This document shows positions 1-64,000 of a stretch of 64,000 bases of DNA, piece by piece (position 1 is the first letter of the stretch; each line of letters starts with the position of its first letter). Made by a program: the position numbers and the translations under genes. The stretch covers positions 1,753,501 through 1,817,500 of the forward strand of contig NZ_AP018795.1 of NCBI RefSeq assembly GCF_003966655.1, read 5' to 3'. The notes under the pieces were generated by a model. It was not told where the DNA came from. It saw nothing but the letters and a program-made list of their open reading frames with translations, and made no database searches. Source of the stretch: Acidithiobacillus ferridurans. Lineage in GTDB: Bacteria; Pseudomonadota; Gammaproteobacteria; Acidithiobacillales; Acidithiobacillaceae.

Positions 1-208
1 GCAGGTCGGCGACGCTCGTGGCCTCTGCACGGCTTCGATCCCGCCAGACGCCCCTATCCATTTCCGATTCGATGGTTCGCGCCCAGGCTTCGGCATCGCG
101 TTTTGCCCGGAAGGTCTTTGTCTGGCTGGGATACCCTTTTTTTCGAACGATGGCCTGCCAGCCAATCGTGATGCCGTCTTGGTCTTCCCGTGAATTTATG
201 GTTGCCAT
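1..208 (-). CDS. Tyrosine-type site-specific integrase, N-terminal part (runs off the left edge)
   Basis: The 69 visible residues read as the arm-binding N-terminus of a phage/island integrase: a short beta-rich start (MATINSRED...), a basic segment KKGYPSQTKTFRAKRDAEAW, then the usual 'W..E..RG.W.DRS.AE..S..DL' transition to the core-binding domain. The catalytic domain lies outside the window. A GAGG ribosome binding site sits 7 bases before the ATG. The gene is just downstream of the 3' end of a tRNA-Arg gene in the same orientation, the classic arrangement of an element that integrates into a tRNA gene. Integrase is firm from family pattern; whether it is intact cannot be seen. Confidence 0.8.
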   Translation of the reverse strand, partial: MATINSREDQDGITIGWQAIVRKKGYPSQTKTFRAKRDAEAWARTIESEMDRGVWRDRSRAEATSVADL

Positions 209-318
209 GCTGCACCCTCGCTGCAATGAATCCGAAGTCTCGGTGCAGCATATTTGCAGCGTAAATTCAATAGACCAAAGAAGGTTGCCATGCATCGCTG
301 GCATAGTATTGATTTTAT

Positions 319-394
319 TGGTGCCCCGAGCGCGAATCGAACGCGCGACCTACCGCTTAGGAGGCGGTTGCTCTATCCACTGAGCTACCGAGGC
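319..394 (-). tRNA. tRNA-Arg (anticodon CCU)
   Basis: The reverse strand folds as a complete 76-base cloverleaf: acceptor GCCTCGG pairing with TCGGGGC (two G-U pairs), D stem GCTC/GAGC, anticodon stem ACCGC/GCGGT around the loop CTCCTAA (anticodon CCT), T stem GCGCG/CGCGC with loop TTCGATT, and an encoded 3' CCA. It reads AGG arginine codons. Its 3' end faces the integrase gene, so it probably serves as the attachment site. Confidence 0.95.
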
Positions 395-447
395 TGCGGC
401 TCATTCTAGCAAAAGGCAATACCGTGCGGCGAGTACCTTTCGGGTGG

Positions 448-1454
448 TCAGGTAAGGGCAAAGAAATAAGCCCCGTAACACAGGCCATTGAAAAGAAAAT
501 GATAGGGCCGCAGGGTAACGCCGCGGCGCACCAGAAGATAAGAGTATCCCCCGGCCAGCAGCGTGAGCCCCGCGCCCAGCAAAACCGGAGGGGAGGGTGA
601 CCATGGGGTCAGCATCACCCCGATAGCGGGCAGCAGGCTCCCTTGAAAGACCAACGCCCCGGTGATGTTGCCAAACGCCAGCGTATCCTTGCGGCGGCGA
701 ACCCATAGGATGCTGTTGATCTTCTCCGGCAACTCCGTCGCGATGGGCACCACCAATAAAGACAGGATCAGCGCAGAAATACCGAGCCAGTGCGAGAGTC
801 CCTCAATCCCGTCGACGAAGAGGTTGGCGCCAAAGACGATCATGCCAAGTCCTATGGCAAGCTGGATCAAGATGACCTGCATCTTCGTGGGTAGGCCCGT
901 CTTGCTCAAGTACAAGGCGTGCCCTGCTTCGGTGCCGTGCCCCTCGGCGACCAGCGCCGCCGAGGCACGCAGGGTCACCATCACATACAGAAAATACAAT
1001 GTAACCAGCATCAGGGCGATGCCGATACGCGCCAAAGTGATGTGGTGAGGCACGAAAAGAGCAATGGTCGAGAGGCCGAAGGCAATCAAAAACCAGCCAA
1101 GATCGCGACGCAGGCCGGTAGGTTCCGGATTTAATGCTCCGTGCCAGCCGCGCTGTGGCGATACAAACAGCGCCATCATGAACAACGTCAGCGTGGACAG
1201 CATCATCGGAGCGCCCAGAATGGCGCCGACACCCACTTCTCTCCCAAGTGCGCTGGTTGCCCGCTGGTCGCGGCAAAAACCGCAACGACAGGTACCATGG
1301 TCTCGGGAAGCGCCGTGCCCACCGCCGCGAAAATGGAACCGGTAACCCCCTCGGAAATACCCAGACGGTCGCCCAGGTGCTCCAGTGCGTTGGTAAAAGC
1401 CTCTGCGCCGGCGAGAATGATGAGGAGTGCGGCGACCAGCAGGAGAATATTCAT
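448..1454 (-). CDS. Sodium/calcium exchanger family membrane protein (YrbG-like), interrupted by a frameshift
   Basis: A cation antiporter of the CaCA superfamily, expected in the inner membrane. The N-terminal part (from ATG 1454) has the first alpha repeat with the signature 'GTALPET'; the second part (448-1236) has the matching repeat 'PIATELPEK' and many hydrophobic helices. The two halves are in different frames; the join is at about 1243-1245, where one extra C in a CCC run (G on the coding strand) would restore HLG-REVGVGA. Corrected length is about 335 residues, normal for the family. Either a sequencing undercall or a recent mutation. The ion specificity cannot be read from the sequence. 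Confidence 0.8.
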
Positions 1455-1566
1455 GGGCCCATTATGCCACAGAGCCTGCACGCCGCAACGCGCCGCGGAA
1501 TGGGTTGCGCAGCGGATTACGGGTATACTTGCAGGATCCATTCAGCTGGGCAGTAGGAGATGTACG

Positions 1567-2190
1567 ATGCAGAAGCTCTGCAGCTTTTTTGACCGGGACA
1601 TTTACCATGTGGAGGGCGGGCAGGGTAGCCCTGCCGTCTATTTCGTGGCCGATAGGGATGCCGGTGGTATTCTCGTCAACGCCCCGCGCTTCCGTCCGGA
1701 GCTGCAAGCTGGACTGAATGCCATCGCCCCCTTGCGGGTGCTTTTTTTGCCCAGTCGTTTCGGGGCGCAAGATCTAGCGCAGTGGCAGACGGCGGGCTGC
1801 CGGCTGGTGGCCCAGCCAGCGGAGAGTAAGGCGCTGGGCGTGTCGGTCGACGTGCCGCTGGACAGCAAACTGCGCCTGACCCGCACCATCGATTTTCTTC
1901 CCATGTCTGGACGGACAACCGGGAGCTGTGCCATGCGCCTGCGTAACAAGCCGGGGGCCATATTCTTTGGCCCGATACTGGAGAGCGAAACGGCGTCGCA
2001 ATGGCCGAGCCTGATACCACATGCCGACGATGCCTCCTGGGAGATGCGCATCTTCGGCAGCCTCGGCTTGCGGGATATCCGCTACGCCTATGCCTTTACG
2101 GACACGTACACGGCGGGTCATACTCCCATCGGGCCAGATGCCGACGCGGCTATTCAGATGCAGCTGCAGGCGGTGTTGGACGCAGACTGA
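1567..2190 (+). CDS. Hypothetical protein, possibly with a degenerate metallo-beta-lactamase-like fold
   Basis: 207 residues; the ATG is preceded by a good AGGAG site (cagtaggag), while longer upstream readings cover the 5' end of the antiporter gene on the other strand and are unlikely. No signal peptide or membrane span is seen. The pattern 'GGILVNAPRF.PEL' followed by 'LRVLFLPSRFGAQDLAQW' resembles the sheet and helix order of metallo-beta-lactamase-like proteins, but the HxHxDH metal motif is absent, so an enzymatic role is not supported. It lies 101 bases before deaD in the same direction. Function unknown. Confidence 0.6.
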   Translation: MQKLCSFFDRDIYHVEGGQGSPAVYFVADRDAGGILVNAPRFRPELQAGLNAIAPLRVLFLPSRFGAQDLAQWQTAGCRLVAQPAESKALGVSVDVPLDSKLRLTRTIDFLPMSGRTTGSCAMRLRNKPGAIFFGPILESETASQWPSLIPHADDASWEMRIFGSLGLRDIRYAYAFTDTYTAGHTPIGPDADAAIQMQLQAVLDAD

Positions 2191-2291
2191 TTTTGAAGCC
2201 TCTTTCGGAGGGCGCCAAGAAAACGCTGCAAGCTGTCCATAATGAGCGTATAGTCTGGACGCTGAATTCTCTTCGTTGTCCAGGTGTATGC

Positions 2292-4148
2292 ATGTCTCAA
2301 GAAACCGATCTCCGCTTTATTGATTTTGCCCTCGCTGAACCGATCCAAAAGGCGGTTACAGAGATCGGCTATGAACAGCCATCCCCCATTCAGGCGCAGA
2401 GCATTCCGCCTCTGCTCGAGGGGCGGGACGTTATCGGCCTGGCGCAGACCGGTACCGGCAAGACTGCCGCCTTTGCGCTGCCGTTGCTGAGTCGTGTTGA
2501 CCTCAGCTTGCGCGCGCCGCAGTTGCTGGTACTCGCGCCGACTCGTGAGCTCGCCATACAGGTAGCGGAGGCCATGCAAAGTTATGCCAAGTTCCTCCCC
2601 GGATTTCATGTGCTGCCCATCTATGGTGGGCAGGCCATGACCTTGCAGCTCAAGCAGTTGCAGCGGGGTGTGCAGGTCGTGGTGGGTACGCCCGGACGCA
2701 TTCAGGATCATCTGCGCCGCAAAACCTTGCGTCTGGATCAGTTGCAGGCCGTGGTGCTGGATGAAGCCGATGAGATGCTGCGCATGGGCTTTATCGACGC
2801 AGTGGAGGATATCCTCAAACACACGCCCGAAGACCGACAGGTGGCGCTGTTTTCTGCAACCATGCCCGACGCCATCCGCCGCATCGCCAAAACCTATTTA
2901 CGCAATCCCTTGGAAATCCGGATTAAATCAGCGACGACCACGGTGGCTGCCATTCGTCAGCGCTACTGGCAGGTCAGCGGCACCCACAAGCTGGATGCCC
3001 TTACCCGTATTTTGGAAGTAGAGGACAGTAACGCCTGGCTGGTTTTTGTGCGTACCAAAACGGCGACAGTGGAGTTGGCGGAGCGCCTGGAAGCACGCGG
3101 TTATGCCTGTGGCGCGCTTAACGGCGATCTCAGTCAGGCCATGCGCGAGCAGACCATTGAGCGACTGAAAGCCGGGACACTGGATATAGTCGTTGCGACC
3201 GATGTGGCGGCCCGCGGTTTGGATGTCGAGCGGATCAGCCATGTGATCAACTATGACATTCCTAATGATACCGAAGCCTATGTCCACCGTATCGGGCGCA
3301 CGGGACGTGCCGGACGTACCGGAGATGCGATTCTTTTTGTTGCACCACGCGAACGTCACCTGCTGCACGCCATCGAGCGCGCGACGGGGCAGACGATCAC
3401 CGCGATGCATCTGCCCAGCATCGAAGATGTCGCCGACAGGCGGATGAGGCAGTTCAAGGATCAGTTGACGGAGGTGCTGAATAGCCAGGATCTGGCCGTC
3501 TTTGAAACCCTTATTGCGGATTATCAGCGGGAAAGCGATGTGGGGTTGGGAGAAATCGCTGCAGCGCTGGCATACATGGTACAGAAGGAACGGCCCCTGA
3601 TTCCCGTTGAAGCGGAGGTGTCCAGGCCGATGCGTAGTGACTCCGCCGGTTCGGGCGCTGGCCGCCCTCCTTCCTCCCGTCGCCGCGCTGACGACGAGCG
3701 GGGCGCACGGCCACCGCGAGGTGCTGCTGCACCGGGGAGGGGCGATGATGTGCCCATGCGTTGTTTCCGGCTGGATGTGGGCGAAAGCCACGGTGCGCAG
3801 GTCAAGAATATTGTTGGTGCGATCGCCAATGAAGCTGGGATACCCAGCCGCAATATTCGCAAGGTACAGATCCATGAGGAGCACACTACGGTCGAACTTC
3901 CTGCGGATATACAGCCGTCCGTGCTGCAGCATCTGCAAAAGGTGTGGGTAGCCGGACGGCCGTTGCAGATCTCCTCGACGGATGCCGGTGCGTCTGCAGG
4001 GCGGGCGTCAGCCCGAACACGCCCGGCTAGTAGCCATGAAGAGTCGCGGGTGCCGCGCAAGATACTCTCCGCCAGAACGGAAAAAGGCGAGTACAAAACC
4101 AAGGAGCATGGCGCTGGAGCCACGAAGCGGAAGAAACCCGCGCGATAG
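2292..4148 (+). CDS. deaD: DEAD-box ATP-dependent RNA helicase (DeaD/CsdA type)
   Basis: 618 residues. Helicase motifs appear in order: Q motif (SPIQAQSIP), Walker A AQTGTGKT near residue 54, PTRELA, VLDEADEM near 157, SAT, VATDVAARGLDV and HRIGRTGRAG. After an Arg/Pro/Gly-rich linker (about 445-485) comes a DbpA-type RNA-binding domain (GDDVPMRCFRLDVGESHGAQVKNIVGAIANE split over 485-560) and a basic tail. This is the DeaD layout, an RNA-unwinding protein in ribosome assembly and mRNA decay, often important in the cold. Start chosen at ATG 2292 with AGGTG upstream; longer readings run through the previous gene. A cold-shock gene follows on the opposite strand. Confidence 0.93.
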   Translation: MSQETDLRFIDFALAEPIQKAVTEIGYEQPSPIQAQSIPPLLEGRDVIGLAQTGTGKTAAFALPLLSRVDLSLRAPQLLVLAPTRELAIQVAEAMQSYAKFLPGFHVLPIYGGQAMTLQLKQLQRGVQVVVGTPGRIQDHLRRKTLRLDQLQAVVLDEADEMLRMGFIDAVEDILKHTPEDRQVALFSATMPDAIRRIAKTYLRNPLEIRIKSATTTVAAIRQRYWQVSGTHKLDALTRILEVEDSNAWLVFVRTKTATVELAERLEARGYACGALNGDLSQAMREQTIERLKAGTLDIVVATDVAARGLDVERISHVINYDIPNDTEAYVHRIGRTGRAGRTGDAILFVAPRERHLLHAIERATGQTITAMHLPSIEDVADRRMRQFKDQLTEVLNSQDLAVFETLIADYQRESDVGLGEIAAALAYMVQKERPLIPVEAEVSRPMRSDSAGSGAGRPPSSRRRADDERGARPPRGAAAPGRGDDVPMRCFRLDVGESHGAQVKNIVGAIANEAGIPSRNIRKVQIHEEHTTVELPADIQPSVLQHLQKVWVAGRPLQISSTDAGASAGRASARTRPASSHEESRVPRKILSARTEKGEYKTKEHGAGATKRKKPAR

Positions 4149-4200
4149 ACGCACAAAAGAAAACCGGAATCGCGATCGCCAAACCGGTAAAGCTATTTTT

Positions 4201-4236
4201 CCCCGCAGGGGGGACGGGTGGCTCAGCGCCACCCGT
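4201..4236. terminator. Two adjacent inverted repeats between convergent deaD and the cold-shock gene
   Basis: A small hairpin CCCCGCAGGGG (4201-4211) is followed by a 9-bp perfect stem ACGGGTGGC/GCCACCCGT with a 5-base loop (4214-4236). A run of five T precedes the first hairpin on the plus strand, giving five A (TTTTT on the reverse side is absent), so a classic U-tract is not present for either direction. Position between convergent genes favours a shared terminator. Confidence 0.35.
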
Positions 4237-4245
4237 TAGGCTGAA

Positions 4246-4449
4246 TTAAGCCCGGCGGACCTTCTCGGCCTGCAAACCCTTCGGGCCACGAGTCACTTCA
4301 AAATTGACGCGCTCGCCTTCGGCCAAGGTCTTGAACCCCGTACCTTCAATAGCGGAATGATGCACGAATACGTCTTCCTTGCCATCTTCCGGCGTAATGA
4401 ACCCAAACCCCTTGCTGTCATTGAACCACTTCACTGTACCAACCGCCAT
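4246..4449 (-). CDS. Cold-shock protein (CspA family)
   Basis: 67 residues forming a single cold-shock domain: [11 protein letters not shown] (RNP1) at 10-20 and DVFVHHSAI (RNP2) at 28-36, ending [11 protein letters not shown]. It binds single-stranded RNA or DNA as a chaperone. ATG 4449 (MAVGTVKWF) is the standard family start and has GGGGTG upstream; the longer reading adds seven residues not seen in the family. Convergent with deaD. Confidence 0.95.
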
Positions 4450-4567
4450 TTTACACCCCAGATTAATCAAAGATGGCCCAACTGGCCATTTCCAAGGATA
4501 GCATATACACAGTACGACGCAAGGTTAAATATTCGGGTACTAAATATCTGGAGCGGATGGCGAGCAT

Positions 4568-6730
4568 TCACGTGATCAGTAGGGGGTCCACATCCAGCGT
4601 CCAGCGGACATGCCTAGCGGAGCTGAGTCCGCCGAGTTGTGGAAGCCAGAGATTAAGTGCCTTCTGCATTTGCGTACGGTTTGGCGCCTGTATCCACAGT
4701 TCTGCGCGTTCAAAACCGGCACGACGTTCCATGAGCGACGGTAGCGGACCGCTGATTTCCACCAGAGCGGGCGGTACGCACTGGCAGGCGGCACTCAGGA
4801 AGGTGTCTACGCGGTGTCTCTGGTGCGCCTCGGCACGCAGTAGGGTGAGAGCGGCAAAGGGCGGCAATCCTGCCGCCTGTCGTTCATTCAGGAGCGCCTC
4901 GGCGGGAGGGCGGTAGTCGCCCCGGGAGAGGCTCTGCAATAAAGGATGTTCTGGCAGATGAGTCTGTAATAGGACCTGTCCGGGTCGCTCTTCACGGCCG
5001 GCGCGGCCTGCGACCTGCACAACGGTCTGTAGCAGTCGTTCCGGTGCGCGAAAGTCGGCACTGAACAGGCCTTGGTCCGTATTGATAATGCCCACCAGGG
5101 TGACCGCCGGGAAATGATGCCCCTTGGCCAGCATCTGAGTACCCACGAGTATGGCAGCACGATTCTGGCGGATGTCGGCGACCGCCGTAGCGAGGGCATC
5201 GCGGTCGTGCAACGCATCGCGGTCGATGCGCCAGATGGGGGTTTGTGGGAATCGCTGGCGAAGCACTTCCTCCAGTTGCTCAGTGCCTTGTCCGGCGGTA
5301 ATCAGTGCCGTACTGTGACATGCAGGGCAGGCTTGCGGCCAGCGCGACTCGTGTCCGCAATGGTGGCAGCGGAGACGTTCCTGCCGGCGGTGCCAGGTCA
5401 TGGGCGCACTGCAACGGGGGCATTGGACCACATGGCCACAATCGTGGCAGAGCACTGCCGGGGCGTAGCCGCGACGGTTCAGGAACAGCAATACCTGATT
5501 GCCGGCTTCCAGGGTTTCCTTACATGCCGTCAACAGGGTGGTGGAAATGCCACCCTGCAGGTTTTCGCGGCGCAGTGGCACGATAGTCATCACCGGTAAA
5601 TCGGCCGAAGTAGCGCGTTGCCGCAGTTGCAGGTGTCGATAGCGCCCCTTTTGTGCATTGCATAGGCTTTCCAGAGAAGGCGTGGCGGAGCCCAGGACGA
5701 TCGGAATGTTTTCCAGCCTCGCGCGTTGAATCGCGAGATCCCGTGCCGAATAATGCCAGCCGTTTTGCTGTTTGAAAGAGGGGTCATGCTCTTCATCGAC
5801 GACAATCATGGCAAGACGGGGCAGGGGCACGAATACTGCCGAGCGGGTGCCAATGATCACCTGTACCTGGCCCGCCGCGGCCGCTGCCCAGATGCGCAGA
5901 CGCTCTCCGTCGCTTTGAGCAGAGTGCAGAGCGGCCACATGACGCGCGCCAAAACGCATCTGGCAGCGTTCCACGAGTTGGGGGGTGAGGCCGATCTCCG
6001 GGACCAGGACGAGGATCTGTGCCCCGGACTCCAGATGAGGCCGGATTGCTTCCAGATATACTTCTGTTTTACCGCTGCCGGTCACGCCCTCCAATAACCA
6101 GGCGTTAAAGCCCCTGGCCATGCGCAACTGGGTCACGGCGCTGGCCTGTTCTGCATTCAGGCAGTGTGGAGAGGGTGTCGCCTGCGTCGGCGGGGCGTCT
6201 TCCATCACGGCTTCTATCCAGCCGCGGCGGACGGCCTGTCGCAGGGTGGCGCGCAACTCTTTGGGGATGACTGTTGTGGGCACAACCCTGTTGGTGATGA
6301 GTTGCTCCCGGAGCGCCTGTTGCAACTTGCCGGGCTGGCGTGGCACCGTCTGTGCTTCGTTGATGCTGAGGCGGTAGCCCTGGGGAGCCGGTTCGGGCAG
6401 TGGCCGCCCCTGGCGCAGCAGGGTCGGCAGCGCGGTGGCCCAAGCATCGCCGATCGGGTGATGGTAGTATGCCGCCCCGAATTGTATCAGTTGCTGCAGG
6501 GCAGGGGGTAAAACAGGGTGCGTATCCAGGACCTCGCCGATGGGCTTGAGCGTTACATCGGGTGGGCAACTGGCATACCCGAGAACGATGCCAACCCGAC
6601 GGCCTTTGCCGAAAGGCACCCGTACCCGCATGCCCGGCTGCAGACGACCCTCCGGCGGCGGGGCATAGGAAAAGATGCGGCGAAGTGGCACCATCACGGC
6701 GATCTGAATGCAGGTGTTTTCGGCATTCAT
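4568..6730 (-). CDS. priA: Primosomal replication protein N' (PriA helicase)
   Basis: 720 residues. N-terminal 3'-DNA-binding domain (VMVPLRRIFSYAPP), then the helicase core with Walker A GVTGSGKTEVY, Walker B DEEHDPSFKQ and GSATPSLES; eight paired cysteines (CHDCGHVVQCPRC...CHHCG...CPAC) form the two zinc sites typical of PriA; the C-terminal half has GTQMLAKGHHFP and QVAGRAGR. PriA restarts stalled replication forks by loading DnaB. ATG 6730 is chosen; an in-frame GTG lies 12 bases upstream and neither has a strong ribosome binding site. The upstream gap contains DnaA-box-like sequences. Confidence 0.95.
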   Translation of the reverse strand: MNAENTCIQIAVMVPLRRIFSYAPPPEGRLQPGMRVRVPFGKGRRVGIVLGYASCPPDVTLKPIGEVLDTHPVLPPALQQLIQFGAAYYHHPIGDAWATALPTLLRQGRPLPEPAPQGYRLSINEAQTVPRQPGKLQQALREQLITNRVVPTTVIPKELRATLRQAVRRGWIEAVMEDAPPTQATPSPHCLNAEQASAVTQLRMARGFNAWLLEGVTGSGKTEVYLEAIRPHLESGAQILVLVPEIGLTPQLVERCQMRFGARHVAALHSAQSDGERLRIWAAAAAGQVQVIIGTRSAVFVPLPRLAMIVVDEEHDPSFKQQNGWHYSARDLAIQRARLENIPIVLGSATPSLESLCNAQKGRYRHLQLRQRATSADLPVMTIVPLRRENLQGGISTTLLTACKETLEAGNQVLLFLNRRGYAPAVLCHDCGHVVQCPRCSAPMTWHRRQERLRCHHCGHESRWPQACPACHSTALITAGQGTEQLEEVLRQRFPQTPIWRIDRDALHDRDALATAVADIRQNRAAILVGTQMLAKGHHFPAVTLVGIINTDQGLFSADFRAPERLLQTVVQVAGRAGREERPGQVLLQTHLPEHPLLQSLSRGDYRPPAEALLNERQAAGLPPFAALTLLRAEAHQRHRVDTFLSAACQCVPPALVEISGPLPSLMERRAGFERAELWIQAPNRTQMQKALNLWLPQLGGLSSARHVRWTLDVDPLLIT

Positions 6731-6742
6731 GAAGTTGCCCAC

Positions 6743-6996
6743 AAGTTCTGTGGATAAGTCTGTGTATGAGTATCCTGAAAAGTCCCAGACCCCCTGTCCT
6801 TCAAGGCATTAGAGTATGCGCCTAAAAAAGGTGCAAATAAAAAACGTATATAAAACAATGTGTTGTTAATTAACATCAGAGATCTGGCGGGAGGCATCCG
6901 GCTTGCTTCGGTGTATGAGTAAACTGTGTATAAGTTTGTCAATAGTTGTTTCAAGATGCTTCGGTGGCATGTGGGCAACATCGGAATGGCCGGTTT
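6743..6996. promoter_or_regulatory. Intergenic region with DnaA-box-like repeats and an AT-rich core
   Basis: Between priA and ubiA. TGTGGATAA at 6749-6757 is the exact complement of TTATCCACA; TGTGTATAA at 6925-6933 is the complement of TTATACACA; one-mismatch relatives lie at 6761-6769 (TGTGTATGA) and 6910-6918 (GGTGTATGA). All four point the same way. Between them, about 6823-6880 is strongly AT-rich. The arrangement could be a DnaA-regulated promoter for priA or a small origin-like region; no replication initiator gene is in view. Confidence 0.35.
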
Positions 6997-7899
6997 TCAT
7001 GCCGCTCCGGGCAGAACGGTGGATACCCCGCCCGGCGCGAGGCCCGCGACAATCCCCCAAAAGAGTAGCAGTCCAATCCAGTTATTGTGCAGAAAGGCGC
7101 GGAAAGCCTGATCCCGGTCGCCGCCGAGCAGCGTCTGCTCATAGGCCGCGAGAACAGCAGCACCCGCCAGGGCGATCCAGTAAGGCCAGTGCATAGCCTG
7201 GGCGACCCCTATCCCGATAAAGAGGGTCAGCATGACCGCCTGCAGGGCGGCAATGGTGTGACGGTCGAAGCGTCCAAAAAGAATGGCCGTCGACTTGATC
7301 CCCGCTTGGATGTCGTCGGGACGGTCCGCCATGGCGTAGGCCGTGTCATAGGCTACGACCCAGCAGGCATTGGCCAGCATCAGCCACCAGGCGAGCGGGG
7401 GCACCTGGTTGAGGGTCGCGGCAAAGGCCATGGGTATGCCAAAGGAAAAAGCGATGCCCAGATAGGCTTGCGGGAGATGAGTGAAGCGCTTGAACAAGGG
7501 GTAGGTAATGGTGATGAGCACTGCGCCCGCGGATAACCCGATGGTCAGCCAGTTGAGGAAGGGCAGGAGGGTGGCAGCCAGCAGGCACAGGACGACAAAT
7601 AAACGCAGTGCCTCTTGCGGAGTGATCAGGCCTGCCGCCAGGGGGCGCTGGCAGGTACGGGCTACCTGTCGGTCGAAATCACGGTCAAAGTAATCGTTGA
7701 TCACGCAACCTGCCGAGCGTGTCAGCCAGGTGCCGACAGTGAAAATCAGGAAGAGGCGGAGTGAGGGTGTGCCCTTTGCCGCAAGCCAGAGTCCCCAGTA
7801 AGTCGGCCAGAGCAGGAGCAGAGTGCCGATGGGACGATCCACGCGCATCAGGCCTGCATAAGCGCGCAGGCGCTGGCGGAGCGACGAGGGTGCTTGCAT
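6997..7899 (-). CDS. ubiA: 4-hydroxybenzoate polyprenyltransferase
   Basis: 300 residues, integral membrane prenyltransferase of ubiquinone synthesis: attaches the polyprenyl chain to 4-hydroxybenzoate. The two aspartate-rich magnesium sites are visible: NDYFDRDFD near residue 70 and DTAYAMADRPDD near 190, between about eight hydrophobic helices; 'RPIGTLLLLWPT' near the start is a family signature. ATG 7899 overlaps the ubiC stop as TGATG, pointing to translational coupling; a longer reading adds nine residues inside ubiC. It makes the quinone used by the quinol oxidases encoded further right. Confidence 0.95.
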   Translation of the reverse strand: MQAPSSLRQRLRAYAGLMRVDRPIGTLLLLWPTYWGLWLAAKGTPSLRLFLIFTVGTWLTRSAGCVINDYFDRDFDRQVARTCQRPLAAGLITPQEALRLFVVLCLLAATLLPFLNWLTIGLSAGAVLITITYPLFKRFTHLPQAYLGIAFSFGIPMAFAATLNQVPPLAWWLMLANACWVVAYDTAYAMADRPDDIQAGIKSTAILFGRFDRHTIAALQAVMLTLFIGIGVAQAMHWPYWIALAGAAVLAAYEQTLLGGDRDQAFRAFLHNNWIGLLLFWGIVAGLAPGGVSTVLPGAA

Positions 7900-8483
7900 C
7901 AGCGTCGTCCCCGTCCCGCCCAGCATGGCAGGTCCGGCAGAAAATGCTCTTCTACCAGCACGCCTGCGCTGCCGCGCCGCAATACGGAGCGCCGCTGCCA
8001 GCGTCGCTGGCCGAACCGTGGCCGGCTCTCGGCCTGAATCGGGGAGCGCCGCAACCGGCGGTGGCGGAATAAGGTGTTGCCGATGGGGCGCGTGCCATGG
8101 CGGGTCAGGGGTAACAGACCGTGGCGCAGTCCTCGCAAAGGAATGGTGGTGCGCGCCCAGAGTGCCGGATATGCCGGGTCACCACCGTGCAGGAGCACCT
8201 CGCGCCAGAAAATCCGTTCGCCGCGACGCATGCACAAAATGCTGCGCTCGATCGGCGAAGGGCTCGCGCGTCCGCTATCCAGCAGCAGCGCCCGCACGAT
8301 CTGCGATTTTCCATAAGCCCGTTGCAGAGCGGCGGTGAGGGAGGCAGGTAAGGTGAGCCAAGGCCAGATTGCGCGGGGAGCATGGCGCAGGGCAGGGGGG
8401 TCGCCGACCATCATCGTGGCGTGCGGCAGTGATCCCCTGCGCAACACGGGTACGGCATGTTGCGCCTCTTGGTCACGCAGCAT
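7899..8483 (-). CDS. ubiC: Chorismate lyase
   Basis: 194 residues. Converts chorismate to 4-hydroxybenzoate and pyruvate, the first committed step of ubiquinone synthesis. Family features: an N-terminal 'W.....SLT..L' region, the central LLLDSGRASPSPIERS segment, and the C-terminal 'RPIGNTLF....L.R......L' followed by VLVEEHFLPDLP with the catalytic Glu. ATG 8483 follows AGGAAAGGTGG at good spacing. Slightly long at the C-terminus compared with E. coli, with a basic tail. Co-transcribed with ubiA. Confidence 0.9.
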   Translation of the reverse strand: MLRDQEAQHAVPVLRRGSLPHATMMVGDPPALRHAPRAIWPWLTLPASLTAALQRAYGKSQIVRALLLDSGRASPSPIERSILCMRRGERIFWREVLLHGGDPAYPALWARTTIPLRGLRHGLLPLTRHGTRPIGNTLFRHRRLRRSPIQAESRPRFGQRRWQRRSVLRRGSAGVLVEEHFLPDLPCWAGRGRR

Positions 8484-8501
8484 TACACCACCTTTCCTTT
8501 A

Positions 8502-9104
8502 TCACCCGTCACGCTCGAATCCATCCTTCTGTGGGGAGTGGTAAATGAAGGTGTCTACCCGTGCCGGTGGCACGTTGCGCCAGACCACGGCGACGCGACT
8601 GCGGCGAAACTCGGCTGGTAGTCCCTGGCAGGAGGTACGGAAATGGTATGTAAACTGGATGAAGACCGTGCCGGGCCGGCTGATCCCGGGAAGTTGCTGG
8701 AAGATACGCTCGACTACCGTTTTGGGAATGCTACGCAGCGGCAGGCTGGATACCACGGCGCGAACCGGCCCGCGATGCGCCACAAGGTGCTGAATGTGGG
8801 CGGCATCCCCCTCGATGACCTCTATTTCCGGATAACGCTGACGCAAGTGGCGGACCATGGTCGGCGCCTGCTCGACAAGGACCAGATCTTCCGGCGGAAT
8901 ACCGCTTTCCAGCAGGGCTTTGGTCACTGGCCCCATGCCCGGCCCCAATTCTACCACCAGGCCGGACCCCTGCGGCACCATGGTGGCCATCCGCCGGGCG
9001 AGGAAGGGTGAACTGGGCAGCACCGCCCCAATAGCATGGGGGTCGCGTAAAAACTCGCGGGTAAAGTGCCAAGCCTGGGACATCGGCCCGGAAAATCGGG
9101 ACAT
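8502..9104 (-). CDS. SAM-dependent methyltransferase, phospholipid N-methyltransferase (PmtA)-like
   Basis: 200 residues of class I methyltransferase fold: VVELGPGMGPVTKALL (SAM motif I, near 50-65), LVLVEQAP (motif II acidic residue) and IEVIEGDAAH; the substrate side 'AVVSSLPLRSIPK' matches PmtA/rRNA-dimethylase-like proteins. The start 'FTREFLRDPHAIGAVLPSSPFLARRMA' is typical of the phosphatidylethanolamine N-methyltransferase subgroup. Ends 18 bases before ubiC in the same direction, so probably in one transcript. Lipid substrate is inferred from the subgroup; not proven. Confidence 0.75.
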   Translation of the reverse strand: MSRFSGPMSQAWHFTREFLRDPHAIGAVLPSSPFLARRMATMVPQGSGLVVELGPGMGPVTKALLESGIPPEDLVLVEQAPTMVRHLRQRYPEIEVIEGDAAHIQHLVAHRGPVRAVVSSLPLRSIPKTVVERIFQQLPGISRPGTVFIQFTYHFRTSCQGLPAEFRRSRVAVVWRNVPPARVDTFIYHSPQKDGFERDG

Positions 9105-9262
9105 GGGCTTTCTCCACCAGTGGAGGCAAAACGCGGGCTAGCGCGTCGCCGAATGAACGGCGCGTATTGTAGCATGGCGCTACGGATGGCGTCATGCCGA
9201 ACCGCTTTTGCGTTATACTGGCGCAGTGGGAAGTTGGTTTCCCGGTTACATTGAGGATGGAT

Positions 9263-9646
9263 ATGAACAAGCGATGGCTCCTGCTCGGCATGATGATACT
9301 GTCCCCGCTCTGGCTCAGCGCCTGCAGCACGGAGAGCGGGCCGCTGGCGGCCGTTTATACAGGCCAGAGCATCCACTATTATCCGAGACCGTTTCAGCCT
9401 ACTCTCACCGCCGCCACCCGAGTGTTGGGGCAGATGCATTGCGTCATCCTGGGGACCGGAAGTGCAGGCGGTCCCTCCCGGGGCAGCGTCATCCACGCGC
9501 GTGCCGGGCACACACTGGTGGACGTAACGGTCACGCCCAAAGGGCCGCGGGTTACTGCGGTGACTACCCGTTTCGGACTGCTGGGCAGTGTTCAGGATGA
9601 TCGGCGCTTTCACTTTCTGCTGAAATCGGCGCTGGGCCTGGGGTGA
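9263..9646 (+). CDS. Small predicted lipoprotein
   Basis: 127 residues with a lipoprotein signal: basic start MNKRW, hydrophobic stretch, lipobox LSAC at about 18-21, giving a mature N-terminal cysteine. The mature part contains a glycine-rich segment (GTGSAGGPSRGS) and no known domain that I recognise. ATG 9263 is preceded by GAGGA. Divergent from the methyltransferase gene and 84 bases before miaB. Confidence 0.7.
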   Translation: MNKRWLLLGMMILSPLWLSACSTESGPLAAVYTGQSIHYYPRPFQPTLTAATRVLGQMHCVILGTGSAGGPSRGSVIHARAGHTLVDVTVTPKGPRVTAVTTRFGLLGSVQDDRRFHFLLKSALGLG

Positions 9647-9729
9647 GGGGTGGCCCAGGGCTGCCCCTTGTCAATCCTGCGGGGTGGCCCTATCATCATT
9701 TATAGGCCCTCGCTCCTTCCGGGAATGCA

Positions 9730-11085
9730 TTGCAGAACCTGTATATCAAGACTTACGGCTGTCAGATGAATGAGTATGACTCCGAGCGCATGGCGGATAC
9801 GCTTGCGGTTAGTCATGGCTTGCGTCTGGTGGACGATCCGGTGCTTGCCGATGTGCTCCTGCTCAACACCTGTTCCATCCGTGAAAAAGCCGAAGACAAG
9901 GTCTTTACCCAACTCGGCTTCTGGCGCCCTCTCAAGGAAAGGCGCCCGGAGGTGGTGATCGGTGTAGGGGGTTGCGTGGCCAGCCAGGAGGGAGAGCGAC
10001 TGAGGCGGCGCGCCCCTTACGTGGACCTGGTGTTCGGACCGCAGACGCTGCACCGGTTGCCGGATTTGCTGGATGCCTGTCTGGCCGAGCGCCGTCCGCA
10101 GGTGGATATCGCCTTTCCGATGCTGGAAAAATTTGATCATCTGCCGCAACGACCGGGCCGCGACGGCGCGACTGCCTTTGTCACCATCCAGGAAGGATGC
10201 GACAAATTCTGTACCTTCTGTGTGGTGCCCCATACCCGAGGGCGGGAATACAGCCGCAGCATGCCTGACATCCTGCGTGAAGCGCGTACGCTGGTGGAGC
10301 AGGGGGTGCGCGAGATCACCCTGCTGGGGCAGAATGTCAATGCCTACCGGGGCGCGACAGGACTGGTGGGCGAGGGCGGCCTGGCCGATCTGCTGGAACG
10401 CCTGGCGCGGATTCCCGGTTTGCTGCGCCTGCGTTACACCACGTCCCATCCCGCCAACCTCGACGACGAATTGATCGCTGCGCATGGCAGTATCGGTATT
10501 CTCGCGCCGCATTTACACCTGCCGGTACAGAGCGGATCGGATCGCATCTTGCGGCGGATGCATCGCAAGCATACGGTCGGGCAGTATCTGGACAAGATTG
10601 ACCGTCTGCGTGCCGCCCGTCCGGGTATCCAGATTTCTTCGGATTTCATCGTCGGATTTCCTGGTGAAACCGATGCAGATTTTGCCGCGACCATGGAATT
10701 GATCGATGCGGTGCGCTTCGACCAGTCATTTTCCTTCAAATACAGCCAGCGCCCCAACACCCCGGCACTGAAACTGAAGGACAGCGTGCCAGAGGCGGTC
10801 AAGGAAGATCGCCTAGCGGTGTTGCAGGGACGTATCAATGGCTTGGCGCATGGCTACGCACAAGCTCTGGTGGGCACGCAGCAGGCGGTCCTGATAACGG
10901 GGCCGTCGCGCCGCGATGCGCAGGAACTGACGGGGAAAACCGCCTGCAATCGCGCAGTCAATTTGGCGGGATCCATGGATTGGGTTGGACAAATGCTGGA
11001 TGTCGAAATTACGGCGGCGTTGCCTAACAGTCTGCGTGGGCGCGCGGCGCATGTGGCGCCGACGAGCCAGCGCCTTGCCGTATAG
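9730..11085 (+). CDS. miaB: tRNA-2-methylthio-N6-dimethylallyladenosine synthase
   Basis: 451 residues. N-terminal MTTase domain with three cluster cysteines (YGCQMN, NTCSIR, GGCVAS), radical-SAM motif [15 protein letters not shown] near 155, and a C-terminal TRAM domain. Adds the methylthio group to i6A37 of tRNAs that read UNN codons. The only in-frame start near the family N-terminus is TTG 9730; a TAG at 9703 closes the frame upstream and the ATG at 9725 is out of frame. Followed directly by phoH-ybeY-corC-lnt, the usual order in this group. Confidence 0.95.
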
Positions 11086-11089
11086 TCCC

Positions 11090-12073
11090 ATGGAGCCTCC
11101 GGGTAAGACGCCGAGTATCAGCCACAGCGATTTCACCGCTGAACACGCCAGCGCCGCCATGCTGTCCGAACTCTCCGGCGAACTGGACAGTCACATCAAG
11201 CAGATCGAATCCCGTCTCGGGGTGGTGATACTCCCCCGCGGGACGCGCTTCCATATCACCGGTCCGGCTGCTTCGGTGCAGGCGGCGCAGGATGTACTCT
11301 CCCACTTGTATGCCCAGGTGCGCCAGGGTCGTTCCCTGTCCGGTCATTGGGTGCACCACAGCATCCAGAATGTACAACTGGAGGCGGAAACCGGCGCTGC
11401 GGCGGTGGAGTCTGCGGGCGTACAGACCCTGAAGGGGGTGATCCGCGGTCGCGGGCAACGGCAGCGCCATTATCTGGAGTCCATCCGCCATAATGACCTT
11501 ACCTTCGGTATCGGCCCCGCCGGTACCGGCAAGACCTATCTGGCCGTTGCGGCGGCGGTGGAGCAGATGGACAGCAATCAGGTGCGACGTCTGGTGTTGG
11601 TCCGGCCTGCCGTGGAAGCGGGGGAGCGTCTGGGTTTTCTGCCCGGGTCCCTGAGTGAGAAGGTCGACCCTTACCTCCGCCCGCTTTATGATGCGCTTCA
11701 CGAAATGCTGGGTTATGAGAAAGTCGCCAAGCTGATGGAGCGGCAGGTAATCGAAGTGGCGCCTCTTGCCTACATGCGCGGGCGCACTCTCAACGATGCC
11801 TTCATCATTTTGGATGAGGCGCAGAACACCACCCCGGAACAGATGAAAATGTTCCTGACCAGGATGGGTTTTGGTGCCAAAGTCGTGGTGACCGGCGACG
11901 TGACCCAGGTGGATCTGCCCCGCGGACAGCTTTCCGGGTTGGTACAGGCCATGGATGTGCTGGGGAATATGCCGGGGATCGATATGGTGTTTTTTGAAAG
12001 TGCCGATGTGGTGCGTCACCCGCTGGTGGCACGGATCGTGGAAGCCTACGATCGATTCGGAGAGAAGCCGTGA
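11090..12073 (+). CDS. PhoH-like ATPase (YbeZ)
   Basis: 327 residues: an N-terminal KH-like segment (about 30-75), then the PhoH ATPase domain with GPAGTGKTYLA, LVRPAVEAGERLGFLPG, DAFIILDEAQNTTPEQMKMFLTRMG split around Walker B, and VVTGDVTQVDLP. YbeZ acts with the endonuclease YbeY in RNA handling. ATG 11090 lies 4 bases after the miaB stop; the 3' end overlaps ybeY by 4 bases (GTGA). Same operon. Confidence 0.92.
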   Translation: MEPPGKTPSISHSDFTAEHASAAMLSELSGELDSHIKQIESRLGVVILPRGTRFHITGPAASVQAAQDVLSHLYAQVRQGRSLSGHWVHHSIQNVQLEAETGAAAVESAGVQTLKGVIRGRGQRQRHYLESIRHNDLTFGIGPAGTGKTYLAVAAAVEQMDSNQVRRLVLVRPAVEAGERLGFLPGSLSEKVDPYLRPLYDALHEMLGYEKVAKLMERQVIEVAPLAYMRGRTLNDAFIILDEAQNTTPEQMKMFLTRMGFGAKVVVTGDVTQVDLPRGQLSGLVQAMDVLGNMPGIDMVFFESADVVRHPLVARIVEAYDRFGEKP

Positions 12074-12567
12074 GCCGCCTATATCTGCGCATGGCCGTGG
12101 ATGATGTGGTCGCGGCCATGCCGCTGCCGCCCCGTGGTGAGGCGCGCCGGTCGATTCTGCAGGCGCTCTCCGCCCCTTCAGCGCGGGTATCCGCAGATGA
12201 CCGGATACGCGAGTTGTCCCTGACATTTGTAGGGGACGCGGAAATGGCGGCCTTGAACGAGGGGTACCGGCACAAGGCCGTGCCGACCAACTGCCTGTCC
12301 TTTCCGCAGGATGCGCTGCCGGTGTTATTCCGCCGAGACCTGCTGGGGGATATCGTCATTGCCCCGGCGGTGGTTGGGCGCGAAGCTGCGGCACAGGGTA
12401 AGAGTCTGCGCGACCACTATCGTCATTTGCTTATTCACAGCACCCTCCACCTCCTCGGCTACGACCATGAACTGGCCGCCGACGCGCAGGAGATGGAGGC
12501 GCTGGAAACCAGGTTGCTGGCTGAAATGGGTGTGGCCGACCCTTACCTGAACCAAATGCATGAGTGA
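12070..12567 (+). CDS. ybeY: Endoribonuclease YbeY
   Basis: 165 residues. The metal-binding motif HSTLHLLGYDHE (three histidines) near residue 122-133 is diagnostic for this single-strand RNase used in 16S rRNA 3' maturation and ribosome quality control. GTG start overlapping the phoH stop. 'NCLSFP' and 'LGDIVIA' are further family landmarks. Overlaps corC by 8 bases. Confidence 0.93.
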   Translation: MSRLYLRMAVDDVVAAMPLPPRGEARRSILQALSAPSARVSADDRIRELSLTFVGDAEMAALNEGYRHKAVPTNCLSFPQDALPVLFRRDLLGDIVIAPAVVGREAAAQGKSLRDHYRHLLIHSTLHLLGYDHELAADAQEMEALETRLLAEMGVADPYLNQMHE

Positions 12568-13435
12568 AGATCGCAGTAGCCAGGAACGGCCGCGGGGCTG
12601 GTGGGAACGTTTTACTCAGTCTTTGCGTGGCAATGTGGAGGACCAGGATGCCCTCTTGGATCTGATCCGTGAGGCGGGCGAGCGGCAGATCATCGACGCC
12701 GAAGCGGCACGGATGGTGGATGGCATCTTCCGCATGGGCGAACTCACGGTGCGGGATGTGATGATCCCCCGTGCGCAGATGGAGGTGATCGAACTGGACA
12801 TGCAGCTGGCCGAGATTGTCGCCCGGGTGTCGGAGGTGGGGCACTCGCGCTTTCCGGTGGTGGGGCATGACCGTGATGATGTGCGCGGCATTCTCCTGGC
12901 CAAGGACCTTTTACGAGGATGTCGTGAAAATGTGCCAGCGCTGCGGCTGACTGATCTGCTTCGCCCGGCGACCTTCATTCCCGAGAGCAAGCACCTGGAT
13001 CATCTGCTCTACGAGTTCCGTACGGGCCGACATCACATGGCCGTGGTCGTGGATGAATATGGTGGCGTTGCCGGTCTGATCACTATCGAGGACGTGCTGG
13101 AAATCATCGTCGGTGAAATCGAGGATGAATACGATATTGACGAAGACGTGATGATTGCACCGCGCGAAGATGGTGACTTTCTGGTGAATGCCCTGATTCC
13201 TCTGGAAGAGTTTAATGCACACTTTATGACACACCTGGAGGATGGACACGCCGACACGCTGGGTGGATGGGTGGCGGCAGTTCTGGGGCATGTACCGCGC
13301 ACGGGCGAAGTCGTGGAGGAGGGGGATTTACGGCTGGAAGTACTGCGGGCGGATCGTAAACGAGTGCAGATTTTGCGGGTCACGCCGCCGCGCGGCGCCC
13401 CCCTTCCGGCAACTACGTCTCAGGGTACTACATGA
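12560..13435 (+). CDS. corC: CorC/YbeX-type CBS-domain protein
   Basis: 291 residues, soluble: 'VRDVMIPRAQMEVIE' begins a CBS pair (about 68-190, with GVAGLITIEDVLEIIVGEIEDE), followed by a C-terminal CorC_HlyC domain (about 205-280). The family is linked to magnesium/cobalt efflux and, in the ybeY operon, to ribosome and envelope functions. Starts inside ybeY (8-base overlap) and is followed by lnt, as in E. coli. Confidence 0.9.
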   Translation: MSEDRSSQERPRGWWERFTQSLRGNVEDQDALLDLIREAGERQIIDAEAARMVDGIFRMGELTVRDVMIPRAQMEVIELDMQLAEIVARVSEVGHSRFPVVGHDRDDVRGILLAKDLLRGCRENVPALRLTDLLRPATFIPESKHLDHLLYEFRTGRHHMAVVVDEYGGVAGLITIEDVLEIIVGEIEDEYDIDEDVMIAPREDGDFLVNALIPLEEFNAHFMTHLEDGHADTLGGWVAAVLGHVPRTGEVVEEGDLRLEVLRADRKRVQILRVTPPRGAPLPATTSQGTT

Positions 13436-13445
13436 AGGTGGTACG

Positions 13446-14951
13446 TTGAAAAAACCGTCCTTTCCTCTGCGGCTTCTGGCCGCATTCATTTTGGGTGCAG
13501 CCTGGCCTTTGGCCTTTGCGCCCTTCGCCTGGTGGCCGCTGGCTATAGCCCTGCTTTTTGGCTTGTTCTGGCTGGCGACCACGGAGGAGCGCCCGCAGCG
13601 TCTGGCGGCTCTGGGCGCGGGTTTCGGTTTTGCTGCTTTTGCCGCGGGAACGAGCTGGATCGCCATTACCCTACATAATTTCGCCAACATGGATTGGGCA
13701 CTGGCAGGCACGGCCGTCGCCTTGCTGGCGGCTTTTTGCGCCGTCTACACGGCGTTGGCCTTATGGCTGGCGGGCCGCTTTTTTGTCGGGAATGGCCGGT
13801 TGCTGGCCCTGCCGGTGTTGTGGATTTTAGTGGAATGGGCGCGGGCACGTCTCTTTACGGGCTTCCCCTGGCTGGCGACGGGATATACCCAGACCCACTC
13901 CTTCCTCGGTGGCTTTGCGCCCTGGCTGGGGCAATACGGAGTGGGGCTGGCGACGGCCGGGGTGGCGGCCCTTCTGGTCTATATGCTGCAACGGCGGCAG
14001 TCCCGCCCGGTGCTGTTGGGCGGCGTCGTATCGCTCCTGGTGATTTCCGGGGTAGCCATGGCGGCAGCGTCCGTGTCCTTCACCCATCCTATAGGCAAGC
14101 CGCTGCGGGTAAGTCTGCTGCAGGGTAATATCGCCATCACGGAGAAGTGGAATGCTGCCAAAGTCAGTGCCATCTTGCATCATTACGTAAGCATGATTTT
14201 GCAGACGCCGCCCGATACCCGGCTGGTCGTCCTACCGGAGACTGCCTTCCCTCTTTTCCAGACCGAAATACCAAGCCTGATCGAACAGTTGCAGAAATGG
14301 TCAGCGACGCACCACAAAATCCTGCTCATCGGTATCCCCGAAAACGTCGGCCGTAAATATTACAACGCGGCCATGGAAATTGACGGGAACGCACCGCTGC
14401 GCTGGTATCGGAAAGAGCATCTGGTGCCCTTCGGAGAATATATTCCGATGCCCGTTTTACTCGGGCCTCTGGTACATCATTTTTTGCCGGGGCTGGGCAG
14501 CTTCTCTTTTGGGGATGGGCCTTACGCCCTGCCCGTAGACGGGCAGAAAACCGGTATGACCATCTGTTACGAAGAGTCCTTCTCCCGGGACGTGCGCAAG
14601 GGTGTCAGGGAGGGGGCCACCGTTCTTTTGAATATCAGTGATTATGCATGGTACGGGCACAGCATCGCGGCCGCGCAAAGCCTGCAAATGGCGGCCATGC
14701 AGTCCCGGCAGGAGCAGAAACCCGATGTTCGCGCGACCAATACGGGCATCACCGCCCTGATCTCGCCCCATGGGCGGGTAATTTCGCAATTGCCCCAGTT
14801 TGTGGAAGGCACCCTGAATGGGGCCATCCAGCCGATGACAGGAGAAACACCCTTCGGGCGCTGGGGCAGTCTCCCCTATCTGCTATTGAGTTCAGTCCTT
14901 CTGCTGCTGGCCCTTGTCCTCAGTCGCCGGCAATCATCATCTCCTCAATGA
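13446..14951 (+). CDS. lnt: Apolipoprotein N-acyltransferase
   Basis: 501 residues: about six N-terminal membrane helices, then a periplasmic nitrilase domain with the catalytic triad visible as VLPETAFPLF (Glu), YRKEHLVPFGEY (Lys) and TICYEESF (Cys), and a final membrane helix. Transfers the third acyl chain to lipoproteins. Start TTG 13446 is preceded by AAGGTGG at 4 bases and follows the corC stop closely; upstream readings only extend into corC. Ends convergently with pmbA, overlapping by 32 bases. Confidence 0.93.
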   Translation: MKKPSFPLRLLAAFILGAAWPLAFAPFAWWPLAIALLFGLFWLATTEERPQRLAALGAGFGFAAFAAGTSWIAITLHNFANMDWALAGTAVALLAAFCAVYTALALWLAGRFFVGNGRLLALPVLWILVEWARARLFTGFPWLATGYTQTHSFLGGFAPWLGQYGVGLATAGVAALLVYMLQRRQSRPVLLGGVVSLLVISGVAMAAASVSFTHPIGKPLRVSLLQGNIAITEKWNAAKVSAILHHYVSMILQTPPDTRLVVLPETAFPLFQTEIPSLIEQLQKWSATHHKILLIGIPENVGRKYYNAAMEIDGNAPLRWYRKEHLVPFGEYIPMPVLLGPLVHHFLPGLGSFSFGDGPYALPVDGQKTGMTICYEESFSRDVRKGVREGATVLLNISDYAWYGHSIAAAQSLQMAAMQSRQEQKPDVRATNTGITALISPHGRVISQLPQFVEGTLNGAIQPMTGETPFGRWGSLPYLLLSSVLLLLALVLSRRQSSSPQ

Positions 14952-16266
14952 GGATGGAGGGGCAGCCGGTGTTGCCGTGAACGAGCAGGTCATTGCCCAC
15001 CGCGCGCACGCCCTGGAACATGCCCTGCAAGGTCCCGGCGATGGTGATCTCTTCGACGGGATACTGGATCTCCCCATGCTCCACCCAGAAGCCGGCAGCG
15101 CCCCGGGAGTAATCACCGGTCACCATGTTGATGCCGAAGCCGATGAGCTCGGTAACCAGCAGGCCGCGCCCCATCTGGTGGAGCAGTTCACCGAGAGATG
15201 CCTTGCCCGGCTGCAAGGTGAGGTTGTGGGCACCGCCCGCGTTGCCCGTGGTCTTCATGTTTAATTTGCGGGCACTGTAACTGTCGAGGATGTAGCCTTC
15301 CAGTACGCCTCCGGAGACGATGTCGCGGTTGTGGGTGGCGACCCCTTCGCCGTCGAAACTACAGCTACCCAACCCACGGCGCCGTAAGGGTTCTTCATAA
15401 ACGCGGACGTGTTCCGGGAAGAGTTGCTTACCAAGGCTGTCCACCAGAAAGGAACTTTTGCGATACAGGCTGCCGCCGCTGATGGCGCTGGCGAGGTGGC
15501 CGATAAGGCTGGACGCGACCTGGTTTTCAAAGAGCACCGGGGCCTTGGTGGTGACTACCTTGCGGGCGTCCAGGCGGCGCAGAGCGCGCTGCGCGGCGGT
15601 CCTGCCGATGGTTTCCGGAGTCGCCAGCGCATCGGCGGCACGGGCCACGTCATACCAGTAGTCCCGTTGCATGCCGCCGTTGCGGTCTTCCGCAATCACC
15701 GAGCAGGACAGGCTGTGTCGCGATGCGCGGCTGCTGCCCATGAAACCCAGGCTGTTGCCATAGACCGACGTGCCCTCGCTGGTGCCGAGGCTGCCGCCTT
15801 CGGAGTTGTGAATGCGCGGGTCGCTGTCACGGGCGGCCGCTTCGCAACGACGCGCCAGATCAGCGGCGCTGTCTGCATCTATGGACCAGGGATGATAGAG
15901 GTCCAGATCCGGGAAGGTTTTGGCGAAAAGTTCGGGATCGGCAAGCCCGGCAAACGGGTCTGCCGCCGTATGCCGGGCAATGGTGAGCGCCGCTGAAACG
16001 GTTTCTGACAAGGCCTTGCGGGAAAAGTCCGAGGTCGAGGCGCTGCCTTTGGACTGACCGAGATAGACCGTGACTCCCAGCCCCTTATCCTGGTGGTATT
16101 CGATGGATTCCACTTCCCCGAGGCGCACGGTTACCGACAAGCCCTTGCCGGTGCTGGCGGAAGCCTCCGCCGCACTGGCGCCCTGTTCGCGGGCGAGGTG
16201 AAGCATGTCATCAACGAGTTGGGTCAGGACGCTGGTATCCAGCGTCGAATGGGGGGCTTGGCTCAT
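14920..16266 (-). CDS. pmbA: Metalloprotease PmbA/TldE
   Basis: 448 residues of the TldD/PmbA family: N-terminal 'GASAAEASAS.GKGLSVTVR.GE.E..E...DKGLGVTVY' and a C-terminal GNAGGAHNL...GLLVTELIG.G.N.VTGDYSRGAAGFWVE pattern. With TldD it acts as a peptidase on small peptides. The HExxxH metal motif of TldD is absent, as expected for PmbA. ATG 16266 is preferred; a TTG five codons upstream is possible. A strong hairpin lies 42 bases upstream. Confidence 0.92.
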   Translation of the reverse strand: MSQAPHSTLDTSVLTQLVDDMLHLAREQGASAAEASASTGKGLSVTVRLGEVESIEYHQDKGLGVTVYLGQSKGSASTSDFSRKALSETVSAALTIARHTAADPFAGLADPELFAKTFPDLDLYHPWSIDADSAADLARRCEAAARDSDPRIHNSEGGSLGTSEGTSVYGNSLGFMGSSRASRHSLSCSVIAEDRNGGMQRDYWYDVARAADALATPETIGRTAAQRALRRLDARKVVTTKAPVLFENQVASSLIGHLASAISGGSLYRKSSFLVDSLGKQLFPEHVRVYEEPLRRRGLGSCSFDGEGVATHNRDIVSGGVLEGYILDSYSARKLNMKTTGNAGGAHNLTLQPGKASLGELLHQMGRGLLVTELIGFGINMVTGDYSRGAAGFWVEHGEIQYPVEEITIAGTLQGMFQGVRAVGNDLLVHGNTGCPSILIEEMMIAGD

Positions 16267-16307
16267 GGGGGGCTTTTCCAAAAGTGATGAAACAATGCGG
16301 TCATCTT

Positions 16308-16342
16308 ACCTCCAAGCTTCGGGGCAGGGGAAGCTTGGAGGT
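16308..16342. repeat. 13-bp perfect inverted repeat upstream of pmbA
   Basis: ACCTCCAAGCTTC and GAAGCTTGGAGGT flank a 9-base G-rich loop. It lies in the divergent gap between pmbA and the metal transporter operon. No T-run follows on either strand, so it is not a normal intrinsic terminator; it may be an mRNA 5' hairpin or a protein site. Confidence 0.6.
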
Positions 16343-16436
16343 GGGAACACGGTGCCGCCGGGAAGCAGGTACCGGCTCCATCCCGGAATCACACGTCGAA
16401 CCAGAAGATTGACATTGAATCCCTATTTCCATACTG

Positions 16437-16451
16437 TGCAACACAGTTGCA
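16437..16451. promoter_or_regulatory. Palindrome TGCAAC-N3-GTTGCA, possible operator of the metal transporter operon
   Basis: A perfect 6-3-6 inverted repeat 60 bases before the solute-binding protein gene. Metal-uptake operons are usually repressed through such dyads (Zur, MntR types), but this sequence does not match the Zur consensus I know. Assignment is inference from position. Confidence 0.3.
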
Positions 16452-16510
16452 TGAAAAGTTGTGCGGCCCTCTGCCGCAGGCTTTGGCAGCCGTTTCCGAG
16501 GATTTGAAAA

Positions 16511-17443
16511 ATGACCGACCTGGGCTTTCGGAATGCATGTGTCCATCCGCTGTCTGCCTTGCTGACGCTGATCGCCCTGTGCGCTGGGCTGGGCATGGGG
16601 CAGGTGGCTGCCGCAGCGACCATTCATGCGGTCGGGGTGGAAAATCAATATGCCAATGTAATCAGCCAGATCGGCGGTGAATATGTATCGGTCACTGCGA
16701 TCCAGAGCAACCCCGGCACAGATCCGCACGCCTTCGAAGCCAGTCCTGCGGTGGCCCGGGAGCTTGCCGCGGCGCAGCTCGTGGTGCGGAACGGGGTCGG
16801 CTATGACGGTTGGGTCCGGAAAATTTTGCGGGCAAACCAGAACGTACAGCGCCGGGTGATTGTCGTCCAGGATCTGCTTCATCTGCCGGAAAACACCCCA
16901 AACCCCCATCTCTGGTACAAGCCGGAAACCATGCCTGCGGTGGCGCAGGCTGTGGCGGCAAGCCTGACCGAGCTGGATCCGGCCCACGCCGCTACCTTCG
17001 CGGCCAATGTGCGCAGGTTCGATGCCTCTCTGAAACCGTGGTACCAGGCCATCGCGAGCTTCAAGACCCGCTTTGGCGGCACGCCGGTGGCAGTGACGGA
17101 GCCCGTCGCCGATTATTTGCTGGAAGCCGCTGGTTGCGACATCAAAACGCCGTGGAAACTGCAGGCCGCCATCATGAACGGTACGGACCCGGCACCGCAG
17201 GACGTGAGCGCCCAGAACCAGCTCCTGCAGCGGCATCAGGTCAGAGTCTTTGTGTATAACCAGCAGGTGACAAATTCACTGACGGCTTCTTTCCTGAGTC
17301 GGGCGCAGGCGGCGAAGATCCCCGTGGTTGGTGTCTATGAAACCATGCCGGCGGGTTACCGCTATCAGTCTTGGATGCTGGCGGAGGTAAATGCGCTGCG
17401 TAATGCGGTGGAGCATGGCACTTCGACGACCGTGCTGAAGTAA
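16511..17443 (+). CDS. Zinc/manganese ABC transporter, periplasmic metal-binding protein (ZnuA/TroA family)
   Basis: 310 residues with a signal peptide (hydrophobic LLTLIALCAGLGMG, cleavage near AAAA-T). Cluster A-I solute-binding features: GGEYVSVTAIQSNPGTDPHAFE (metal-binding His), VVRNGVGYDGW, NPHLWYKPE (second His) and TEPVADYLL, where many family members have a His-containing segment, so the third and fourth ligands may differ. No His-rich loop is present, which leaves zinc versus manganese open. First gene of a four-gene operon. Confidence 0.85.
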   Translation: MTDLGFRNACVHPLSALLTLIALCAGLGMGQVAAAATIHAVGVENQYANVISQIGGEYVSVTAIQSNPGTDPHAFEASPAVARELAAAQLVVRNGVGYDGWVRKILRANQNVQRRVIVVQDLLHLPENTPNPHLWYKPETMPAVAQAVAASLTELDPAHAATFAANVRRFDASLKPWYQAIASFKTRFGGTPVAVTEPVADYLLEAAGCDIKTPWKLQAAIMNGTDPAPQDVSAQNQLLQRHQVRVFVYNQQVTNSLTASFLSRAQAAKIPVVGVYETMPAGYRYQSWMLAEVNALRNAVEHGTSTTVLK

Positions 17444-17456
17444 TCCGGCATGGGAA

Positions 17457-18281
17457 ATGTCTGATCCGATACTGGCAGTCACCCATCTCTCCGTGGACCT
17501 GGGCGGCCGCAGCATTTTGCGGGATGTCAGTTTTGACCTCTATCCGGGGCAGCTCTGTGCTCTGATCGGTGAGAATGGTGCGGGCAAAACGACCCTTTTG
17601 CGCAGTCTGTTAGGTCTGACGCCGACCCGTGCGGGGCAGGCCTTGATGGATGGCGCGCCCGCTGGTCAGCGCCGTGCTCTGGTCGGCTATGTGCCTCAGA
17701 AAATCGCTTTTGATGCGGATATCCCCCTGCGGACCAGAGATCTGGTGCAGTTGGGGCTGGATGGCCAGCGCCTGGGTCTGCCGCTGTTTTCCGGTCGTAA
17801 AAAAGCCTTGGTAGATCATGCGTTGCATGCGGTAGGGGCAGATGCCTTTGCGGATCAGCGGGTTGGAGAGCTCTCCGGTGGCCAGCAACAGCGGGCGGTT
17901 ATCGCCCATGCCTTGGTGCGTCAGCCGCGTCTGCTCATTCTCGATGAGCCTTTGGCTAATCTGGATTTCGGCAGCGCCAACGCGCTGGTGGCGTTGCTTG
18001 GCAGATTGACGCGTAGCCGACAGATTGCTGTACTGGTGACTGCTCATGATATGAACCCACTCTTACCTGTCATGGACCGCCTGGTCTATCTGGTGGGTGG
18101 ACGGGCCGCCACTGGCAGTGTGGAGGAGGTGGTGCAGCCTGAGGTGTTGAGTAAACTCTATGGTTACCCGGTAACGGTATTGCGGCATGGGCGGCGGATA
18201 CTCGTACTACCCGATGTCGCTGCTGAAGATGCCGAGGCGGGCACGGCAGCGTCTGTAGCGCATCCGGAAAAGGCGGATTAA
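17457..18281 (+). CDS. Zinc/manganese ABC transporter, ATP-binding protein
   Basis: 274 residues: Walker A GENGAGKTTL near 39, Q-loop VPQK, signature LSGGQQQR near 142, Walker B LLILDEPLANLD and H-loop TAHDMN. Sits 13 bases after the binding-protein gene and 4 bases before the first permease; powers metal uptake. Confidence 0.9.
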   Translation: MSDPILAVTHLSVDLGGRSILRDVSFDLYPGQLCALIGENGAGKTTLLRSLLGLTPTRAGQALMDGAPAGQRRALVGYVPQKIAFDADIPLRTRDLVQLGLDGQRLGLPLFSGRKKALVDHALHAVGADAFADQRVGELSGGQQQRAVIAHALVRQPRLLILDEPLANLDFGSANALVALLGRLTRSRQIAVLVTAHDMNPLLPVMDRLVYLVGGRAATGSVEEVVQPEVLSKLYGYPVTVLRHGRRILVLPDVAAEDAEAGTAASVAHPEKAD

Positions 18282-18285
18282 CGCC

Positions 18286-19191
18286 ATGTGGAATTTTTGG
18301 ATGCTTTTGGAAAACTCTGGTTTCTTCGCTAGCGGACCGGTGCGAACCGCCTTGATCGTAGGGACTTGTGCAGCGCTGGTCAGCGCGGTGATCGGTGTGT
18401 TTACCATATTGCGCGGCAACGCCTTTGCCGGACATGCCCTGGCCGACGTGAGCAGCGCCGGTGGGGCGGCGTCCTTCCTGCTGGGCATCAATCCCTTGCT
18501 GGGTTTTCTAGGTATGGCCTGGATTGCCGCCTTCGGCATGGAGTTTCTTGGTGTACGCAAGGTGCGGGAGCGTGATCTTGCCACGGGTATCGTTCTGGGG
18601 GCGGGATTGGGGCTGTCGGCGCTCTTCCTCTATCTGGACGTGACGACCACCAGCACTACGGGCGCAGCGGTGTCGGTGATGTTTGGCTCCATGTTTGCGA
18701 TTCCGCAGAGTCTTATCGGCCCTGCGTTGATGGCCTCCGCCGGGGTGTTCTTGCTGGTGGGTCTGCTCTACCGGCCGATGATGTTGACGGCGGTGGACCC
18801 TGATCTGGCGGCGGCGCGTGGTATTCCCCTGCGTTGGATTGGTTTGCTGCAACTGCTGGCCCTGGGACTGGCGGTAGCAGTCTGCGCCCTGGCCATTGGT
18901 GCAGTGCTGGCGACGGCTTTGCTCATTGGCCCGGCGGGTGCGGCGATTCGCTTGAGCCGGCGCCCGGCACAGGCGATATGCTGGGCCATTGCTATCGGTT
19001 TGACTGCGGTCTGGGGTGGCATCTGGATGGCCTATGAAAGTTACTACTGGTTTTCCGGTAATGCCTGGCCAGTGAGCTTTTTTGTCGTGGCGCTGGTGTT
19101 CCTGTTTTATCTGGCGGCGGTACTGGTGGCTAAAGTGGCGGGCTTGGCAGCGCGTCCGCAGCCGGTCAGTTGGCCGCACTGCGAGGTATAG
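18286..19191 (+). CDS. Zinc/manganese ABC transporter permease (ABC-3 family), first copy
   Basis: 301 residues with about eight or nine membrane helices; the ABC-3 pattern 'RGNAFAGHALADVSSAGGA' and 'DPDLAAARGIPLRWIGLLQLLALGLAV' is clear. Pairs with the next gene to form a heterodimeric channel. ATG 18286 is 4 bases after the ATPase stop. Confidence 0.88.
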   Translation: MWNFWMLLENSGFFASGPVRTALIVGTCAALVSAVIGVFTILRGNAFAGHALADVSSAGGAASFLLGINPLLGFLGMAWIAAFGMEFLGVRKVRERDLATGIVLGAGLGLSALFLYLDVTTTSTTGAAVSVMFGSMFAIPQSLIGPALMASAGVFLLVGLLYRPMMLTAVDPDLAAARGIPLRWIGLLQLLALGLAVAVCALAIGAVLATALLIGPAGAAIRLSRRPAQAICWAIAIGLTAVWGGIWMAYESYYWFSGNAWPVSFFVVALVFLFYLAAVLVAKVAGLAARPQPVSWPHCEV

Positions 19192-19194
19192 GGC

Positions 19195-20004
19195 ATGTTC
19201 TCCAGTTTCATGATCAATACCTGGATTGCCGCCACCGCCATTGCTTTTGTCGCGGCTTTCATCGGGTTTTTTGTGGTGGTACGGCGTTCGGCCTTTGCCG
19301 CCCATGCCTTGCCTTTGGGCGCTTTTCCGGGGGCGGCGGCGGCCAACCTGCTGGGGGTCGATCCGCTGATCGGGTTGCTGGTTTTCGTCGGCATGGGGGT
19401 TCTGCTCTTGCGCCAATTGGTGCGCATGGGCCGCCGCGATGTGGGTACGGGGCTGGTGCTGGTGCTGTTTCTGGGGGTGGGGGCGCTGTTGCTCAGTATG
19501 ACCAATGCGTATGCACCGGCGGTGTTTTCCCTGCTCTTCGGTGAGGTGCTGGGGGTCAGCGACGCCGATTTGTGGCCCATACTGGGCATCTGCGCGCTGG
19601 TGGTTATGGGCATCGCTCTGTATTTTCGGCCGCTCTTGCTGGACTCGACTTTTCCCGATCTGGCGGCCTTGCAGGGGATTCGCGCCGCACGCATGGATCT
19701 GGTGTTCCTGACCCTGCTGGCCCTGGTGACTGCCATGGCCTTGCCGGTGGTGGGGGCCTTTCTGGTGTTCACCCTGCTGGTCGGACCGCCGGCCGCCGCC
19801 CAGGCGTTGAGCGGCAATCCCATGCGCGTGCTGGCGCTATCCGTGGTTTTTGCAGAGGGTTGCATCTGGAGTGCTATTGCGCTCTCTTACTGGACCAACT
19901 GGCCCATCGGTTTTTTTGTCGGGACCATTGGTGCGGGCTTGTTTACGGTGGCGCGTTCTTATCGGCACTGGAATCAGCGGCAGCGCAATTTCGCGGTGCT
20001 ATAA
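19195..20004 (+). CDS. Zinc/manganese ABC transporter permease (ABC-3 family), second copy
   Basis: 269 residues, the same fold as the preceding protein ('VRRSAFAAHALPLGAFPGAAAANLLG', 'DLAALQGIRAARMDLVFLTLLALV' split by loops). Starts 3 bases after the first permease. Its last codons run into a 20-bp tandem duplication. Two different permease subunits in one operon are typical of some Mn/Zn systems. Confidence 0.87.
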   Translation: MFSSFMINTWIAATAIAFVAAFIGFFVVVRRSAFAAHALPLGAFPGAAAANLLGVDPLIGLLVFVGMGVLLLRQLVRMGRRDVGTGLVLVLFLGVGALLLSMTNAYAPAVFSLLFGEVLGVSDADLWPILGICALVVMGIALYFRPLLLDSTFPDLAALQGIRAARMDLVFLTLLALVTAMALPVVGAFLVFTLLVGPPAAAQALSGNPMRVLALSVVFAEGCIWSAIALSYWTNWPIGFFVGTIGAGLFTVARSYRHWNQRQRNFAVL

Positions 20005-20042
20005 ATACTGGCCAGCACCTTCAAATACTGGCCAGCACCTTC
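20003..20042. repeat. Tandem duplication of a 20-bp unit
   Basis: AAATACTGGCCAGCACCTTC occurs twice head to tail, beginning at the stop codon of the permease gene. Each unit contains TGGCCA. Probably a local slippage duplication. Confidence 0.9.
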
Positions 20043-20059
20043 AACGACCAGATTTGGGA

Positions 20060-21268
20060 TTAATCGTTATCAGGAAGTTCCGGCCTTTCTACCAGGGGTT
20101 CTATCTCCGGGGGCCCAAACTCCGGGCGCTCGATTTCGGGATGATGGAATACCGGAGGGAGCACCGGCATCCGCGGTATGATGGGGAAATCAAAGTCCAT
20201 GGGGTTGACGCTGAAGATGACGCGCTCCGCATCGACGACACCCGGTGCCTGGACCCTTCCCTCGACGGCGACCATGCTGCCTGCCCGCATGTCCGCGGCA
20301 TCGCCGTTTTCATAAAGGGTGTGGGAACCCTCCACCAGAGATACCCCGTGGGTGGTCCAACCGTTATCGCCGCGAGCCAGGTAACCCACCAGGGACACCC
20401 GGTTGCCGACGTCCTGCGCCGCCAGTGCAGCGGGGGTCACGCTTTCCACGCGGGCCTGCCCATCGGTGTAGGTACCCCGGACCACCACGGACTGACCCAC
20501 CCGGAGGGGCTGGAGCAGTGCCCCGTTGACCTTGAGTTTCGTTGCCCCGACTTCCAGGGTGTTCTGACTCGGATAAAGGGCGTCCACCTGGCCCCGCAGT
20601 AGCAACGGGACCCGGGCGGGCGCGGTATCCGCCGGATAGAGACGACGGATCGCCGTCGCCAGCCAATGGCCATTCCCCCGGTCCAGGCCGCTGATCGACA
20701 CTACGTCACCGGCCTTCAAGGCCGTGAAGGACAGGGATTGATCCGAATCATGCACGGTGACGGGGGTCGTTTTGCCCGCCTGGATGGTCTCGCCGAGAAT
20801 GGTGAGTTGTCGCTTGGCCGCATCGACTTCGGTCACCCTGCCGATCACGGCATGCTCCACCCGTACGTCCTGGGCGATCGCCCGCCCGTCGGCGGCGGCC
20901 TGGACCGTGACGCGGTCCCCGAGATGCAGGTCTTTTGCCGTACCGGCAGCGCCGTCGACGCTATAACGGGTCTGGGGGCTCAGGGCATATTCCTGACCGT
21001 TGACGTAGATGCTGCCGAAGCGCTGGATCACCCCCAGGGCCGTGATGCCCGTCCCGCCGATGCCCCCGGGCTGGATGCCCGTGCCGCCGATGCCACCGGG
21101 ATGGATACCGGTGCCCCCGATGCCCCCGGGATGGATACCCGTGCCGCCGATGCCATCCGGGGTGGCGCCCGATCCACCAACACCACCAGCCGGGTCGGGA
21201 AGGGCCCATGCCCCCGGCAGAGCTACCAGGCCCAGGACCAGGACCCACCAGCGTAGGGCTTTAGGCAT
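20060..21268 (-). CDS. DUF5666-type secreted protein, copy 1
   Basis: 402 residues. Signal peptide (WWVLVLGLVALPGAWA), then a glycine-rich tract of four 10-residue repeats of the type GGIGGTGIHP, then three to four small beta-rich DUF5666-like repeats, each with 'G.V..V......L.V.G..L......' spacing, and a Pro/Glu tail rich in 'ERPE'. Probably exported or periplasmic; function unknown. ATG 21268 is preceded by GGAGG and overlaps the DUF6502 stop by 8 bases, so the two are coupled. The first 332 residues or so are identical to copy 2; the last 70 differ. Confidence 0.8.
   Translation of the reverse strand: MPKALRWWVLVLGLVALPGAWALPDPAGGVGGSGATPDGIGGTGIHPGGIGGTGIHPGGIGGTGIQPGGIGGTGITALGVIQRFGSIYVNGQEYALSPQTRYSVDGAAGTAKDLHLGDRVTVQAAADGRAIAQDVRVEHAVIGRVTEVDAAKRQLTILGETIQAGKTTPVTVHDSDQSLSFTALKAGDVVSISGLDRGNGHWLATAIRRLYPADTAPARVPLLLRGQVDALYPSQNTLEVGATKLKVNGALLQPLRVGQSVVVRGTYTDGQARVESVTPAALAAQDVGNRVSLVGYLARGDNGWTTHGVSLVEGSHTLYENGDAADMRAGSMVAVEGRVQAPGVVDAERVIFSVNPMDFDFPIIPRMPVLPPVFHHPEIERPEFGPPEIEPLVERPELPDND
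21044..21156 (-). repeat. 30-bp tandem repeats coding for a Gly-rich decapeptide, copy 1
   Basis: About four units with slight variation encode GGIGGTGI(H/Q)P. The same array is in copy 2 at 24677-24789. Such arrays can expand or contract. Confidence 0.85.
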
Positions 21269-22091
21269 GTGGCTCGTCCTCCGCGGCCGGTTCCTCTGTC
21301 GATTCCGCCGCGGCGTCTTCTTCATAGTAATAGACCCCCAGGCGCAGCCGCCGCTGCGGCCCTTCGGGTGACTCGGCTGTATTCAGCCGCTGATGGGCCT
21401 CGCGCAACAAGCGCTCGCCCATCCGGTAGAGTTCCGGTCGCGCCTCCTCCAGCACCGCCGCCGGCAGCGCATCGAAATACAGCGCCCGCTCCAGAAAGGG
21501 CTTCCCTCCTTCCAGGTTGTGTACCGCGCTGCGCAGGTGATCGCCGACGTTCTCCCCCAAAAAAGCGACTTGGTCTTCGGGTAGATCGGAAATATACGCA
21601 GCGCGCAGCAGGTGCACCACGCCGTCCTGCTCCTGGGCCACCCCCACTCGGCCCAATTCATCCAAAATAGCCCGTGGGCGCATGTCGGCCTTGACCTTGC
21701 GCGCCAGACCCTCAAAGCTCGGGGGCGCCTCGCTGCGTAGGGGCAGCGACTTGGGTTGCCCGGAAGGGTCTGCATAATCCGCCATCGACACCCAGGCCGC
21801 CACCACCTGCGCCGCAATGTTGGCCCCATGCCGCAACATCGGCCGGTCCCCGTGCTCTTCCAGCAGAAGCCGCAGCCGCTTGACCTCCTTGCGGTGGATC
21901 CCGGTCAGCAGGCTGACCCGGCTGTCCGTCAGCGGCCGCCCGGCGGTCTCCCCATAGTGCTTGCTCGCCTCCGCCACATACACCATTTTGAGCGTGTCCG
22001 TCAGCGCCCCATAGGTCCACCCCTGTCCGATCAGATACCGGACCAATGGGCGCAGGATCGCCAACACCGCCGTTTTCAATACTCCATTCAT
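21261..22091 (-). CDS. DUF6502 family protein, probable DNA-binding regulator, copy 1
   Basis: 276 residues, no signal peptide or membrane span. The N-terminal half has a winged-helix-like order: 'LVRYLIGQGWTYGALTDTLKMVYVAEA', then 'LTDSRVSLLTGIHRKEVKRLR' (about 55-75), which reads as a helix-turn-helix recognition unit. The C-terminal half is helical ('GENVGDHLRSAVHNLEGG', 'LLREAHQRLN'). Always upstream of the DUF5666 gene here, with an 8-base overlap. DNA binding is inferred from the pattern. Identical to copy 2. Confidence 0.75.
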   Translation of the reverse strand: MNGVLKTAVLAILRPLVRYLIGQGWTYGALTDTLKMVYVAEASKHYGETAGRPLTDSRVSLLTGIHRKEVKRLRLLLEEHGDRPMLRHGANIAAQVVAAWVSMADYADPSGQPKSLPLRSEAPPSFEGLARKVKADMRPRAILDELGRVGVAQEQDGVVHLLRAAYISDLPEDQVAFLGENVGDHLRSAVHNLEGGKPFLERALYFDALPAAVLEEARPELYRMGERLLREAHQRLNTAESPEGPQRRLRLGVYYYEEDAAAESTEEPAAEDEPHA

Positions 22092-22369
22092 GGCCTGCCC
22101 GGGCTCGCCTTACTCAGTTTTCGTATCAATTGTAGCATGTCGTGAAATATGGACCCACCACTTACCCTACTCCCGACGCACGCGCAACACCCGTCCGTTA
22201 GCCAAAACGGAACACGGAGGCAAGATTTCGCCAGCCCCATTCGGTGACTTGTGCATGTTGTATATAGACCACGATACGGGCTGCACGGGCTGCGATCTCG
22301 CTCGGCAACCGGTCAGCAGGAGCGCTGCCATGTCCAATCCGCGGTGCTGTGGTTCGGGGTCACTTGTTT

Positions 22370-23382
22370 TCAAGAGGCGTCGTAATAATTCCGATACCAG
22401 TCGACGAAACGGGCAAGACCATCACGCAAGGGGGTGGCGGGGAAAACCCCACCGCCTCCTGCAATTCACCCACATCGGCATAGGTGGCAATAACGTCCCC
22501 GGCCTGCATGGGCAGCCATTCGATGTCGGCCTTGCGCGCCAGCAGATCCTCCAGGATCGCGATGAAATCCAGCAGGGCTACTGGGGTATGGTTGCCAATA
22601 TTGCAAAGACGGAAGGGGGCATCGCTGGTACTCGGATCCGGCCGCTCTGTCGACATCGGAGCAGGGCGCGGTGCGAAGTCCAGGAGCCGTACCACGCCTT
22701 CGATGATGTCGTCGATATAGGTAAAATCCCGGCGCATCTGACCATGGTTGAAGACGGGGATAGGCTCTCCGGCAAGGATCTGGCGCGTGAACCGAAAATA
22801 GGCCATGTCCGGTCGGCCCCACGGTCCGTAGACCGTGAAAAAACGCAAACCGGTGCACGGAATGCCGAAGAGATGTGCATAGCTATGGGCCATGAGTTCG
22901 CCGGCCCGCTTGCTGGCGGCGTAGAGACTGAGCGGATGATCGACCCCGTCGTGGACGCTGTAGGGCAGGCGGGCGTTGGCGCCATAGACCGAACTGGAGG
23001 AGGCGAAAAGCAGATGGTCCACGGCCTGGGCGCGACAGCCCTCCAGAATATTGGCGAAACCGACCAGATTGCTGTCGACATAAGCGGCGGGATCCTGGAG
23101 GGAGTGGCGGACACCCGCCTGGGCCGCAAGATTCACCACCACATCAAAATGTGGCCCGGTGAAGAGACCTGCCATGGCCTCCCGATCGGCAAGATCCACA
23201 GTGTGGAATTGAAAGTCTGGATGGTTTTCCAGATGCGCCAGGCGATCCCGCTTGAGGGCGGGGTCATAATAGGTGCTGAGGTTATCAAGACCGTGTACGA
23301 TCCACCCTTCGGTCAACAGACGGCGGCACAAGTGGTAGCCGATGAAGCCCCCCGCACCGGTGACGAGAATCCGCCTGCTCAT
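22370..23382 (-). CDS. NAD-dependent epimerase, UDP-glucuronate 4-epimerase type, with a C-terminal frameshift
   Basis: About 337 residues when corrected. Rossmann motif TGAGGFIGYHL at 8-18, catalytic SSSSVYG and YAASKR (Ser/Tyr/Lys), and 'NLSTYYDPALKRDRL', typical of enzymes making UDP-galacturonate from UDP-glucuronate. The frame runs GFSP then shifts; one more G in the run 22439-22442 restores ATPLRDGLARFVDWY and a TGA at 22370-22372, a normal family end. ATG 23382 begins MSRRILVTGAGG. It lies between the two DUF6502/DUF5666 copies and would use the product of the UDP-glucose dehydrogenase at 32176. Confidence 0.82.
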
Positions 23383-23653
23383 GAGAAAGCCTGCGCCATG
23401 AGGATGTGCAGACAATGACCGCTCCCTCCCTGCACCGCACCGATGTCTGCTCCCGCACAGCGGATTATGCTATCCTCCCCGCAACTCCGCCGAATGGAGT
23501 CCGGCGCGGCCTCGTTCCGTCTCCAGGTCGTTGATGAATATGCCAGGGTTTTTATCCCCCGCAGGTTGCTTTCCAAGTTCATCGATATTCTCCATCTGTA
23601 TGATTCAATTTAAGATACGCGGCACTGCTCAGCAGTGGCGATACAGCCTTGCC

Positions 23654-24901
23654 TTAATCGCCATCAAGGATTTCCGGCCTTTCCACCTGTGGTCTCACCT
23701 CCGGCCGCTCGACATCGGGCCGTTCGATTTCGGGGCTATTGACCTCTGGGCGCTCCCCCTCATTTTCGGATTGCTCCCAGTCACCCCGCGCGCCCTGCGC
23801 CATCTGTGGTAAGGCGGGCAAATCAAAGTCCATGGGGTTGACGCGGAAGGTGACGCTTTCCACCGTGACGACTCCCGGGGCTTTGACCTGCCCACTGATG
23901 GCGACCATGCTGCCTGCCCGCATGTCCGCGGCATCGCCGTTTTCATAAAGGGTGTGGGAACCCTCCACCAGAGATACCCCGTGGGTGGTCCAACCGTTAT
24001 CGCCGCGAGCCAGGTAACCCACCAGGGACACCCGGTTGCCGACGTCCTGCGCCGCCAGTGCAGCGGGGGTCACGCTTTCCACGCGGGCCTGCCCATCGGT
24101 GTAGGTACCCCGGACCACCACGGACTGACCCACCCGGAGGGGCTGGAGCAGTGCCCCGTTGACCTTGAGTTTCGTTGCCCCGACTTCCAGGGTGTTCTGA
24201 CTCGGATAAAGGGCGTCCACCTGGCCCCGCAGTAGCAACGGGACCCGGGCGGGCGCGGTATCCGCCGGATAGAGACGACGGATCGCCGTCGCCAGCCAAT
24301 GGCCATTCCCCCGGTCCAGGCCGCTGATCGACACTACGTCACCGGCCTTCAAGGCCGTGAAGGACAGGGATTGATCCGAATCATGCACGGTGACGGGGGT
24401 CGTTTTGCCCGCCTGGATGGTCTCGCCGAGAATGGTGAGTTGTCGCTTGGCCGCATCGACTTCGGTCACCCTGCCGATCACGGCATGCTCCACCCGTACG
24501 TCCTGGGCGATCGCCCGCCCGTCGGCGGCGGCCTGGACCGTGACGCGGTCCCCGAGATGCAGGTCTTTTGCCGTACCGGCAGCGCCGTCGACGCTATAAC
24601 GGGTCTGGGGGCTCAGGGCATATTCCTGACCGTTGACGTAGATGCTGCCGAAGCGCTGGATCACCCCCAGGGCCGTGATGCCCGTCCCGCCGATGCCCCC
24701 GGGCTGGATGCCCGTGCCGCCGATGCCACCGGGATGGATACCGGTGCCCCCGATGCCCCCGGGATGGATACCCGTGCCGCCGATGCCATCCGGGGTGGCG
24801 CCCGATCCACCAACACCACCAGCCGGGTCGGGAAGGGCCCATGCCCCCGGCAGAGCTACCAGGCCCAGGACCAGGACCCACCAGCGTAGGGCTTTAGGCA
24901 T
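23654..24901 (-). CDS. DUF5666-type secreted protein, copy 2
   Basis: 415 residues. Same signal peptide, Gly-rich repeats and DUF5666-like repeats as copy 1, but from about residue 334 the sequence is different (ISGQVKAPGVVTVESVTF...) and the tail carries more 'ERPEV' type repeats. Related but diverged ends joined to an identical body point to gene conversion or a recent duplication joined to an older paralogue tail. Overlaps its DUF6502 partner by 8 bases. Confidence 0.8.
   Translation of the reverse strand: MPKALRWWVLVLGLVALPGAWALPDPAGGVGGSGATPDGIGGTGIHPGGIGGTGIHPGGIGGTGIQPGGIGGTGITALGVIQRFGSIYVNGQEYALSPQTRYSVDGAAGTAKDLHLGDRVTVQAAADGRAIAQDVRVEHAVIGRVTEVDAAKRQLTILGETIQAGKTTPVTVHDSDQSLSFTALKAGDVVSISGLDRGNGHWLATAIRRLYPADTAPARVPLLLRGQVDALYPSQNTLEVGATKLKVNGALLQPLRVGQSVVVRGTYTDGQARVESVTPAALAAQDVGNRVSLVGYLARGDNGWTTHGVSLVEGSHTLYENGDAADMRAGSMVAISGQVKAPGVVTVESVTFRVNPMDFDLPALPQMAQGARGDWEQSENEGERPEVNSPEIERPDVERPEVRPQVERPEILDGD
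24677..24789 (-). repeat. 30-bp tandem repeats coding for a Gly-rich decapeptide, copy 2
   Basis: Identical to the array at 21044-21156, inside the long direct repeat. Confidence 0.85.
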
Positions 24902-25724
24902 GTGGCTCGTCCTCCGCGGCCGGTTCCTCTGTCGATTCCGCCGCGGCGTCTTCTTCATAGTAATAGACCCCCAGGCGCAGCCGCCGCTGCGGCCCTTCGG
25001 GTGACTCGGCTGTATTCAGCCGCTGATGGGCCTCGCGCAACAAGCGCTCGCCCATCCGGTAGAGTTCCGGTCGCGCCTCCTCCAGCACCGCCGCCGGCAG
25101 CGCATCGAAATACAGCGCCCGCTCCAGAAAGGGCTTCCCTCCTTCCAGGTTGTGTACCGCGCTGCGCAGGTGATCGCCGACGTTCTCCCCCAAAAAAGCG
25201 ACTTGGTCTTCGGGTAGATCGGAAATATACGCAGCGCGCAGCAGGTGCACCACGCCGTCCTGCTCCTGGGCCACCCCCACTCGGCCCAATTCATCCAAAA
25301 TAGCCCGTGGGCGCATGTCGGCCTTGACCTTGCGCGCCAGACCCTCAAAGCTCGGGGGCGCCTCGCTGCGTAGGGGCAGCGACTTGGGTTGCCCGGAAGG
25401 GTCTGCATAATCCGCCATCGACACCCAGGCCGCCACCACCTGCGCCGCAATGTTGGCCCCATGCCGCAACATCGGCCGGTCCCCGTGCTCTTCCAGCAGA
25501 AGCCGCAGCCGCTTGACCTCCTTGCGGTGGATCCCGGTCAGCAGGCTGACCCGGCTGTCCGTCAGCGGCCGCCCGGCGGTCTCCCCATAGTGCTTGCTCG
25601 CCTCCGCCACATACACCATTTTGAGCGTGTCCGTCAGCGCCCCATAGGTCCACCCCTGTCCGATCAGATACCGGACCAATGGGCGCAGGATCGCCAACAC
25701 CGCCGTTTTCAATACTCCATTCAT
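24894..25724 (-). CDS. DUF6502 family protein, probable DNA-binding regulator, copy 2
   Basis: 276 residues, same protein as copy 1. Its upstream region, unlike that of copy 1, contains well-formed copies of a 17-bp dyad at 25775 and 25812, 50-90 bases before the ATG, where an autoregulator would be expected to bind. Divergent from the glycan operon that starts at 26096. Confidence 0.75.
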   Translation of the reverse strand: MNGVLKTAVLAILRPLVRYLIGQGWTYGALTDTLKMVYVAEASKHYGETAGRPLTDSRVSLLTGIHRKEVKRLRLLLEEHGDRPMLRHGANIAAQVVAAWVSMADYADPSGQPKSLPLRSEAPPSFEGLARKVKADMRPRAILDELGRVGVAQEQDGVVHLLRAAYISDLPEDQVAFLGENVGDHLRSAVHNLEGGKPFLERALYFDALPAAVLEEARPELYRMGERLLREAHQRLNTAESPEGPQRRLRLGVYYYEEDAAAESTEEPAAEDEPHA

Positions 25725-25774
25725 GGCCTGCCCAGGTTCGCCTCAATCAGTGTTCACGTTCAGCATAGCACGTG

Positions 25775-25791
25775 GTGGTATATATTCCCAC
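25775..25791. promoter_or_regulatory. Operator-like dyad, site 1 (GTGGTA-N5-TCCCAC)
   Basis: One of three 17-bp sites fitting GTGGTA-N5(A/T)-T(A/C)CCAC between DUF6502 copy 2 and the glycan operon. Nearest to the DUF6502 gene. The equivalent place before copy 1 (about 22139-22158) has only a degraded version. Confidence 0.55.
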
Positions 25792-25811
25792 TCATGCGCA
25801 GATTGCTTGAC

Positions 25812-25828
25812 GTGGTAAAATATCCCAC
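25812..25828. promoter_or_regulatory. Operator-like dyad, site 2 (GTGGTA-N5-TCCCAC)
   Basis: 37 bases from site 1, start to start (about 3.5 helical turns). The five central bases are all A or T, as in the other two sites. Confidence 0.55.
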
Positions 25829-25837
25829 TATACTGAT

Positions 25838-25861
25838 CATACGGCAGCGGAATGCCGTATG
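25838..25861. repeat. 9-bp inverted repeat CATACGGCA/TGCCGTATG
   Basis: A perfect dyad with a 6-base loop 10 bases after operator site 2. May be an mRNA hairpin or a second regulator site. Confidence 0.6.
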
Positions 25862-26011
25862 TCGACCGGCCATCGGAAATTGAAGCCGTTATGTACCAGA
25901 TAACCTAAGTGCGCGAACTCAATGACCGGGCGGCGCTTTGCCGGGGAGCGGTCCGTAGTCCGCACAGGAGAACGGCACGAGTGTCCGGCAGGAGTCTGGG
26001 TGGTTATTGAA

Positions 26012-26030
26012 AGTGGTAAAAATTACCACT
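26012..26030. promoter_or_regulatory. Operator-like dyad, site 3 (perfect 8-3-8 palindrome)
   Basis: AGTGGTAA-AAA-TTACCACT, the best-formed of the three related sites, 66 bases before the first gene of the glycan operon. Being shared between both divergent promoters, the sites suggest one regulator for the DUF6502/DUF5666 pair and the glycan genes. Confidence 0.6.
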
Positions 26031-26095
26031 AACCTCGTTTCAGGTGCCGCGATCGGTAGCATTTCCCAACAATGGAGAGAGTCAAGGAGGGTGTT

Positions 26096-26434
26096 ATGAC
26101 AACCACTTATGAACAACAGCGAGTTCTACACGACGAAGCTCCCCTTATGCTGGGAGCTTGGCAGTTTGCACCCGAGATGAAGCCGGTGAGGGATGTCGAC
26201 GCCACTGTCGACACTATTTGCGGCCATCACAGCCCGCACGCGGTGCGCATCTTTCTCGACGGCGCCTGGACGACATTCTGTATGGATTGCTGGCGCAGGA
26301 ATCGCCGTTCCTACCGCCGTCCGGATGGCTTATTGCCGCAGACCGAATCTTCCTCTGAACAAGTCTCACCGGCGACGATTCGGAAAACCTTCGGCAAGCC
26401 CTATCTCCAATCTCTCCGTTCAGGAGGGCGGTGA
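26096..26434 (+). CDS. Small Cys/His protein of unknown function at the head of the glycan operon
   Basis: 112 residues. ATG 26096 has a strong GGAGG site. The middle holds a CGHH motif and, 20 or so residues later, CMDCW followed by RRNRRSYRR, a layout like a small zinc-binding domain with a basic patch. No signal peptide or membrane span. The stop overlaps the next ATG (TGATG). I do not recognise a family. Confidence 0.65.
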   Translation: MTTTYEQQRVLHDEAPLMLGAWQFAPEMKPVRDVDATVDTICGHHSPHAVRIFLDGAWTTFCMDCWRRNRRSYRRPDGLLPQTESSSEQVSPATIRKTFGKPYLQSLRSGGR

Positions 26435-27851
26435 TGAAACCGCTCATACAGCGGGGAACGGAGCGATACCGCTGCCTGCCCGTTGCGCAGGTGGTGGATC
26501 CCATGCCCACCAGCCAACGCTACGCGGGACGGGAAATCCGGCAGAATTTGTTGTTTGCCGGTGATTCCCCGTCCTCTCCCGGGACTTTCGTAGCAACGGG
26601 GCAGCGGATACCCACAGTGGCCTTGCACCACTGGTCCGCCGCAAAGCATGGGCGATCGGCGCGACGAGTACTCCTCTATTCTCATGACACCTTTGGCCTT
26701 GGCCATTTACGGCGGAATCTGGCCATTGTCGAGCACCTCATGCAGCGTAAACCGCCTTTTTCCGGGATGCTGCTGACCGGTTCCCCCATGGCCGGCTCCT
26801 GGCCGATGCCGATCGGCCTGGAGGTGCGAGCCATCCCTCCCGTCATCAAGGTTGGTGCCGAGGAATATGCGGCCAGGGACCCTTCCTCCAGCTTCGAGGT
26901 GGTCAAGGCACAGCGCGAGGCGGCGATCCTGGACGCCCTTGCCTCCTACCGACCCGACTTCTTCCTGGTCGATCATGCCCCAGCGGGAATGAAAGGGGAG
27001 CTTTTGTCGGCGCTGCGGTTCATCCGGGAGGAGATGCCGGCGACCCGCACCGTGTTGGGGCTGAGGGACGTCATCGACAGCCCTGAGACCGTGCGCCAGG
27101 TTTGGCAGGCACAAGGCATCTACGAGTTGCTGGAAAGGGAATATGACCAGATCCTGGTTTACGGCAGTCGCCACCTGTTCGACGTGGTGAGTGCCTACAA
27201 GCTTTCACCGAAGGTGGCGGCCAAAGTGCGCTACTGCGGTTATGTCGCCCGCACGGGCCTGCACGGCGTTCCGGGCGTGCTGGTGGCACCGTCGGGTTTG
27301 CCGGTGGTTCTCGTTACCGTCGGCGGCGGCGGCGATGGATATGCCTTGGTTGATGCCTATCTTGAGGCCTTGCGCCGGATTCCACAGAACACGGTGCACA
27401 GCATCGTCGTTCCCGGGCCGCTCATGCCGCCGGACCAGTATCAGACGCTGGCCAGGATTGCTGCTCAGCGCCCGGACATCCAGATTATCCCCTATACCAC
27501 CGAACTCGTGGGCTTGCTGCACATGGCTGATCTGGTGGTGGCGATGGGGGGTACAACACCACCGCGGAGATCCTTGCCGCCAGGAAGTCGGCCATCCTGG
27601 TGCCACGCTCGACACCGCGCATGGAGCAATGGCTTCGCGCAACGACGTTGAGCCAGCTCGGGCTCGTGTGGATGATCCAGCCCGAGGAAGACCTGGTCGA
27701 CCGACTGGTGGAGCTGGTGCCGGCCGCCGTTGCCGGCGACCGTCCGTCGGGAAAGCAGTGGGATACCGTGGACCTGGGGGGCGTTCACCGCGTTGCCGAG
27801 GTGCTGGAAGAGATGCTCCATCCCGGCGCGAGCACGGAGGTATCCCTATGA
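26434..27851 (+). CDS. Predicted glycosyltransferase (COG4671/GT28-like), with a frameshift
   Basis: About 472 residues when corrected. N-terminal 'LLYSHDTFGLGHLRRNLAI' and a C-terminal 'VVAMGGYNTTAEILAARKSAILVPR' acceptor/donor loop as in MurG-like enzymes. The frame breaks at a run of six G (27546-27551); a seventh G joins the two parts exactly at MGG-YNTTAE. ATG 26434 follows AGGAGG and overlaps the previous stop; the end overlaps the next ATG (ATGA). Role: sugar transfer in assembly of the exported glycan; substrate unknown. Confidence 0.8.
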
Positions 27852-29110
27852 CGGCGACAACCCCGACAGTAGGTTATGTACTGAAGCGCTATCCGCGCCT
27901 TTCGGAAACTTTTATCCTCAACGAAATGCGCGCACTCGAGCGTCTGGGTACCCCCCTGCACATCTTTTCGCTCCTGCGGCCCGAGGACGCCCCCCGGCAT
28001 CCCACGGTTTCCGAGGTCCGGGCGACCGTAACCTATCTTCCCCTCACCTGGCCCCGGATCATTTTTGCGGTAGCCAAGGGCCATGCCGTCGTGGCAGCCC
28101 GGGCACCGCTACGCTACCTGCATGCCACCGGGCTCGCGTTGTGGTGGTCTCTCCGTACCCGTCGGCCACTGAGCGTCGGGAAACAGTTTCTGCGTTCCGG
28201 TTATGTGGCGCATGGTTGTCTGCAGAACAACGTTCAACACCTCCACGCCCACTTCGCCAATGCACCCGCCACGGTCGCTCGCCTGGCCGGGGTCATGTGC
28301 AATATTCCCTACAGCTTCACAACGCACGCCAAGGATCTCTACCTGACCCCCCAGGAAGCCATGCGCCGACGGATCAAGTCGGCGCATTTCGTCCTCACCT
28401 GCACCCGCTACAATGTCGAATACCTGCGCGGTTTTCTGCCGCGCCAGGACTGGGACAAAATTCATCTCGTCTACCACGGTATCGATCTCGCGGCCTTTCC
28501 TCAGGGTGATTCTTTTGCGGGTTTTCCGCCGGGGGAAAATGCCGATCTGCCCTTGATCCTTTCGGTGGGTCGCCTCGTCCCCAAAAAAGGGATGCGGGAC
28601 CTGGTTACCGCTTGCCACCTGCTGCACAGCCGGGGGATTGCCTTTCGCTGCGTCATCATCGGTGAAGGCCCGTTGCGCCAGGAACTGGAGAGCCACATCG
28701 CCGAGCTGGGCCTGACGGCTATGGTAACCCTGCCGGGCGCCATGGCTCATGACCGCCTCCTGGCATTTTACGGACAAGCAACCGTTTTCGCTCTCGCCCC
28801 TCATGTAACGGAGGACGGAGACCGGGACGGCATCCCCAACGTCCTTGCGGAAGCCATGGCGGCTGGCACGCCCGTGGTCTCCACCGCGGTTTCGGGTATC
28901 CCCGAATTGATCGAAGACGGCCGTACCGGGCTGCTGGTACCGCCGCGGGACCCGGTGGTGTTGGCCGACACCCTGGAACGAGTGCTTGTCGACGCGCCGC
29001 TGCGGCGCCGCCTCGCGACGGCGAGCCGGGGCAAGATAGAGGAGCGCTTCGAATGCTGGGAGACCGCCAAGGCCCTGCGCGCCCTATTCGTGCAGAGTGT
29101 GCAGCCATGA
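27848..29110 (+). CDS. Glycosyltransferase family 4 (WcaL/colanic-acid type)
   Basis: 420 residues, two Rossmann-like domains. 'YPRLSETFILNEMRALE' at the N-terminus is the hallmark of the WcaL-like branch; the donor-site pattern 'PNVLAEAMAAGTPVVSTAVSGIPELI' with the E-x7-E arrangement is at about 335-360. ATG 27848 overlaps the preceding stop and the end overlaps the next gene by 4 bases, so expression is coupled. Confidence 0.88.
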   Translation: MTATTPTVGYVLKRYPRLSETFILNEMRALERLGTPLHIFSLLRPEDAPRHPTVSEVRATVTYLPLTWPRIIFAVAKGHAVVAARAPLRYLHATGLALWWSLRTRRPLSVGKQFLRSGYVAHGCLQNNVQHLHAHFANAPATVARLAGVMCNIPYSFTTHAKDLYLTPQEAMRRRIKSAHFVLTCTRYNVEYLRGFLPRQDWDKIHLVYHGIDLAAFPQGDSFAGFPPGENADLPLILSVGRLVPKKGMRDLVTACHLLHSRGIAFRCVIIGEGPLRQELESHIAELGLTAMVTLPGAMAHDRLLAFYGQATVFALAPHVTEDGDRDGIPNVLAEAMAAGTPVVSTAVSGIPELIEDGRTGLLVPPRDPVVLADTLERVLVDAPLRRRLATASRGKIEERFECWETAKALRALFVQSVQP

Positions 29111-30350
29111 ATATCGTATACCTGTGTGCGGATCGCGGTATTCCCGTCCTCGGGGACAAGGGGGCGTCAGTGCATGTGCGGGAATTTACCACCGCGCTCG
29201 CACGCGCCGGGCACGAGGTCACGCTACTCTGCGCCACGCAGGGGGAGGGGAATCCTTACCCACCGGCGCGGCTGATCGAGTTGCCGCCCGACGCCGATCC
29301 CACAGAGATCCGTAACGAGGGGGAAAGGCTGGGAATCGGGCAGGGGGAATATGACCAGACGATGCGCCGGGAGGTCGACAAGCTGATCTGCGACCGCCGG
29401 CTCGCGGCGCGCGCCCTGGATGCCTTGGATGCGGCAGGTGTACGCCCGGATGCGCTCTATGAGCGTTATGCGCTCTTTCATCGCTCCGGCGGCGACCTCG
29501 CCAGCGCTCTGAGGGTGCCTTACGTGCTGGAAGTGAACGCGCCGCTGGTCTACGAGCAGGAGCGTTTTCGGGGATTACGGTTGAAGGCCATGGCGGAGGA
29601 TGCGGAAGTCACGGCCTTCCAACGGGCCGACCATATCGTGGCCGTGTCAGAGGCCGTTCGTGAGCACGTGCTGTCCCGGCAGGTGCCGGTGAATCGCGTG
29701 ACGGTGCTACCCAACGGGGTGGATATCCGCTGTTTCCATCCGCAAGCGGATGGACAGTGGATTCGCACACGCCATGGGCTCCATGGGCGACCGGTCATCG
29801 GCTTCGTGGGCAGCCTGAAGCCCTGGCATGGCCTGGATTTTCTGCTCGACGCCTTTATGCTGGTCAGCCGACAGTGGCCGGAGGCCGTGCTGTTGGTAGT
29901 GGGTGAAGGTCCCGGCAGCGCCGCCCTCCAGTCCCGTGCGACGGAAAACGGTCTCGCTGGCAAGGTCATCATGACCGGGCGCGTACCCCACGAAGATATC
30001 CCCGGCTACCTTGCCGCCATGGACCTTACGGTAGCGCCCTACCTCCCCCAGGACGGGTTCTATTTCTCGCCCCTCAAAGTGGTGGAATCGCTGGCAGTCG
30101 GACGGCCCGTGGTGGCGCCTCGAATCGGCCAGTTACCCAGCCTGATCGAGGATGGCGTGACCGGTCTGCTCTTCCCGCCGGGGGACCTTGCGGCCTGTGT
30201 CGGCTGCATCCTCACCCTGGTGAACGGGCCGTCGCGGCGGCAGGCCATGGGGCACCGTGCCGGCGAGGCGGCAGGGGGATCTTCGGCTGGGACAAAACCG
30301 CCCGGCAGGTGACGGAGATCATCGCCGCCCTGCGATCCGGGCCGATGTGA
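29107..30350 (+). CDS. Glycosyltransferase family 4, with a frameshift near the end
   Basis: About 414 residues when corrected. N-terminal 'DKGASVHVREFTTALARAGHEV' and C-terminal 'GFYFSPLKVVESLAVGRPVVAPRIGQLPSLI' identify GT-B fold family 4. In the raw frame the end reads into an unrelated tail and stops at 30312; adding one G to the run at 30274-30278 gives GIFGWDKTARQVTEIIAAL and a TGA at 30348-30350 overlapping the next ATG, exactly like the other junctions of this operon. That coupling supports the corrected reading. Confidence 0.85.
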
Positions 30351-32179
30351 TGGATGCGGTGATGGACCAGAGGCAACCCCCCTTCTCCCTTTGGGAACTG
30401 CGCCGGTTTCTGCGTCCGCACTGGGCGGCGCTGTCCGGTGCGGCTCTGGCGATGACGGTGCGGGCCATGGTGTTGCTGGTCATTCCCTGGCCCTTGAAGT
30501 TCGTCATCGACAGCGTAATTTCCCAGAAACCTTTGCCTGTCTGGCTTGCCGGTTTCCTGCCGGATCCCCTCGGCCATCGCGTGGCACTGCTGGATGTCCT
30601 GGGGATGGTCATGCTCCTGTTCGCCGTGGCCGACTCTGCGCTGGCCTACGCCGGGGGCCGCCTGCTGTTGCGTGTGGGGCAACGTGCCGTTTTCGATATC
30701 CGACGCAGCCTCTTCGCCCATCTGCAGCGGCTTTCGCTGGCTTTTCATCGCCGTCAGAAGAGCGGGGATCTCATGGCCCGGCTCGGCGGCGATATTCAGA
30801 CCCTTCAGGACTTTGTCGTGTCGGTGGGAACGGGGCTCTTTGCCCACCTGCTCACCATCGTCGGCATGGCCGGGATCATGCTCGCCATCGACTGGCGCTA
30901 CGCCCTGGTGGTGATAGCATCCGTCCCCTTGCTCCTGGTGATCACCCAGCGTCACACCCGGCGCCTCAAGCAGGCGTTCCGCCTGGCGCGGCGGAAAGAA
31001 GGCGAATTGTGGAGCATGGCGCAGGAAAGCATCGCCGGCATCCCTGTCGTCCAGGCGTACGGCCGGGAATCCTTTGAGGAAAACCGCTTTCGCGAACGCG
31101 CCGAACGAAGCCTGGATGCAGCGCTGGAAGCCAACGAACTGCAAATGCGTTTTACCCCCCTGGTGGGCGGCCTGGTAGCCGCAGCCGTGGGGATAGCGGT
31201 CTGGTACGGCGCCTCCCAGGTGTTGGCTGGGCGCATCACGACGGGCGAATTGCTGGTTTTTCTCGCCTACCTGCGCGGCATGGCGGCGCCTCTGCGTCAG
31301 TTCGCCAAGATGGCCGGAACCGTCAGCAAGGCGACGGTGGCGGCCGAACGCCTCGGGGATATCTTCGCCGAAGAACCCGATATCCGGGACGCCCCGAACG
31401 CCGTGCCTCTGCCATCCTGTACCGGTGCGCTGGAGTTTCGCTCCGTTTCCTTCGGTTACCAGACTGGTGAACCGGTGCTGAAGGATATCTCCTTCTGTGT
31501 GGATTCCGGCCGGACGGTGGCTCTGGTGGGCACTACGGGCGCCGGTAAAAGCACGCTGGTGAGCCTCATTCCCCGCTTCCACGATCCCGTAGAAGGCCGG
31601 GTCCTGCTGGATGGACGAGATCTGCGCGATCTGAAAGTCGCCTCTGTCCGCGACCAAATCGCCCTGGTCCTGCAGGAACCGCTCCTCTTCCACGGCACCA
31701 TCTGGGAGAACATCGCCTACGGTCGCGCTGGTGCGGGGCGCGAAGAGGCCATTGCCGCAGCGCTGGCGGTTGGCCTCCATGACCTCATCGGGGGCCTGCG
31801 CGATGGCTACGACACCCTGGTCGGAGAGCGTGGGGCGTCGCTGTCCGGTGGGCAGCGGCAATGTGTCTCCATTGCCCGGGCCATGTTGCGGGATGCGCCT
31901 ATCGTCATCCTCGACGAGCCTACCAGCGGGCTGGACACCTTCTCCGAGCGTCGCGTGCTGGAGGCATTGAATCGCCTCACCACTGGCCGCACCACCCTGG
32001 TCATCGCCCACCGTCTGGCGACCATCGCGGCCGCCGACCGAATACTGGTTCTCGAACACGGCCGCATCATTCAGGACGGCACCCATGAGCAGCTTCTCGC
32101 GCAAGGGGGCCAATATGCCCGGCTCTGGCAGCAGGGTTACGACAAATCATCCATGAGCATCACGCAGGAGGCAGTATGA
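30350..32179 (+). CDS. ABC exporter, fused membrane and ATPase domains (MsbA-like)
   Basis: 609 residues: six membrane helices (about 20-310), then an ATPase with GTTGAGKST, Q-loop, signature LSGGQRQ, VILDEPTSGLD and H-loop AHRLA. As a homodimer it would flip or export a glycan or lipid-linked precursor. ATG 30350 overlaps the corrected stop of the previous gene; 4-base overlap with the dehydrogenase gene. Its place among glycosyltransferases argues for glycan export rather than drug efflux. Confidence 0.88.
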   Translation: MDAVMDQRQPPFSLWELRRFLRPHWAALSGAALAMTVRAMVLLVIPWPLKFVIDSVISQKPLPVWLAGFLPDPLGHRVALLDVLGMVMLLFAVADSALAYAGGRLLLRVGQRAVFDIRRSLFAHLQRLSLAFHRRQKSGDLMARLGGDIQTLQDFVVSVGTGLFAHLLTIVGMAGIMLAIDWRYALVVIASVPLLLVITQRHTRRLKQAFRLARRKEGELWSMAQESIAGIPVVQAYGRESFEENRFRERAERSLDAALEANELQMRFTPLVGGLVAAAVGIAVWYGASQVLAGRITTGELLVFLAYLRGMAAPLRQFAKMAGTVSKATVAAERLGDIFAEEPDIRDAPNAVPLPSCTGALEFRSVSFGYQTGEPVLKDISFCVDSGRTVALVGTTGAGKSTLVSLIPRFHDPVEGRVLLDGRDLRDLKVASVRDQIALVLQEPLLFHGTIWENIAYGRAGAGREEAIAAALAVGLHDLIGGLRDGYDTLVGERGASLSGGQRQCVSIARAMLRDAPIVILDEPTSGLDTFSERRVLEALNRLTTGRTTLVIAHRLATIAAADRILVLEHGRIIQDGTHEQLLAQGGQYARLWQQGYDKSSMSITQEAV

Positions 32180-33479
32180 AGCACATCGCAGTCATTGGTG
32201 TCGGATATGTTGGGTTGACGACCGCGGCCTGCCTGGCCGAGTTAGGGCACCACGTCACAGGAGTGGACATGGACGAAGGGAAGATCGTCCTGCTGCGTCA
32301 GGGCCAGATCCCCTTCATTGAACCAGAGCTTCCTGAACTGGTGGAACGGAACGTCCGGGCCGGTCGCCTCGATTTCACTACCTCTTACCAGGAAGCCATG
32401 CAGCATGCAGATATGGCCTTCATCTGCGTCGGCACGCCGCCGACTCCCAGCGGGCATGCCGACATGAGCCAAGTGGAAGAGGCCGCCCGGCAGGTCGCCC
32501 TCGCGGCGACGCAGTCCCTTGTTGTCGTCCTCAAGAGCACCACCCCTCCCGGCGGGAACGCGGAGCGCGTGGCCGCTATCCTGGCAAACCATCTGTCGCC
32601 GGGAATCGATGCCCCACTGGTCGTCAACCCCGAATTCCTCCGCGAAGGGTCGGCGGTATATGACACCTTCCACCCGGATCGTGTCGTGATCGGTGCCTGG
32701 GATGCCGCGGCTGCGGAAAGGGTGGCGGCGTTGTATGCCCCCTTGCGCTGCCCGGCCTTGTTGACGGACCCAGCCAGCGCCCAACTCACCAAATACGCCT
32801 CCAACGCCTTCCTGGCCACCAAAATCTCGTTTATCAACGAGATATCCCGTATTGCCGAGCGGGTAGGGGCCAATATCCATGCCATTGCCCAAGGCATGGG
32901 GTTCGACGAGCGCATTGGCGCCGAATTCCTGGAGTCCGGCCTTGGCTACGGAGGCTCCTGCTTCCCCAAGGACGTCCTGGCCCTCTCCGCCATTGCGGAA
33001 CAGCAGGGGTATTATTCACAATTTCTGCATGCGGTCACGGACATCAACGCCGGCCAGTGCCGCCTCGCGGTGGAAAAACTCGGCGATGCGCTGGGGGGTT
33101 CCATGGTAAGGCGGTATGCGTTCTCGGGCTGGCTTTCAAACCACAGACCGACGACGTGCGCGAGTCACCTGCCTTGTCCGTGATTTCCATGCTTTGCCAG
33201 CAGGGCGCCGTTGTCCAGGCCTATGACCCGGCCGCCATATCTACCGCGCAAAAAGTGCTGCCGCCCCATGCCGCCCTGGAATATTGCGCCGACGCCTATG
33301 CCGCGGCGCGGGGTTGTCATGCCGTCCTGATCGCCACCAACTGGCCGGAATTTCGCAGCCTCGACTGGTCGCGCGTCCACGCTTCGATGGCGGGTAAGGC
33401 GGTCATGGACGGTCGTGGGCTGCTTTCACCGGATGAGATGCGCGGGATGGGGTTCGAATATCTGGCCTTCGCCAACTAG
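32176..33479 (+). CDS. ugd: UDP-glucose 6-dehydrogenase, with a frameshift
   Basis: About 434 residues when corrected. N-terminal NAD domain (IGVGYVGLTTAACLAELGH), catalytic 'GYGGSCFPKD' with the active Cys, 'NPEFLREGSA', and a C-terminal UDP-binding domain ('VLGLAFKPQTDDVRESPAL'). Oxidises UDP-glucose to UDP-glucuronate. The frame breaks at a run of six G (33093-33098); a seventh joins DALGG to FHGKAVCVLGL. Supplies the substrate for the epimerase at 22370. Confidence 0.88.
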
Positions 33480-33521
33480 GCACCCACCGGCGTTATCATT
33501 TTCACAGGAGAGGCTCAATCC

Positions 33522-34364
33522 ATGCATATCCGCCGCAGGAAGCTCCTGGCCCTGGTCATGCTGGTCGTCTGTTACGCGGAATGCGGCCAGTCCGCGTATG
33601 CCCAGCCGTGGATTCCCCCGGCGGGGTCCGGGAAAATCAAGACGACGGTGAGATTTTATCACTCCGACCGCCTCTTCCCCAAGACTTCATTCAGCAGCAG
33701 CACCACCCCAACCCATTCAAAGCTTTCGGAGACGCAATTCCGTATCGACGGTGAGCAAGGGATCGGGCAGGGCTGGGCGCTGGTTTATCAACTGCGCGCC
33801 GCCCTGCTCACCAAATCCAAACCGAAGGCGTCCTATTCCGCAGGAGGGTTGCAGGATCAACAGATCGGCGTCTCCTATGGATTGCGACAGCGTGCGCACT
33901 TCGCCGACGCCATTACGGTCAACGCGATCATTCCCACCGGGCGGACATCGACCATTCCCCAGCTCGGGACCGGCGCCCTGGCCGTCGAACCGGATTACGA
34001 AGTGGGAGTAGAACATAATTTCGGGTCCCGGTTGGCCTACGCTGGTCTTTCCGTTGGCCCGCGTATCTACGTCAGGGATGGCGTGACGCAGATACGGGCC
34101 TCGGCGGTGGTGGGCGTCGGCCTCATCCGGCGCCTCACCGTCATCGGTACGCTGTTTTTTTCCAAAACGCTGGCCAGTAACGCGCTCGCGGTCAGCACAA
34201 CCCCTAACGCCTCAGAATTCTACAATATATTGCGAGGTGGTGTCGGGCTCGAATACGCCGTTACCAAAAACGTGCGGCCGGTCATCGCCTACCAGATGGA
34301 TCTGGCGGGTCAGAGCATCCATGCCGGCAGCAGGCTGGTGGCCGGTGTTTCCTGGCGTTATTAA
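33522..34364 (+). CDS. Predicted outer-membrane beta-barrel protein
   Basis: 280 residues with a signal peptide (LLALVMLVVCYAECG..., cleavage near AYA-Q), then alternating polar/hydrophobic strands with aromatic girdles and a C-terminal strand ending WRY, as needed for barrel insertion. ATG follows AGGAG. Directly after ugd; may be the outer-membrane part of the glycan system, which is inference from position. Distantly similar in layout to the barrel at 35021. Confidence 0.7.
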   Translation: MHIRRRKLLALVMLVVCYAECGQSAYAQPWIPPAGSGKIKTTVRFYHSDRLFPKTSFSSSTTPTHSKLSETQFRIDGEQGIGQGWALVYQLRAALLTKSKPKASYSAGGLQDQQIGVSYGLRQRAHFADAITVNAIIPTGRTSTIPQLGTGALAVEPDYEVGVEHNFGSRLAYAGLSVGPRIYVRDGVTQIRASAVVGVGLIRRLTVIGTLFFSKTLASNALAVSTTPNASEFYNILRGGVGLEYAVTKNVRPVIAYQMDLAGQSIHAGSRLVAGVSWRY

Positions 34365-34375
34365 AAGCCCCGGAC

Positions 34376-35044
34376 ATGAAGAACATCCTGTTTTTGTTGC
34401 GGCACGGTGAGACCGAATGGAATCGCAGCGGACGTTATCAGGGCCGCAGCGACCCGGAGCTCACGCCCAACGGCGAAACGCAGGCGCGGAAGGTTGCGGA
34501 ACACCTTACGCGCCAGAACCTCGCCGCCATTGTGGTTAGTCCGCTGCGGCGGGCGTATGTCACTGCAAGTATCGTCGCAGAACACCTGGGCCTACCCATC
34601 ACCACGGATGAGCGGCTGGTGGAGATGGGCTACGGCGACTGGGAAGGCTTGCAGCAAGCAGAGATCAAGACGCGGTGGCCCGAGTTGTTGCGCCGCTGGA
34701 AAAAGGCCCCCGACGAGGTGGCTCCTCCGGGTGGGGAGTCCCTTTCCGATCTTCAGCGCCGCGTACGCTCCTTCCTCCAGGACACCGCCGCAGGACCTGG
34801 ACCGATCCTGGCCGTTACCCATGCAGGGGTGATCAGGACCGCGGTCCTTGAAATCCGGCGCGAACCGCTGGGCAAATTCCGCCAGGTGCAAATCGCGAAC
34901 GGCTCCCTCACCGCCATCCATTGGCAGGACGGCCGCCTCAGCCTCGCCGATGGTCCGTGGGTCGGCGAAGATGGTATTTATTCAAGAATCTGCACGGATC
35001 CAGAAAGATCCGGAAACCAGTTAAAAGACGACCTGGGCGCCTAG
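34376..35044 (+). CDS. Histidine phosphatase family protein (phosphoglycerate mutase-like)
   Basis: 222 residues. Catalytic LLRHGETEWN at 8-17, second His in THAGVIR, 'GRSDPELTPNGETQA' and 'EMGYGDWEGL' place it in the histidine phosphatase branch 1 with alpha-ribazole phosphatase/GpmB-like enzymes. Eleven bases after the barrel gene, so possibly the last gene of the glycan operon. Overlaps the convergent gene by 24 bases; substrate unknown. Confidence 0.85.
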   Translation: MKNILFLLRHGETEWNRSGRYQGRSDPELTPNGETQARKVAEHLTRQNLAAIVVSPLRRAYVTASIVAEHLGLPITTDERLVEMGYGDWEGLQQAEIKTRWPELLRRWKKAPDEVAPPGGESLSDLQRRVRSFLQDTAAGPGPILAVTHAGVIRTAVLEIRREPLGKFRQVQIANGSLTAIHWQDGRLSLADGPWVGEDGIYSRICTDPERSGNQLKDDLGA

Positions 35045-35806
35045 GCCAACACCGTAATTCGCGCTGCCATTAGATAACCCTTTGTCTGCGTAGATCTGAA
35101 TACCACTACCGGCGCGCGTGACGTTGTAGTTCCAGGCAAAAACGATGTCTGCCGGACCAGCATAACCCGGCTGCTCGGATTCGGAACCAGAAAACATCGC
35201 TGTAAGGATGTTGCGCGGCGTGGCAACAAAGCTGGAGCCCATATCATAGGTCCAGATATTGTGCAGATTACCGCCGGCAGGATTGCCCACGAAACGGTAG
35301 CCCAGATGGGCGAATGGAAAGATGCGGGTGCCAATCGTCTCGTCCAGGCCTACGCCGATCTCGTAATCGTTGCGCCCGGTGCCCAATCCATTGGTGGCCG
35401 ACGCCGTAGCAAGCTTGACCTTGGCATAGGGCACCACTGCGGGCAAAAGACCGGTTCTCTGGTAAACCGTGTAGTGTGCGGATAACCAGATGTCACCCAG
35501 ACCGCTCGCGTTATTCCGGGTTTGTATCGTGCCAGAGCGGTGGACAATACCCCCACCCGTGAGCCGCGCCCCCTGTGGCAATCCGGAAACGGAGATGTAG
35601 GGAGCCATCAACTTGAGACGCAGATCCCGATTTCGAAACTGGAAATAGGTAGCATCGTAAAAAATGTTGATATGGCTGCCCGTTCCGAAAGTCCCCTGGT
35701 AGTACGAAGGCACATTGCCCAAAGTGAAACGGGGAGCCGCATGCGCAACTGTCACTACTGCCCACGAGGACAGGATGCCCATTCCTACCAATGATCGAAA
35801 CCGCAT
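35021..35806 (-). CDS. Predicted outer-membrane beta-barrel protein
   Basis: 261 residues from ATG 35806, which follows GGAGG at 5 bases; longer readings lack a site. Signal peptide (SLVGMGILSSWAVVTVAHA-A), then amphipathic strands and a C-terminal 'GLGAQVVF' with terminal Phe, typical of barrels. No ligand can be named. Monocistronic by the look of its surroundings. Confidence 0.72.
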   Translation of the reverse strand: MRFRSLVGMGILSSWAVVTVAHAAPRFTLGNVPSYYQGTFGTGSHINIFYDATYFQFRNRDLRLKLMAPYISVSGLPQGARLTGGGIVHRSGTIQTRNNASGLGDIWLSAHYTVYQRTGLLPAVVPYAKVKLATASATNGLGTGRNDYEIGVGLDETIGTRIFPFAHLGYRFVGNPAGGNLHNIWTYDMGSSFVATPRNILTAMFSGSESEQPGYAGPADIVFAWNYNVTRAGSGIQIYADKGLSNGSANYGVGLGAQVVF

Positions 35807-35971
35807 GCAATCCTCCTGTTCCTCTGAAATTGGGTGCGAATGAATCATCTGGAAATCAATTTTTGAATATGCGGGAATTATGCCCACAAGTTCGGCAAGG
35901 AACAAGAATGGGTGTTGCGGGGCGCCGAGGGCGCACCGCGACAAAGCTCGGGCGCCAGAAATCGCTGGTTC

Positions 35972-36783
35972 CTATGCCGGCAGTAGGATGACCAGCTTGA
36001 GATCGGTGCTGGTCGCTGGCAACAACGTGCACTGTTCATAGACCACCTGCCCGTGCTGTGGATGCTGGAAAACCCGTCTGCCACCCTCCCGTTCGACGAC
36101 ATCCTGTGCAGCCCAGAGCTGAGCAAAAATCGGACTGTTTTGCTGAAGATGCTCGATTTGACGGGCCATTTGCGGATCGTCCAGGTGCTTACCCACATCC
36201 GCGCGAAATTCCGCGATGATCCGCCGGGTGCGGCCTTCCCAGTCGGCGACAAAACTGCGCGCCGTGGGATTCAGCAGGAGGAATTCCAGCAAGTTAGGGG
36301 GAGGTTTGCCCGGTGTCGGGGGTTGGTCCATCCAGCCGACAAAATGCGCTGCCGCGGCCGTGTTCCAGGCGATCGCATTCCAATAGCGATCCAGTACATA
36401 GGCAGGAGTGTCCAGGGCCTGCACGATCCGCAGTACGGTATGCGGAGGCTGGGTATGGGCTTTATCGGCAGTGGGATCAGCACGGCCGGCCAGATCAAAC
36501 AGGTAGGCGCGTTCCGCTTCGGAGAGTTGCAGCGTTTGACTCAGGCGGTCCAGCACGGCAGTGGAGGGCTGTACGGGGCGGCCTTGCTCTATCCAGGTAA
36601 CCCAGGTGCTGCTGATTCCACAGAGGAGGGCCAGCTCCTCACGGCGCAAACCCTGGGTGCGTCGTCGCCCCTGTATGCTGAGGCCCGCCTGCTGCGGGGT
36701 GACTTTTCCGCGGTGACGGCGGACGAAGGCGCCGAGAAGGGGAGCGTTGCCGGTCACTTCTTGACCGGCAGTCTGGTTTCCAT
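35972..36783 (-). CDS. HTH transcriptional regulator with MmyB-like ligand domain; start uncertain (possible frameshift)
   Basis: About 270 residues. XRE-type helix-turn-helix 'RRTQGLRREELALLCGISSTWVTWIEQGRP' split over about 30-60, then an MmyB-like domain (AYVLDRYWNAIAWNTAA..., NLLEFLLLNPTARSF). The best ribosome binding site (AGGAG) serves ATG 36783, but that frame ends after nine codons (METRLPVKK); the long frame can start at GTG 36757, whose GTGA overlaps that stop. One added base there would fuse METRLPVKK directly to VTGNAPLLG. Divergent from the methyltransferase gene, which it may control. Confidence 0.75.
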
Positions 36784-36803
36784 GCTTTTCTCCTGGATGC
36801 AAT

Positions 36804-36816
36804 ATAAGATTCTTAT
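36804..36816. promoter_or_regulatory. Palindrome ATAAGA-T-TCTTAT in a divergent promoter region
   Basis: Perfect 6-1-6 dyad 21 bases upstream of the HTH gene start. Possible autoregulatory site; inference from position only. Confidence 0.35.
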
Positions 36817-36843
36817 CTGTGGTAGAAAATATACCAGTATAAA

Positions 36844-36872
36844 TTGTCATATTGTACCAGTTTAACAAGAAT
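36844..36872 (+). promoter_or_regulatory. Possible sigma-70 promoter of the methyltransferase gene
   Basis: TTGTCA, 17 bases, AAGAAT (weak -10), about 50 bases before the start codon. TACCAGT occurs on both sides of the -35 as a direct repeat. Confidence 0.35.
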
Positions 36873-36919
36873 CGTAGGATGCGTTCACGCCGTTAAATAC
36901 GACAGTGTAAGGATTGATC

Positions 36920-37684
36920 ATGGACCAACAAAAATTGGTAGATGCACAGTTTGGTATCGCCGCAATGGATTACCTGCAGAGCCCCACCCATGCGCAGGGG
37001 GCTGATCTGCAGCGGTTGCGTGCGTTGGCTGATGGTCAGCGCAATTGGCGGGTACTGGACCTCGGCTGCGGTGCCGGACACGCGAGCTTTGCGCTGGCTG
37101 GCGAAGTCATGGAGGTAACGGCATATGATCTCTCGGCGGAGATGCTGCAGGTGGTGGCGGCCGAGGCGCAGCGGCGCAAGCTGGCGAATGTGCGGACGCA
37201 GCAAGGCGTGGCGGAAACTTTGCCTTGCGCCGATGCCTGCTTTGATCTGGTGGTGACCCGTTTCTCGGCACACCACTGGGCGGATGTGCCGCGTGCCCTG
37301 AGGGAAGTGCGGCGGGTGCTCCAACCGGAGGGCAGGCTGGTGGTGATTGATGTTATCGCACCGGAAACACCGCTGCTGGATACCCTGCTGCAAAGCATCG
37401 AAGTCTTGCGGGATGCCTCCCATGTGCGCGATTATCGGTGTTCTGAATGGGAAGACATGCTGGTCCGCGCGGGTTTCGTTGTCAGCGACTGCCAAGCCTG
37501 GAAATTGCCTTTGCGTTTTGAGAGTTGGATTGCGCGCATGCGGACTCCGGAGCTGCAGGTCGCCGCGATCCGCAGTCTTTGCGCGCATGCCGCCACCGAG
37601 GTGCGGGACTATTTCGCCCTTCAGCCGAACAACGACTGTGCCATAGATGCGGCCTGGATAGAGGCGGTATCCCCGTCCGCCTGA
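36920..37684 (+). CDS. Class I SAM-dependent methyltransferase (UbiE/YcgJ-like)
   Basis: 254 residues: VLDLGCGAGHASFAL near 41, AYDLSAEML, 'GVAETLPCADACFDLVVTRFSAHHWADVPRALREVRRVLQPEGRL' pattern split by motif gaps. The order of motifs fits small-molecule methyltransferases. ATG 36920 with AAGGA upstream. Divergent from the HTH regulator. Substrate unknown. Confidence 0.82.
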   Translation: MDQQKLVDAQFGIAAMDYLQSPTHAQGADLQRLRALADGQRNWRVLDLGCGAGHASFALAGEVMEVTAYDLSAEMLQVVAAEAQRRKLANVRTQQGVAETLPCADACFDLVVTRFSAHHWADVPRALREVRRVLQPEGRLVVIDVIAPETPLLDTLLQSIEVLRDASHVRDYRCSEWEDMLVRAGFVVSDCQAWKLPLRFESWIARMRTPELQVAAIRSLCAHAATEVRDYFALQPNNDCAIDAAWIEAVSPSA

Positions 37685-37734
37685 CGCGGTCCGTCGGCGG
37701 ACCGGAAACGACAACTTTCTGAGGAGACAACGAA

Positions 37735-39147
37735 GTGTCTGCAAAAACACTCTACGACAAATTATGGGAAAGCCATGTGGTCCATACGGAGCAGGACGGC
37801 GGGGTATTGCTTTATATCGACCGTCAATTGTTGCACGAAGTGACCAGCCCGCAGGCCTTTTCCGGGCTGCGGGCGGCAGGACGCAAGGTGTGGCGCATGG
37901 ATGCCAATATCGCAACGGCCGACCATAACGTGCCGACCACGGATCGCGCCGCTGGGATTGCCGATGCCACTTCGCGCTTGCAGGTGGATACCCTCGACCG
38001 GAACTGTGCGGAGTTTGGCATTGAAGAATTTGGTATGCACGATAAGCGCCAGGGCATTGTTCACGTCGTTGCGCCGGAACAGGGCCTGACCCTGCCGGGT
38101 ATGACGGTGGTCTGTGGGGACTCCCACACGGCGACCCATGGGGCGTTGGGGGCGCTGGCCTTCGGGATCGGCACCACCGAAGTAGAGCACGTGCTGGCGA
38201 CCCAGTGCCTGTGGGCGCGCAAATCCAAATCCATGCGCATCTGGGTGGAAGGTGAGCTGGGCAATGGGGTGACCGCGAAAGATCTGGTGCTGGCCATCAT
38301 CGGGCGAATCGGTACGGCGGGTGGCACCGGCTACGCCATCGAGTTTGCCGGACCTGCGGTGCATGCGCTATCGGTGGAAGGCCGTATGACCTTGTGCAAT
38401 ATGGCCATTGAAGCGGGTGCGCGCTCGGGCATGGTGGGTGTGGATGCCGTCACCATCGATTATCTGCGTGGCCGTCCCTATGCCCCGGTCGGCAAGATCT
38501 GGGATCAGGCGGTGGCGGTCTGGGGCGAGCTCCACAGCGACGCTGATGCGCAGTTTGACGCGGAGATTCGTCTGGAGGCCACGGATATGGCCCCCCAGGT
38601 CACTTGGGGCACCAGCCCGGAGATGGTGGTGGATATTTCTGCGCAGGTCCCTGACCCCGCACTGGAAAAGGACCCGGTGCGGCGCAAGGGCTGGAGTGAT
38701 GCGTTGGACTATATGGATCTGGCGGCCGCAACACCCATCTCTTCGATAGCGCTGGACAAGGTATTCATCGGCTCCTGCACCAATGCCCGCATCGAAGACT
38801 TGCGTGCGGCGGCGGCGATTGCCAGAGGCCATCACAAGGCTGCGGCGGTCAAGGCGGTGCTGGTAGTGCCGGGATCCGGTCTAGTCAAGGCGCAGGCGGA
38901 AGCCGAAGGCCTGGACCGCATCTTCCGGGATGCCGGGTTTGAATGGCGGGAGCCGGGCTGCTCCATGTGCCTGGCCATGAACGCCGACCGCCTGGAGCCA
39001 GGGGAGCGTTGCGCGAGCACCAGTAATCGCAATTTTGAAGGGCGTCAGGGTGCCGGAGGACGGACCCACCTGGTGAGCCCCGCCATGGCTGCAGCGGCAG
39101 CCATTGCCGGACATTTTGTGGATGTGCGTGATTGGGTCATGCGCTAA
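37735..39147 (+). CDS. leuC: 3-isopropylmalate dehydratase large subunit
   Basis: 470 residues, GTG start with GAGGAG upstream. Isomerises isopropylmalate in leucine synthesis together with LeuD. The [4Fe-4S] cysteines are seen in [11 protein letters not shown] and GCSMCLAMN; '[20 protein letters not shown]' is the aconitase-family signature. leuD follows, with a small ORF between them. leuB is not in the window. Confidence 0.96.
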
Positions 39148-39295
39148 AAAGCGCGCGCGGTCCTTGTTACTGCGCCTCGCCTTGGGCTTGTGCAGCCTGG
39201 GCATGATGGAGATCGGTGTTTTTGCGGCAATCCGTGGCTGGTCAGCAGAATGTGCAGCCGTGGAGTATGTCATACAGCGTCGGATGGAGAGATAA
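39122..39295 (+). CDS. Small ORF between leuC and leuD, possibly entericidin-like
   Basis: 57 residues; starts inside the end of leuC and its TAA overlaps the leuD ATG by one base. Layout: basic KKRAR, hydrophobic [13 protein letters not shown], then [20 protein letters not shown], which is reminiscent of entericidin-type small lipoproteins that some proteobacteria carry between leuC and leuD. The lipobox is not well formed, so it may be decayed or only a coupling frame. Confidence 0.35.
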
Positions 39296-39918
39296 TGGAA
39301 GCCTTTACCGTAGTGGAAGCGGTGGTTGCGCCGCTGGATCGTCCCAACGTGGACACCGATGCAATTATCCCTAAGCAATTCCTCAAGACCATTGAGCGCA
39401 AGGGGCTCGGTAAACACCTCTTTGACGCCTGGCGTTATCTGGAACGGGATGGAAAGCAGGTAAATAACCCGGATTTCGTGCTCAATCAGCCCGCCTATGC
39501 GGACGCACAGATCCTGTTGGCTCGGGAAAACTTCGGCTGTGGTTCCAGTCGTGAACATGCGCCCTGGGCCTTGGCGGATTATGGCTTTCGGGCCGTGATT
39601 GCTCCAAGTTTCGCCGATATTTTCGCCAATAATTGCGTACAGAATGGTATCCTGCTGGTACGCCTGCCCATGGACGTGGTGGATCATCTCTTCCATGAAG
39701 TGGCGGCGAACCCCGGCTACCGTCTGCGCATCGACCTGCCCGCGCAGGAGGTGCAGACCATGGGCGATAGCCGCTATGCCTTCCCGATGGATGCGGGCCA
39801 CAAGCACAAACTGATGCATGGTCTGGATGACATTCAGCTCACCCTGCAGCAGGACAACGCCATCCGGGTCTATGAGGCACGGCAACGGCAAGCGGCACCT
39901 TGGTTATTTCGTGATTGA
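39295..39918 (+). CDS. leuD: 3-isopropylmalate dehydratase small subunit
   Basis: 207 residues. '[14 protein letters not shown]' at the N-terminus and '[15 protein letters not shown]' are the swivelling-domain signatures. Start ATG 39295 with GGAG upstream, overlapping the stop of the small ORF (TAATG). Confidence 0.95.
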
Positions 39919-39941
39919 GGACTACTCAGGAGCAGGAAAAC

Positions 39942-40256
39942 ATGGTTCAGGAATCACCGATAGCGGAAGAGAACGGTTTGCCGCCCCTGTGTTCAGGCGC
40001 GGTCGTCCTGGAAGGTATGACCAAACGGGGTAAGCCGTGCAGGCTGATCGACAATACCGCCTCGGCACCCCGGGAGGAGTTGGTGGCACTGCTCAACGAC
40101 CTCATCGAGCAGGAGCACTTCGGGCCCTCGGGATTGAGTGCGGCGGGGGATAACACGATCCGTATCGGTGCCCCGCAGTCCGCCCATGTGCAACTGGGGG
40201 AGCGCATCTACCGGATGATCGTGGTGGATTACGCGGCGCGGCTGGAGGCGTTTTAG
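39942..40256 (+). CDS. Hypothetical protein downstream of leuD
   Basis: 104 residues, soluble, no motif that I recognise. ATG 39942 has AGGAGCAGG upstream and lies 23 bases after leuD, so it is probably in the leu transcript. The end of the gene is part of a terminator stem. Confidence 0.65.
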   Translation: MVQESPIAEENGLPPLCSGAVVLEGMTKRGKPCRLIDNTASAPREELVALLNDLIEQEHFGPSGLSAAGDNTIRIGAPQSAHVQLGERIYRMIVVDYAARLEAF

Positions 40257-40273
40257 CGCCGCGCCGCTTTTTT
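40233..40273 (+). terminator. Rho-independent terminator spanning the stop codon
   Basis: A 10-bp perfect GC stem GCGGCGCGGC/GCCGCGCCGC with a 15-base loop that contains the stop codon TAG, followed by six T. Ends the leuC-leuD transcript; the T-run also touches the end of pdxH on the other strand. Confidence 0.8.
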
Positions 40274-40929
40274 CAGGGCATCAGCCGCTGAATCACCCAC
40301 GCACCGCCGGTATCGGCCGGACGGCTATAACGGAAACGGTCATGCAACCGGCTGCGACGTCCCTGCCAGAACTCGAAGTGTTCCGGCTGCAGACGGTAGC
40401 CGCCCCAAGCGGGGTTGCGCGGGACGTCTCCGGCGGGATAACGGGCCCGTAAGGCCGCTACGCGCTGCTCCAGTGCTGCGCGACTGGCGATGGGCTGACT
40501 TTGCTCGGAAGCGGCGGCGGCAAAGCGGCTGCCTTCGGGACGTTGCTGAAAATAGGCATCCGCCTCGACATCGCTGAGTTTTTCGACGGCGCCGTCCACC
40601 CGTACCTGTCGGTCATTTTCCGGCCAGTAAAACACTACGGCTGCCTGCGGGTTGGCCGCCAGTTGCTGTCCCATGGGGCTGCGCTGATCGGTGTACCAGC
40701 ACAGACCGCTTTCGTCAAAATGCTTGAGAAGCACGATTCGCACGTCAGGATGCCCCTCCGCATCGCTTGTCGCCAGTGCCATGGCTGTCGCATCAAAGTT
40801 TTGTGCCGCGATCGCTGCCGCCAGCCAGTCGGAAAACTGATGAAAAGGATCGGGATTCAGATCCTTGCGACGCAGTTCGCTGTGCACAAAGTCTCGGCGG
40901 GTACTGCGGTGGTCTATTTCGCCTTCCAT
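40273..40929 (-). CDS. pdxH: Pyridoxamine 5'-phosphate oxidase
   Basis: 218 residues. FMN-site 'RIVLLKHFDESGLCWYTDQRSPMGQQL' and C-terminal 'WGGYRLQPEHFEFWQGRRSRLHDRF' are diagnostic. Oxidises pyridoxine or pyridoxamine phosphate to pyridoxal phosphate. Converges with the leu operon. Confidence 0.96.
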   Translation of the reverse strand: MEGEIDHRSTRRDFVHSELRRKDLNPDPFHQFSDWLAAAIAAQNFDATAMALATSDAEGHPDVRIVLLKHFDESGLCWYTDQRSPMGQQLAANPQAAVVFYWPENDRQVRVDGAVEKLSDVEADAYFQQRPEGSRFAAAASEQSQPIASRAALEQRVAALRARYPAGDVPRNPAWGGYRLQPEHFEFWQGRRSRLHDRFRYSRPADTGGAWVIQRLMP

Positions 40930-40960
40930 ACTCTCCCTCCATTCAGGATGCTGCTGGCGC

Positions 40961-41620
40961 TTATGCCTTGCGTTCGATGACGCCGCCCGCGCTGCCGAAC
41001 AGCATCACATCCGCACGCCGATGGGCAAAGATGCCATTGTCCAGTACCCCCGGGATCGCATTGATGGTTTCTTCCATCCGTAACGGGTCAGAGAGATCGA
41101 GTCCGGTGACGTCGAGGATGACATTACCGTTGTCCGTGGTGATACCGCTGCGCAGGGTGGGGCTGCCACCGATCTTCACCAGTTGCCGGGCGACAAAGCT
41201 GCGAGCAAACGGAATCACTTCCACAGGCAGGGGGAATTTGCCGAGCATGGGTCTATCCTTGCTGTCATCCGCAATACACACGAAGAGTCGGGCGGCACTG
41301 GCGACGATCTTTTCGCGGGTAAGGGCACCGCCGCCGCCCTTGATGAGGCGGAAATGCGGGTCGGCCTCGTCAGCGCCATCAATATAGACCGGAATATCGC
41401 CCGTGGCGTTCAGTTCGAGCACATTGAGGCCCTGTGCCTTGAGGCGGTTTTCGGTGGCGATGCTGGACGCGACGTAGCCATCCACATGAATCTGGGCGGC
41501 GCCCAGTGCTTCGATGAAGAAGTTGGTGGTGGAGCCAGTGCCCACCCCGACGACCATGCCGGGCTGGATATAGCGCAGAGCGGCTTCGGCCGCCATTTTT
41601 TTGAGTGCATCAATATTCAT
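40961..41620 (-). CDS. rpiA: Ribose-5-phosphate isomerase A
   Basis: 219 residues. '[16 protein letters not shown]', '[25 protein letters not shown]' (catalytic Asp/Glu/Lys) and 'PVEVIPFA' are clear. Interconverts ribose 5-phosphate and ribulose 5-phosphate, also needed in the Calvin cycle. ATG 41620 follows AAGGA; longer readings overlap the next gene. Confidence 0.96.
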
Positions 41621-41631
41621 GTACTTTTCCT

Positions 41632-42363
41632 TTATTGTGTTGGGGTGGAGGTGAGGCGTTGCATGAAAGCATGGGTAAGTGCGGCCCCAGAGGCCGGGTT
41701 CTGGCCGCTGAGGATGAGGCGGTCCGTGACCACATGGCTTTGCCACGGAACACCGACCCTGACCAGGAAGCCTTCCTGCCGGAGCCGGTCTTCGAGGGTA
41801 TAAGGCCAACGCCCGGCCAGCGCTGTTGCCGATTCTTCCGCCGCACTGAAGCAGGTTACCCGTTGCCCCAGGAAAGGCGAACGGTCCGCCCCGCCGCAGG
41901 TGGCGAGGAGTGCTGCGCTGCCGTGGCAGAGGGTGGCGACGGGCTTTGCCGTCGCCAGGCAGTAGCGCAGCAGGCGGTCCATCGCCGGTGCCCGGCAGAG
42001 GTCCATGAGCGGCCCATTGCCGCCGGGAATGAAAACACCGGCCAAGGCGTCCAGATCCTCGCCCGTCAGCGCATTCAAATCAGCAGGTGTGGTTAAGTCC
42101 GTGATCTGTGCCACGGCGTCGCATAACCGGGTGACCTTACGGGTATCGCCCCCAAGAGCGGCGGGCTCGAGACTCTCGGCATCGACCGACGGCCGCACCC
42201 CGCCCGGAGTGGCGACGTGCGGTTGCCATCCTGCTTCGCGCAGTATCTGCCAGGGTGTCACCAGCTCTTCGGCCCAGAATCCGGTAGCCACCTCGGCGCC
42301 GTCATCGAGGCGAAGACGTTGCGCCGCGCTGAGCAGAATGAGGACGAAAGGCCGGATAGTCAT
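41632..42363 (-). CDS. DJ-1/PfpI family protein (type 1 glutamine amidotransferase-like, HchA-like)
   Basis: 243 residues. '[19 protein letters not shown]' and '[13 protein letters not shown]', with the nucleophile elbow CHGSAALL near 145. This subgroup includes deglycase/glyoxalase-like proteins. Eleven bases upstream of rpiA, so co-transcribed. Activity not provable from sequence. Confidence 0.82.
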
Positions 42364-42464
42364 GACCAGAGTTTAGCATGGCCAGCAGGCAAGAAAAGGG
42401 CAACCGCTGCCGGGGCACCGGCTGTTTTCGTGCAGAAATGCGCAGATACCGAGAGACCAGGCGT

Positions 42465-42976
42465 TATCCGTACGGTGCCTGGTCATCATCGGATTTTCGA
42501 TTGCAGGAGGCCGGAGTGGATATTTTCGGGGAAACAAACGCCTTTCTTGCAGACATCTGAAACATGGTTTTTTACGTTAAAAATACCCGCAGATGGTTTT
42601 ATATTTTTTAAAAATTAGCCAGGGAGACTTCCTTTTGGCGCGCGCGTATCACTAATACTATTTACATCAGCCCAAAAATATTTGAGGCAAATCCCTATTG
42701 CTTTTCGCCCGCGCCTGCACTAGTTTTATTATTAGGTAATCATTAGATAGTAATAATATAAATTTATTATATGATTTATGGAAGTGGTGAAAACTGGTGC
42801 CAATGGCGGCCTGCCGCGGGATCGCCGGAGCCTGGGCGCCGTGGTTCGATGGTCCCTGTGCCATGGAGGCTCAGGGAAATCCTGATCTGCATACATGCAG
42901 TGTCGGGAAAAGTAAAACGAATAGTGATCGCTATCCTGTCATATCGCGAATGATCTGACAGTCCGTCAGGGAGAAA
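42465..42976 (+). promoter_or_regulatory. Structured non-coding leader, copy 1 (upstream of cydAB)
   Basis: About 510 bases with no credible gene, highly similar to 48913-49573 in front of cyoA. It contains an 8-bp stem-loop (42726-42753), a 5-bp stem-loop (42849-42864), a CTGCAT/ATGCAG dyad and CTGAC/GTCAG (42955-42969) just before GGGAG. In copy 2 that GGGAG is the ribosome binding site of cyoA; here the reading start has been replaced by an inserted element. Conservation outside genes, with paired changes, argues for a functional RNA or a large regulatory region. Confidence 0.7.
42726..42753 (+). ncRNA. Leader stem-loop, copy 1 (8 bp, 12-base loop)
   Basis: TTATTATT pairs with GATAGTAA through six Watson-Crick and two G-U pairs around the loop AGGTAATCATTA. 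Four positions differ in copy 2, all keeping the pairing. Confidence 0.55.
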
Positions 42977-42980
42977 TAGC

Positions 42981-43300
42981 GTAACTGTTCACCACCCAGT
43001 GTTTTATGGATCGTTTTGATGTGAAATGTTGCAAGCTATCATGCCACAAGGACGATATGAATCAGCCTGACCTGAGCGCGATGGACCATGCTGCCAAGGT
43101 TGATCTGATCCGATTTCTTTTCGCGGAAAATGCGGATCTGAAGTCACGGATAGCCGTACTTGGAGTCCGTTTGGCCAAAGATAGCCACAATTCCAGCAAA
43201 CCGCCGTCCTCGGATGGTCTGCACAAGCCTGCAGCGAAATCTTTTCAGGGAGAAACCCTGCTGTCCGCCTTGGAACGACTGCGCCCTGGTGAACAGTTAC
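42981..43300 (+). mobile_element. 320-bp miniature element derived from an IS66-family insertion sequence
   Basis: Perfect 14-bp terminal inverted repeats: GTAACTGTTCACCA at 42981-42994 and its complement at 43287-43300. Inside is the first part of an IS66 transposase gene that stops at the right repeat, so this is an internal-deletion derivative without its own transposase. No clear 8-bp target duplication is seen. It separates the leader from cydA. Confidence 0.8.
43057..43300 (+). pseudogene. IS66-family transposase (TnpC), N-terminal remnant
   Basis: About 80 codons: helical 'LIRFLFAENADLKSRIAVLG' and the signature NSSKPPSSDG of IS66 transposases; the catalytic domain is absent. ATG 43057 has AAGGA upstream. 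The raw frame runs a few codons past the right inverted repeat into the cydA leader. Confidence 0.85.
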
Positions 43301-43342
43301 CATCAGCCATCTTGCTGACCTTATGCGTTGAAGGAGTTTGTT

Positions 43343-44797
43343 ATGCTTGTTGAAAATACATTACCTATCTTGTTGGATCGACTCGATTTTGCCTGGATTA
43401 CCTCCATGCATATTCTCTGGACGCCGCTGACCATTGGGGTGTCCTGGATCCTTTTCGGGCTGGAAGTAGCCTGGCTGCGTTCTGGAGATGAACGATGGTA
43501 TCGTCTTGAACGCTTTTTTGAAAAAATCTTTATTGTCAATTTCGGAGCCGGTGTGGCTACCGGTGTCACCATGGAAATGGCCTTCGGCATACTCTATGGG
43601 CCGTTCGCGCAAGCCGTTGGTCCCTTCTTTGGGAATATTCTGGGCTTCGAAACCATTACCGCCTTTATGTATGAAGCTGGTTTTATTGGCCTCATGGTTT
43701 TTGGTTGGCATAAAATTGGTAAAGGCATGCATTTGTTTTCAACCTTCAACGTAGCATTGGCCTCCAGTTTGTCGGCTTTCTGGATTCTGGTTGCCAATGG
43801 CTGGATGCAGACTCCCGATGGTGTCGTGCTGAAACACGGTCTGTTTCTGGTGACGAATTGGTGGAGTGCGATTTTTAATGAAAGTAATGAGTGGGGCTTT
43901 CCTCATATGTGGGTGGCTACCATGATCTTGGGCTTTTTTGTGCTGGCTGGGACTAGTGCCTGGTTTATTCTCAAGAATCGTCACGCCGATTTGTTCGTCA
44001 AGATGTTGAAGCCTACCATTCTGGCGTTATTGATCGCGATGCCGATACAAATCTGGTTAGGCGATAGTCTGGGCGTGGATGTGGCCCATAGTGAACCGAC
44101 CTCACTGGCCGCCATGGAAGGGCATTACCATGCTTATCTACCCGATGGTAAACCGAACACTTCCTGGAATCTGATTGCCATTCCCAATGCTGCCAACGAT
44201 GGAAGTCTGTTTTCAATCCGTATTCCCCATGTATTAAGTCTGCTGGAAACACACACCTTAAATGGCGTGGTTCCCGGCCTGGATCAGTTTCCCGCAAAAG
44301 ACCGTCCGGATGTCTGGGTACCTTTCTATTCATTCCGGGTCATGGTGGCTATCGGTTTCTTGCTGTTCTTTATGGCGTTATGGGGTACCTCCCTCATCCT
44401 GCGCGGACAACTGACTGTGGCGGGGTTGCGGAAGCGTCCATGGTTTCTCAGGGCTATGGTGTTGGGTGGGTTCCTGCCCTATCTTGCCGTCTGGACTGGC
44501 TGGTGGACCCGTGAAGTGGGGCGTCAGCCCTGGATAGTTTACAACATTATGCGTACCTATGAGGGTGTCAGCCACATGGGTCTCGGTGAAGAAATCGCCT
44601 GGTTTGCCGGGTATGTGGTATTTGAGCTGACCGTCTGGGCGGGTGCCTGGTATTTCTTCTCCCGCGTGATCCGCAAGGGGCCTGATCTGGAAAGTCCCTT
44701 ACCGGGTGCGCCAGAACAGTATGCCGATCAGGAAGATGCCGGTGGTGGGCTAGCGAAACCGATATTTGCCAAACCCAGCTTTGGAAAATCTTACTAA
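43343..44797 (+). CDS. cydA: Cytochrome bd-type quinol oxidase subunit I
   Basis: 484 residues, about nine membrane helices; heme ligands fall in the N-terminal 'SMHILWTPLTIG' (His) and in 'MEMAFGILYG'/'KNRHADL' regions; 'GRQPW' follows the quinol loop. The loop is short, so it belongs to the CIO/bd short-Q-loop group. Accepts electrons from quinol and reduces O2. ATG 43343 has AAGGAG at good spacing, only 42 bases after the IS66-derived element. Confidence 0.94.
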   Translation: MLVENTLPILLDRLDFAWITSMHILWTPLTIGVSWILFGLEVAWLRSGDERWYRLERFFEKIFIVNFGAGVATGVTMEMAFGILYGPFAQAVGPFFGNILGFETITAFMYEAGFIGLMVFGWHKIGKGMHLFSTFNVALASSLSAFWILVANGWMQTPDGVVLKHGLFLVTNWWSAIFNESNEWGFPHMWVATMILGFFVLAGTSAWFILKNRHADLFVKMLKPTILALLIAMPIQIWLGDSLGVDVAHSEPTSLAAMEGHYHAYLPDGKPNTSWNLIAIPNAANDGSLFSIRIPHVLSLLETHTLNGVVPGLDQFPAKDRPDVWVPFYSFRVMVAIGFLLFFMALWGTSLILRGQLTVAGLRKRPWFLRAMVLGGFLPYLAVWTGWWTREVGRQPWIVYNIMRTYEGVSHMGLGEEIAWFAGYVVFELTVWAGAWYFFSRVIRKGPDLESPLPGAPEQYADQEDAGGGLAKPIFAKPSFGKSY

Positions 44798-44885
44798 GCT
44801 CTACCCGTACCCCGCGGTACGCAACGGGTATGTCCTGGAGGCCAAGAGCGGTTTCAAGGGATTTTGATTGAAGGAGTAATACAAT

Positions 44886-45968
44886 ATGTTTGATCTCGCC
44901 AGAATCGCCACCACCTTGACGACGTGGTGGTGGCTGTTACTCAGTCTGATGTTTCTCTTTTTTATTGCCCTGGATGGCGCCGATCTGGGTGCAGGGGTGT
45001 TTGCCCTTTTTTCTCCGGATGAGCAGGAACGGGGTGCCATTATGGCTTCCATGGCTGGCTGGTGGGATGCCAATGAAACCTGGCTGGTCGTCGCCGGCGG
45101 CGTCCTGTTCGGCGCTTTTCCGCTGGTATATGGATCGGCCTTTAATTATCTGATGATTCCACTGATGCTGGCTTTATGGGGCGTGATATGGCGCGCTGTC
45201 GCTTTTGAATTCCATGTGCATGCAGTTGGAAGCAAGCGGTTCTGGGGCTGGGCCTTTGCTGGGGGCAGCTTTCTCGCACCTTTCGGGGCAGGCATCGCCT
45301 TGGGAGCCACTTTGCAGGGATTTCCTATGAAGGCTGGTGCGGCCATGGCCAAAGGGGCTCCGGGCCTTTTTGTAAATTCGCCAGTTCCACATTTTACCGG
45401 GACGGCACTTACTTTTCTGACACCTTTCAGCCTGTTAACGGGTTTTGGAGCGGTCATTGCGGCCGGACTGGCAGGAGGTCTTTACCTGAGTGCACGCTTT
45501 GAAAAAGGTGATCCGATCAATGTCAAAGCACAGCGCTGGACCACCCTTTTTTCCTACCTTGCCTTAGCGGCAATCGTCGTCACGCTGGTATGGTCCTATG
45601 CCATATTCCCCTGGGCAGCGGCAAAATGGACTGGTCCTTATTGGTGGGTATGGGCTTTGTGGCTCTTGGTGGTCCTATTTTTCGCCTTCAAATCCATGAT
45701 GAATCATTCCATGCAGCGGGATTTTCTCGCGCTGCTCTGGGGTGAAGGGGTTGTGGTACTCCTGTGGTTTGCTATGTGGGCCACGATGTATCCCTACATT
45801 GTTCCTGAAACCTGGACCATCCAGGCGGCTGCCAATCCAGCTAACTCCATTGCCGTGTTTACGTTGTTCATGACCGGATTTGTACCCATCATGATTATGT
45901 ACAACGCCTATCAAATCTGGGTGTTCCGTGGTCGCACCACGAAAATGGCCAGTTACGGCGAGCATTAA
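44886..45968 (+). CDS. cydB: Cytochrome bd-type quinol oxidase subunit II
   Basis: 360 residues, about nine helices. 'DGADLGAGVF' near 30 and 'WDANETWLVVAGG' are conserved in CydB. Follows cydA after 88 bases with AAGGAG. No cydX-like small gene is seen next to it. Confidence 0.94.
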   Translation: MFDLARIATTLTTWWWLLLSLMFLFFIALDGADLGAGVFALFSPDEQERGAIMASMAGWWDANETWLVVAGGVLFGAFPLVYGSAFNYLMIPLMLALWGVIWRAVAFEFHVHAVGSKRFWGWAFAGGSFLAPFGAGIALGATLQGFPMKAGAAMAKGAPGLFVNSPVPHFTGTALTFLTPFSLLTGFGAVIAAGLAGGLYLSARFEKGDPINVKAQRWTTLFSYLALAAIVVTLVWSYAIFPWAAAKWTGPYWWVWALWLLVVLFFAFKSMMNHSMQRDFLALLWGEGVVVLLWFAMWATMYPYIVPETWTIQAAANPANSIAVFTLFMTGFVPIMIMYNAYQIWVFRGRTTKMASYGEH

Positions 45969-46023
45969 AACTTGTGGGGGAGGGTAGACTTTTACTGTCC
46001 ATCCTCCATTGCAACTGGCGGTT

Positions 46024-46293
46024 TCAATTTTGAAGTGCAATACTATCGTTTAACTCTTTGATCTCATTTGCCATTACTTCTGATGGCGTTAGAAAACCCA
46101 AGGATTTTCTTGGTCGATTATTCATCTCCTCGGCGACTTTGGTCAAGTACTGCTGAGAGTATTGCGATAAATCCGTTCCTTTAGGAAAATACTGCCGCAG
46201 CAGTCCGTTGGTATTTTCATTGGCCAGGCGCTGCCAAGGGATGTGGGGGTCGGCAAAGTAGACCCGCAGATGGGTGCGTTTTTCCAGATCCTC
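46024..46293 (-). pseudogene. IS30-family transposase, C-terminal remnant
   Basis: 89 residues with 'PWQRLANENTNGLLRQYFPKG' and 'NNRPRKSLGFLTPSEVM', the conserved end of IS30 transposases including the catalytic Glu of the DDE triad. A TGA upstream and the lack of the rest show it is a fragment. Confidence 0.88.
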
Positions 46294-46431
46294 TCAAGAA
46301 ACACTTTTTATGGTTTTGAATACATTGTAGTTACGAAGCGCCAATATCACCCGGAACCAGTCTCATGCCCATCTTTTCGGCACGTTGAGCCAGTTGCCGT
46401 AGCACCCGTTCTCGGTAGCGATCTTCATGTG

Positions 46432-47290
46432 GCCCCCTCCGAACCGACCATCCGGCGTGTCTTGCAAGGGGTCGATGTGGATGCGCTGGATGCGGCGATC
46501 GGCGCCTGGCACTGGGTACGGCGGGCTTTGAAGCCGTGGCCGTTGATGGCAAAGTCCTCAAAGGTGTCGTGCGTGCAGAGGGAACTCAGGTGCATCTGCT
46601 CAGCGTGTTCCTGCATGGACAGGGAGTCACCATCGCGCAAAAGGAAATCGCCCGGAAAACCAACGAAATTCTAGAACTGCGCAACCTGCTCTCGGATGTC
46701 GACATCACGGGCAAGGTCGTCACTGCCGATGCCCTGCATACCCAGCGGGAGACGGCCCGCTTCCTCGTCGAAGACAAAAAAGCTGATTATCTCTATCCGG
46801 GATGATTACGCCTTCGGACCCACCAGCCTGACCCCAGATCGTGCCACTCCCAAAAATCTGTTGGGCTTGGTCCGTGGCCATTGGGAAATTGAAAACCGAA
46901 ACCATCATGTCCGCGACGCCACTTTCCACGAGGACCTCTCCCAAGTTCGCACCCAGAACGGACCCTGTAGGATGGCGATCTTGCGCGAACTGGCCATGAG
47001 CATCCTGCGCCTCACCGGCGTCAAGAACATCGCCAAAGCGTGTCGGGATTTCGCCGCCAGCGCATCTAACACTCTCCGTCGACTCGGATACTGAGCCGCC
47101 ACCACGGGGTTTACCTATCCGGAAATGCCTCCGGAGGGCAAGCCGCGTCCGCCAGCCACCCCATCCACGATTCCGCACCAAAAACAGCCTGAAAATGCCG
47201 CATTTCCACCAACACAGTTCCTCAAGCCACCACTAAAATCAGCGGCAGCAAGCCTCTGCTACTATATCTGGCGAGCTTGACGGAGCCCTG
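46432..47290 (+). pseudogene. ISAs1-family transposase, decayed copy 1
   Basis: Three pieces in changing frames: 'APSEPTIRRVLQGVDVDALDAAIGAW', then AVDGKVLKGV...HLLSVFLHGQG...VTADALHTQRETA (DDE core), then after an internal deletion at about 46795 the C-terminal part 'LGLVRGHWEIENRNHHVRDATF'. The right end is at 47290 (GAGCCCTG). The minus strand at 46331-46430 may hold the tail of another transposase ('RERVLRQLAQRAEKMGM'), which I cannot assign. Confidence 0.8.
46795..47290. repeat. 496-bp direct repeat of the ISAs1 3' part, first copy
   Basis: Nearly identical to 48416-48911 in the same orientation (one visible change in the terminal ten bases). The two copies bracket hdeD and the broken regulator gene. 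Confidence 0.9.
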
Positions 47291-47394
47291 TGTGCGAGCT
47301 ATAAACTGCATAACGGTATTTCGTGTGGATGAATACGATTTCACCCTTGAATTAAGGATGCTGTGTAATAGCGCCGATAAAAGGAGGTGTCAAT

Positions 47395-48009
47395 ATGAAT
47401 TCACAAGCATCAATCCATCCAGCCCGCCTGACCCTGTTCTCCTGGCCTTTACTCGCCTCTCGGGGTGTTGCCGCATTATTGTTTGTAATTGCATCACTGA
47501 TTGCTTTTGGCGAAACCATTACTTTGCTGGTTTGGTTTTTTGCCATTTACGTGTTTTTTGATAGCGGTTATTCCGCAATGCGTCTTGCCCAGAAAGGGAG
47601 TGGCGCCTGTCCAAAAGTTTTGATTGCCATTAAAGCCGTCATCGGGATCGCGGCTGGTATCGCGGTCATTGTTCTTTCACAGGGTGTCAGTATGTTGCCT
47701 ACATTACTGACCATTTTTGCCTGGGTGGCGATTGTTGGTGTGATTGAAGGCATTTGGGTGCTGCGTAATGTGCGCAATAAAGAAGCGGTGTTGATTATTG
47801 GTTCTACTGCTTATCTGGCCCTGGCTGTTGCCCTGCAATTCATCTTTGCTTTGGCGCCGGATGCCGGTCCTTCCGTATATAACTGGATCATTATCGGCTT
47901 TTCTGCCGCATTTGCTGCAGCTATGTTCGGTATGGTCTGGGCCATGCGTCGTAACCTTCTAAAGATGGATGATGGTACATCGGCCTCCGCCCAGGCACAT
48001 TCTGCCTGA
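47395..48009 (+). CDS. HdeD/DUF308-family acid-resistance membrane protein
   Basis: 204 residues, six hydrophobic helices in three pairs, with 'RGVAALLFVIASLIAFGETITLLVWFFAIYVFFDSGY' pattern in the first repeat, as in HdeD. ATG follows AAGGAGG. E. coli HdeD helps survival at low pH and high cell density; the role here is inferred from family and habitat. Isolated between insertion-sequence remnants. Confidence 0.8.
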   Translation: MNSQASIHPARLTLFSWPLLASRGVAALLFVIASLIAFGETITLLVWFFAIYVFFDSGYSAMRLAQKGSGACPKVLIAIKAVIGIAAGIAVIVLSQGVSMLPTLLTIFAWVAIVGVIEGIWVLRNVRNKEAVLIIGSTAYLALAVALQFIFALAPDAGPSVYNWIIIGFSAAFAAAMFGMVWAMRRNLLKMDDGTSASAQAHSA

Positions 48010-48131
48010 ATTAACCAACACTGTGCAGGAAGCAATCGGTTATTTCTGCAGTGGTCTGATGATCATCATTATCAGGAGTTGCACGGTAAGGAGTGTGGCT
48101 CTTGTTATATGTAAAAAATAGGGGAAGACCC

Positions 48132-48296
48132 ATGGTATTGAGCAAAGCCACCAAACAAGCCCTGCGCGGCCTGATATATATTGTCGCATAGCAGCGCGGC
48201 GAGCCGGTACTTAGTCGTGAAATTGCCGATTATCTCGGGGTTCCCGTTCAGTGTATCACCAAAATTATGCGGAGGCTCGCCAAGTGTGGATTTCTT
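48132..48296 (+). pseudogene. Rrf2-family transcriptional regulator, broken
   Basis: The first 55 codons read as the Rrf2 winged helix: 'LSKATKQALRGLIYIVA', an in-frame TAG, then 'SREIADYLGVPVQCITKIMRRLAKCGFLEA'. The gene then stops at the ISAs1 fragment. Rrf2 regulators (NsrR, IscR and relatives) often sense NO or redox state through an iron-sulfur cluster; the cysteines would have been downstream and are lost. Confidence 0.8.
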
Positions 48297-48911
48297 GAGG
48301 CCGCTTTGAATATCGCAAAATCATCGTTGCTACCTGGGCAACCGGCATCCATTTTCCGCATGTCGGACAAGCTTTCCTGATCCAACGGTCCACCGTAAAC
48401 AGCAAAGATGGCCTCATCCGGGATGATTACGCCTTCGGACCCACCAGCCTGACCCCAGATCGTGCCACTCCCAAAAATCTGTTGGGCTTGGTCCGTGGCC
48501 ATTGGGAAATTGAAAACCGAAACCATCATGTCCGCGACGCCACTTTCCACGAGGACCTCTCCCAAGTTCGCACCCAGAACGGACCCTGTAGGATGGCGAT
48601 CTTGCGCGAACTGGCCATGAGCATCCTGCGCCTCACCGGCGTCAAGAACATCGCCAAAGCGTGTCGGGATTTCGCCGCCAGCGCATCTAACACTCTCCGT
48701 CGACTCGGATACTGAGCCGCCACCACGGGGTTTACCTATCCGGAAATGCCTCCGGAGGGCAAGCCGCGTCCGCCAGCCACCCCATCCACGATTCCGCACC
48801 AAAAACAGCCTGAAAATGCCGCATTTCCACCAACACAGTTCCTCAAGCCACCACTAAAATCAGCGGCAGCAAGCCTCTGCTACTATATCTGGCGAGCTTG
48901 ACAGAGCCCTG
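48297..48911 (+). pseudogene. ISAs1-family transposase, C-terminal remnant (copy 2)
   Basis: Begins 'GRFEYRKIIVATWATGIHFPHVGQAFLIQR', continues through 'DDYAFGPTSLTPDRA' and the C-terminal block shared with copy 1, and ends with the family C-terminus 'SNTLRRLGY'. It keeps the central part missing from copy 1. The right end CAGAGCCCTG (to 48911) directly abuts leader copy 2. Confidence 0.85.
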
Positions 48912-49082
48912 CTATCCGTACGGTGCCTGGTCATCATCGGATTTTCGATTGCAGGAGGCCGGGGTGGATATTTTCGGGGAAACAAACGCCGTTCTTGCAG
49001 ACATCTGAAACATGGTTTTTTACGTTAAAAATACCCACAGATGGTTTTATATTTTTTAAAAATCAGCCAGGGAAACTTCCTT

Positions 49083-49240
49083 GTGAGCTTCCAGGCATGA
49101 ACATTAAATTATGCTAATAATCAAATATACAGTTTGTGGTGGTGTTATATTTCATGAGTGAATATTAACCAACTGTCTGTTCCACCGGATAGTTTACAGT
49201 TGCACATCTATAAGATAACGGTAATATTATGATTTATCTT
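49083..49240. other. 158-bp segment present only in leader copy 2
   Basis: AT-rich, without a gene or clear inverted repeats at its ends; CTT occurs at both junctions. Either an insertion in copy 2 or a deletion in copy 1 between short repeats. Confidence 0.6.
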
Positions 49241-49332
49241 TTGGGCGCGCGCGTATCACTAATACTATTTACATAAGCCCAAAAATATTTGAGGCAAATC
49301 TCTATTGCTTTGCGCCCCCGCCTGCACTAGTT

Positions 49333-49360
49333 TTACTGCCAGGTAATCAATAGGCAGTAA
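49333..49360 (+). ncRNA. Leader stem-loop, copy 2 (8 bp, 12-base loop)
   Basis: TTACTGCC pairs perfectly with GGCAGTAA around AGGTAATCAATA. Compared with copy 1, two pairs are replaced on both sides and two G-U pairs become G-C. Confidence 0.55.
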
Positions 49361-49579
49361 TAGTATAAATTTATATGATTTATGGAAGTGGTGAAAACTG
49401 GTGCCAATGGCGGCCTGCCGCGGAATCGCCGGAGCCCGGGCGCCGTGGTTCGGTGGCCGCTGTGCCGTGGAAGCCCATGGAAATCCTGATCTGCATGCAG
49501 TGTCGGAAAAGGTAATCGGATAGTGATCGCTATCCTGTCATATCGCGGATGGTCTGAAATCCGTCAGGGAGAAATGTCA

Positions 49580-50545
49580 ATGCAAGTGAAGTGGAGGAAT
49601 AACCTTAAAAACGGGTGCCGCCATGCCGCCCTCGCGCCGATTCTGTTGCTCAGTGGCTGCGCGGGTAGTCCCTTTTGGATATTCGATCCCAAAGGGTTGA
49701 TGGCTGATACCAACCTGTTTTATCTGCTGGTGGATGTCGGGATCATGGCCAGCATCGTCGGCGTGACGGCGCTCCTGGTGATCTGGTTCATGTGGCGCTA
49801 CCAGAAGGGCAAAAACCGGGGGAAATATGACCCCACCTGGTCCCATTCCAACACCATTGAAGTGGTTGTCTGGGGGATCCCCATCATTGCTGTCGGCTTT
49901 TTGTCCTATTTTGCGGTAACCGGCACTTTCGAGATAAATCCATATAATCCGACGGTGATTACCAACCATCTGAAACCCGTCAGTGATCCGGTCGAGGTGG
50001 ATGTCATCGCGACCGACTGGCAGTGGCTTTTTGTATACCCGCAGTATCATATGGCCGTGGCCAACGAACTGGTGCTGCCGGCGCATACCCCGGTATTTTT
50101 CCGTCTGACCTCCTCTGCGGTGACCACGACATTCTTCATTCCACAACTGGTGGGCATGATCGACGTAATGCCCGGCATGCGTACGAAAAACGCCCTGGAA
50201 AGCAACCATGTCGGGGAATACCAGGGCATCGCTTCGGACTATGCCGGCGCGGGCACCTCCTGGATGACCTTCAAGACCAGAATAGTGAAGTCGGCCGACT
50301 TCCGCGAGTGGGTGCGGAAGGTGCAGCAATCTCCGACATCCATGACCTACGCCAGCTTCAATGACTACGCCGACCCTTATATCAATGTGCATCATAAGGT
50401 GGCCTATTTCTCGTCGGTGCCGGACGGTTTGTTCGACCATGTCGTCGACGAGGTCATGAAGGGTAAAACCTGGCCCATCCCGCCGATGATGACGGAAAAC
50501 ATGGTGGCGTATATGCAGAAGCAGAACGCCGAACACCGCGACTAA
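49580..50545 (+). CDS. cyoA: Cytochrome bo3-type quinol oxidase subunit II
   Basis: 321 residues. Lipoprotein signal with lipobox LLSGC near residue 25, two membrane helices, then a cupredoxin domain 'DWQWLFVYPQY' and 'TSSAVTTTFFIPQLVGMIDVMPGM'. The CuA ligands of cytochrome c oxidases are missing, as in quinol oxidases. ATG 49580 has GGGAG 8 bases before; ATG 49574 is too close to it. Confidence 0.93.
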   Translation: MQVKWRNNLKNGCRHAALAPILLLSGCAGSPFWIFDPKGLMADTNLFYLLVDVGIMASIVGVTALLVIWFMWRYQKGKNRGKYDPTWSHSNTIEVVVWGIPIIAVGFLSYFAVTGTFEINPYNPTVITNHLKPVSDPVEVDVIATDWQWLFVYPQYHMAVANELVLPAHTPVFFRLTSSAVTTTFFIPQLVGMIDVMPGMRTKNALESNHVGEYQGIASDYAGAGTSWMTFKTRIVKSADFREWVRKVQQSPTSMTYASFNDYADPYINVHHKVAYFSSVPDGLFDHVVDEVMKGKTWPIPPMMTENMVAYMQKQNAEHRD

Positions 50546-50563
50546 CAACAGGAGAATTGACAG

Positions 50564-52714
50564 ATGCTCGTAGATTTAGCCGGGGGCTGGAACCCCATGC
50601 TGGGGCGCCTTGCCTGGTCTCAGATTCCTTACGACAACCCCATCCTGGCGCCGCTGTTTGTCGCGGTGGTCATCGGGGCCGTTCTGGTGCTGGGCCTGAT
50701 CACGTACTACGGGAAATGGACCTACCTGTGGAAGGAATGGCTGACCACCGTGGATCACAAAAAACTGGGGGTGATGTACATCCTCATTGGTCTGGTGATG
50801 CTGTTCCGGGGTTTCATCGATGGTCTGATGATCCGGACGCAGCAGGCCTGGGCGGTAGGCCCGCATTCCTCGGGAGTGTTCGGTGCGACGCACGGTTACC
50901 TGACTCCGTTCCATTTCGGGCAGGTCTACAGTGCCCATGGGGTGATCATGATCCTGCTGGCAGCCACGCCGTTGCTCGTCGGCTTCATGAACATCATCGT
51001 GCCCATTCAGATCGGTGCCCGGGACATGGCCTACCCCTACCTGAATGCGTTGGGGCTATGGCTCACCGCCGCGGGCGGGGCGTTGATCATGATTTCCCTG
51101 TTCGTGGGCGATTTCGCGCACAACGGCTGGTTTGGTTATGCGCCGATCTTCGAGCTGCAATACAGCCCGGGCGTGGGCGTTGATTACTGGATATGGACCA
51201 TGGAGTTGTTGGCGCTGGGGACCACCTTGGGCGGCATCAACATTCTGGCGACCATCGTCAAGATGCGCGCGCCGGGCATGACCTGGGGTCGTTTGCCGAT
51301 CTTTGTCTGGGCTTCGCTTGCGTCGAACGTGATTGCCCTGACTTCTTTCCCGGCACTGCAGGTGGCACTTGCATTGGTTGCTGCAGACCGGTATCTGGGC
51401 GCGCATTTCTTCACGGCTGGTCTGGGTGGCAATCTGATGCTCTATACCAATCTATTCTGGATATGGGGCCACCCGGAAGTCTATTTCGTGATTCTTCCGG
51501 CCTTCGGCATGATGTCGGAAATCTTTCCGACCTTTTCCGAAAAACCATTGTTTGGCTACATGACCATGGTGCTCGCCAGTATGGCCATTGCCGGCTTGTC
51601 CTGGATGGTCTGGCTGCATCACTTCTTCACCATGGGCGCCGGACCCTACGTCAACAGCGCCTTCAGTGTGGCCACCATGCTGGTCGGCATTCCTACGGGT
51701 GTGAAGGTGTTCAACTGGGCATTCACCATGTATCGCGGGCGCCTGACTTTCACCGCCGCCATGCTGTGGGCCATCGGCGCGCTTTTCCTGCTGCTGGTAG
51801 GCGGATTGACGGGTATGATGCTGGCGGTTCCGGCCATCAATTACATGGTCCACAACAGCGTTTTTGTGGTCGCGCATTTCCATTCCATGCTGCTGACGAT
51901 TGTGTACGCCATTTTTGCTTCGGTGATCTACTGGTTTCCCAAGGTCTTTGGCTTCAAGCTGAATGAGTTCTGGGCAAAGACCATGTTCTGGCTCTTTTCT
52001 GCCGGTACGGCGCTGGTGTTCGTGCCAATGTACATGCTCGGTTTCATGGGGATGACCCGGCGTCTGGATTATGTGTTCAACACCGCTTGGCATCCTTATC
52101 TGCTGGTGATGGAATTCGGCATCGTGGTGTATACGCTTTCCGTCCTCGCATTTTTTGCGCTGCTTTATGTCAGTGTCCGCGATCATGCGAGCAACCAGGT
52201 TGGCGCGGATGCCTGGGGTACCTCCCGCTCGCTGGAATGGCTTACCCATTCTCCTGTGCCATTTTATAACTTTGCCGTACTGCCGCACATCAATGCGCGT
52301 GACGAAGTGGCCTGGCGGCGTGACAACGGCATCGACCATGTCCAGCCCGATCACTATGAGGATATCCATATGCCCAATAATACCGGTGTGGCCATTGCCC
52401 TCGGCGGCCTGACCTTTGTACTGGGTTTCGCCCTGGTATGGCGTATCTGGTGGCTTTGTGCCTTCTCCCTGCTGGCAATCGTTGCACTCGTAATCTACCG
52501 CTCCTTCAAGGGCGATCCGGGTTACATCATTACCGCGGCGGAACTGGAACAGATGGAAAAAGCAGCCATGCGCCGTGAAGCACGGATAGGTAAACAGCGG
52601 CATCAGGTAGGCGGCGGCGTATTGGGTGAGGCTATAGCCTATGAGCGTTCTGACCTGCCGCCGCTGGCTTCGCAGCCGAGCTCATCCGTGGGGCTGGATC
52701 ATCATCGCAGTTGA
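50564..52714 (+). CDS. cyoB: Cytochrome bo3-type quinol oxidase subunit I
   Basis: 716 residues, about 14-15 helices. 'YSAHGVIMILL' (low-spin heme His), 'WIWGHPEVYFVILPAFG' (CuB His cross-linked Tyr), 'WLHHFFTMG' (two CuB His) and 'VVAHFHSML' (heme ligands). The proton-pumping oxygen reductase core of the complex. 18 bases after cyoA. Confidence 0.95.
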   Translation: MLVDLAGGWNPMLGRLAWSQIPYDNPILAPLFVAVVIGAVLVLGLITYYGKWTYLWKEWLTTVDHKKLGVMYILIGLVMLFRGFIDGLMIRTQQAWAVGPHSSGVFGATHGYLTPFHFGQVYSAHGVIMILLAATPLLVGFMNIIVPIQIGARDMAYPYLNALGLWLTAAGGALIMISLFVGDFAHNGWFGYAPIFELQYSPGVGVDYWIWTMELLALGTTLGGINILATIVKMRAPGMTWGRLPIFVWASLASNVIALTSFPALQVALALVAADRYLGAHFFTAGLGGNLMLYTNLFWIWGHPEVYFVILPAFGMMSEIFPTFSEKPLFGYMTMVLASMAIAGLSWMVWLHHFFTMGAGPYVNSAFSVATMLVGIPTGVKVFNWAFTMYRGRLTFTAAMLWAIGALFLLLVGGLTGMMLAVPAINYMVHNSVFVVAHFHSMLLTIVYAIFASVIYWFPKVFGFKLNEFWAKTMFWLFSAGTALVFVPMYMLGFMGMTRRLDYVFNTAWHPYLLVMEFGIVVYTLSVLAFFALLYVSVRDHASNQVGADAWGTSRSLEWLTHSPVPFYNFAVLPHINARDEVAWRRDNGIDHVQPDHYEDIHMPNNTGVAIALGGLTFVLGFALVWRIWWLCAFSLLAIVALVIYRSFKGDPGYIITAAELEQMEKAAMRREARIGKQRHQVGGGVLGEAIAYERSDLPPLASQPSSSVGLDHHRS

Positions 52715-52780
52715 TGGCCCTGACAGGTGGTAGCCGAGGTATCGGCTACCCGTTAATGAACGGTAGATTGAGGAGTTTTT

Positions 52781-53416
52781 ATGAGTTCTCATTCCAGTAA
52801 TGTAGATCCGAAAGCAGCAGAATTATGGGATAAAAGTCACTATCAGCATGATGTGATCTCCACCCGCACCTTTGGTTATTTCATGTATCTCCTGAGCGAC
52901 GGCATGCTGTTTGCGACACTTTTTGCCGCTTATGGCGTGCTGAGTTACCAGCACAGTTATTTTGGTGGCCCTACCCCGGCCGACTTTGTAAAGCCCTGGT
53001 ATACTTTTGCTCAGACTATGGCGCTGTTTGTCAGCGTGCTGGCTTATGGTTTTGGCATGAATGCACTCAAGCACAAAAACAAAAGCGGGTTGATCAATGG
53101 TTTGCTCGCGGCTTTCGTGTTTGGTGTATTGTTTCTGGCACTGGACATTCATGACATGACGCATCTGGCGTCATTGGGTATCACGGTTGCAACCAGTGGC
53201 GGGATATCTGCGTTTATTATCCTGACCCAGGTACATGCCGCCCATATTTTCTTTGGGTTGATCTGGATTCTGGTGATGATGGCCCAGGTGCTGACCAAGG
53301 GCTTTACCACTGAGGTGGTGGGCCGGTTGTTGACACTGCGTATGTTTTGGCATTTGCAGGCGATTATTTGGGTGTTTGTGTTTGTGTTCGTTTATTTATG
53401 GGGATATATGTCATGA
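52781..53416 (+). CDS. cyoC: Cytochrome bo3-type quinol oxidase subunit III
   Basis: 211 residues, five helices, 'FGYFMYLLSDGMLFATLFAAY' near the start and 'QVHAAHIFFGLIWILVM' near the end as in CyoC. TGA overlaps the cyoD ATG (ATGA). Confidence 0.93.
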   Translation: MSSHSSNVDPKAAELWDKSHYQHDVISTRTFGYFMYLLSDGMLFATLFAAYGVLSYQHSYFGGPTPADFVKPWYTFAQTMALFVSVLAYGFGMNALKHKNKSGLINGLLAAFVFGVLFLALDIHDMTHLASLGITVATSGGISAFIILTQVHAAHIFFGLIWILVMMAQVLTKGFTTEVVGRLLTLRMFWHLQAIIWVFVFVFVYLWGYMS

Positions 53417-53769
53417 GTCACGGTCACGATGATCCGACATTGCATCCGGAAGTACAGATGTCCACTTCCCGGGGATATTTTGCAGGGTTCGCGGTTTCCA
53501 GCATCCTGATGTTCGTCGCTACCTTATTGGTGGCATCGCGTGCCGTGCCGCCATTCGGTTTGCTGATGGTCATCTCGGTCTGCGCGGGCATAGCGATTAT
53601 TGCGCAGATCTACTTCCTGCTGCATATCGATGTTTCCGAACACAACATCTGGAATACTGTGGCGCTGGTGATGTTCATGCCGCTTTTTCTGGTTACCATC
53701 GGGCTGACCTGGTGGATGTTCTCGCAATTGTATCTGCGCACGATGATTATGCCTGGCATGATGCACTGA
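53413..53769 (+). CDS. cyoD: Cytochrome bo3-type quinol oxidase subunit IV
   Basis: 118 residues, three helices, with 'AQIYFLLHIDVSEHNIWN' typical of CyoD. Starts at ATG 53413 inside the cyoC stop; helps assembly of CuB in subunit I. Confidence 0.9.
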   Translation: MSHGHDDPTLHPEVQMSTSRGYFAGFAVSSILMFVATLLVASRAVPPFGLLMVISVCAGIAIIAQIYFLLHIDVSEHNIWNTVALVMFMPLFLVTIGLTWWMFSQLYLRTMIMPGMMH

Positions 53770-53797
53770 CCGCACGAATTCCGGAGGTCCTAACGTC

Positions 53798-54742
53798 ATG
53801 TTAAAAGAAGGAGTCCACAGCGGCGGCATTGGCGATCTTTCTGGTCCCCGGGTTCGGCCGTCTTTTGTTCGCGATCTCTGGGTGTTGGCCAAGGCGCGGG
53901 TGGTATCGCTGCTGGTATTTACCGCCGCAGTGGGCGAGATCCTCGCCCCCGACGCCGGGTTGCACTGGGAGTCGGGGCTGGCGGGTTTGGCGGGTATTGC
54001 GCTGGCCGGAGGGGCAGGAGGGGTACTCAACCAGATTGTCGAGCCCGGCCTTGACCAGCACATGCGACGCACCCTCCACCGGCCGCTGGCCGAAGGACGC
54101 ATCAGCCGTGGTGGTGCCATTGCCTATGCCATGACACTGATGTGCGCCGCCATTGCCGTACTGGCCTGGGGCACCAACCCGCTGACCCTGGTACTGACCC
54201 TGGTAGGCACCGTCGGCTACGGTGTCGTCTACACCCTCTACCTCAAACCCAGCACGCCCTGGAACATCGTCTGGGGCGGTCTTGCCGGAGCCCTGCCGCC
54301 ACTGATCGGCTGGACCGCCATCACCGGCAGTCTCGCCGCGCTGCCGCTGGTGCTGGTCCTGCTGGTATTCGTCTGGACCCCGGCGCACTTCTGGCCCCTG
54401 GCCATCTGTTGTCGGGAAGACTACGCCAAGGCCTGCATTCCCATGCTGCCGGTGACCCATGGCGTCGATCGCACGCGCCGGGAAGTGCGGAACTACGCCC
54501 TGCTCACCTGGATCGTCAGCATGGTGCCAGCGCTACTCACCGGTGACTGGTTATATGGTGCCATCGCCGGGCTCTCCGGCGCATGGTTCGTGGGCATGGC
54601 CCTGCGTCTCAAAGGCCTGCCCGAAGGCCCGGAGATGAACCGCTACGCGCGGCGGATGTTCGCCTACTCCATCTCCTACCTGTTTTTACTCTTTACCGCC
54701 CTGATCCTGGGCAAACTGGTGATGGGCTATGGCTTCTTCTGA
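53798..54742 (+). CDS. ctaB: Protoheme IX farnesyltransferase (heme O synthase)
   Basis: 314 residues, UbiA-type prenyltransferase with about eight helices. First metal site 'NQIVEPGLDQHMRRTLHRPL' (N-x3-E-x3-D, with Glu where many relatives have Asp), second site around 'WTPAHFWPLAICCREDYAKACIPMLP'. Makes heme O for the oxidase encoded just upstream. GGAGG before the ATG; overlaps the transporter gene by 14 bases. Also called cyoE. Confidence 0.92.
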   Translation: MLKEGVHSGGIGDLSGPRVRPSFVRDLWVLAKARVVSLLVFTAAVGEILAPDAGLHWESGLAGLAGIALAGGAGGVLNQIVEPGLDQHMRRTLHRPLAEGRISRGGAIAYAMTLMCAAIAVLAWGTNPLTLVLTLVGTVGYGVVYTLYLKPSTPWNIVWGGLAGALPPLIGWTAITGSLAALPLVLVLLVFVWTPAHFWPLAICCREDYAKACIPMLPVTHGVDRTRREVRNYALLTWIVSMVPALLTGDWLYGAIAGLSGAWFVGMALRLKGLPEGPEMNRYARRMFAYSISYLFLLFTALILGKLVMGYGFF

Positions 54743-55964
54743 GGCCGCCAAAGGCCCGCCCATGAGCCCGTTTGAAAAGCGGGCGGTAGCGGGACTGAGC
54801 TTCATCTATGTCGCGCGCATGCTCGGTCTGTTCATGCTCATGCCGGTACTGGCCCTGGACAACGACCAGCTTCGTGGCAGCACCCCGGTGCTGTTGGGCC
54901 TGGCCATTGGTATTTACGGACTGGCCCAGGCCGCCCTGCAGTTTCCCTTCGGGGTGGCCTCCGACCGTTTCGGGCGCAAGCGGGTACTGGTCTTTGGTCT
55001 GCTGATCTTCGTCCTGGGCTCCCTGCTAGGGGCGGTCAGCCATAACATCTGGGGCATCATTCTCGCCCGTCTGCTGCAGGGTGCGGGCGCCGTCTCCTCG
55101 GTGCTGCTGGCCACCGCCGGGGATCTCACCGGGGAACAGCACCGCACCAAGGCCATGGCCGCCATCGGCGGCAGCATCGCCATCGCCTATGTGCTGGGGA
55201 TGGCGCTGGGACCCGTTTTTTACGGTCTCTCCGGGCTGACCGGGGTATTTCTAGTGGCCGCCGCACTCGGTGTCCTCGCGCTGTTACCGCTGTGGAAAGG
55301 GATTCCCCCCATCCCCCACAATCTACAGCAACGCATGGGGACCTGGCGTGACGCCCTGAGGATATTCCGATACCCCCCGGTTCTGACCGCCAGTGTCGGC
55401 ATCTTCATCCTGCAGATGGTGCTGGGGGCCAGTTTCGTGGTGCTCTCCCCGGAACTGGTCAAGGCCATGCACATTCCGGGCAGTGCCGTCTGGGAAGTGT
55501 ATCTGCCGGTGATGCTGCTCTCGGTGGCGGGCATGCTCTACCCGGTGATCCACGCCGAAAGGCACAAACAGCACGGACAGATGCTGGTCTTCAGTGGTCT
55601 TGCCATCGCTGCGGGGGCGCTGTGCATGGGTTTGCTCGCGGGTCACTTCTGGCCGGTGGCGGTGGGAGCGGTGATTTTCTTCACGGGTTACAACGTGGCC
55701 TCGGCGATTCTGCCCTCGATGATGAGTCGCAGCACCACCCAGGCACAGCGGGGAGCGGCCAGTGGTGTGTACTCGCTGATGCAGTTTCTGGGGATATTCG
55801 CAGGCGGTGTGGTTGGTGGCTGGGGGCTGGGCATGGCCGGCGAGCAGGGTGTTTTTTATCTCCTTGCCGCCGTCGGATTGCTCCTCGCCCTGCAAAGCTG
55901 GAACGGAAAACGCGTGGCACTATTGCTGGAACCCGACGCCCGGGAAGCAGGGGACGGTCAGTAG
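54729..55964 (+). CDS. MFS transporter (YajR-like)
   Basis: 411 residues, 12 helices. 'RMLGLFMLMPVLALD' at the N-terminus and 'GVASDRFGRKRVLVFGLLIF' (motif A) are typical of YajR-type exporters; the C-terminal RNA-binding-like domain of E. coli YajR is missing. Starts inside ctaB, hence possibly co-transcribed. Substrate unknown. Confidence 0.83.
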   Translation: MASSEAAKGPPMSPFEKRAVAGLSFIYVARMLGLFMLMPVLALDNDQLRGSTPVLLGLAIGIYGLAQAALQFPFGVASDRFGRKRVLVFGLLIFVLGSLLGAVSHNIWGIILARLLQGAGAVSSVLLATAGDLTGEQHRTKAMAAIGGSIAIAYVLGMALGPVFYGLSGLTGVFLVAAALGVLALLPLWKGIPPIPHNLQQRMGTWRDALRIFRYPPVLTASVGIFILQMVLGASFVVLSPELVKAMHIPGSAVWEVYLPVMLLSVAGMLYPVIHAERHKQHGQMLVFSGLAIAAGALCMGLLAGHFWPVAVGAVIFFTGYNVASAILPSMMSRSTTQAQRGAASGVYSLMQFLGIFAGGVVGGWGLGMAGEQGVFYLLAAVGLLLALQSWNGKRVALLLEPDAREAGDGQ

Positions 55965-56791
55965 CCGCCGATAATCAGTGCCAGCGCACCAAAGGCGATG
56001 CAATAAATGCCAAAGGGCCGCAGCGCCTTGATCTCATGCTTGTGAAAATAGTGCATCAGAAACCAGACGGATGCCCAAGCGCAGATTCCGGAGAGAAGCC
56101 CCGCAAGAAAGATGGTGCCGAGCAACCCGGACGGCATCTGTGCGTGAAAGAGCTTGGGCACTTCCAGTATGCCGGCCGCCGCGATGATCGGCGTGGCGAG
56201 CAGAAAGGAAAATTTTGCGGAATTTTCATAGTCCAGCCCTACACCGATACCCGCCACCAGGGTCGCGCCGGAACGGGAAAATCCGGGAATCAACGCAAGG
56301 GACTGGGCAAACCCTATACCGATGGCACGCGGCCAACTCAGATTGTCCAGCGAATGGCTAGGTTGCCGCGCGCGCAGGCGATCCCCCAGGATGAGCATGG
56401 CGCCGTTGATCATCAGCGCCACTGCGGCAAAGGTGAAGCCGCCAAATAGGGCCTTGATCTTGTGGGCAAGGGCCAGGCCCAGCAAACCGGCGGGAATGGA
56501 CGCAATGAAGAGAATCCATAATAGCCGGGAGTCGGGATTGTCGGGGCGTCCCCGTGCCCGAATGAAACCGCCGAGCAGCGCCGCCCAGTCGCGCCAGAAG
56601 AACAGGAGTAACGCCGTGGCCGTGGCAAGGTGGAGCACGACCACAAAGGGCAGAAACCACCCTGCGTCCCGGTTGATGGGCCAATGCAGGAGCGCTGGCA
56701 CCAAAATGATATGCCCCAGGCTGGAGATGGGAAACAACTCCGTAACGCCCTGAAGTACGGCCAGGAACAGCAGGTAAATATGCTGTGTCAT
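55958..56791 (-). CDS. uppP: Undecaprenyl-diphosphatase
   Basis: 277 residues, about eight helices. 'TELFPISSLGHIIL' and 'PGFSRSGATL' are the two catalytic loops of the BacA/UppP family. Recycles undecaprenyl pyrophosphate for cell-wall and surface-glycan synthesis. Convergent with the MFS gene (7-base overlap); 12 bases after greA. Confidence 0.94.
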   Translation of the reverse strand: MTQHIYLLFLAVLQGVTELFPISSLGHIILVPALLHWPINRDAGWFLPFVVVLHLATATALLLFFWRDWAALLGGFIRARGRPDNPDSRLLWILFIASIPAGLLGLALAHKIKALFGGFTFAAVALMINGAMLILGDRLRARQPSHSLDNLSWPRAIGIGFAQSLALIPGFSRSGATLVAGIGVGLDYENSAKFSFLLATPIIAAAGILEVPKLFHAQMPSGLLGTIFLAGLLSGICAWASVWFLMHYFHKHEIKALRPFGIYCIAFGALALIIGGY

Positions 56792-56802
56792 GCGATCATG
56801 AC

Positions 56803-57275
56803 CTATATGTAACGCACGGCAAGAATGGTGTATTCCCGTGTCCCGCCGGGGGCGCGCACTTCAACAGGATCACCTTCGTGTTTACCGATGAGCGCGCGGG
56901 CAATGGGGGAACTGATGGATATCTTGTTTTCCTTGAGGTCGGCTTCGGCATCACCCACGATCTGGTAGGTCACCTCGTTGCCTTCCGCATCTTCCAGCTC
57001 CACAGTGGCCGCAAAAACGATTTTACCGCCGGTATTCAGTTGCTTGGGGTCAATGACCTGGGCACGGGCCAGATAATCCTCCACCTCACGGATACGTCCC
57101 TCGATAAAAGCCTGCTGCTCCTTGGCGGCGTCATATTCGGCATTTTCCGACAGGTCACCCTTGGCGCGCGCCTCGGCAATGGCTTCAATCACGGTAGGGC
57201 GGTCAACGGTTTTGAGGCGATGCAACTCGTCGCGCAGCCGCTGGGCACCAACAACAGTCATGGGAATTTTATCAT

Positions 57276-57279
<4 letters not shown>
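56803..57279 (-). CDS. greA: Transcription elongation factor GreA
   Basis: 158 residues: N-terminal coiled coil with the acidic tip '[16 protein letters not shown]', then the FKBP-like domain '[14 protein letters not shown]'. Rescues backtracked RNA polymerase. ATG 57279 has GAGG 5 bases before and overlaps the carB stop (ATGA). Confidence 0.95.
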
Positions 57280-60507
<3,228 letters not shown>

Positions 60508-60515
<8 letters not shown>

Positions 60516-61650
60516 GGTGACGGCCTCCGTACTGGTTCATGGCGTGAACGAAGTCGTCAAAAATTACACGGGCGTCATGGGGCCCGGGTCCGGCCTCAGG
60601 GTGGCCCTGAAAGGAAAATACGGGCAGCTCCCGATGCGCCATGCCCTGCAGGCTGCCGTCGAACAGTGAGGCATGGGTCGCCACCAGGCACTCTGGCAGG
60701 GTGTCCGCGTCCACCGCGAAACCGTGGTTCTGACTGGTGACCAACACCCGACCGCTGCGCAGATCTTTGACCGGATGGTTGGCACCGTGGTGTCCGAACT
60801 TCATCTTGACGGTTTTGGCGCCCAGGGCCAGTCCCAGCAACTGATGCCCCAGACAGAGTCCGAAGGTGGGAATACCCGTGGCGATGATCTGGCGCATGGC
60901 CTCTTCCGCATAGCCAAGGGCCGCCGGGTCACCGGGACCATTGGAGAAGAGTACGCCGTCCGGGCGCAGGGCGATCACCTCGGCGGCCGCGGTGCGGGCC
61001 GGCACCACCGTGATTCGACAGGCCCGATCCGCCAGCAGGCGCAGGATATTCCGTTTGGTGCCAAAGTCGTAAACCACCACATGGCGCTGTGTCCGGGTGA
61101 CGGCCTGTGCGTGATAGCCCTGTTCGGGGGTGCCGCTGGCGAGATCCCAGGTGTATGCCTCCCGGCAGCCCACATCCTGCACCAGATCACGGCCGATGAG
61201 GCCTGGGAAAGCGCGCGCCGCGGCCAGGGCCTTCTCCTCGCTGGCGGTTTCTCCGACGAGGACGGCAGCGTTCTGAGCGCCGTTATCCCGCAGTCTGCGG
61301 GTGAGAGCGCGGGTGTCGATTCCCGCGATGCCCGGAATTCGATGGGTCTGCAGGAAGGCGGACAGGTCCTGGGTGCTGCGCCAACTGCTGGGTTGCCGTG
61401 GCAGATTGCGCACGACGAGAGCGGAGCAGAATACCCGGGTACCCTCCATGTCCTCCGGGTTGACTCCGGTATTGCCGATATGGGGGTAAGTGAGCGTAAC
61501 GATCTGCCCCTGATACGAGGGATCGGAGAGGATCTCCTGGTAACCACTCATGGCGGTGTTAAAACAGATTTCGCCTGCTGCCAATCCGGTGGCACCAAAG
61601 CCTATACCGCGATAGATGCTGCCGTCTGCCAATGCCAAGACCGCCTGCAT
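60508..61650 (-). CDS. carA: Carbamoyl-phosphate synthase small subunit
   Basis: 380 residues. N-terminal CPSase domain ('[24 protein letters not shown]') and a class I glutaminase with '[15 protein letters not shown]' (nucleophile Cys) and '[13 protein letters not shown]' (His/Glu). ATG 61650 has GAGGTGG upstream; the longer reading starts inside that site. Preceded by a promoter and an intrinsic terminator. Confidence 0.95.
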
Positions 61651-61676
61651 GCCCCACCTCGCCAACAAGAGGATGC

Positions 61677-61701
61677 AAAAAAAGGGAGGGGGTCCCCTCC
61701 C
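61677..61701 (-). terminator. Intrinsic terminator in the carA leader (possible attenuator)
   Basis: On the minus strand GGGAGGGG and CCCCTCCC form a hairpin followed directly by seven T, 26 bases before the carA start. It lies just after the predicted transcription start, so most transcripts would meet it before carA. Confidence 0.75.
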
Positions 61702-61716
61702 ACGTAGATATCGCCT

Positions 61717-61745
61717 ATTCTAAGGACCGGAACGGGTATGGTCAA
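61717..61745 (-). promoter_or_regulatory. Sigma-70 promoter of carAB
   Basis: TTGACC, exactly 17 bases, TAGAAT on the minus strand. A start about seven bases on (near 61710) gives a short leader that contains only the terminator hairpin and the ribosome binding site. Confidence 0.65.
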
Positions 61746-61882
61746 CGCACGGCGGCCAGACCGAGCGTGGTGGCGGCCTTCCGACGCGGGTTTCCGGGGG
61801 CATGCCATGATTAGGCTCTTGAGCAGGCATGTCCTGATGTTAGACTCGAACGCTACTTTATGATTTGACGAAGAGGTGCTTT

Positions 61883-62569
61883 ATGGGTTGGATGCAATGG
61901 TCCGTGCTCGCCATGGGTGGCATGCTGGTACTGGCGGGGTGTGCGACGACTACGACAAACGGGATGGCGCCGCAGTCGCAAGGCATGGTGGGTAACTATC
62001 CGGCCCTTGCCGCAGCTCCATTGCCGCCTGCCCGCGTCACATCGGCACCGGTGCGCAGTGCGCCGGCCGTTGTTCCCCGCCCGGCCGCGCCTTCCGTAAC
62101 ACCACCCCCGGTTCGTTATTCGTCCGCAGCGCTGCCCTTGACCACCACAGCGCCAGCCCTTCCCGCCGCACCGGCTATTCCGGCAGCGCCCTCCGCGGCG
62201 CAGACCCTGAGCGGCGCCGGCACATCCTTTTCCGCTGCGTGGCAGGGGGATATGACCAAAGCACGTCAGGACAGTGCCCGGTGTGCGGCGATGTCGTCCG
62301 TCGCGCGGACGTCGTGCTGGCAGGACGTCTCCGCTTGGGCGGAGAAGCGCGCGGCACATTATCAGGCACTCAGCACCCGGGCCACAGGCGCTCAGTCCCA
62401 GCAAATGCAATCCGCAGCAAAGTTTTTCGGGGTAACCGGGGAGTGGGCCAGTGCCTGCGGTTCGATTACTTCACAGCAATGCGCCGAATCGCCACTCATC
62501 GGCAAGATGCAGCAATGGAAGGCCTCTGTAGGGCTACCGGGGGCGGCGGTGACTATACCTACGCCCTGA
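61883..62569 (+). CDS. Predicted lipoprotein with an Ala/Pro-rich linker
   Basis: 228 residues. Signal with lipobox LAGC near residue 17-20, an Ala/Pro/Thr-rich low-complexity stretch (about 45-105), then a compact C-terminal part with four cysteines (CAAMSSVARTSCW, CGSITSQQC) that could form disulfides. ATG 61883 follows GAGG. Function unknown. Confidence 0.7.
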   Translation: MGWMQWSVLAMGGMLVLAGCATTTTNGMAPQSQGMVGNYPALAAAPLPPARVTSAPVRSAPAVVPRPAAPSVTPPPVRYSSAALPLTTTAPALPAAPAIPAAPSAAQTLSGAGTSFSAAWQGDMTKARQDSARCAAMSSVARTSCWQDVSAWAEKRAAHYQALSTRATGAQSQQMQSAAKFFGVTGEWASACGSITSQQCAESPLIGKMQQWKASVGLPGAAVTIPTP

Positions 62570-62673
62570 ACACGGGGTTATTTTGTCATTGCCGCGATCG
62601 TTCGGAATATCTGCGCCACCTGGGCGGGCGCATTCGCTTGACGCTCTTCCGGTGAGGTTCTAGCATCGCTATC

Positions 62674-62874
62674 ATGCAGATTCTGGTGAATGGTGTGGCC
62701 CGCGAGGTGCCTGAGCAGATGACGGTGCGGGCGCTGCTGGCCGAGCTGGGCTGGGCGGAGCGCCGTGTGGCCGTTGAATGCAATGGTGAAATCGTACCGC
62801 GCAGTACCCACGCCACGGCGACGCTGGCGGCCGGTGACCGCCTGGAGATCATCCAGGCGGTAGGCGGCGGCTGA
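62674..62874 (+). CDS. thiS: Thiamine biosynthesis sulfur carrier protein ThiS
   Basis: 66 residues of ubiquitin-like fold with the C-terminal GGG needed for thiocarboxylate formation. Donates sulfur to ThiG. 44 bases before thiG. Confidence 0.92.
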   Translation: MQILVNGVAREVPEQMTVRALLAELGWAERRVAVECNGEIVPRSTHATATLAAGDRLEIIQAVGGG

Positions 62875-62918
62875 GTACTCCGCACTAAATCCCTTTTTTG
62901 AGGCGAAAGACAAACACA

Positions 62919-63701
62919 ATGCGTAAGGATCCTTTGGTGATTGCAGGGCGGGAGTACCAGTCCCGTCTGCTGGTGGGTACGGGAAAATATAAGGATTTTG
63001 CCGAGACCAGGGCGGCCATCGACGCGGCTGGCGCGGAGATCGTCACCGTGGCACTGCGCCGGATGAATCTGGGGCAGAGTAAAGACGCACCTAATCTGTT
63101 GGAGTTTCTCCCGGCGGACCGCTTTACCATCCTGCCGAACACGGCAGGATGCTACACGGCGGAGGATGCGGTGCGCACCTGCCGTTTGGCTCGGGAGCTG
63201 GGTGACTGGAAACTGGTCAAGCTGGAAGTCATCGGTGACCCTCAGACTCTATACCCGGATATGCGACAGACCTACGATGCGGCCAAAATCCTCATCGCCG
63301 AGGGCTTCGAGGTGATGGTCTACAGTGTGGATGATCCGGTGGCCTGCAAGACCTTTGCGGAGATGGGCTGTGTGGCGGTGATGCCGCTGGCGGCACCCAT
63401 CGGTTCCGGTCTGGGCATTCGTAATCCTTACAATCTGCGCATCATTCTGGAGCAGGCGACAGTACCGATTCTGGTGGATGCGGGCGTGGGCACGGCGTCT
63501 GACGTGGCGGTGGCGCTGGAGCTGGGTTGTGATGGCGTTTTATTGAACACCGCCATTGCCGCAGCCAAAGACCCCATTCTCATGGCCGAGGCGATGCGGC
63601 AGGGAGTGGAGGCCGGGCGTAAGGCCTTTTTGGCGGGGCGCATGCCACGCAAGCTGTATGCCAGCGCCAGCAGCCCTGTGGATGGCCTCTTTTTTGAGTA
63701 G
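62919..63701 (+). CDS. thiG: Thiazole synthase
   Basis: 260 residues, TIM barrel. 'LLVGTGKY' at the start, the Schiff-base Lys in '[11 protein letters not shown]' near 96, and '[26 protein letters not shown]'. Builds the thiazole phosphate of thiamine with ThiS. ATG 62919 ([10 protein letters not shown]) fits the family; the ribosome site is weak. Confidence 0.95.
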
Positions 63702-64000
63702 CAATGATGCCTTGGAATACGCGCGTACCGCCCCCCTTGACGAGGAATTTGTCGAGGCAGTGGAGCGCCTGGTCATGGGCGCAGTGCCCGGTGGCGCAGT
63801 GCCAGACTATGCGGAAGACTGGGACGAGGCGGAGCGGCTGATTGCCCGGCTGGGCGATCAGGGGGTGGGCGTACGCTTCGAATTCGTGGCGGATGAGAAC
63901 GGCCAGCGCTGGCACAGCTATCTGGATTGGCAGGAGCCGGTCAGCCACGAATGGCAGTTGACCGAGGCGGAGGAGATGACGGCGGCGCAGGCGGTGACGC
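63682..64000 (+). CDS. Hypothetical protein, N-terminal part (runs off the right edge)
   Basis: ATG 63682 overlaps the end of thiG by 20 bases; the frame stays open to the window end (106 codons). Acidic, no signal peptide: '[36 protein letters not shown]' is split between charged helices. Not recognised; a trmB-like start was looked for and not seen. Confidence 0.6.

Follow-up and report, generated by a model that had tools for sequence, protein, structure and literature searches.

Duplicated cyoABCD promoter region ahead of a putatively acquired cydAB operon in Acidithiobacillus ferridurans

Organization of the locus

We analysed a 64-kb stretch of the Acidithiobacillus ferridurans genome (hereafter the window, to which all positions refer) in which related non-coding leaders precede two quinol oxidase operons. 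Alignment bore out the initial annotation in both the presence and the placement of one upstream element ahead of cydAB and of cyoABCD. Copy 1 (W1, the cyd copy) occupies 42465-42980 and copy 2 (W2, the cyo copy) 48913-49579, both on the + strand.

To the left lies a DJ-1/PfpI-family gene (41632-42363, - strand; Pfam PF01965/PF17124). This gene ancestrally flanks the cyo promoter region on the left and occupies the same place in all 16 relatives. Copy 1, which is mosaic and has the native left side, ends against a fragment (42981-43241, +) of what we take to be an IS66-type element. An ORF with a Pfam match to DUF6444 (43006-43353, +) starts within this fragment, and then come cydA (43343-44797, +; protein comparison and Pfam) and cydB, in the same block (44886-45968, +; DNA match and Pfam). 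A transposase-gene remnant, presumably of ISAs1 type, is found at 46795-47290 (+; no Pfam match), and a second copy of it (48416-48911, +) adjoins copy 2; positions 46795-47094 are identical to 48416-48715, and the rest is alike by eye. Copy 2 lies immediately 5′ of cyoA (49580-50545, +), the first gene of cyoABCD, whose start was placed by similarity (an in-frame ATG is also present at 49574).

Two features were missing from the initial annotation. The IS66-type fragment separates cydA from copy 1, with ~360 nt from the end of copy 1 to cydA including the fragment and ~615 nt from the -10 box to cydA, and cyoA directly adjoins copy 2. There is also a sharp identity contrast within the leader: the first block (42465-42637 / 48913-49085; 173 nt) is 97% identical between copies and the second (~340 nt) 89-92%, with ~150 nt missing from the cyd copy at the block joint, near 42631. 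Elsewhere in the genome, a search for further leader copies returned only short chance matches. A 35-codon ORF, read by eye, is present in both copies.

Relatives and origin of cydAB

The comparison set comprised 16 other Acidithiobacillus genomes, giving 17 genus genomes with this one. Each of the 16 relatives has a single leader copy, located between DJ-1/rpiA and cyoA. Among the 17, two copies occur only here, on either side of an island of IS fragments and cydAB which interrupts the DJ-1/rpiA-promoter-cyoA order seen in 16/16 relatives. The cydA product is 94, 93 and 92% identical to its homologues in genomes G016, G010 and G015, and the homologues in G006, G007 and G013 are only 36-37% identical. 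At the DNA level the block matches from 43320/43332 to ~46009, with 85-88% identity to stretches of G010, G015, G016 and, in part, G005. Judged by sequence, cydAB is a horizontally acquired operon. In this lineage, the IS fragments and acquired cydAB would have entered the cyo intergenic region, where the two leader copies now flank them. A plasmid origin of the island was considered and rejected, as megablast of a plasmid set gave no match.

In G011, an HdeD-like gene is located in the cyo leader. Part of the leader middle could come from the end of this gene, but we make no such claim on so weak a match (53 nt, 72%, E 0.005).

The leader contains the cyo promoter

What is repeated is the promoter of cyoABCD together with its 5′UTR. 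In copy 2, sigma70 boxes TTGCTT (49305-49310) and TAGTTT (49328-49333), on the + strand with 17 nt between them, lie within the fragment carrying the start site of A. ferrooxidans ATCC 23270 cyo (AFE_0631), determined by 5′RACE and printed in Table 3 of PMC5506826; we assigned the -35 and -10 boxes by eye on that printed sequence. Copy 1 has both boxes and the 17-nt spacing intact (TTGCTT 42698-42703, TAGTTT 42721-42726, +). The two copies also share an upstream 17-bp motif, CCCAAAAATATTTGAGG, ahead of cyoA at 49278-49294 (+) and intact in copy 1 at 42671-42687 (+). The motif occurs in the form CCCAAAAATATTTGNGG in 17/17 genus genomes, and none was seen in 10 further, more distant loci that were read. 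By the account given in PMC5506826, RegA binds the cyo region, and not downstream of -35. A consensus promoter scan returned 3 hits before cyo (1.7 expected) and 2 before cyd (1.5 expected), with TTGCTT/TAGTTT not among them; the scan is uninformative because these counts are near expectation.

Stems shared by the two copies

The initial annotation had proposed common control of both quinol oxidase operons by a single RNA element whose stems covary. As it described, stem 1 (42726-42753 in copy 1, 49333-49360 in copy 2, both +) pairs 8/8 in both copies; two of the pairs have both of their bases changed between copies, and two others are C-G in one copy and T-G in the other. The chance that all eight pairs survive six changes in 16 arm positions is P ~0.002 if any change is allowed, 0.012 with two-thirds transitions and 0.10-0.16 with transitions only, as observed; by itself, this pair-keeping is weak evidence. 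The covariation score of stem 1, matched by 6/500 shuffles, also favours an RNA element. Across relatives, however, all eight pairs form in 4/18 sequences and only 3-6 in the other 14, leaving 59.7% of cells paired. In addition, the first base of the 5′ arm (49333-49340 in copy 2) is also the final one of the -10 box that we assigned on the start-site sequence printed in PMC5506826, which would place this arm around the -10 box and start site and not inside the transcript. Stem 1 is not a conserved RNA regulator. The initial annotation had named stem-breaking changes in homologues as evidence against its reading, and for stem 1 such changes are what the homologues carry. The W1 stem 1 region can also pair in a new register, TATTATTA/TAATAATA (42727-42734 / 42751-42758).

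Stem 2 (42849-42864 / 49453-49468) pairs 5/5 in both copies. Its region is absent from 10/18 sequences; in the eight that have it, the inner four pairs hold through changes in seven, a point in favour of an RNA element. The exceptions along the stem are a broken inner pair in G006 and, at the outer pair, a mismatch in G013 and a gap in G011, G012 and G014.

Conserved hairpins before cyoA

Two other hairpins in the cyoA 5′UTR are conserved: hairpin A (49518-49535, +; GGATAG/CTATCC) and hairpin B (49545-49564, +), directly 5′ of a ribosome-binding site identified by eye (AGGGAG, 49566-49571, +). They are paired in 154/154 cells across 17 cyo copies (14 distinct), with variation solely to G-U, compared with at most 49% in slid controls. 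An alignment that left out G005, G010 and G015 of the 16 relatives and included 7 of 73 more distant loci (cyoA 74-79% identical, taken for a sister genus) showed hairpin B paired in 96.5% of cells, with G-C, G-U and A-U at one pair, although shuffles often equalled its score (31-497/500 by measure). In copy 1, hairpins A (42919-42936) and B (42946-42966; both +) are degenerate, each having lost one G-C pair.

We built a model of the 5′UTR hairpins without W1 and scored the best 150 candidates per genome. Strong matches (E < 1e-14) numbered one per relative, at cyoA, and two in the present genome; on this search of the 17 genus genomes, the expectation that the leader would precede a wider set of genes did not hold. 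Outside the genus, the best 150 candidates per genome gave four weak matches (E 0.5-0.9). W1 scored lowest (64.8 bits vs 67.9-101), partly by construction, because the model was built without it. The lost pairs in the cyd copy and the lack of further strong copies ahead of other genes among these candidates add to the evidence against a single RNA element controlling both operons, which we consider very unlikely.

In the Rfam search, no family reached its gathering threshold at the leaders, and only a tRNA was found elsewhere in the window. A scan of 42380-43400 with E up to 10 gave two chance matches, the best for copy 1 being to a snoRNA family (E 0.11).

Divergence and new hairpins of the cyd copy

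Polarised changes are distributed very differently in the two blocks. The first has 3 changes in W1, 1 in W2 and 16 shared, and the second 27, 3 and 7 (Fisher test, P 9e-6 for shared vs W1-only and 8e-6 for W1 vs W2). The little-changed sister, 6.6 kb away, could serve as a control for the cyd copy. The differing block histories, together with the joining of the blocks at the deletion joint, could indicate that the second block of copy 1 did not change fast here but entered by recombination, its donor being a strain or species outside the sample that carried an older copy linked to cyd. A few of the 27 W1 changes match the base of G006 or G013. Seven derived changes are common to W1 and the cyo copy of this genome, and a closer relative of W1 is absent from the 17 genus genomes and, by megablast, from the plasmid set; we regard such recombination as a possible but doubtful origin. 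One exact W1-specific 25-mer was absent from a viral set.

The same excess of derived changes (27 vs 3), the ~150-nt deletion and the loss of one pair apiece from hairpins A and B would be expected if the cyd copy were dead debris left by the duplication and drove no gene. Nor is its promoter part less changed per base (4/59 vs 23/279 in the rest, P 1.0). Sparing in the promoter part is limited to genus-invariant positions: 1/36 such columns changed from the motif to the -10 box, against 6/22 in the next 62 nt (P 0.0095) and 5/40 in the tail, two of these past the IS joint. With this sparing, and with the motif, -35, 17-nt spacing and -10 all intact, we think it unlikely that the copy is dead.

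W1 also shows an excess of hairpin formation in a test covering the whole 250 nt downstream, a stronger signal than stem 1 alone. On energy measures, its folding was reached by 0-6/1000 simulations. Its minimum free energy is -91.0, compared with -76.4 +- 4.7 for random change of the same spectrum (4/1500), and its folding z against shuffles is -3.83 (cyo copy, -1.24). It has 10 perfect arms of at least 6 nt (2.6 +- 1.35 simulated; 0/1000) and 15 of at least 5 nt (7.6 +- 2.5; 6/1000); a weaker measure, bases in arms of at least 5 nt, was reached by 50/1000. No hairpin excess was found on four control branches (2, 4, 6 and 33 substitutions), three of which have little power because of their few substitutions.

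Outside overlapping A+T-rich arms, W1 has three new perfect 6-nt pairs. GAGCCT/AGGCTC and TCCCTG/CAGGGA (42828-42877, +), inverted repeats that are not among the ancestor's perfect arms, changed in both arms, and CTGTCA/TGACAG (42936-42961, +) changed in one. Of eleven perfect arm pairs listed in W1, six carry changes on both sides, a pattern that a single template switch would not produce.

These changes favour pairing beyond chance, and in this the initial annotation is partly borne out; stem 1 is not conserved, and hairpins A and B, conserved before cyoA, are each broken at one pair in W1. The cyd copy could be newly selected for a structured 5′UTR, with functional hairpins that stabilize RNA or control read-through into cydAB, as its energy, z-score and perfect-arm excesses, unseen on the control branches, would allow. 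Folding gains at least as much with Watson-Crick pairs only (0/1000) and on the reverse strand (1/1000) as on the RNA strand with G-U (4/1000), which suggests that palindromes were being perfected at the DNA level. W1 is moreover a single sequence, with no homologue in which these hairpins are conserved, and new selection seems rather unlikely to us. Template-switch mutagenesis is the simplest cause that we would propose for the W1 hairpins, although selection on structure would also predict the excess.

Proposed promoter capture by cydAB

We consider it probable that acquired cydAB captured the cyo promoter, the old RNA part decaying in the cyd copy. The left copy has kept the motif and the -35/-10 boxes and points through the IS66-type remnant into cydAB, so transcription of the acquired bd oxidase most likely begins at the captured promoter. 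Two observations count against this reading: the long distance to cydA, with the IS fragment in between, and a promoter part of W1 that per base is as changed as the rest. No longer next to cyoA, the transcribed part of this copy has lost one pair each in hairpins A and B and has changed fast, partly through changes that perfected local inverted repeats, for which template switching at quasi-palindromes would be the simplest source. Shared control of the two oxidases, as initially proposed, is plausible at the promoter level, and falls where it relied on stem 1 as an RNA element (broken in 14/18 sequences). More speculatively, and with little expectation that it will prove right, a set of new Watson-Crick hairpins may have arisen in the captured leader within one species, by a template-switch burst or selection, with the promoter kept; the leader would then be a young regulatory RNA or hairpin-bearing DNA.

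Covariation between two copies can mislead: a constrained and an unconstrained duplicate together mimic RNA selection, and for stem 1 the relatives refute it. The locus would be a naturally occurring example in which an acquired bd oxidase is set behind a copy of the bo3 oxidase promoter, and its sister sequences can be used for studying hairpin-building mutation. The conserved two-hairpin cyoA 5′UTR and the genus-wide 17-bp motif are testable where genetics is possible.

Comparison with known systems

The ATCC 23270 cyo promoter fragment in Table 3 of PMC5506826 equals the G006 sequence by eye and is one base off copy 2. The two systems are alike in having a sigma70 promoter, in a region to which RegA was bound in that study; the present genome differs in its second promoter copy, which precedes the acquired cydAB. 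In ATCC 23270, by the account of PMC5506826, the native cyd operon has its own sigma54 and sigma70 promoters.

Template-switch (quasi-palindrome) mutations create and mend hairpins, as described in PMC8794818. The cyd copy resembles that account in that its substitutions are clustered and, along with small insertions, complete local inverted repeats, mostly with Watson-Crick pairs; it differs in having several hairpins in 250 nt of one duplicate and both-sided changes in 6/11 arm pairs.

Like the cis-regulatory RNA families of Rfam, the locus has a non-coding leader with hairpins; unlike them, it belongs to no family at threshold. IS-linked capture of promoters by acquired genes is known. Promoters borne by IS elements are mentioned in PMC10214660. 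Here too an acquired operon appears to have been joined to a promoter via IS fragments, but the promoter would be a duplicate from the neighbouring host operon and not the IS element's own.

Arrangement and origin of the duplicated leader

Sequence comparison within the window and across the genome (G000, a single contig of 2,921,399 bases, with the window at 1753501-1817500) confirmed the duplication claimed in the initial annotation: both copies of the leader are present. Copy 1 (the cyd copy, W1; 42465-42980) has the DJ-1/rpiA genes to its left and continues into a fragment that we take to be IS66-type, whose match to other genomes starts at 42981, and then into cydAB. Copy 2 (the cyo copy, W2; 48913-49579) abuts a transposase remnant on its left and cyoA on its right. 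Between the two copies lies an island with cydAB, a membrane-protein gene (47395-48009; no Pfam match, presumably HdeD-like) and two transposase remnants with 300 identical bases in common. A short fragment with an in-frame stop, found by eye at 48133-48320, after the membrane-protein gene and before the second remnant, presumably resembles the start of an Rrf2-type regulator. A stretch of W2 of ~150 nt (about 49086-49236) is absent from W1, at the point where identity between the copies falls from 97% (first block) to ~89% (second block). By eye, a candidate 35-codon ORF (42778-42885 and 49382-49489) is open in both copies despite many changes.

DNA searches of 29 family genomes (E 1e-5) returned leader homologues in 16 of the 17 genus genomes, G000 included, and in 0 of the 12 genomes of other genera. 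The pattern CCCAAAAATATTTGNGG adds G016, which the DNA search had missed, and is matched exactly in 17/17 genus genomes: once per relative and twice in G000 (G013 and G016 each have one further one-mismatch match, away from cyoA). When the best 150 candidates per genome were scored with a covariance model of the leader 3' part, every relative yielded a single strong copy and G000 yielded two. A near-palindromic 17-bp motif (49278-49294 and 42671-42687) is matched exactly at a single site, before cyoA, in each Acidithiobacillus relative; its first 14 bases also occur in 5/7 more distant cyo loci. As the leader is single in the relatives and lies between DJ-1/rpiA and cyoA in all 16 of them, one cyo promoter region is the ancestral state, and the arrangement seen in the window is derived. 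In three relatives (G011, G012 and G014), the cyo leader contains a 125-145-codon ORF, similar to the window gene 47395-48009, that separates the promoter from cyoA; the leader of G004 has a 107-codon ORF and that of G003 a 56-residue match.

CydA of the window is 94, 93 and 92% identical to that of G016, G010 and G015, while nothing closer than a 36-37% homologue, of a kind that G000 also has elsewhere, is present in the nearest relatives (G006, G007 and G013). The DNA match of cydAB to G016, G010 and G015 runs from 43320 or 43332 to between 45993 and 46009, and the leader is therefore outside the matched block. As many as eight cydA-like matches occur in some Acidithiobacillus genomes, G010 and G016 among them, suggesting that cydAB has spread or been duplicated more than once within the genus.

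Promoter and substitution history of the cyd copy

A 5'RACE study (PMC5506826) printed the cyo start-site region of A. ferrooxidans ATCC 23270; by eye, the printed stretch is identical to G006. The promoter boxes TTGCTT - 17 nt - TAGTTT are our own assignment on it; this segment is gap-free in the alignment of all 18 sequences (17 single-copy leaders, W2 included, and W1). That study found the cyo regulatory region to be bound by RegA, with binding downstream of the -35 box only at rus and tet, and reports sigma54 and sigma70 promoters for the native cyd operon.

Polarised with G006, G007 and G013 as outgroups, changes in the first block number 3 in W1, 1 in W2 and 16 shared; in the second block, they number 27, 3 and 7, and a few of the 27 match G006 or G013 at that base. 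W1 is thus a mosaic copy that arose within the lineage and changed fast in the second block. Among genus-invariant columns, W1 has changed 1/36 from the motif through the -10 box, 6/22 in the next 62 nt (P 0.0095) and 5/40 in the tail, two of these beyond the IS joint. Because these columns show a contrast but the count over all sites does not (promoter 4/59 vs rest 23/279), a putative retained promoter with a decayed 5'UTR is favoured, but weakly.

Pairing in the leader

The initial annotation read pair-preserving differences between the copies as selection on RNA structure. For its main stem (stem 1; 42726-42753 and 49333-49360) this RNA-switch reading fails: all 8 pairs form in W1, W2, G006 and G007, and 3-6 of 8 in the other 14 of the 18 sequences, with 59.7% of cells paired. 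Its covariation score was reached by 6/500 shuffles, a low count probably due to W1, and the chance that its six arm changes keep all pairs lies between 0.002 and 0.16 across mutation models. At this stem, the genus conserves sequence and not pairing; given the assigned boxes, its 5' arm (49333-49340) begins on the last -10 base and ends at approximately the expected transcription start. Stem 2 (42849-42864 and 49453-49468) fares better where it exists, as all eight sequences with the region keep 4-5 of 5 pairs, but it is short and its region is missing from the other 10. All five pairs form in W1, W2 and G007; elsewhere one is lost, through an outer-pair gap (G011, G012, G014), an outer mismatch (G013) or, only in G006, a broken inner pair.

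Two other hairpins, A (GGATAG/CTATCC) and B (GCGGA/TCCGY), lie just before the cyoA ribosome-binding site. Across the 17 single-copy leaders (14 distinct; W2 is the cyo leader of G000), 154/154 of their cells are paired, compared with at most 49% when one strand is slid. Variation within the genus is solely G-C to G-U or A-U to G-U, with no two-sided changes, and shuffling is non-discriminating there. With seven more distant loci added, 96.5% of hairpin B cells are paired, the outer pair being G-C, G-U or A-U; the shuffle control on this set is weak (two-sided cells 100/500, score 31/500). W1 has lost one G-C pair in each hairpin.

Excess hairpins in the cyd copy

Downstream of the promoter, W1 (folded with 10 bases of the IS fragment) has a folding z of -3.83 (0/200 shuffles) vs -1.24 for W2. 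In a test devised after the W1 fold had been seen, we randomly mutated the reconstructed ancestor with 22 substitutions and 4 insertions, as in W1. W1 folds at -91.0 kcal/mol vs -76.4 +- 4.7 under random change, a value reached in 4/1500 simulations. With pairs limited to <=45 nt, W1 was reached in 4/1000 simulations on the RNA strand, 1/1000 on the reverse strand and 0/1000 with Watson-Crick pairs only; leaving out the stem 1 region gave 6, 0 and 0 of 1000, and starting from a stricter ancestor, with 18 substitutions, gave 6, 0 and 0 of 600. On the control branches to W2, G006, G007 and G013, z ranged from -1.3 to 0.3; as they carry 2, 6, 4 and 33 substitutions, only the G013 branch has much power. 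The mutants were drawn ignoring clustering, so a clustered mutation process would make the test less strict.

Perfect arm pairs of at least 6 nt number 10 in W1, 4 in the ancestor and 2.6 +- 1.35 in simulations (0/1000), and those of at least 5 nt 15 vs 7.6 +- 2.5 (6/1000); the bases covered by the latter were reached by 50/1000 simulations. Within an A+T-rich stretch, several of the arm pairs overlap one another and so are not independent. The new hairpins are distinct from A and B, and none of the relatives compared showed them. According to PMC8794818, quasi-palindromes can gain or repair hairpins through template switching, without selection; the strand symmetry of the folding excess agrees with this, and the six of 11 arm pairs with changes in both arms agree less. 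Selection on a new 5'UTR would fit too. The hairpin build-up in the duplicate is statistically clear but unexplained.

Comparison with described systems

Among the papers listed by full-text searches, judged on titles and abstract starts and covering few subscription papers, none told of this duplication or of a cyo leader RNA. Passages of PMC10214660, PMC2754497 and PMC7023503 mention cyo and cyd and contain neither. In A. ferrooxidans, both operons are reported to be higher on sulfur (PMC2754497). The finding here is a duplicated promoter beside an acquired oxidase operon.
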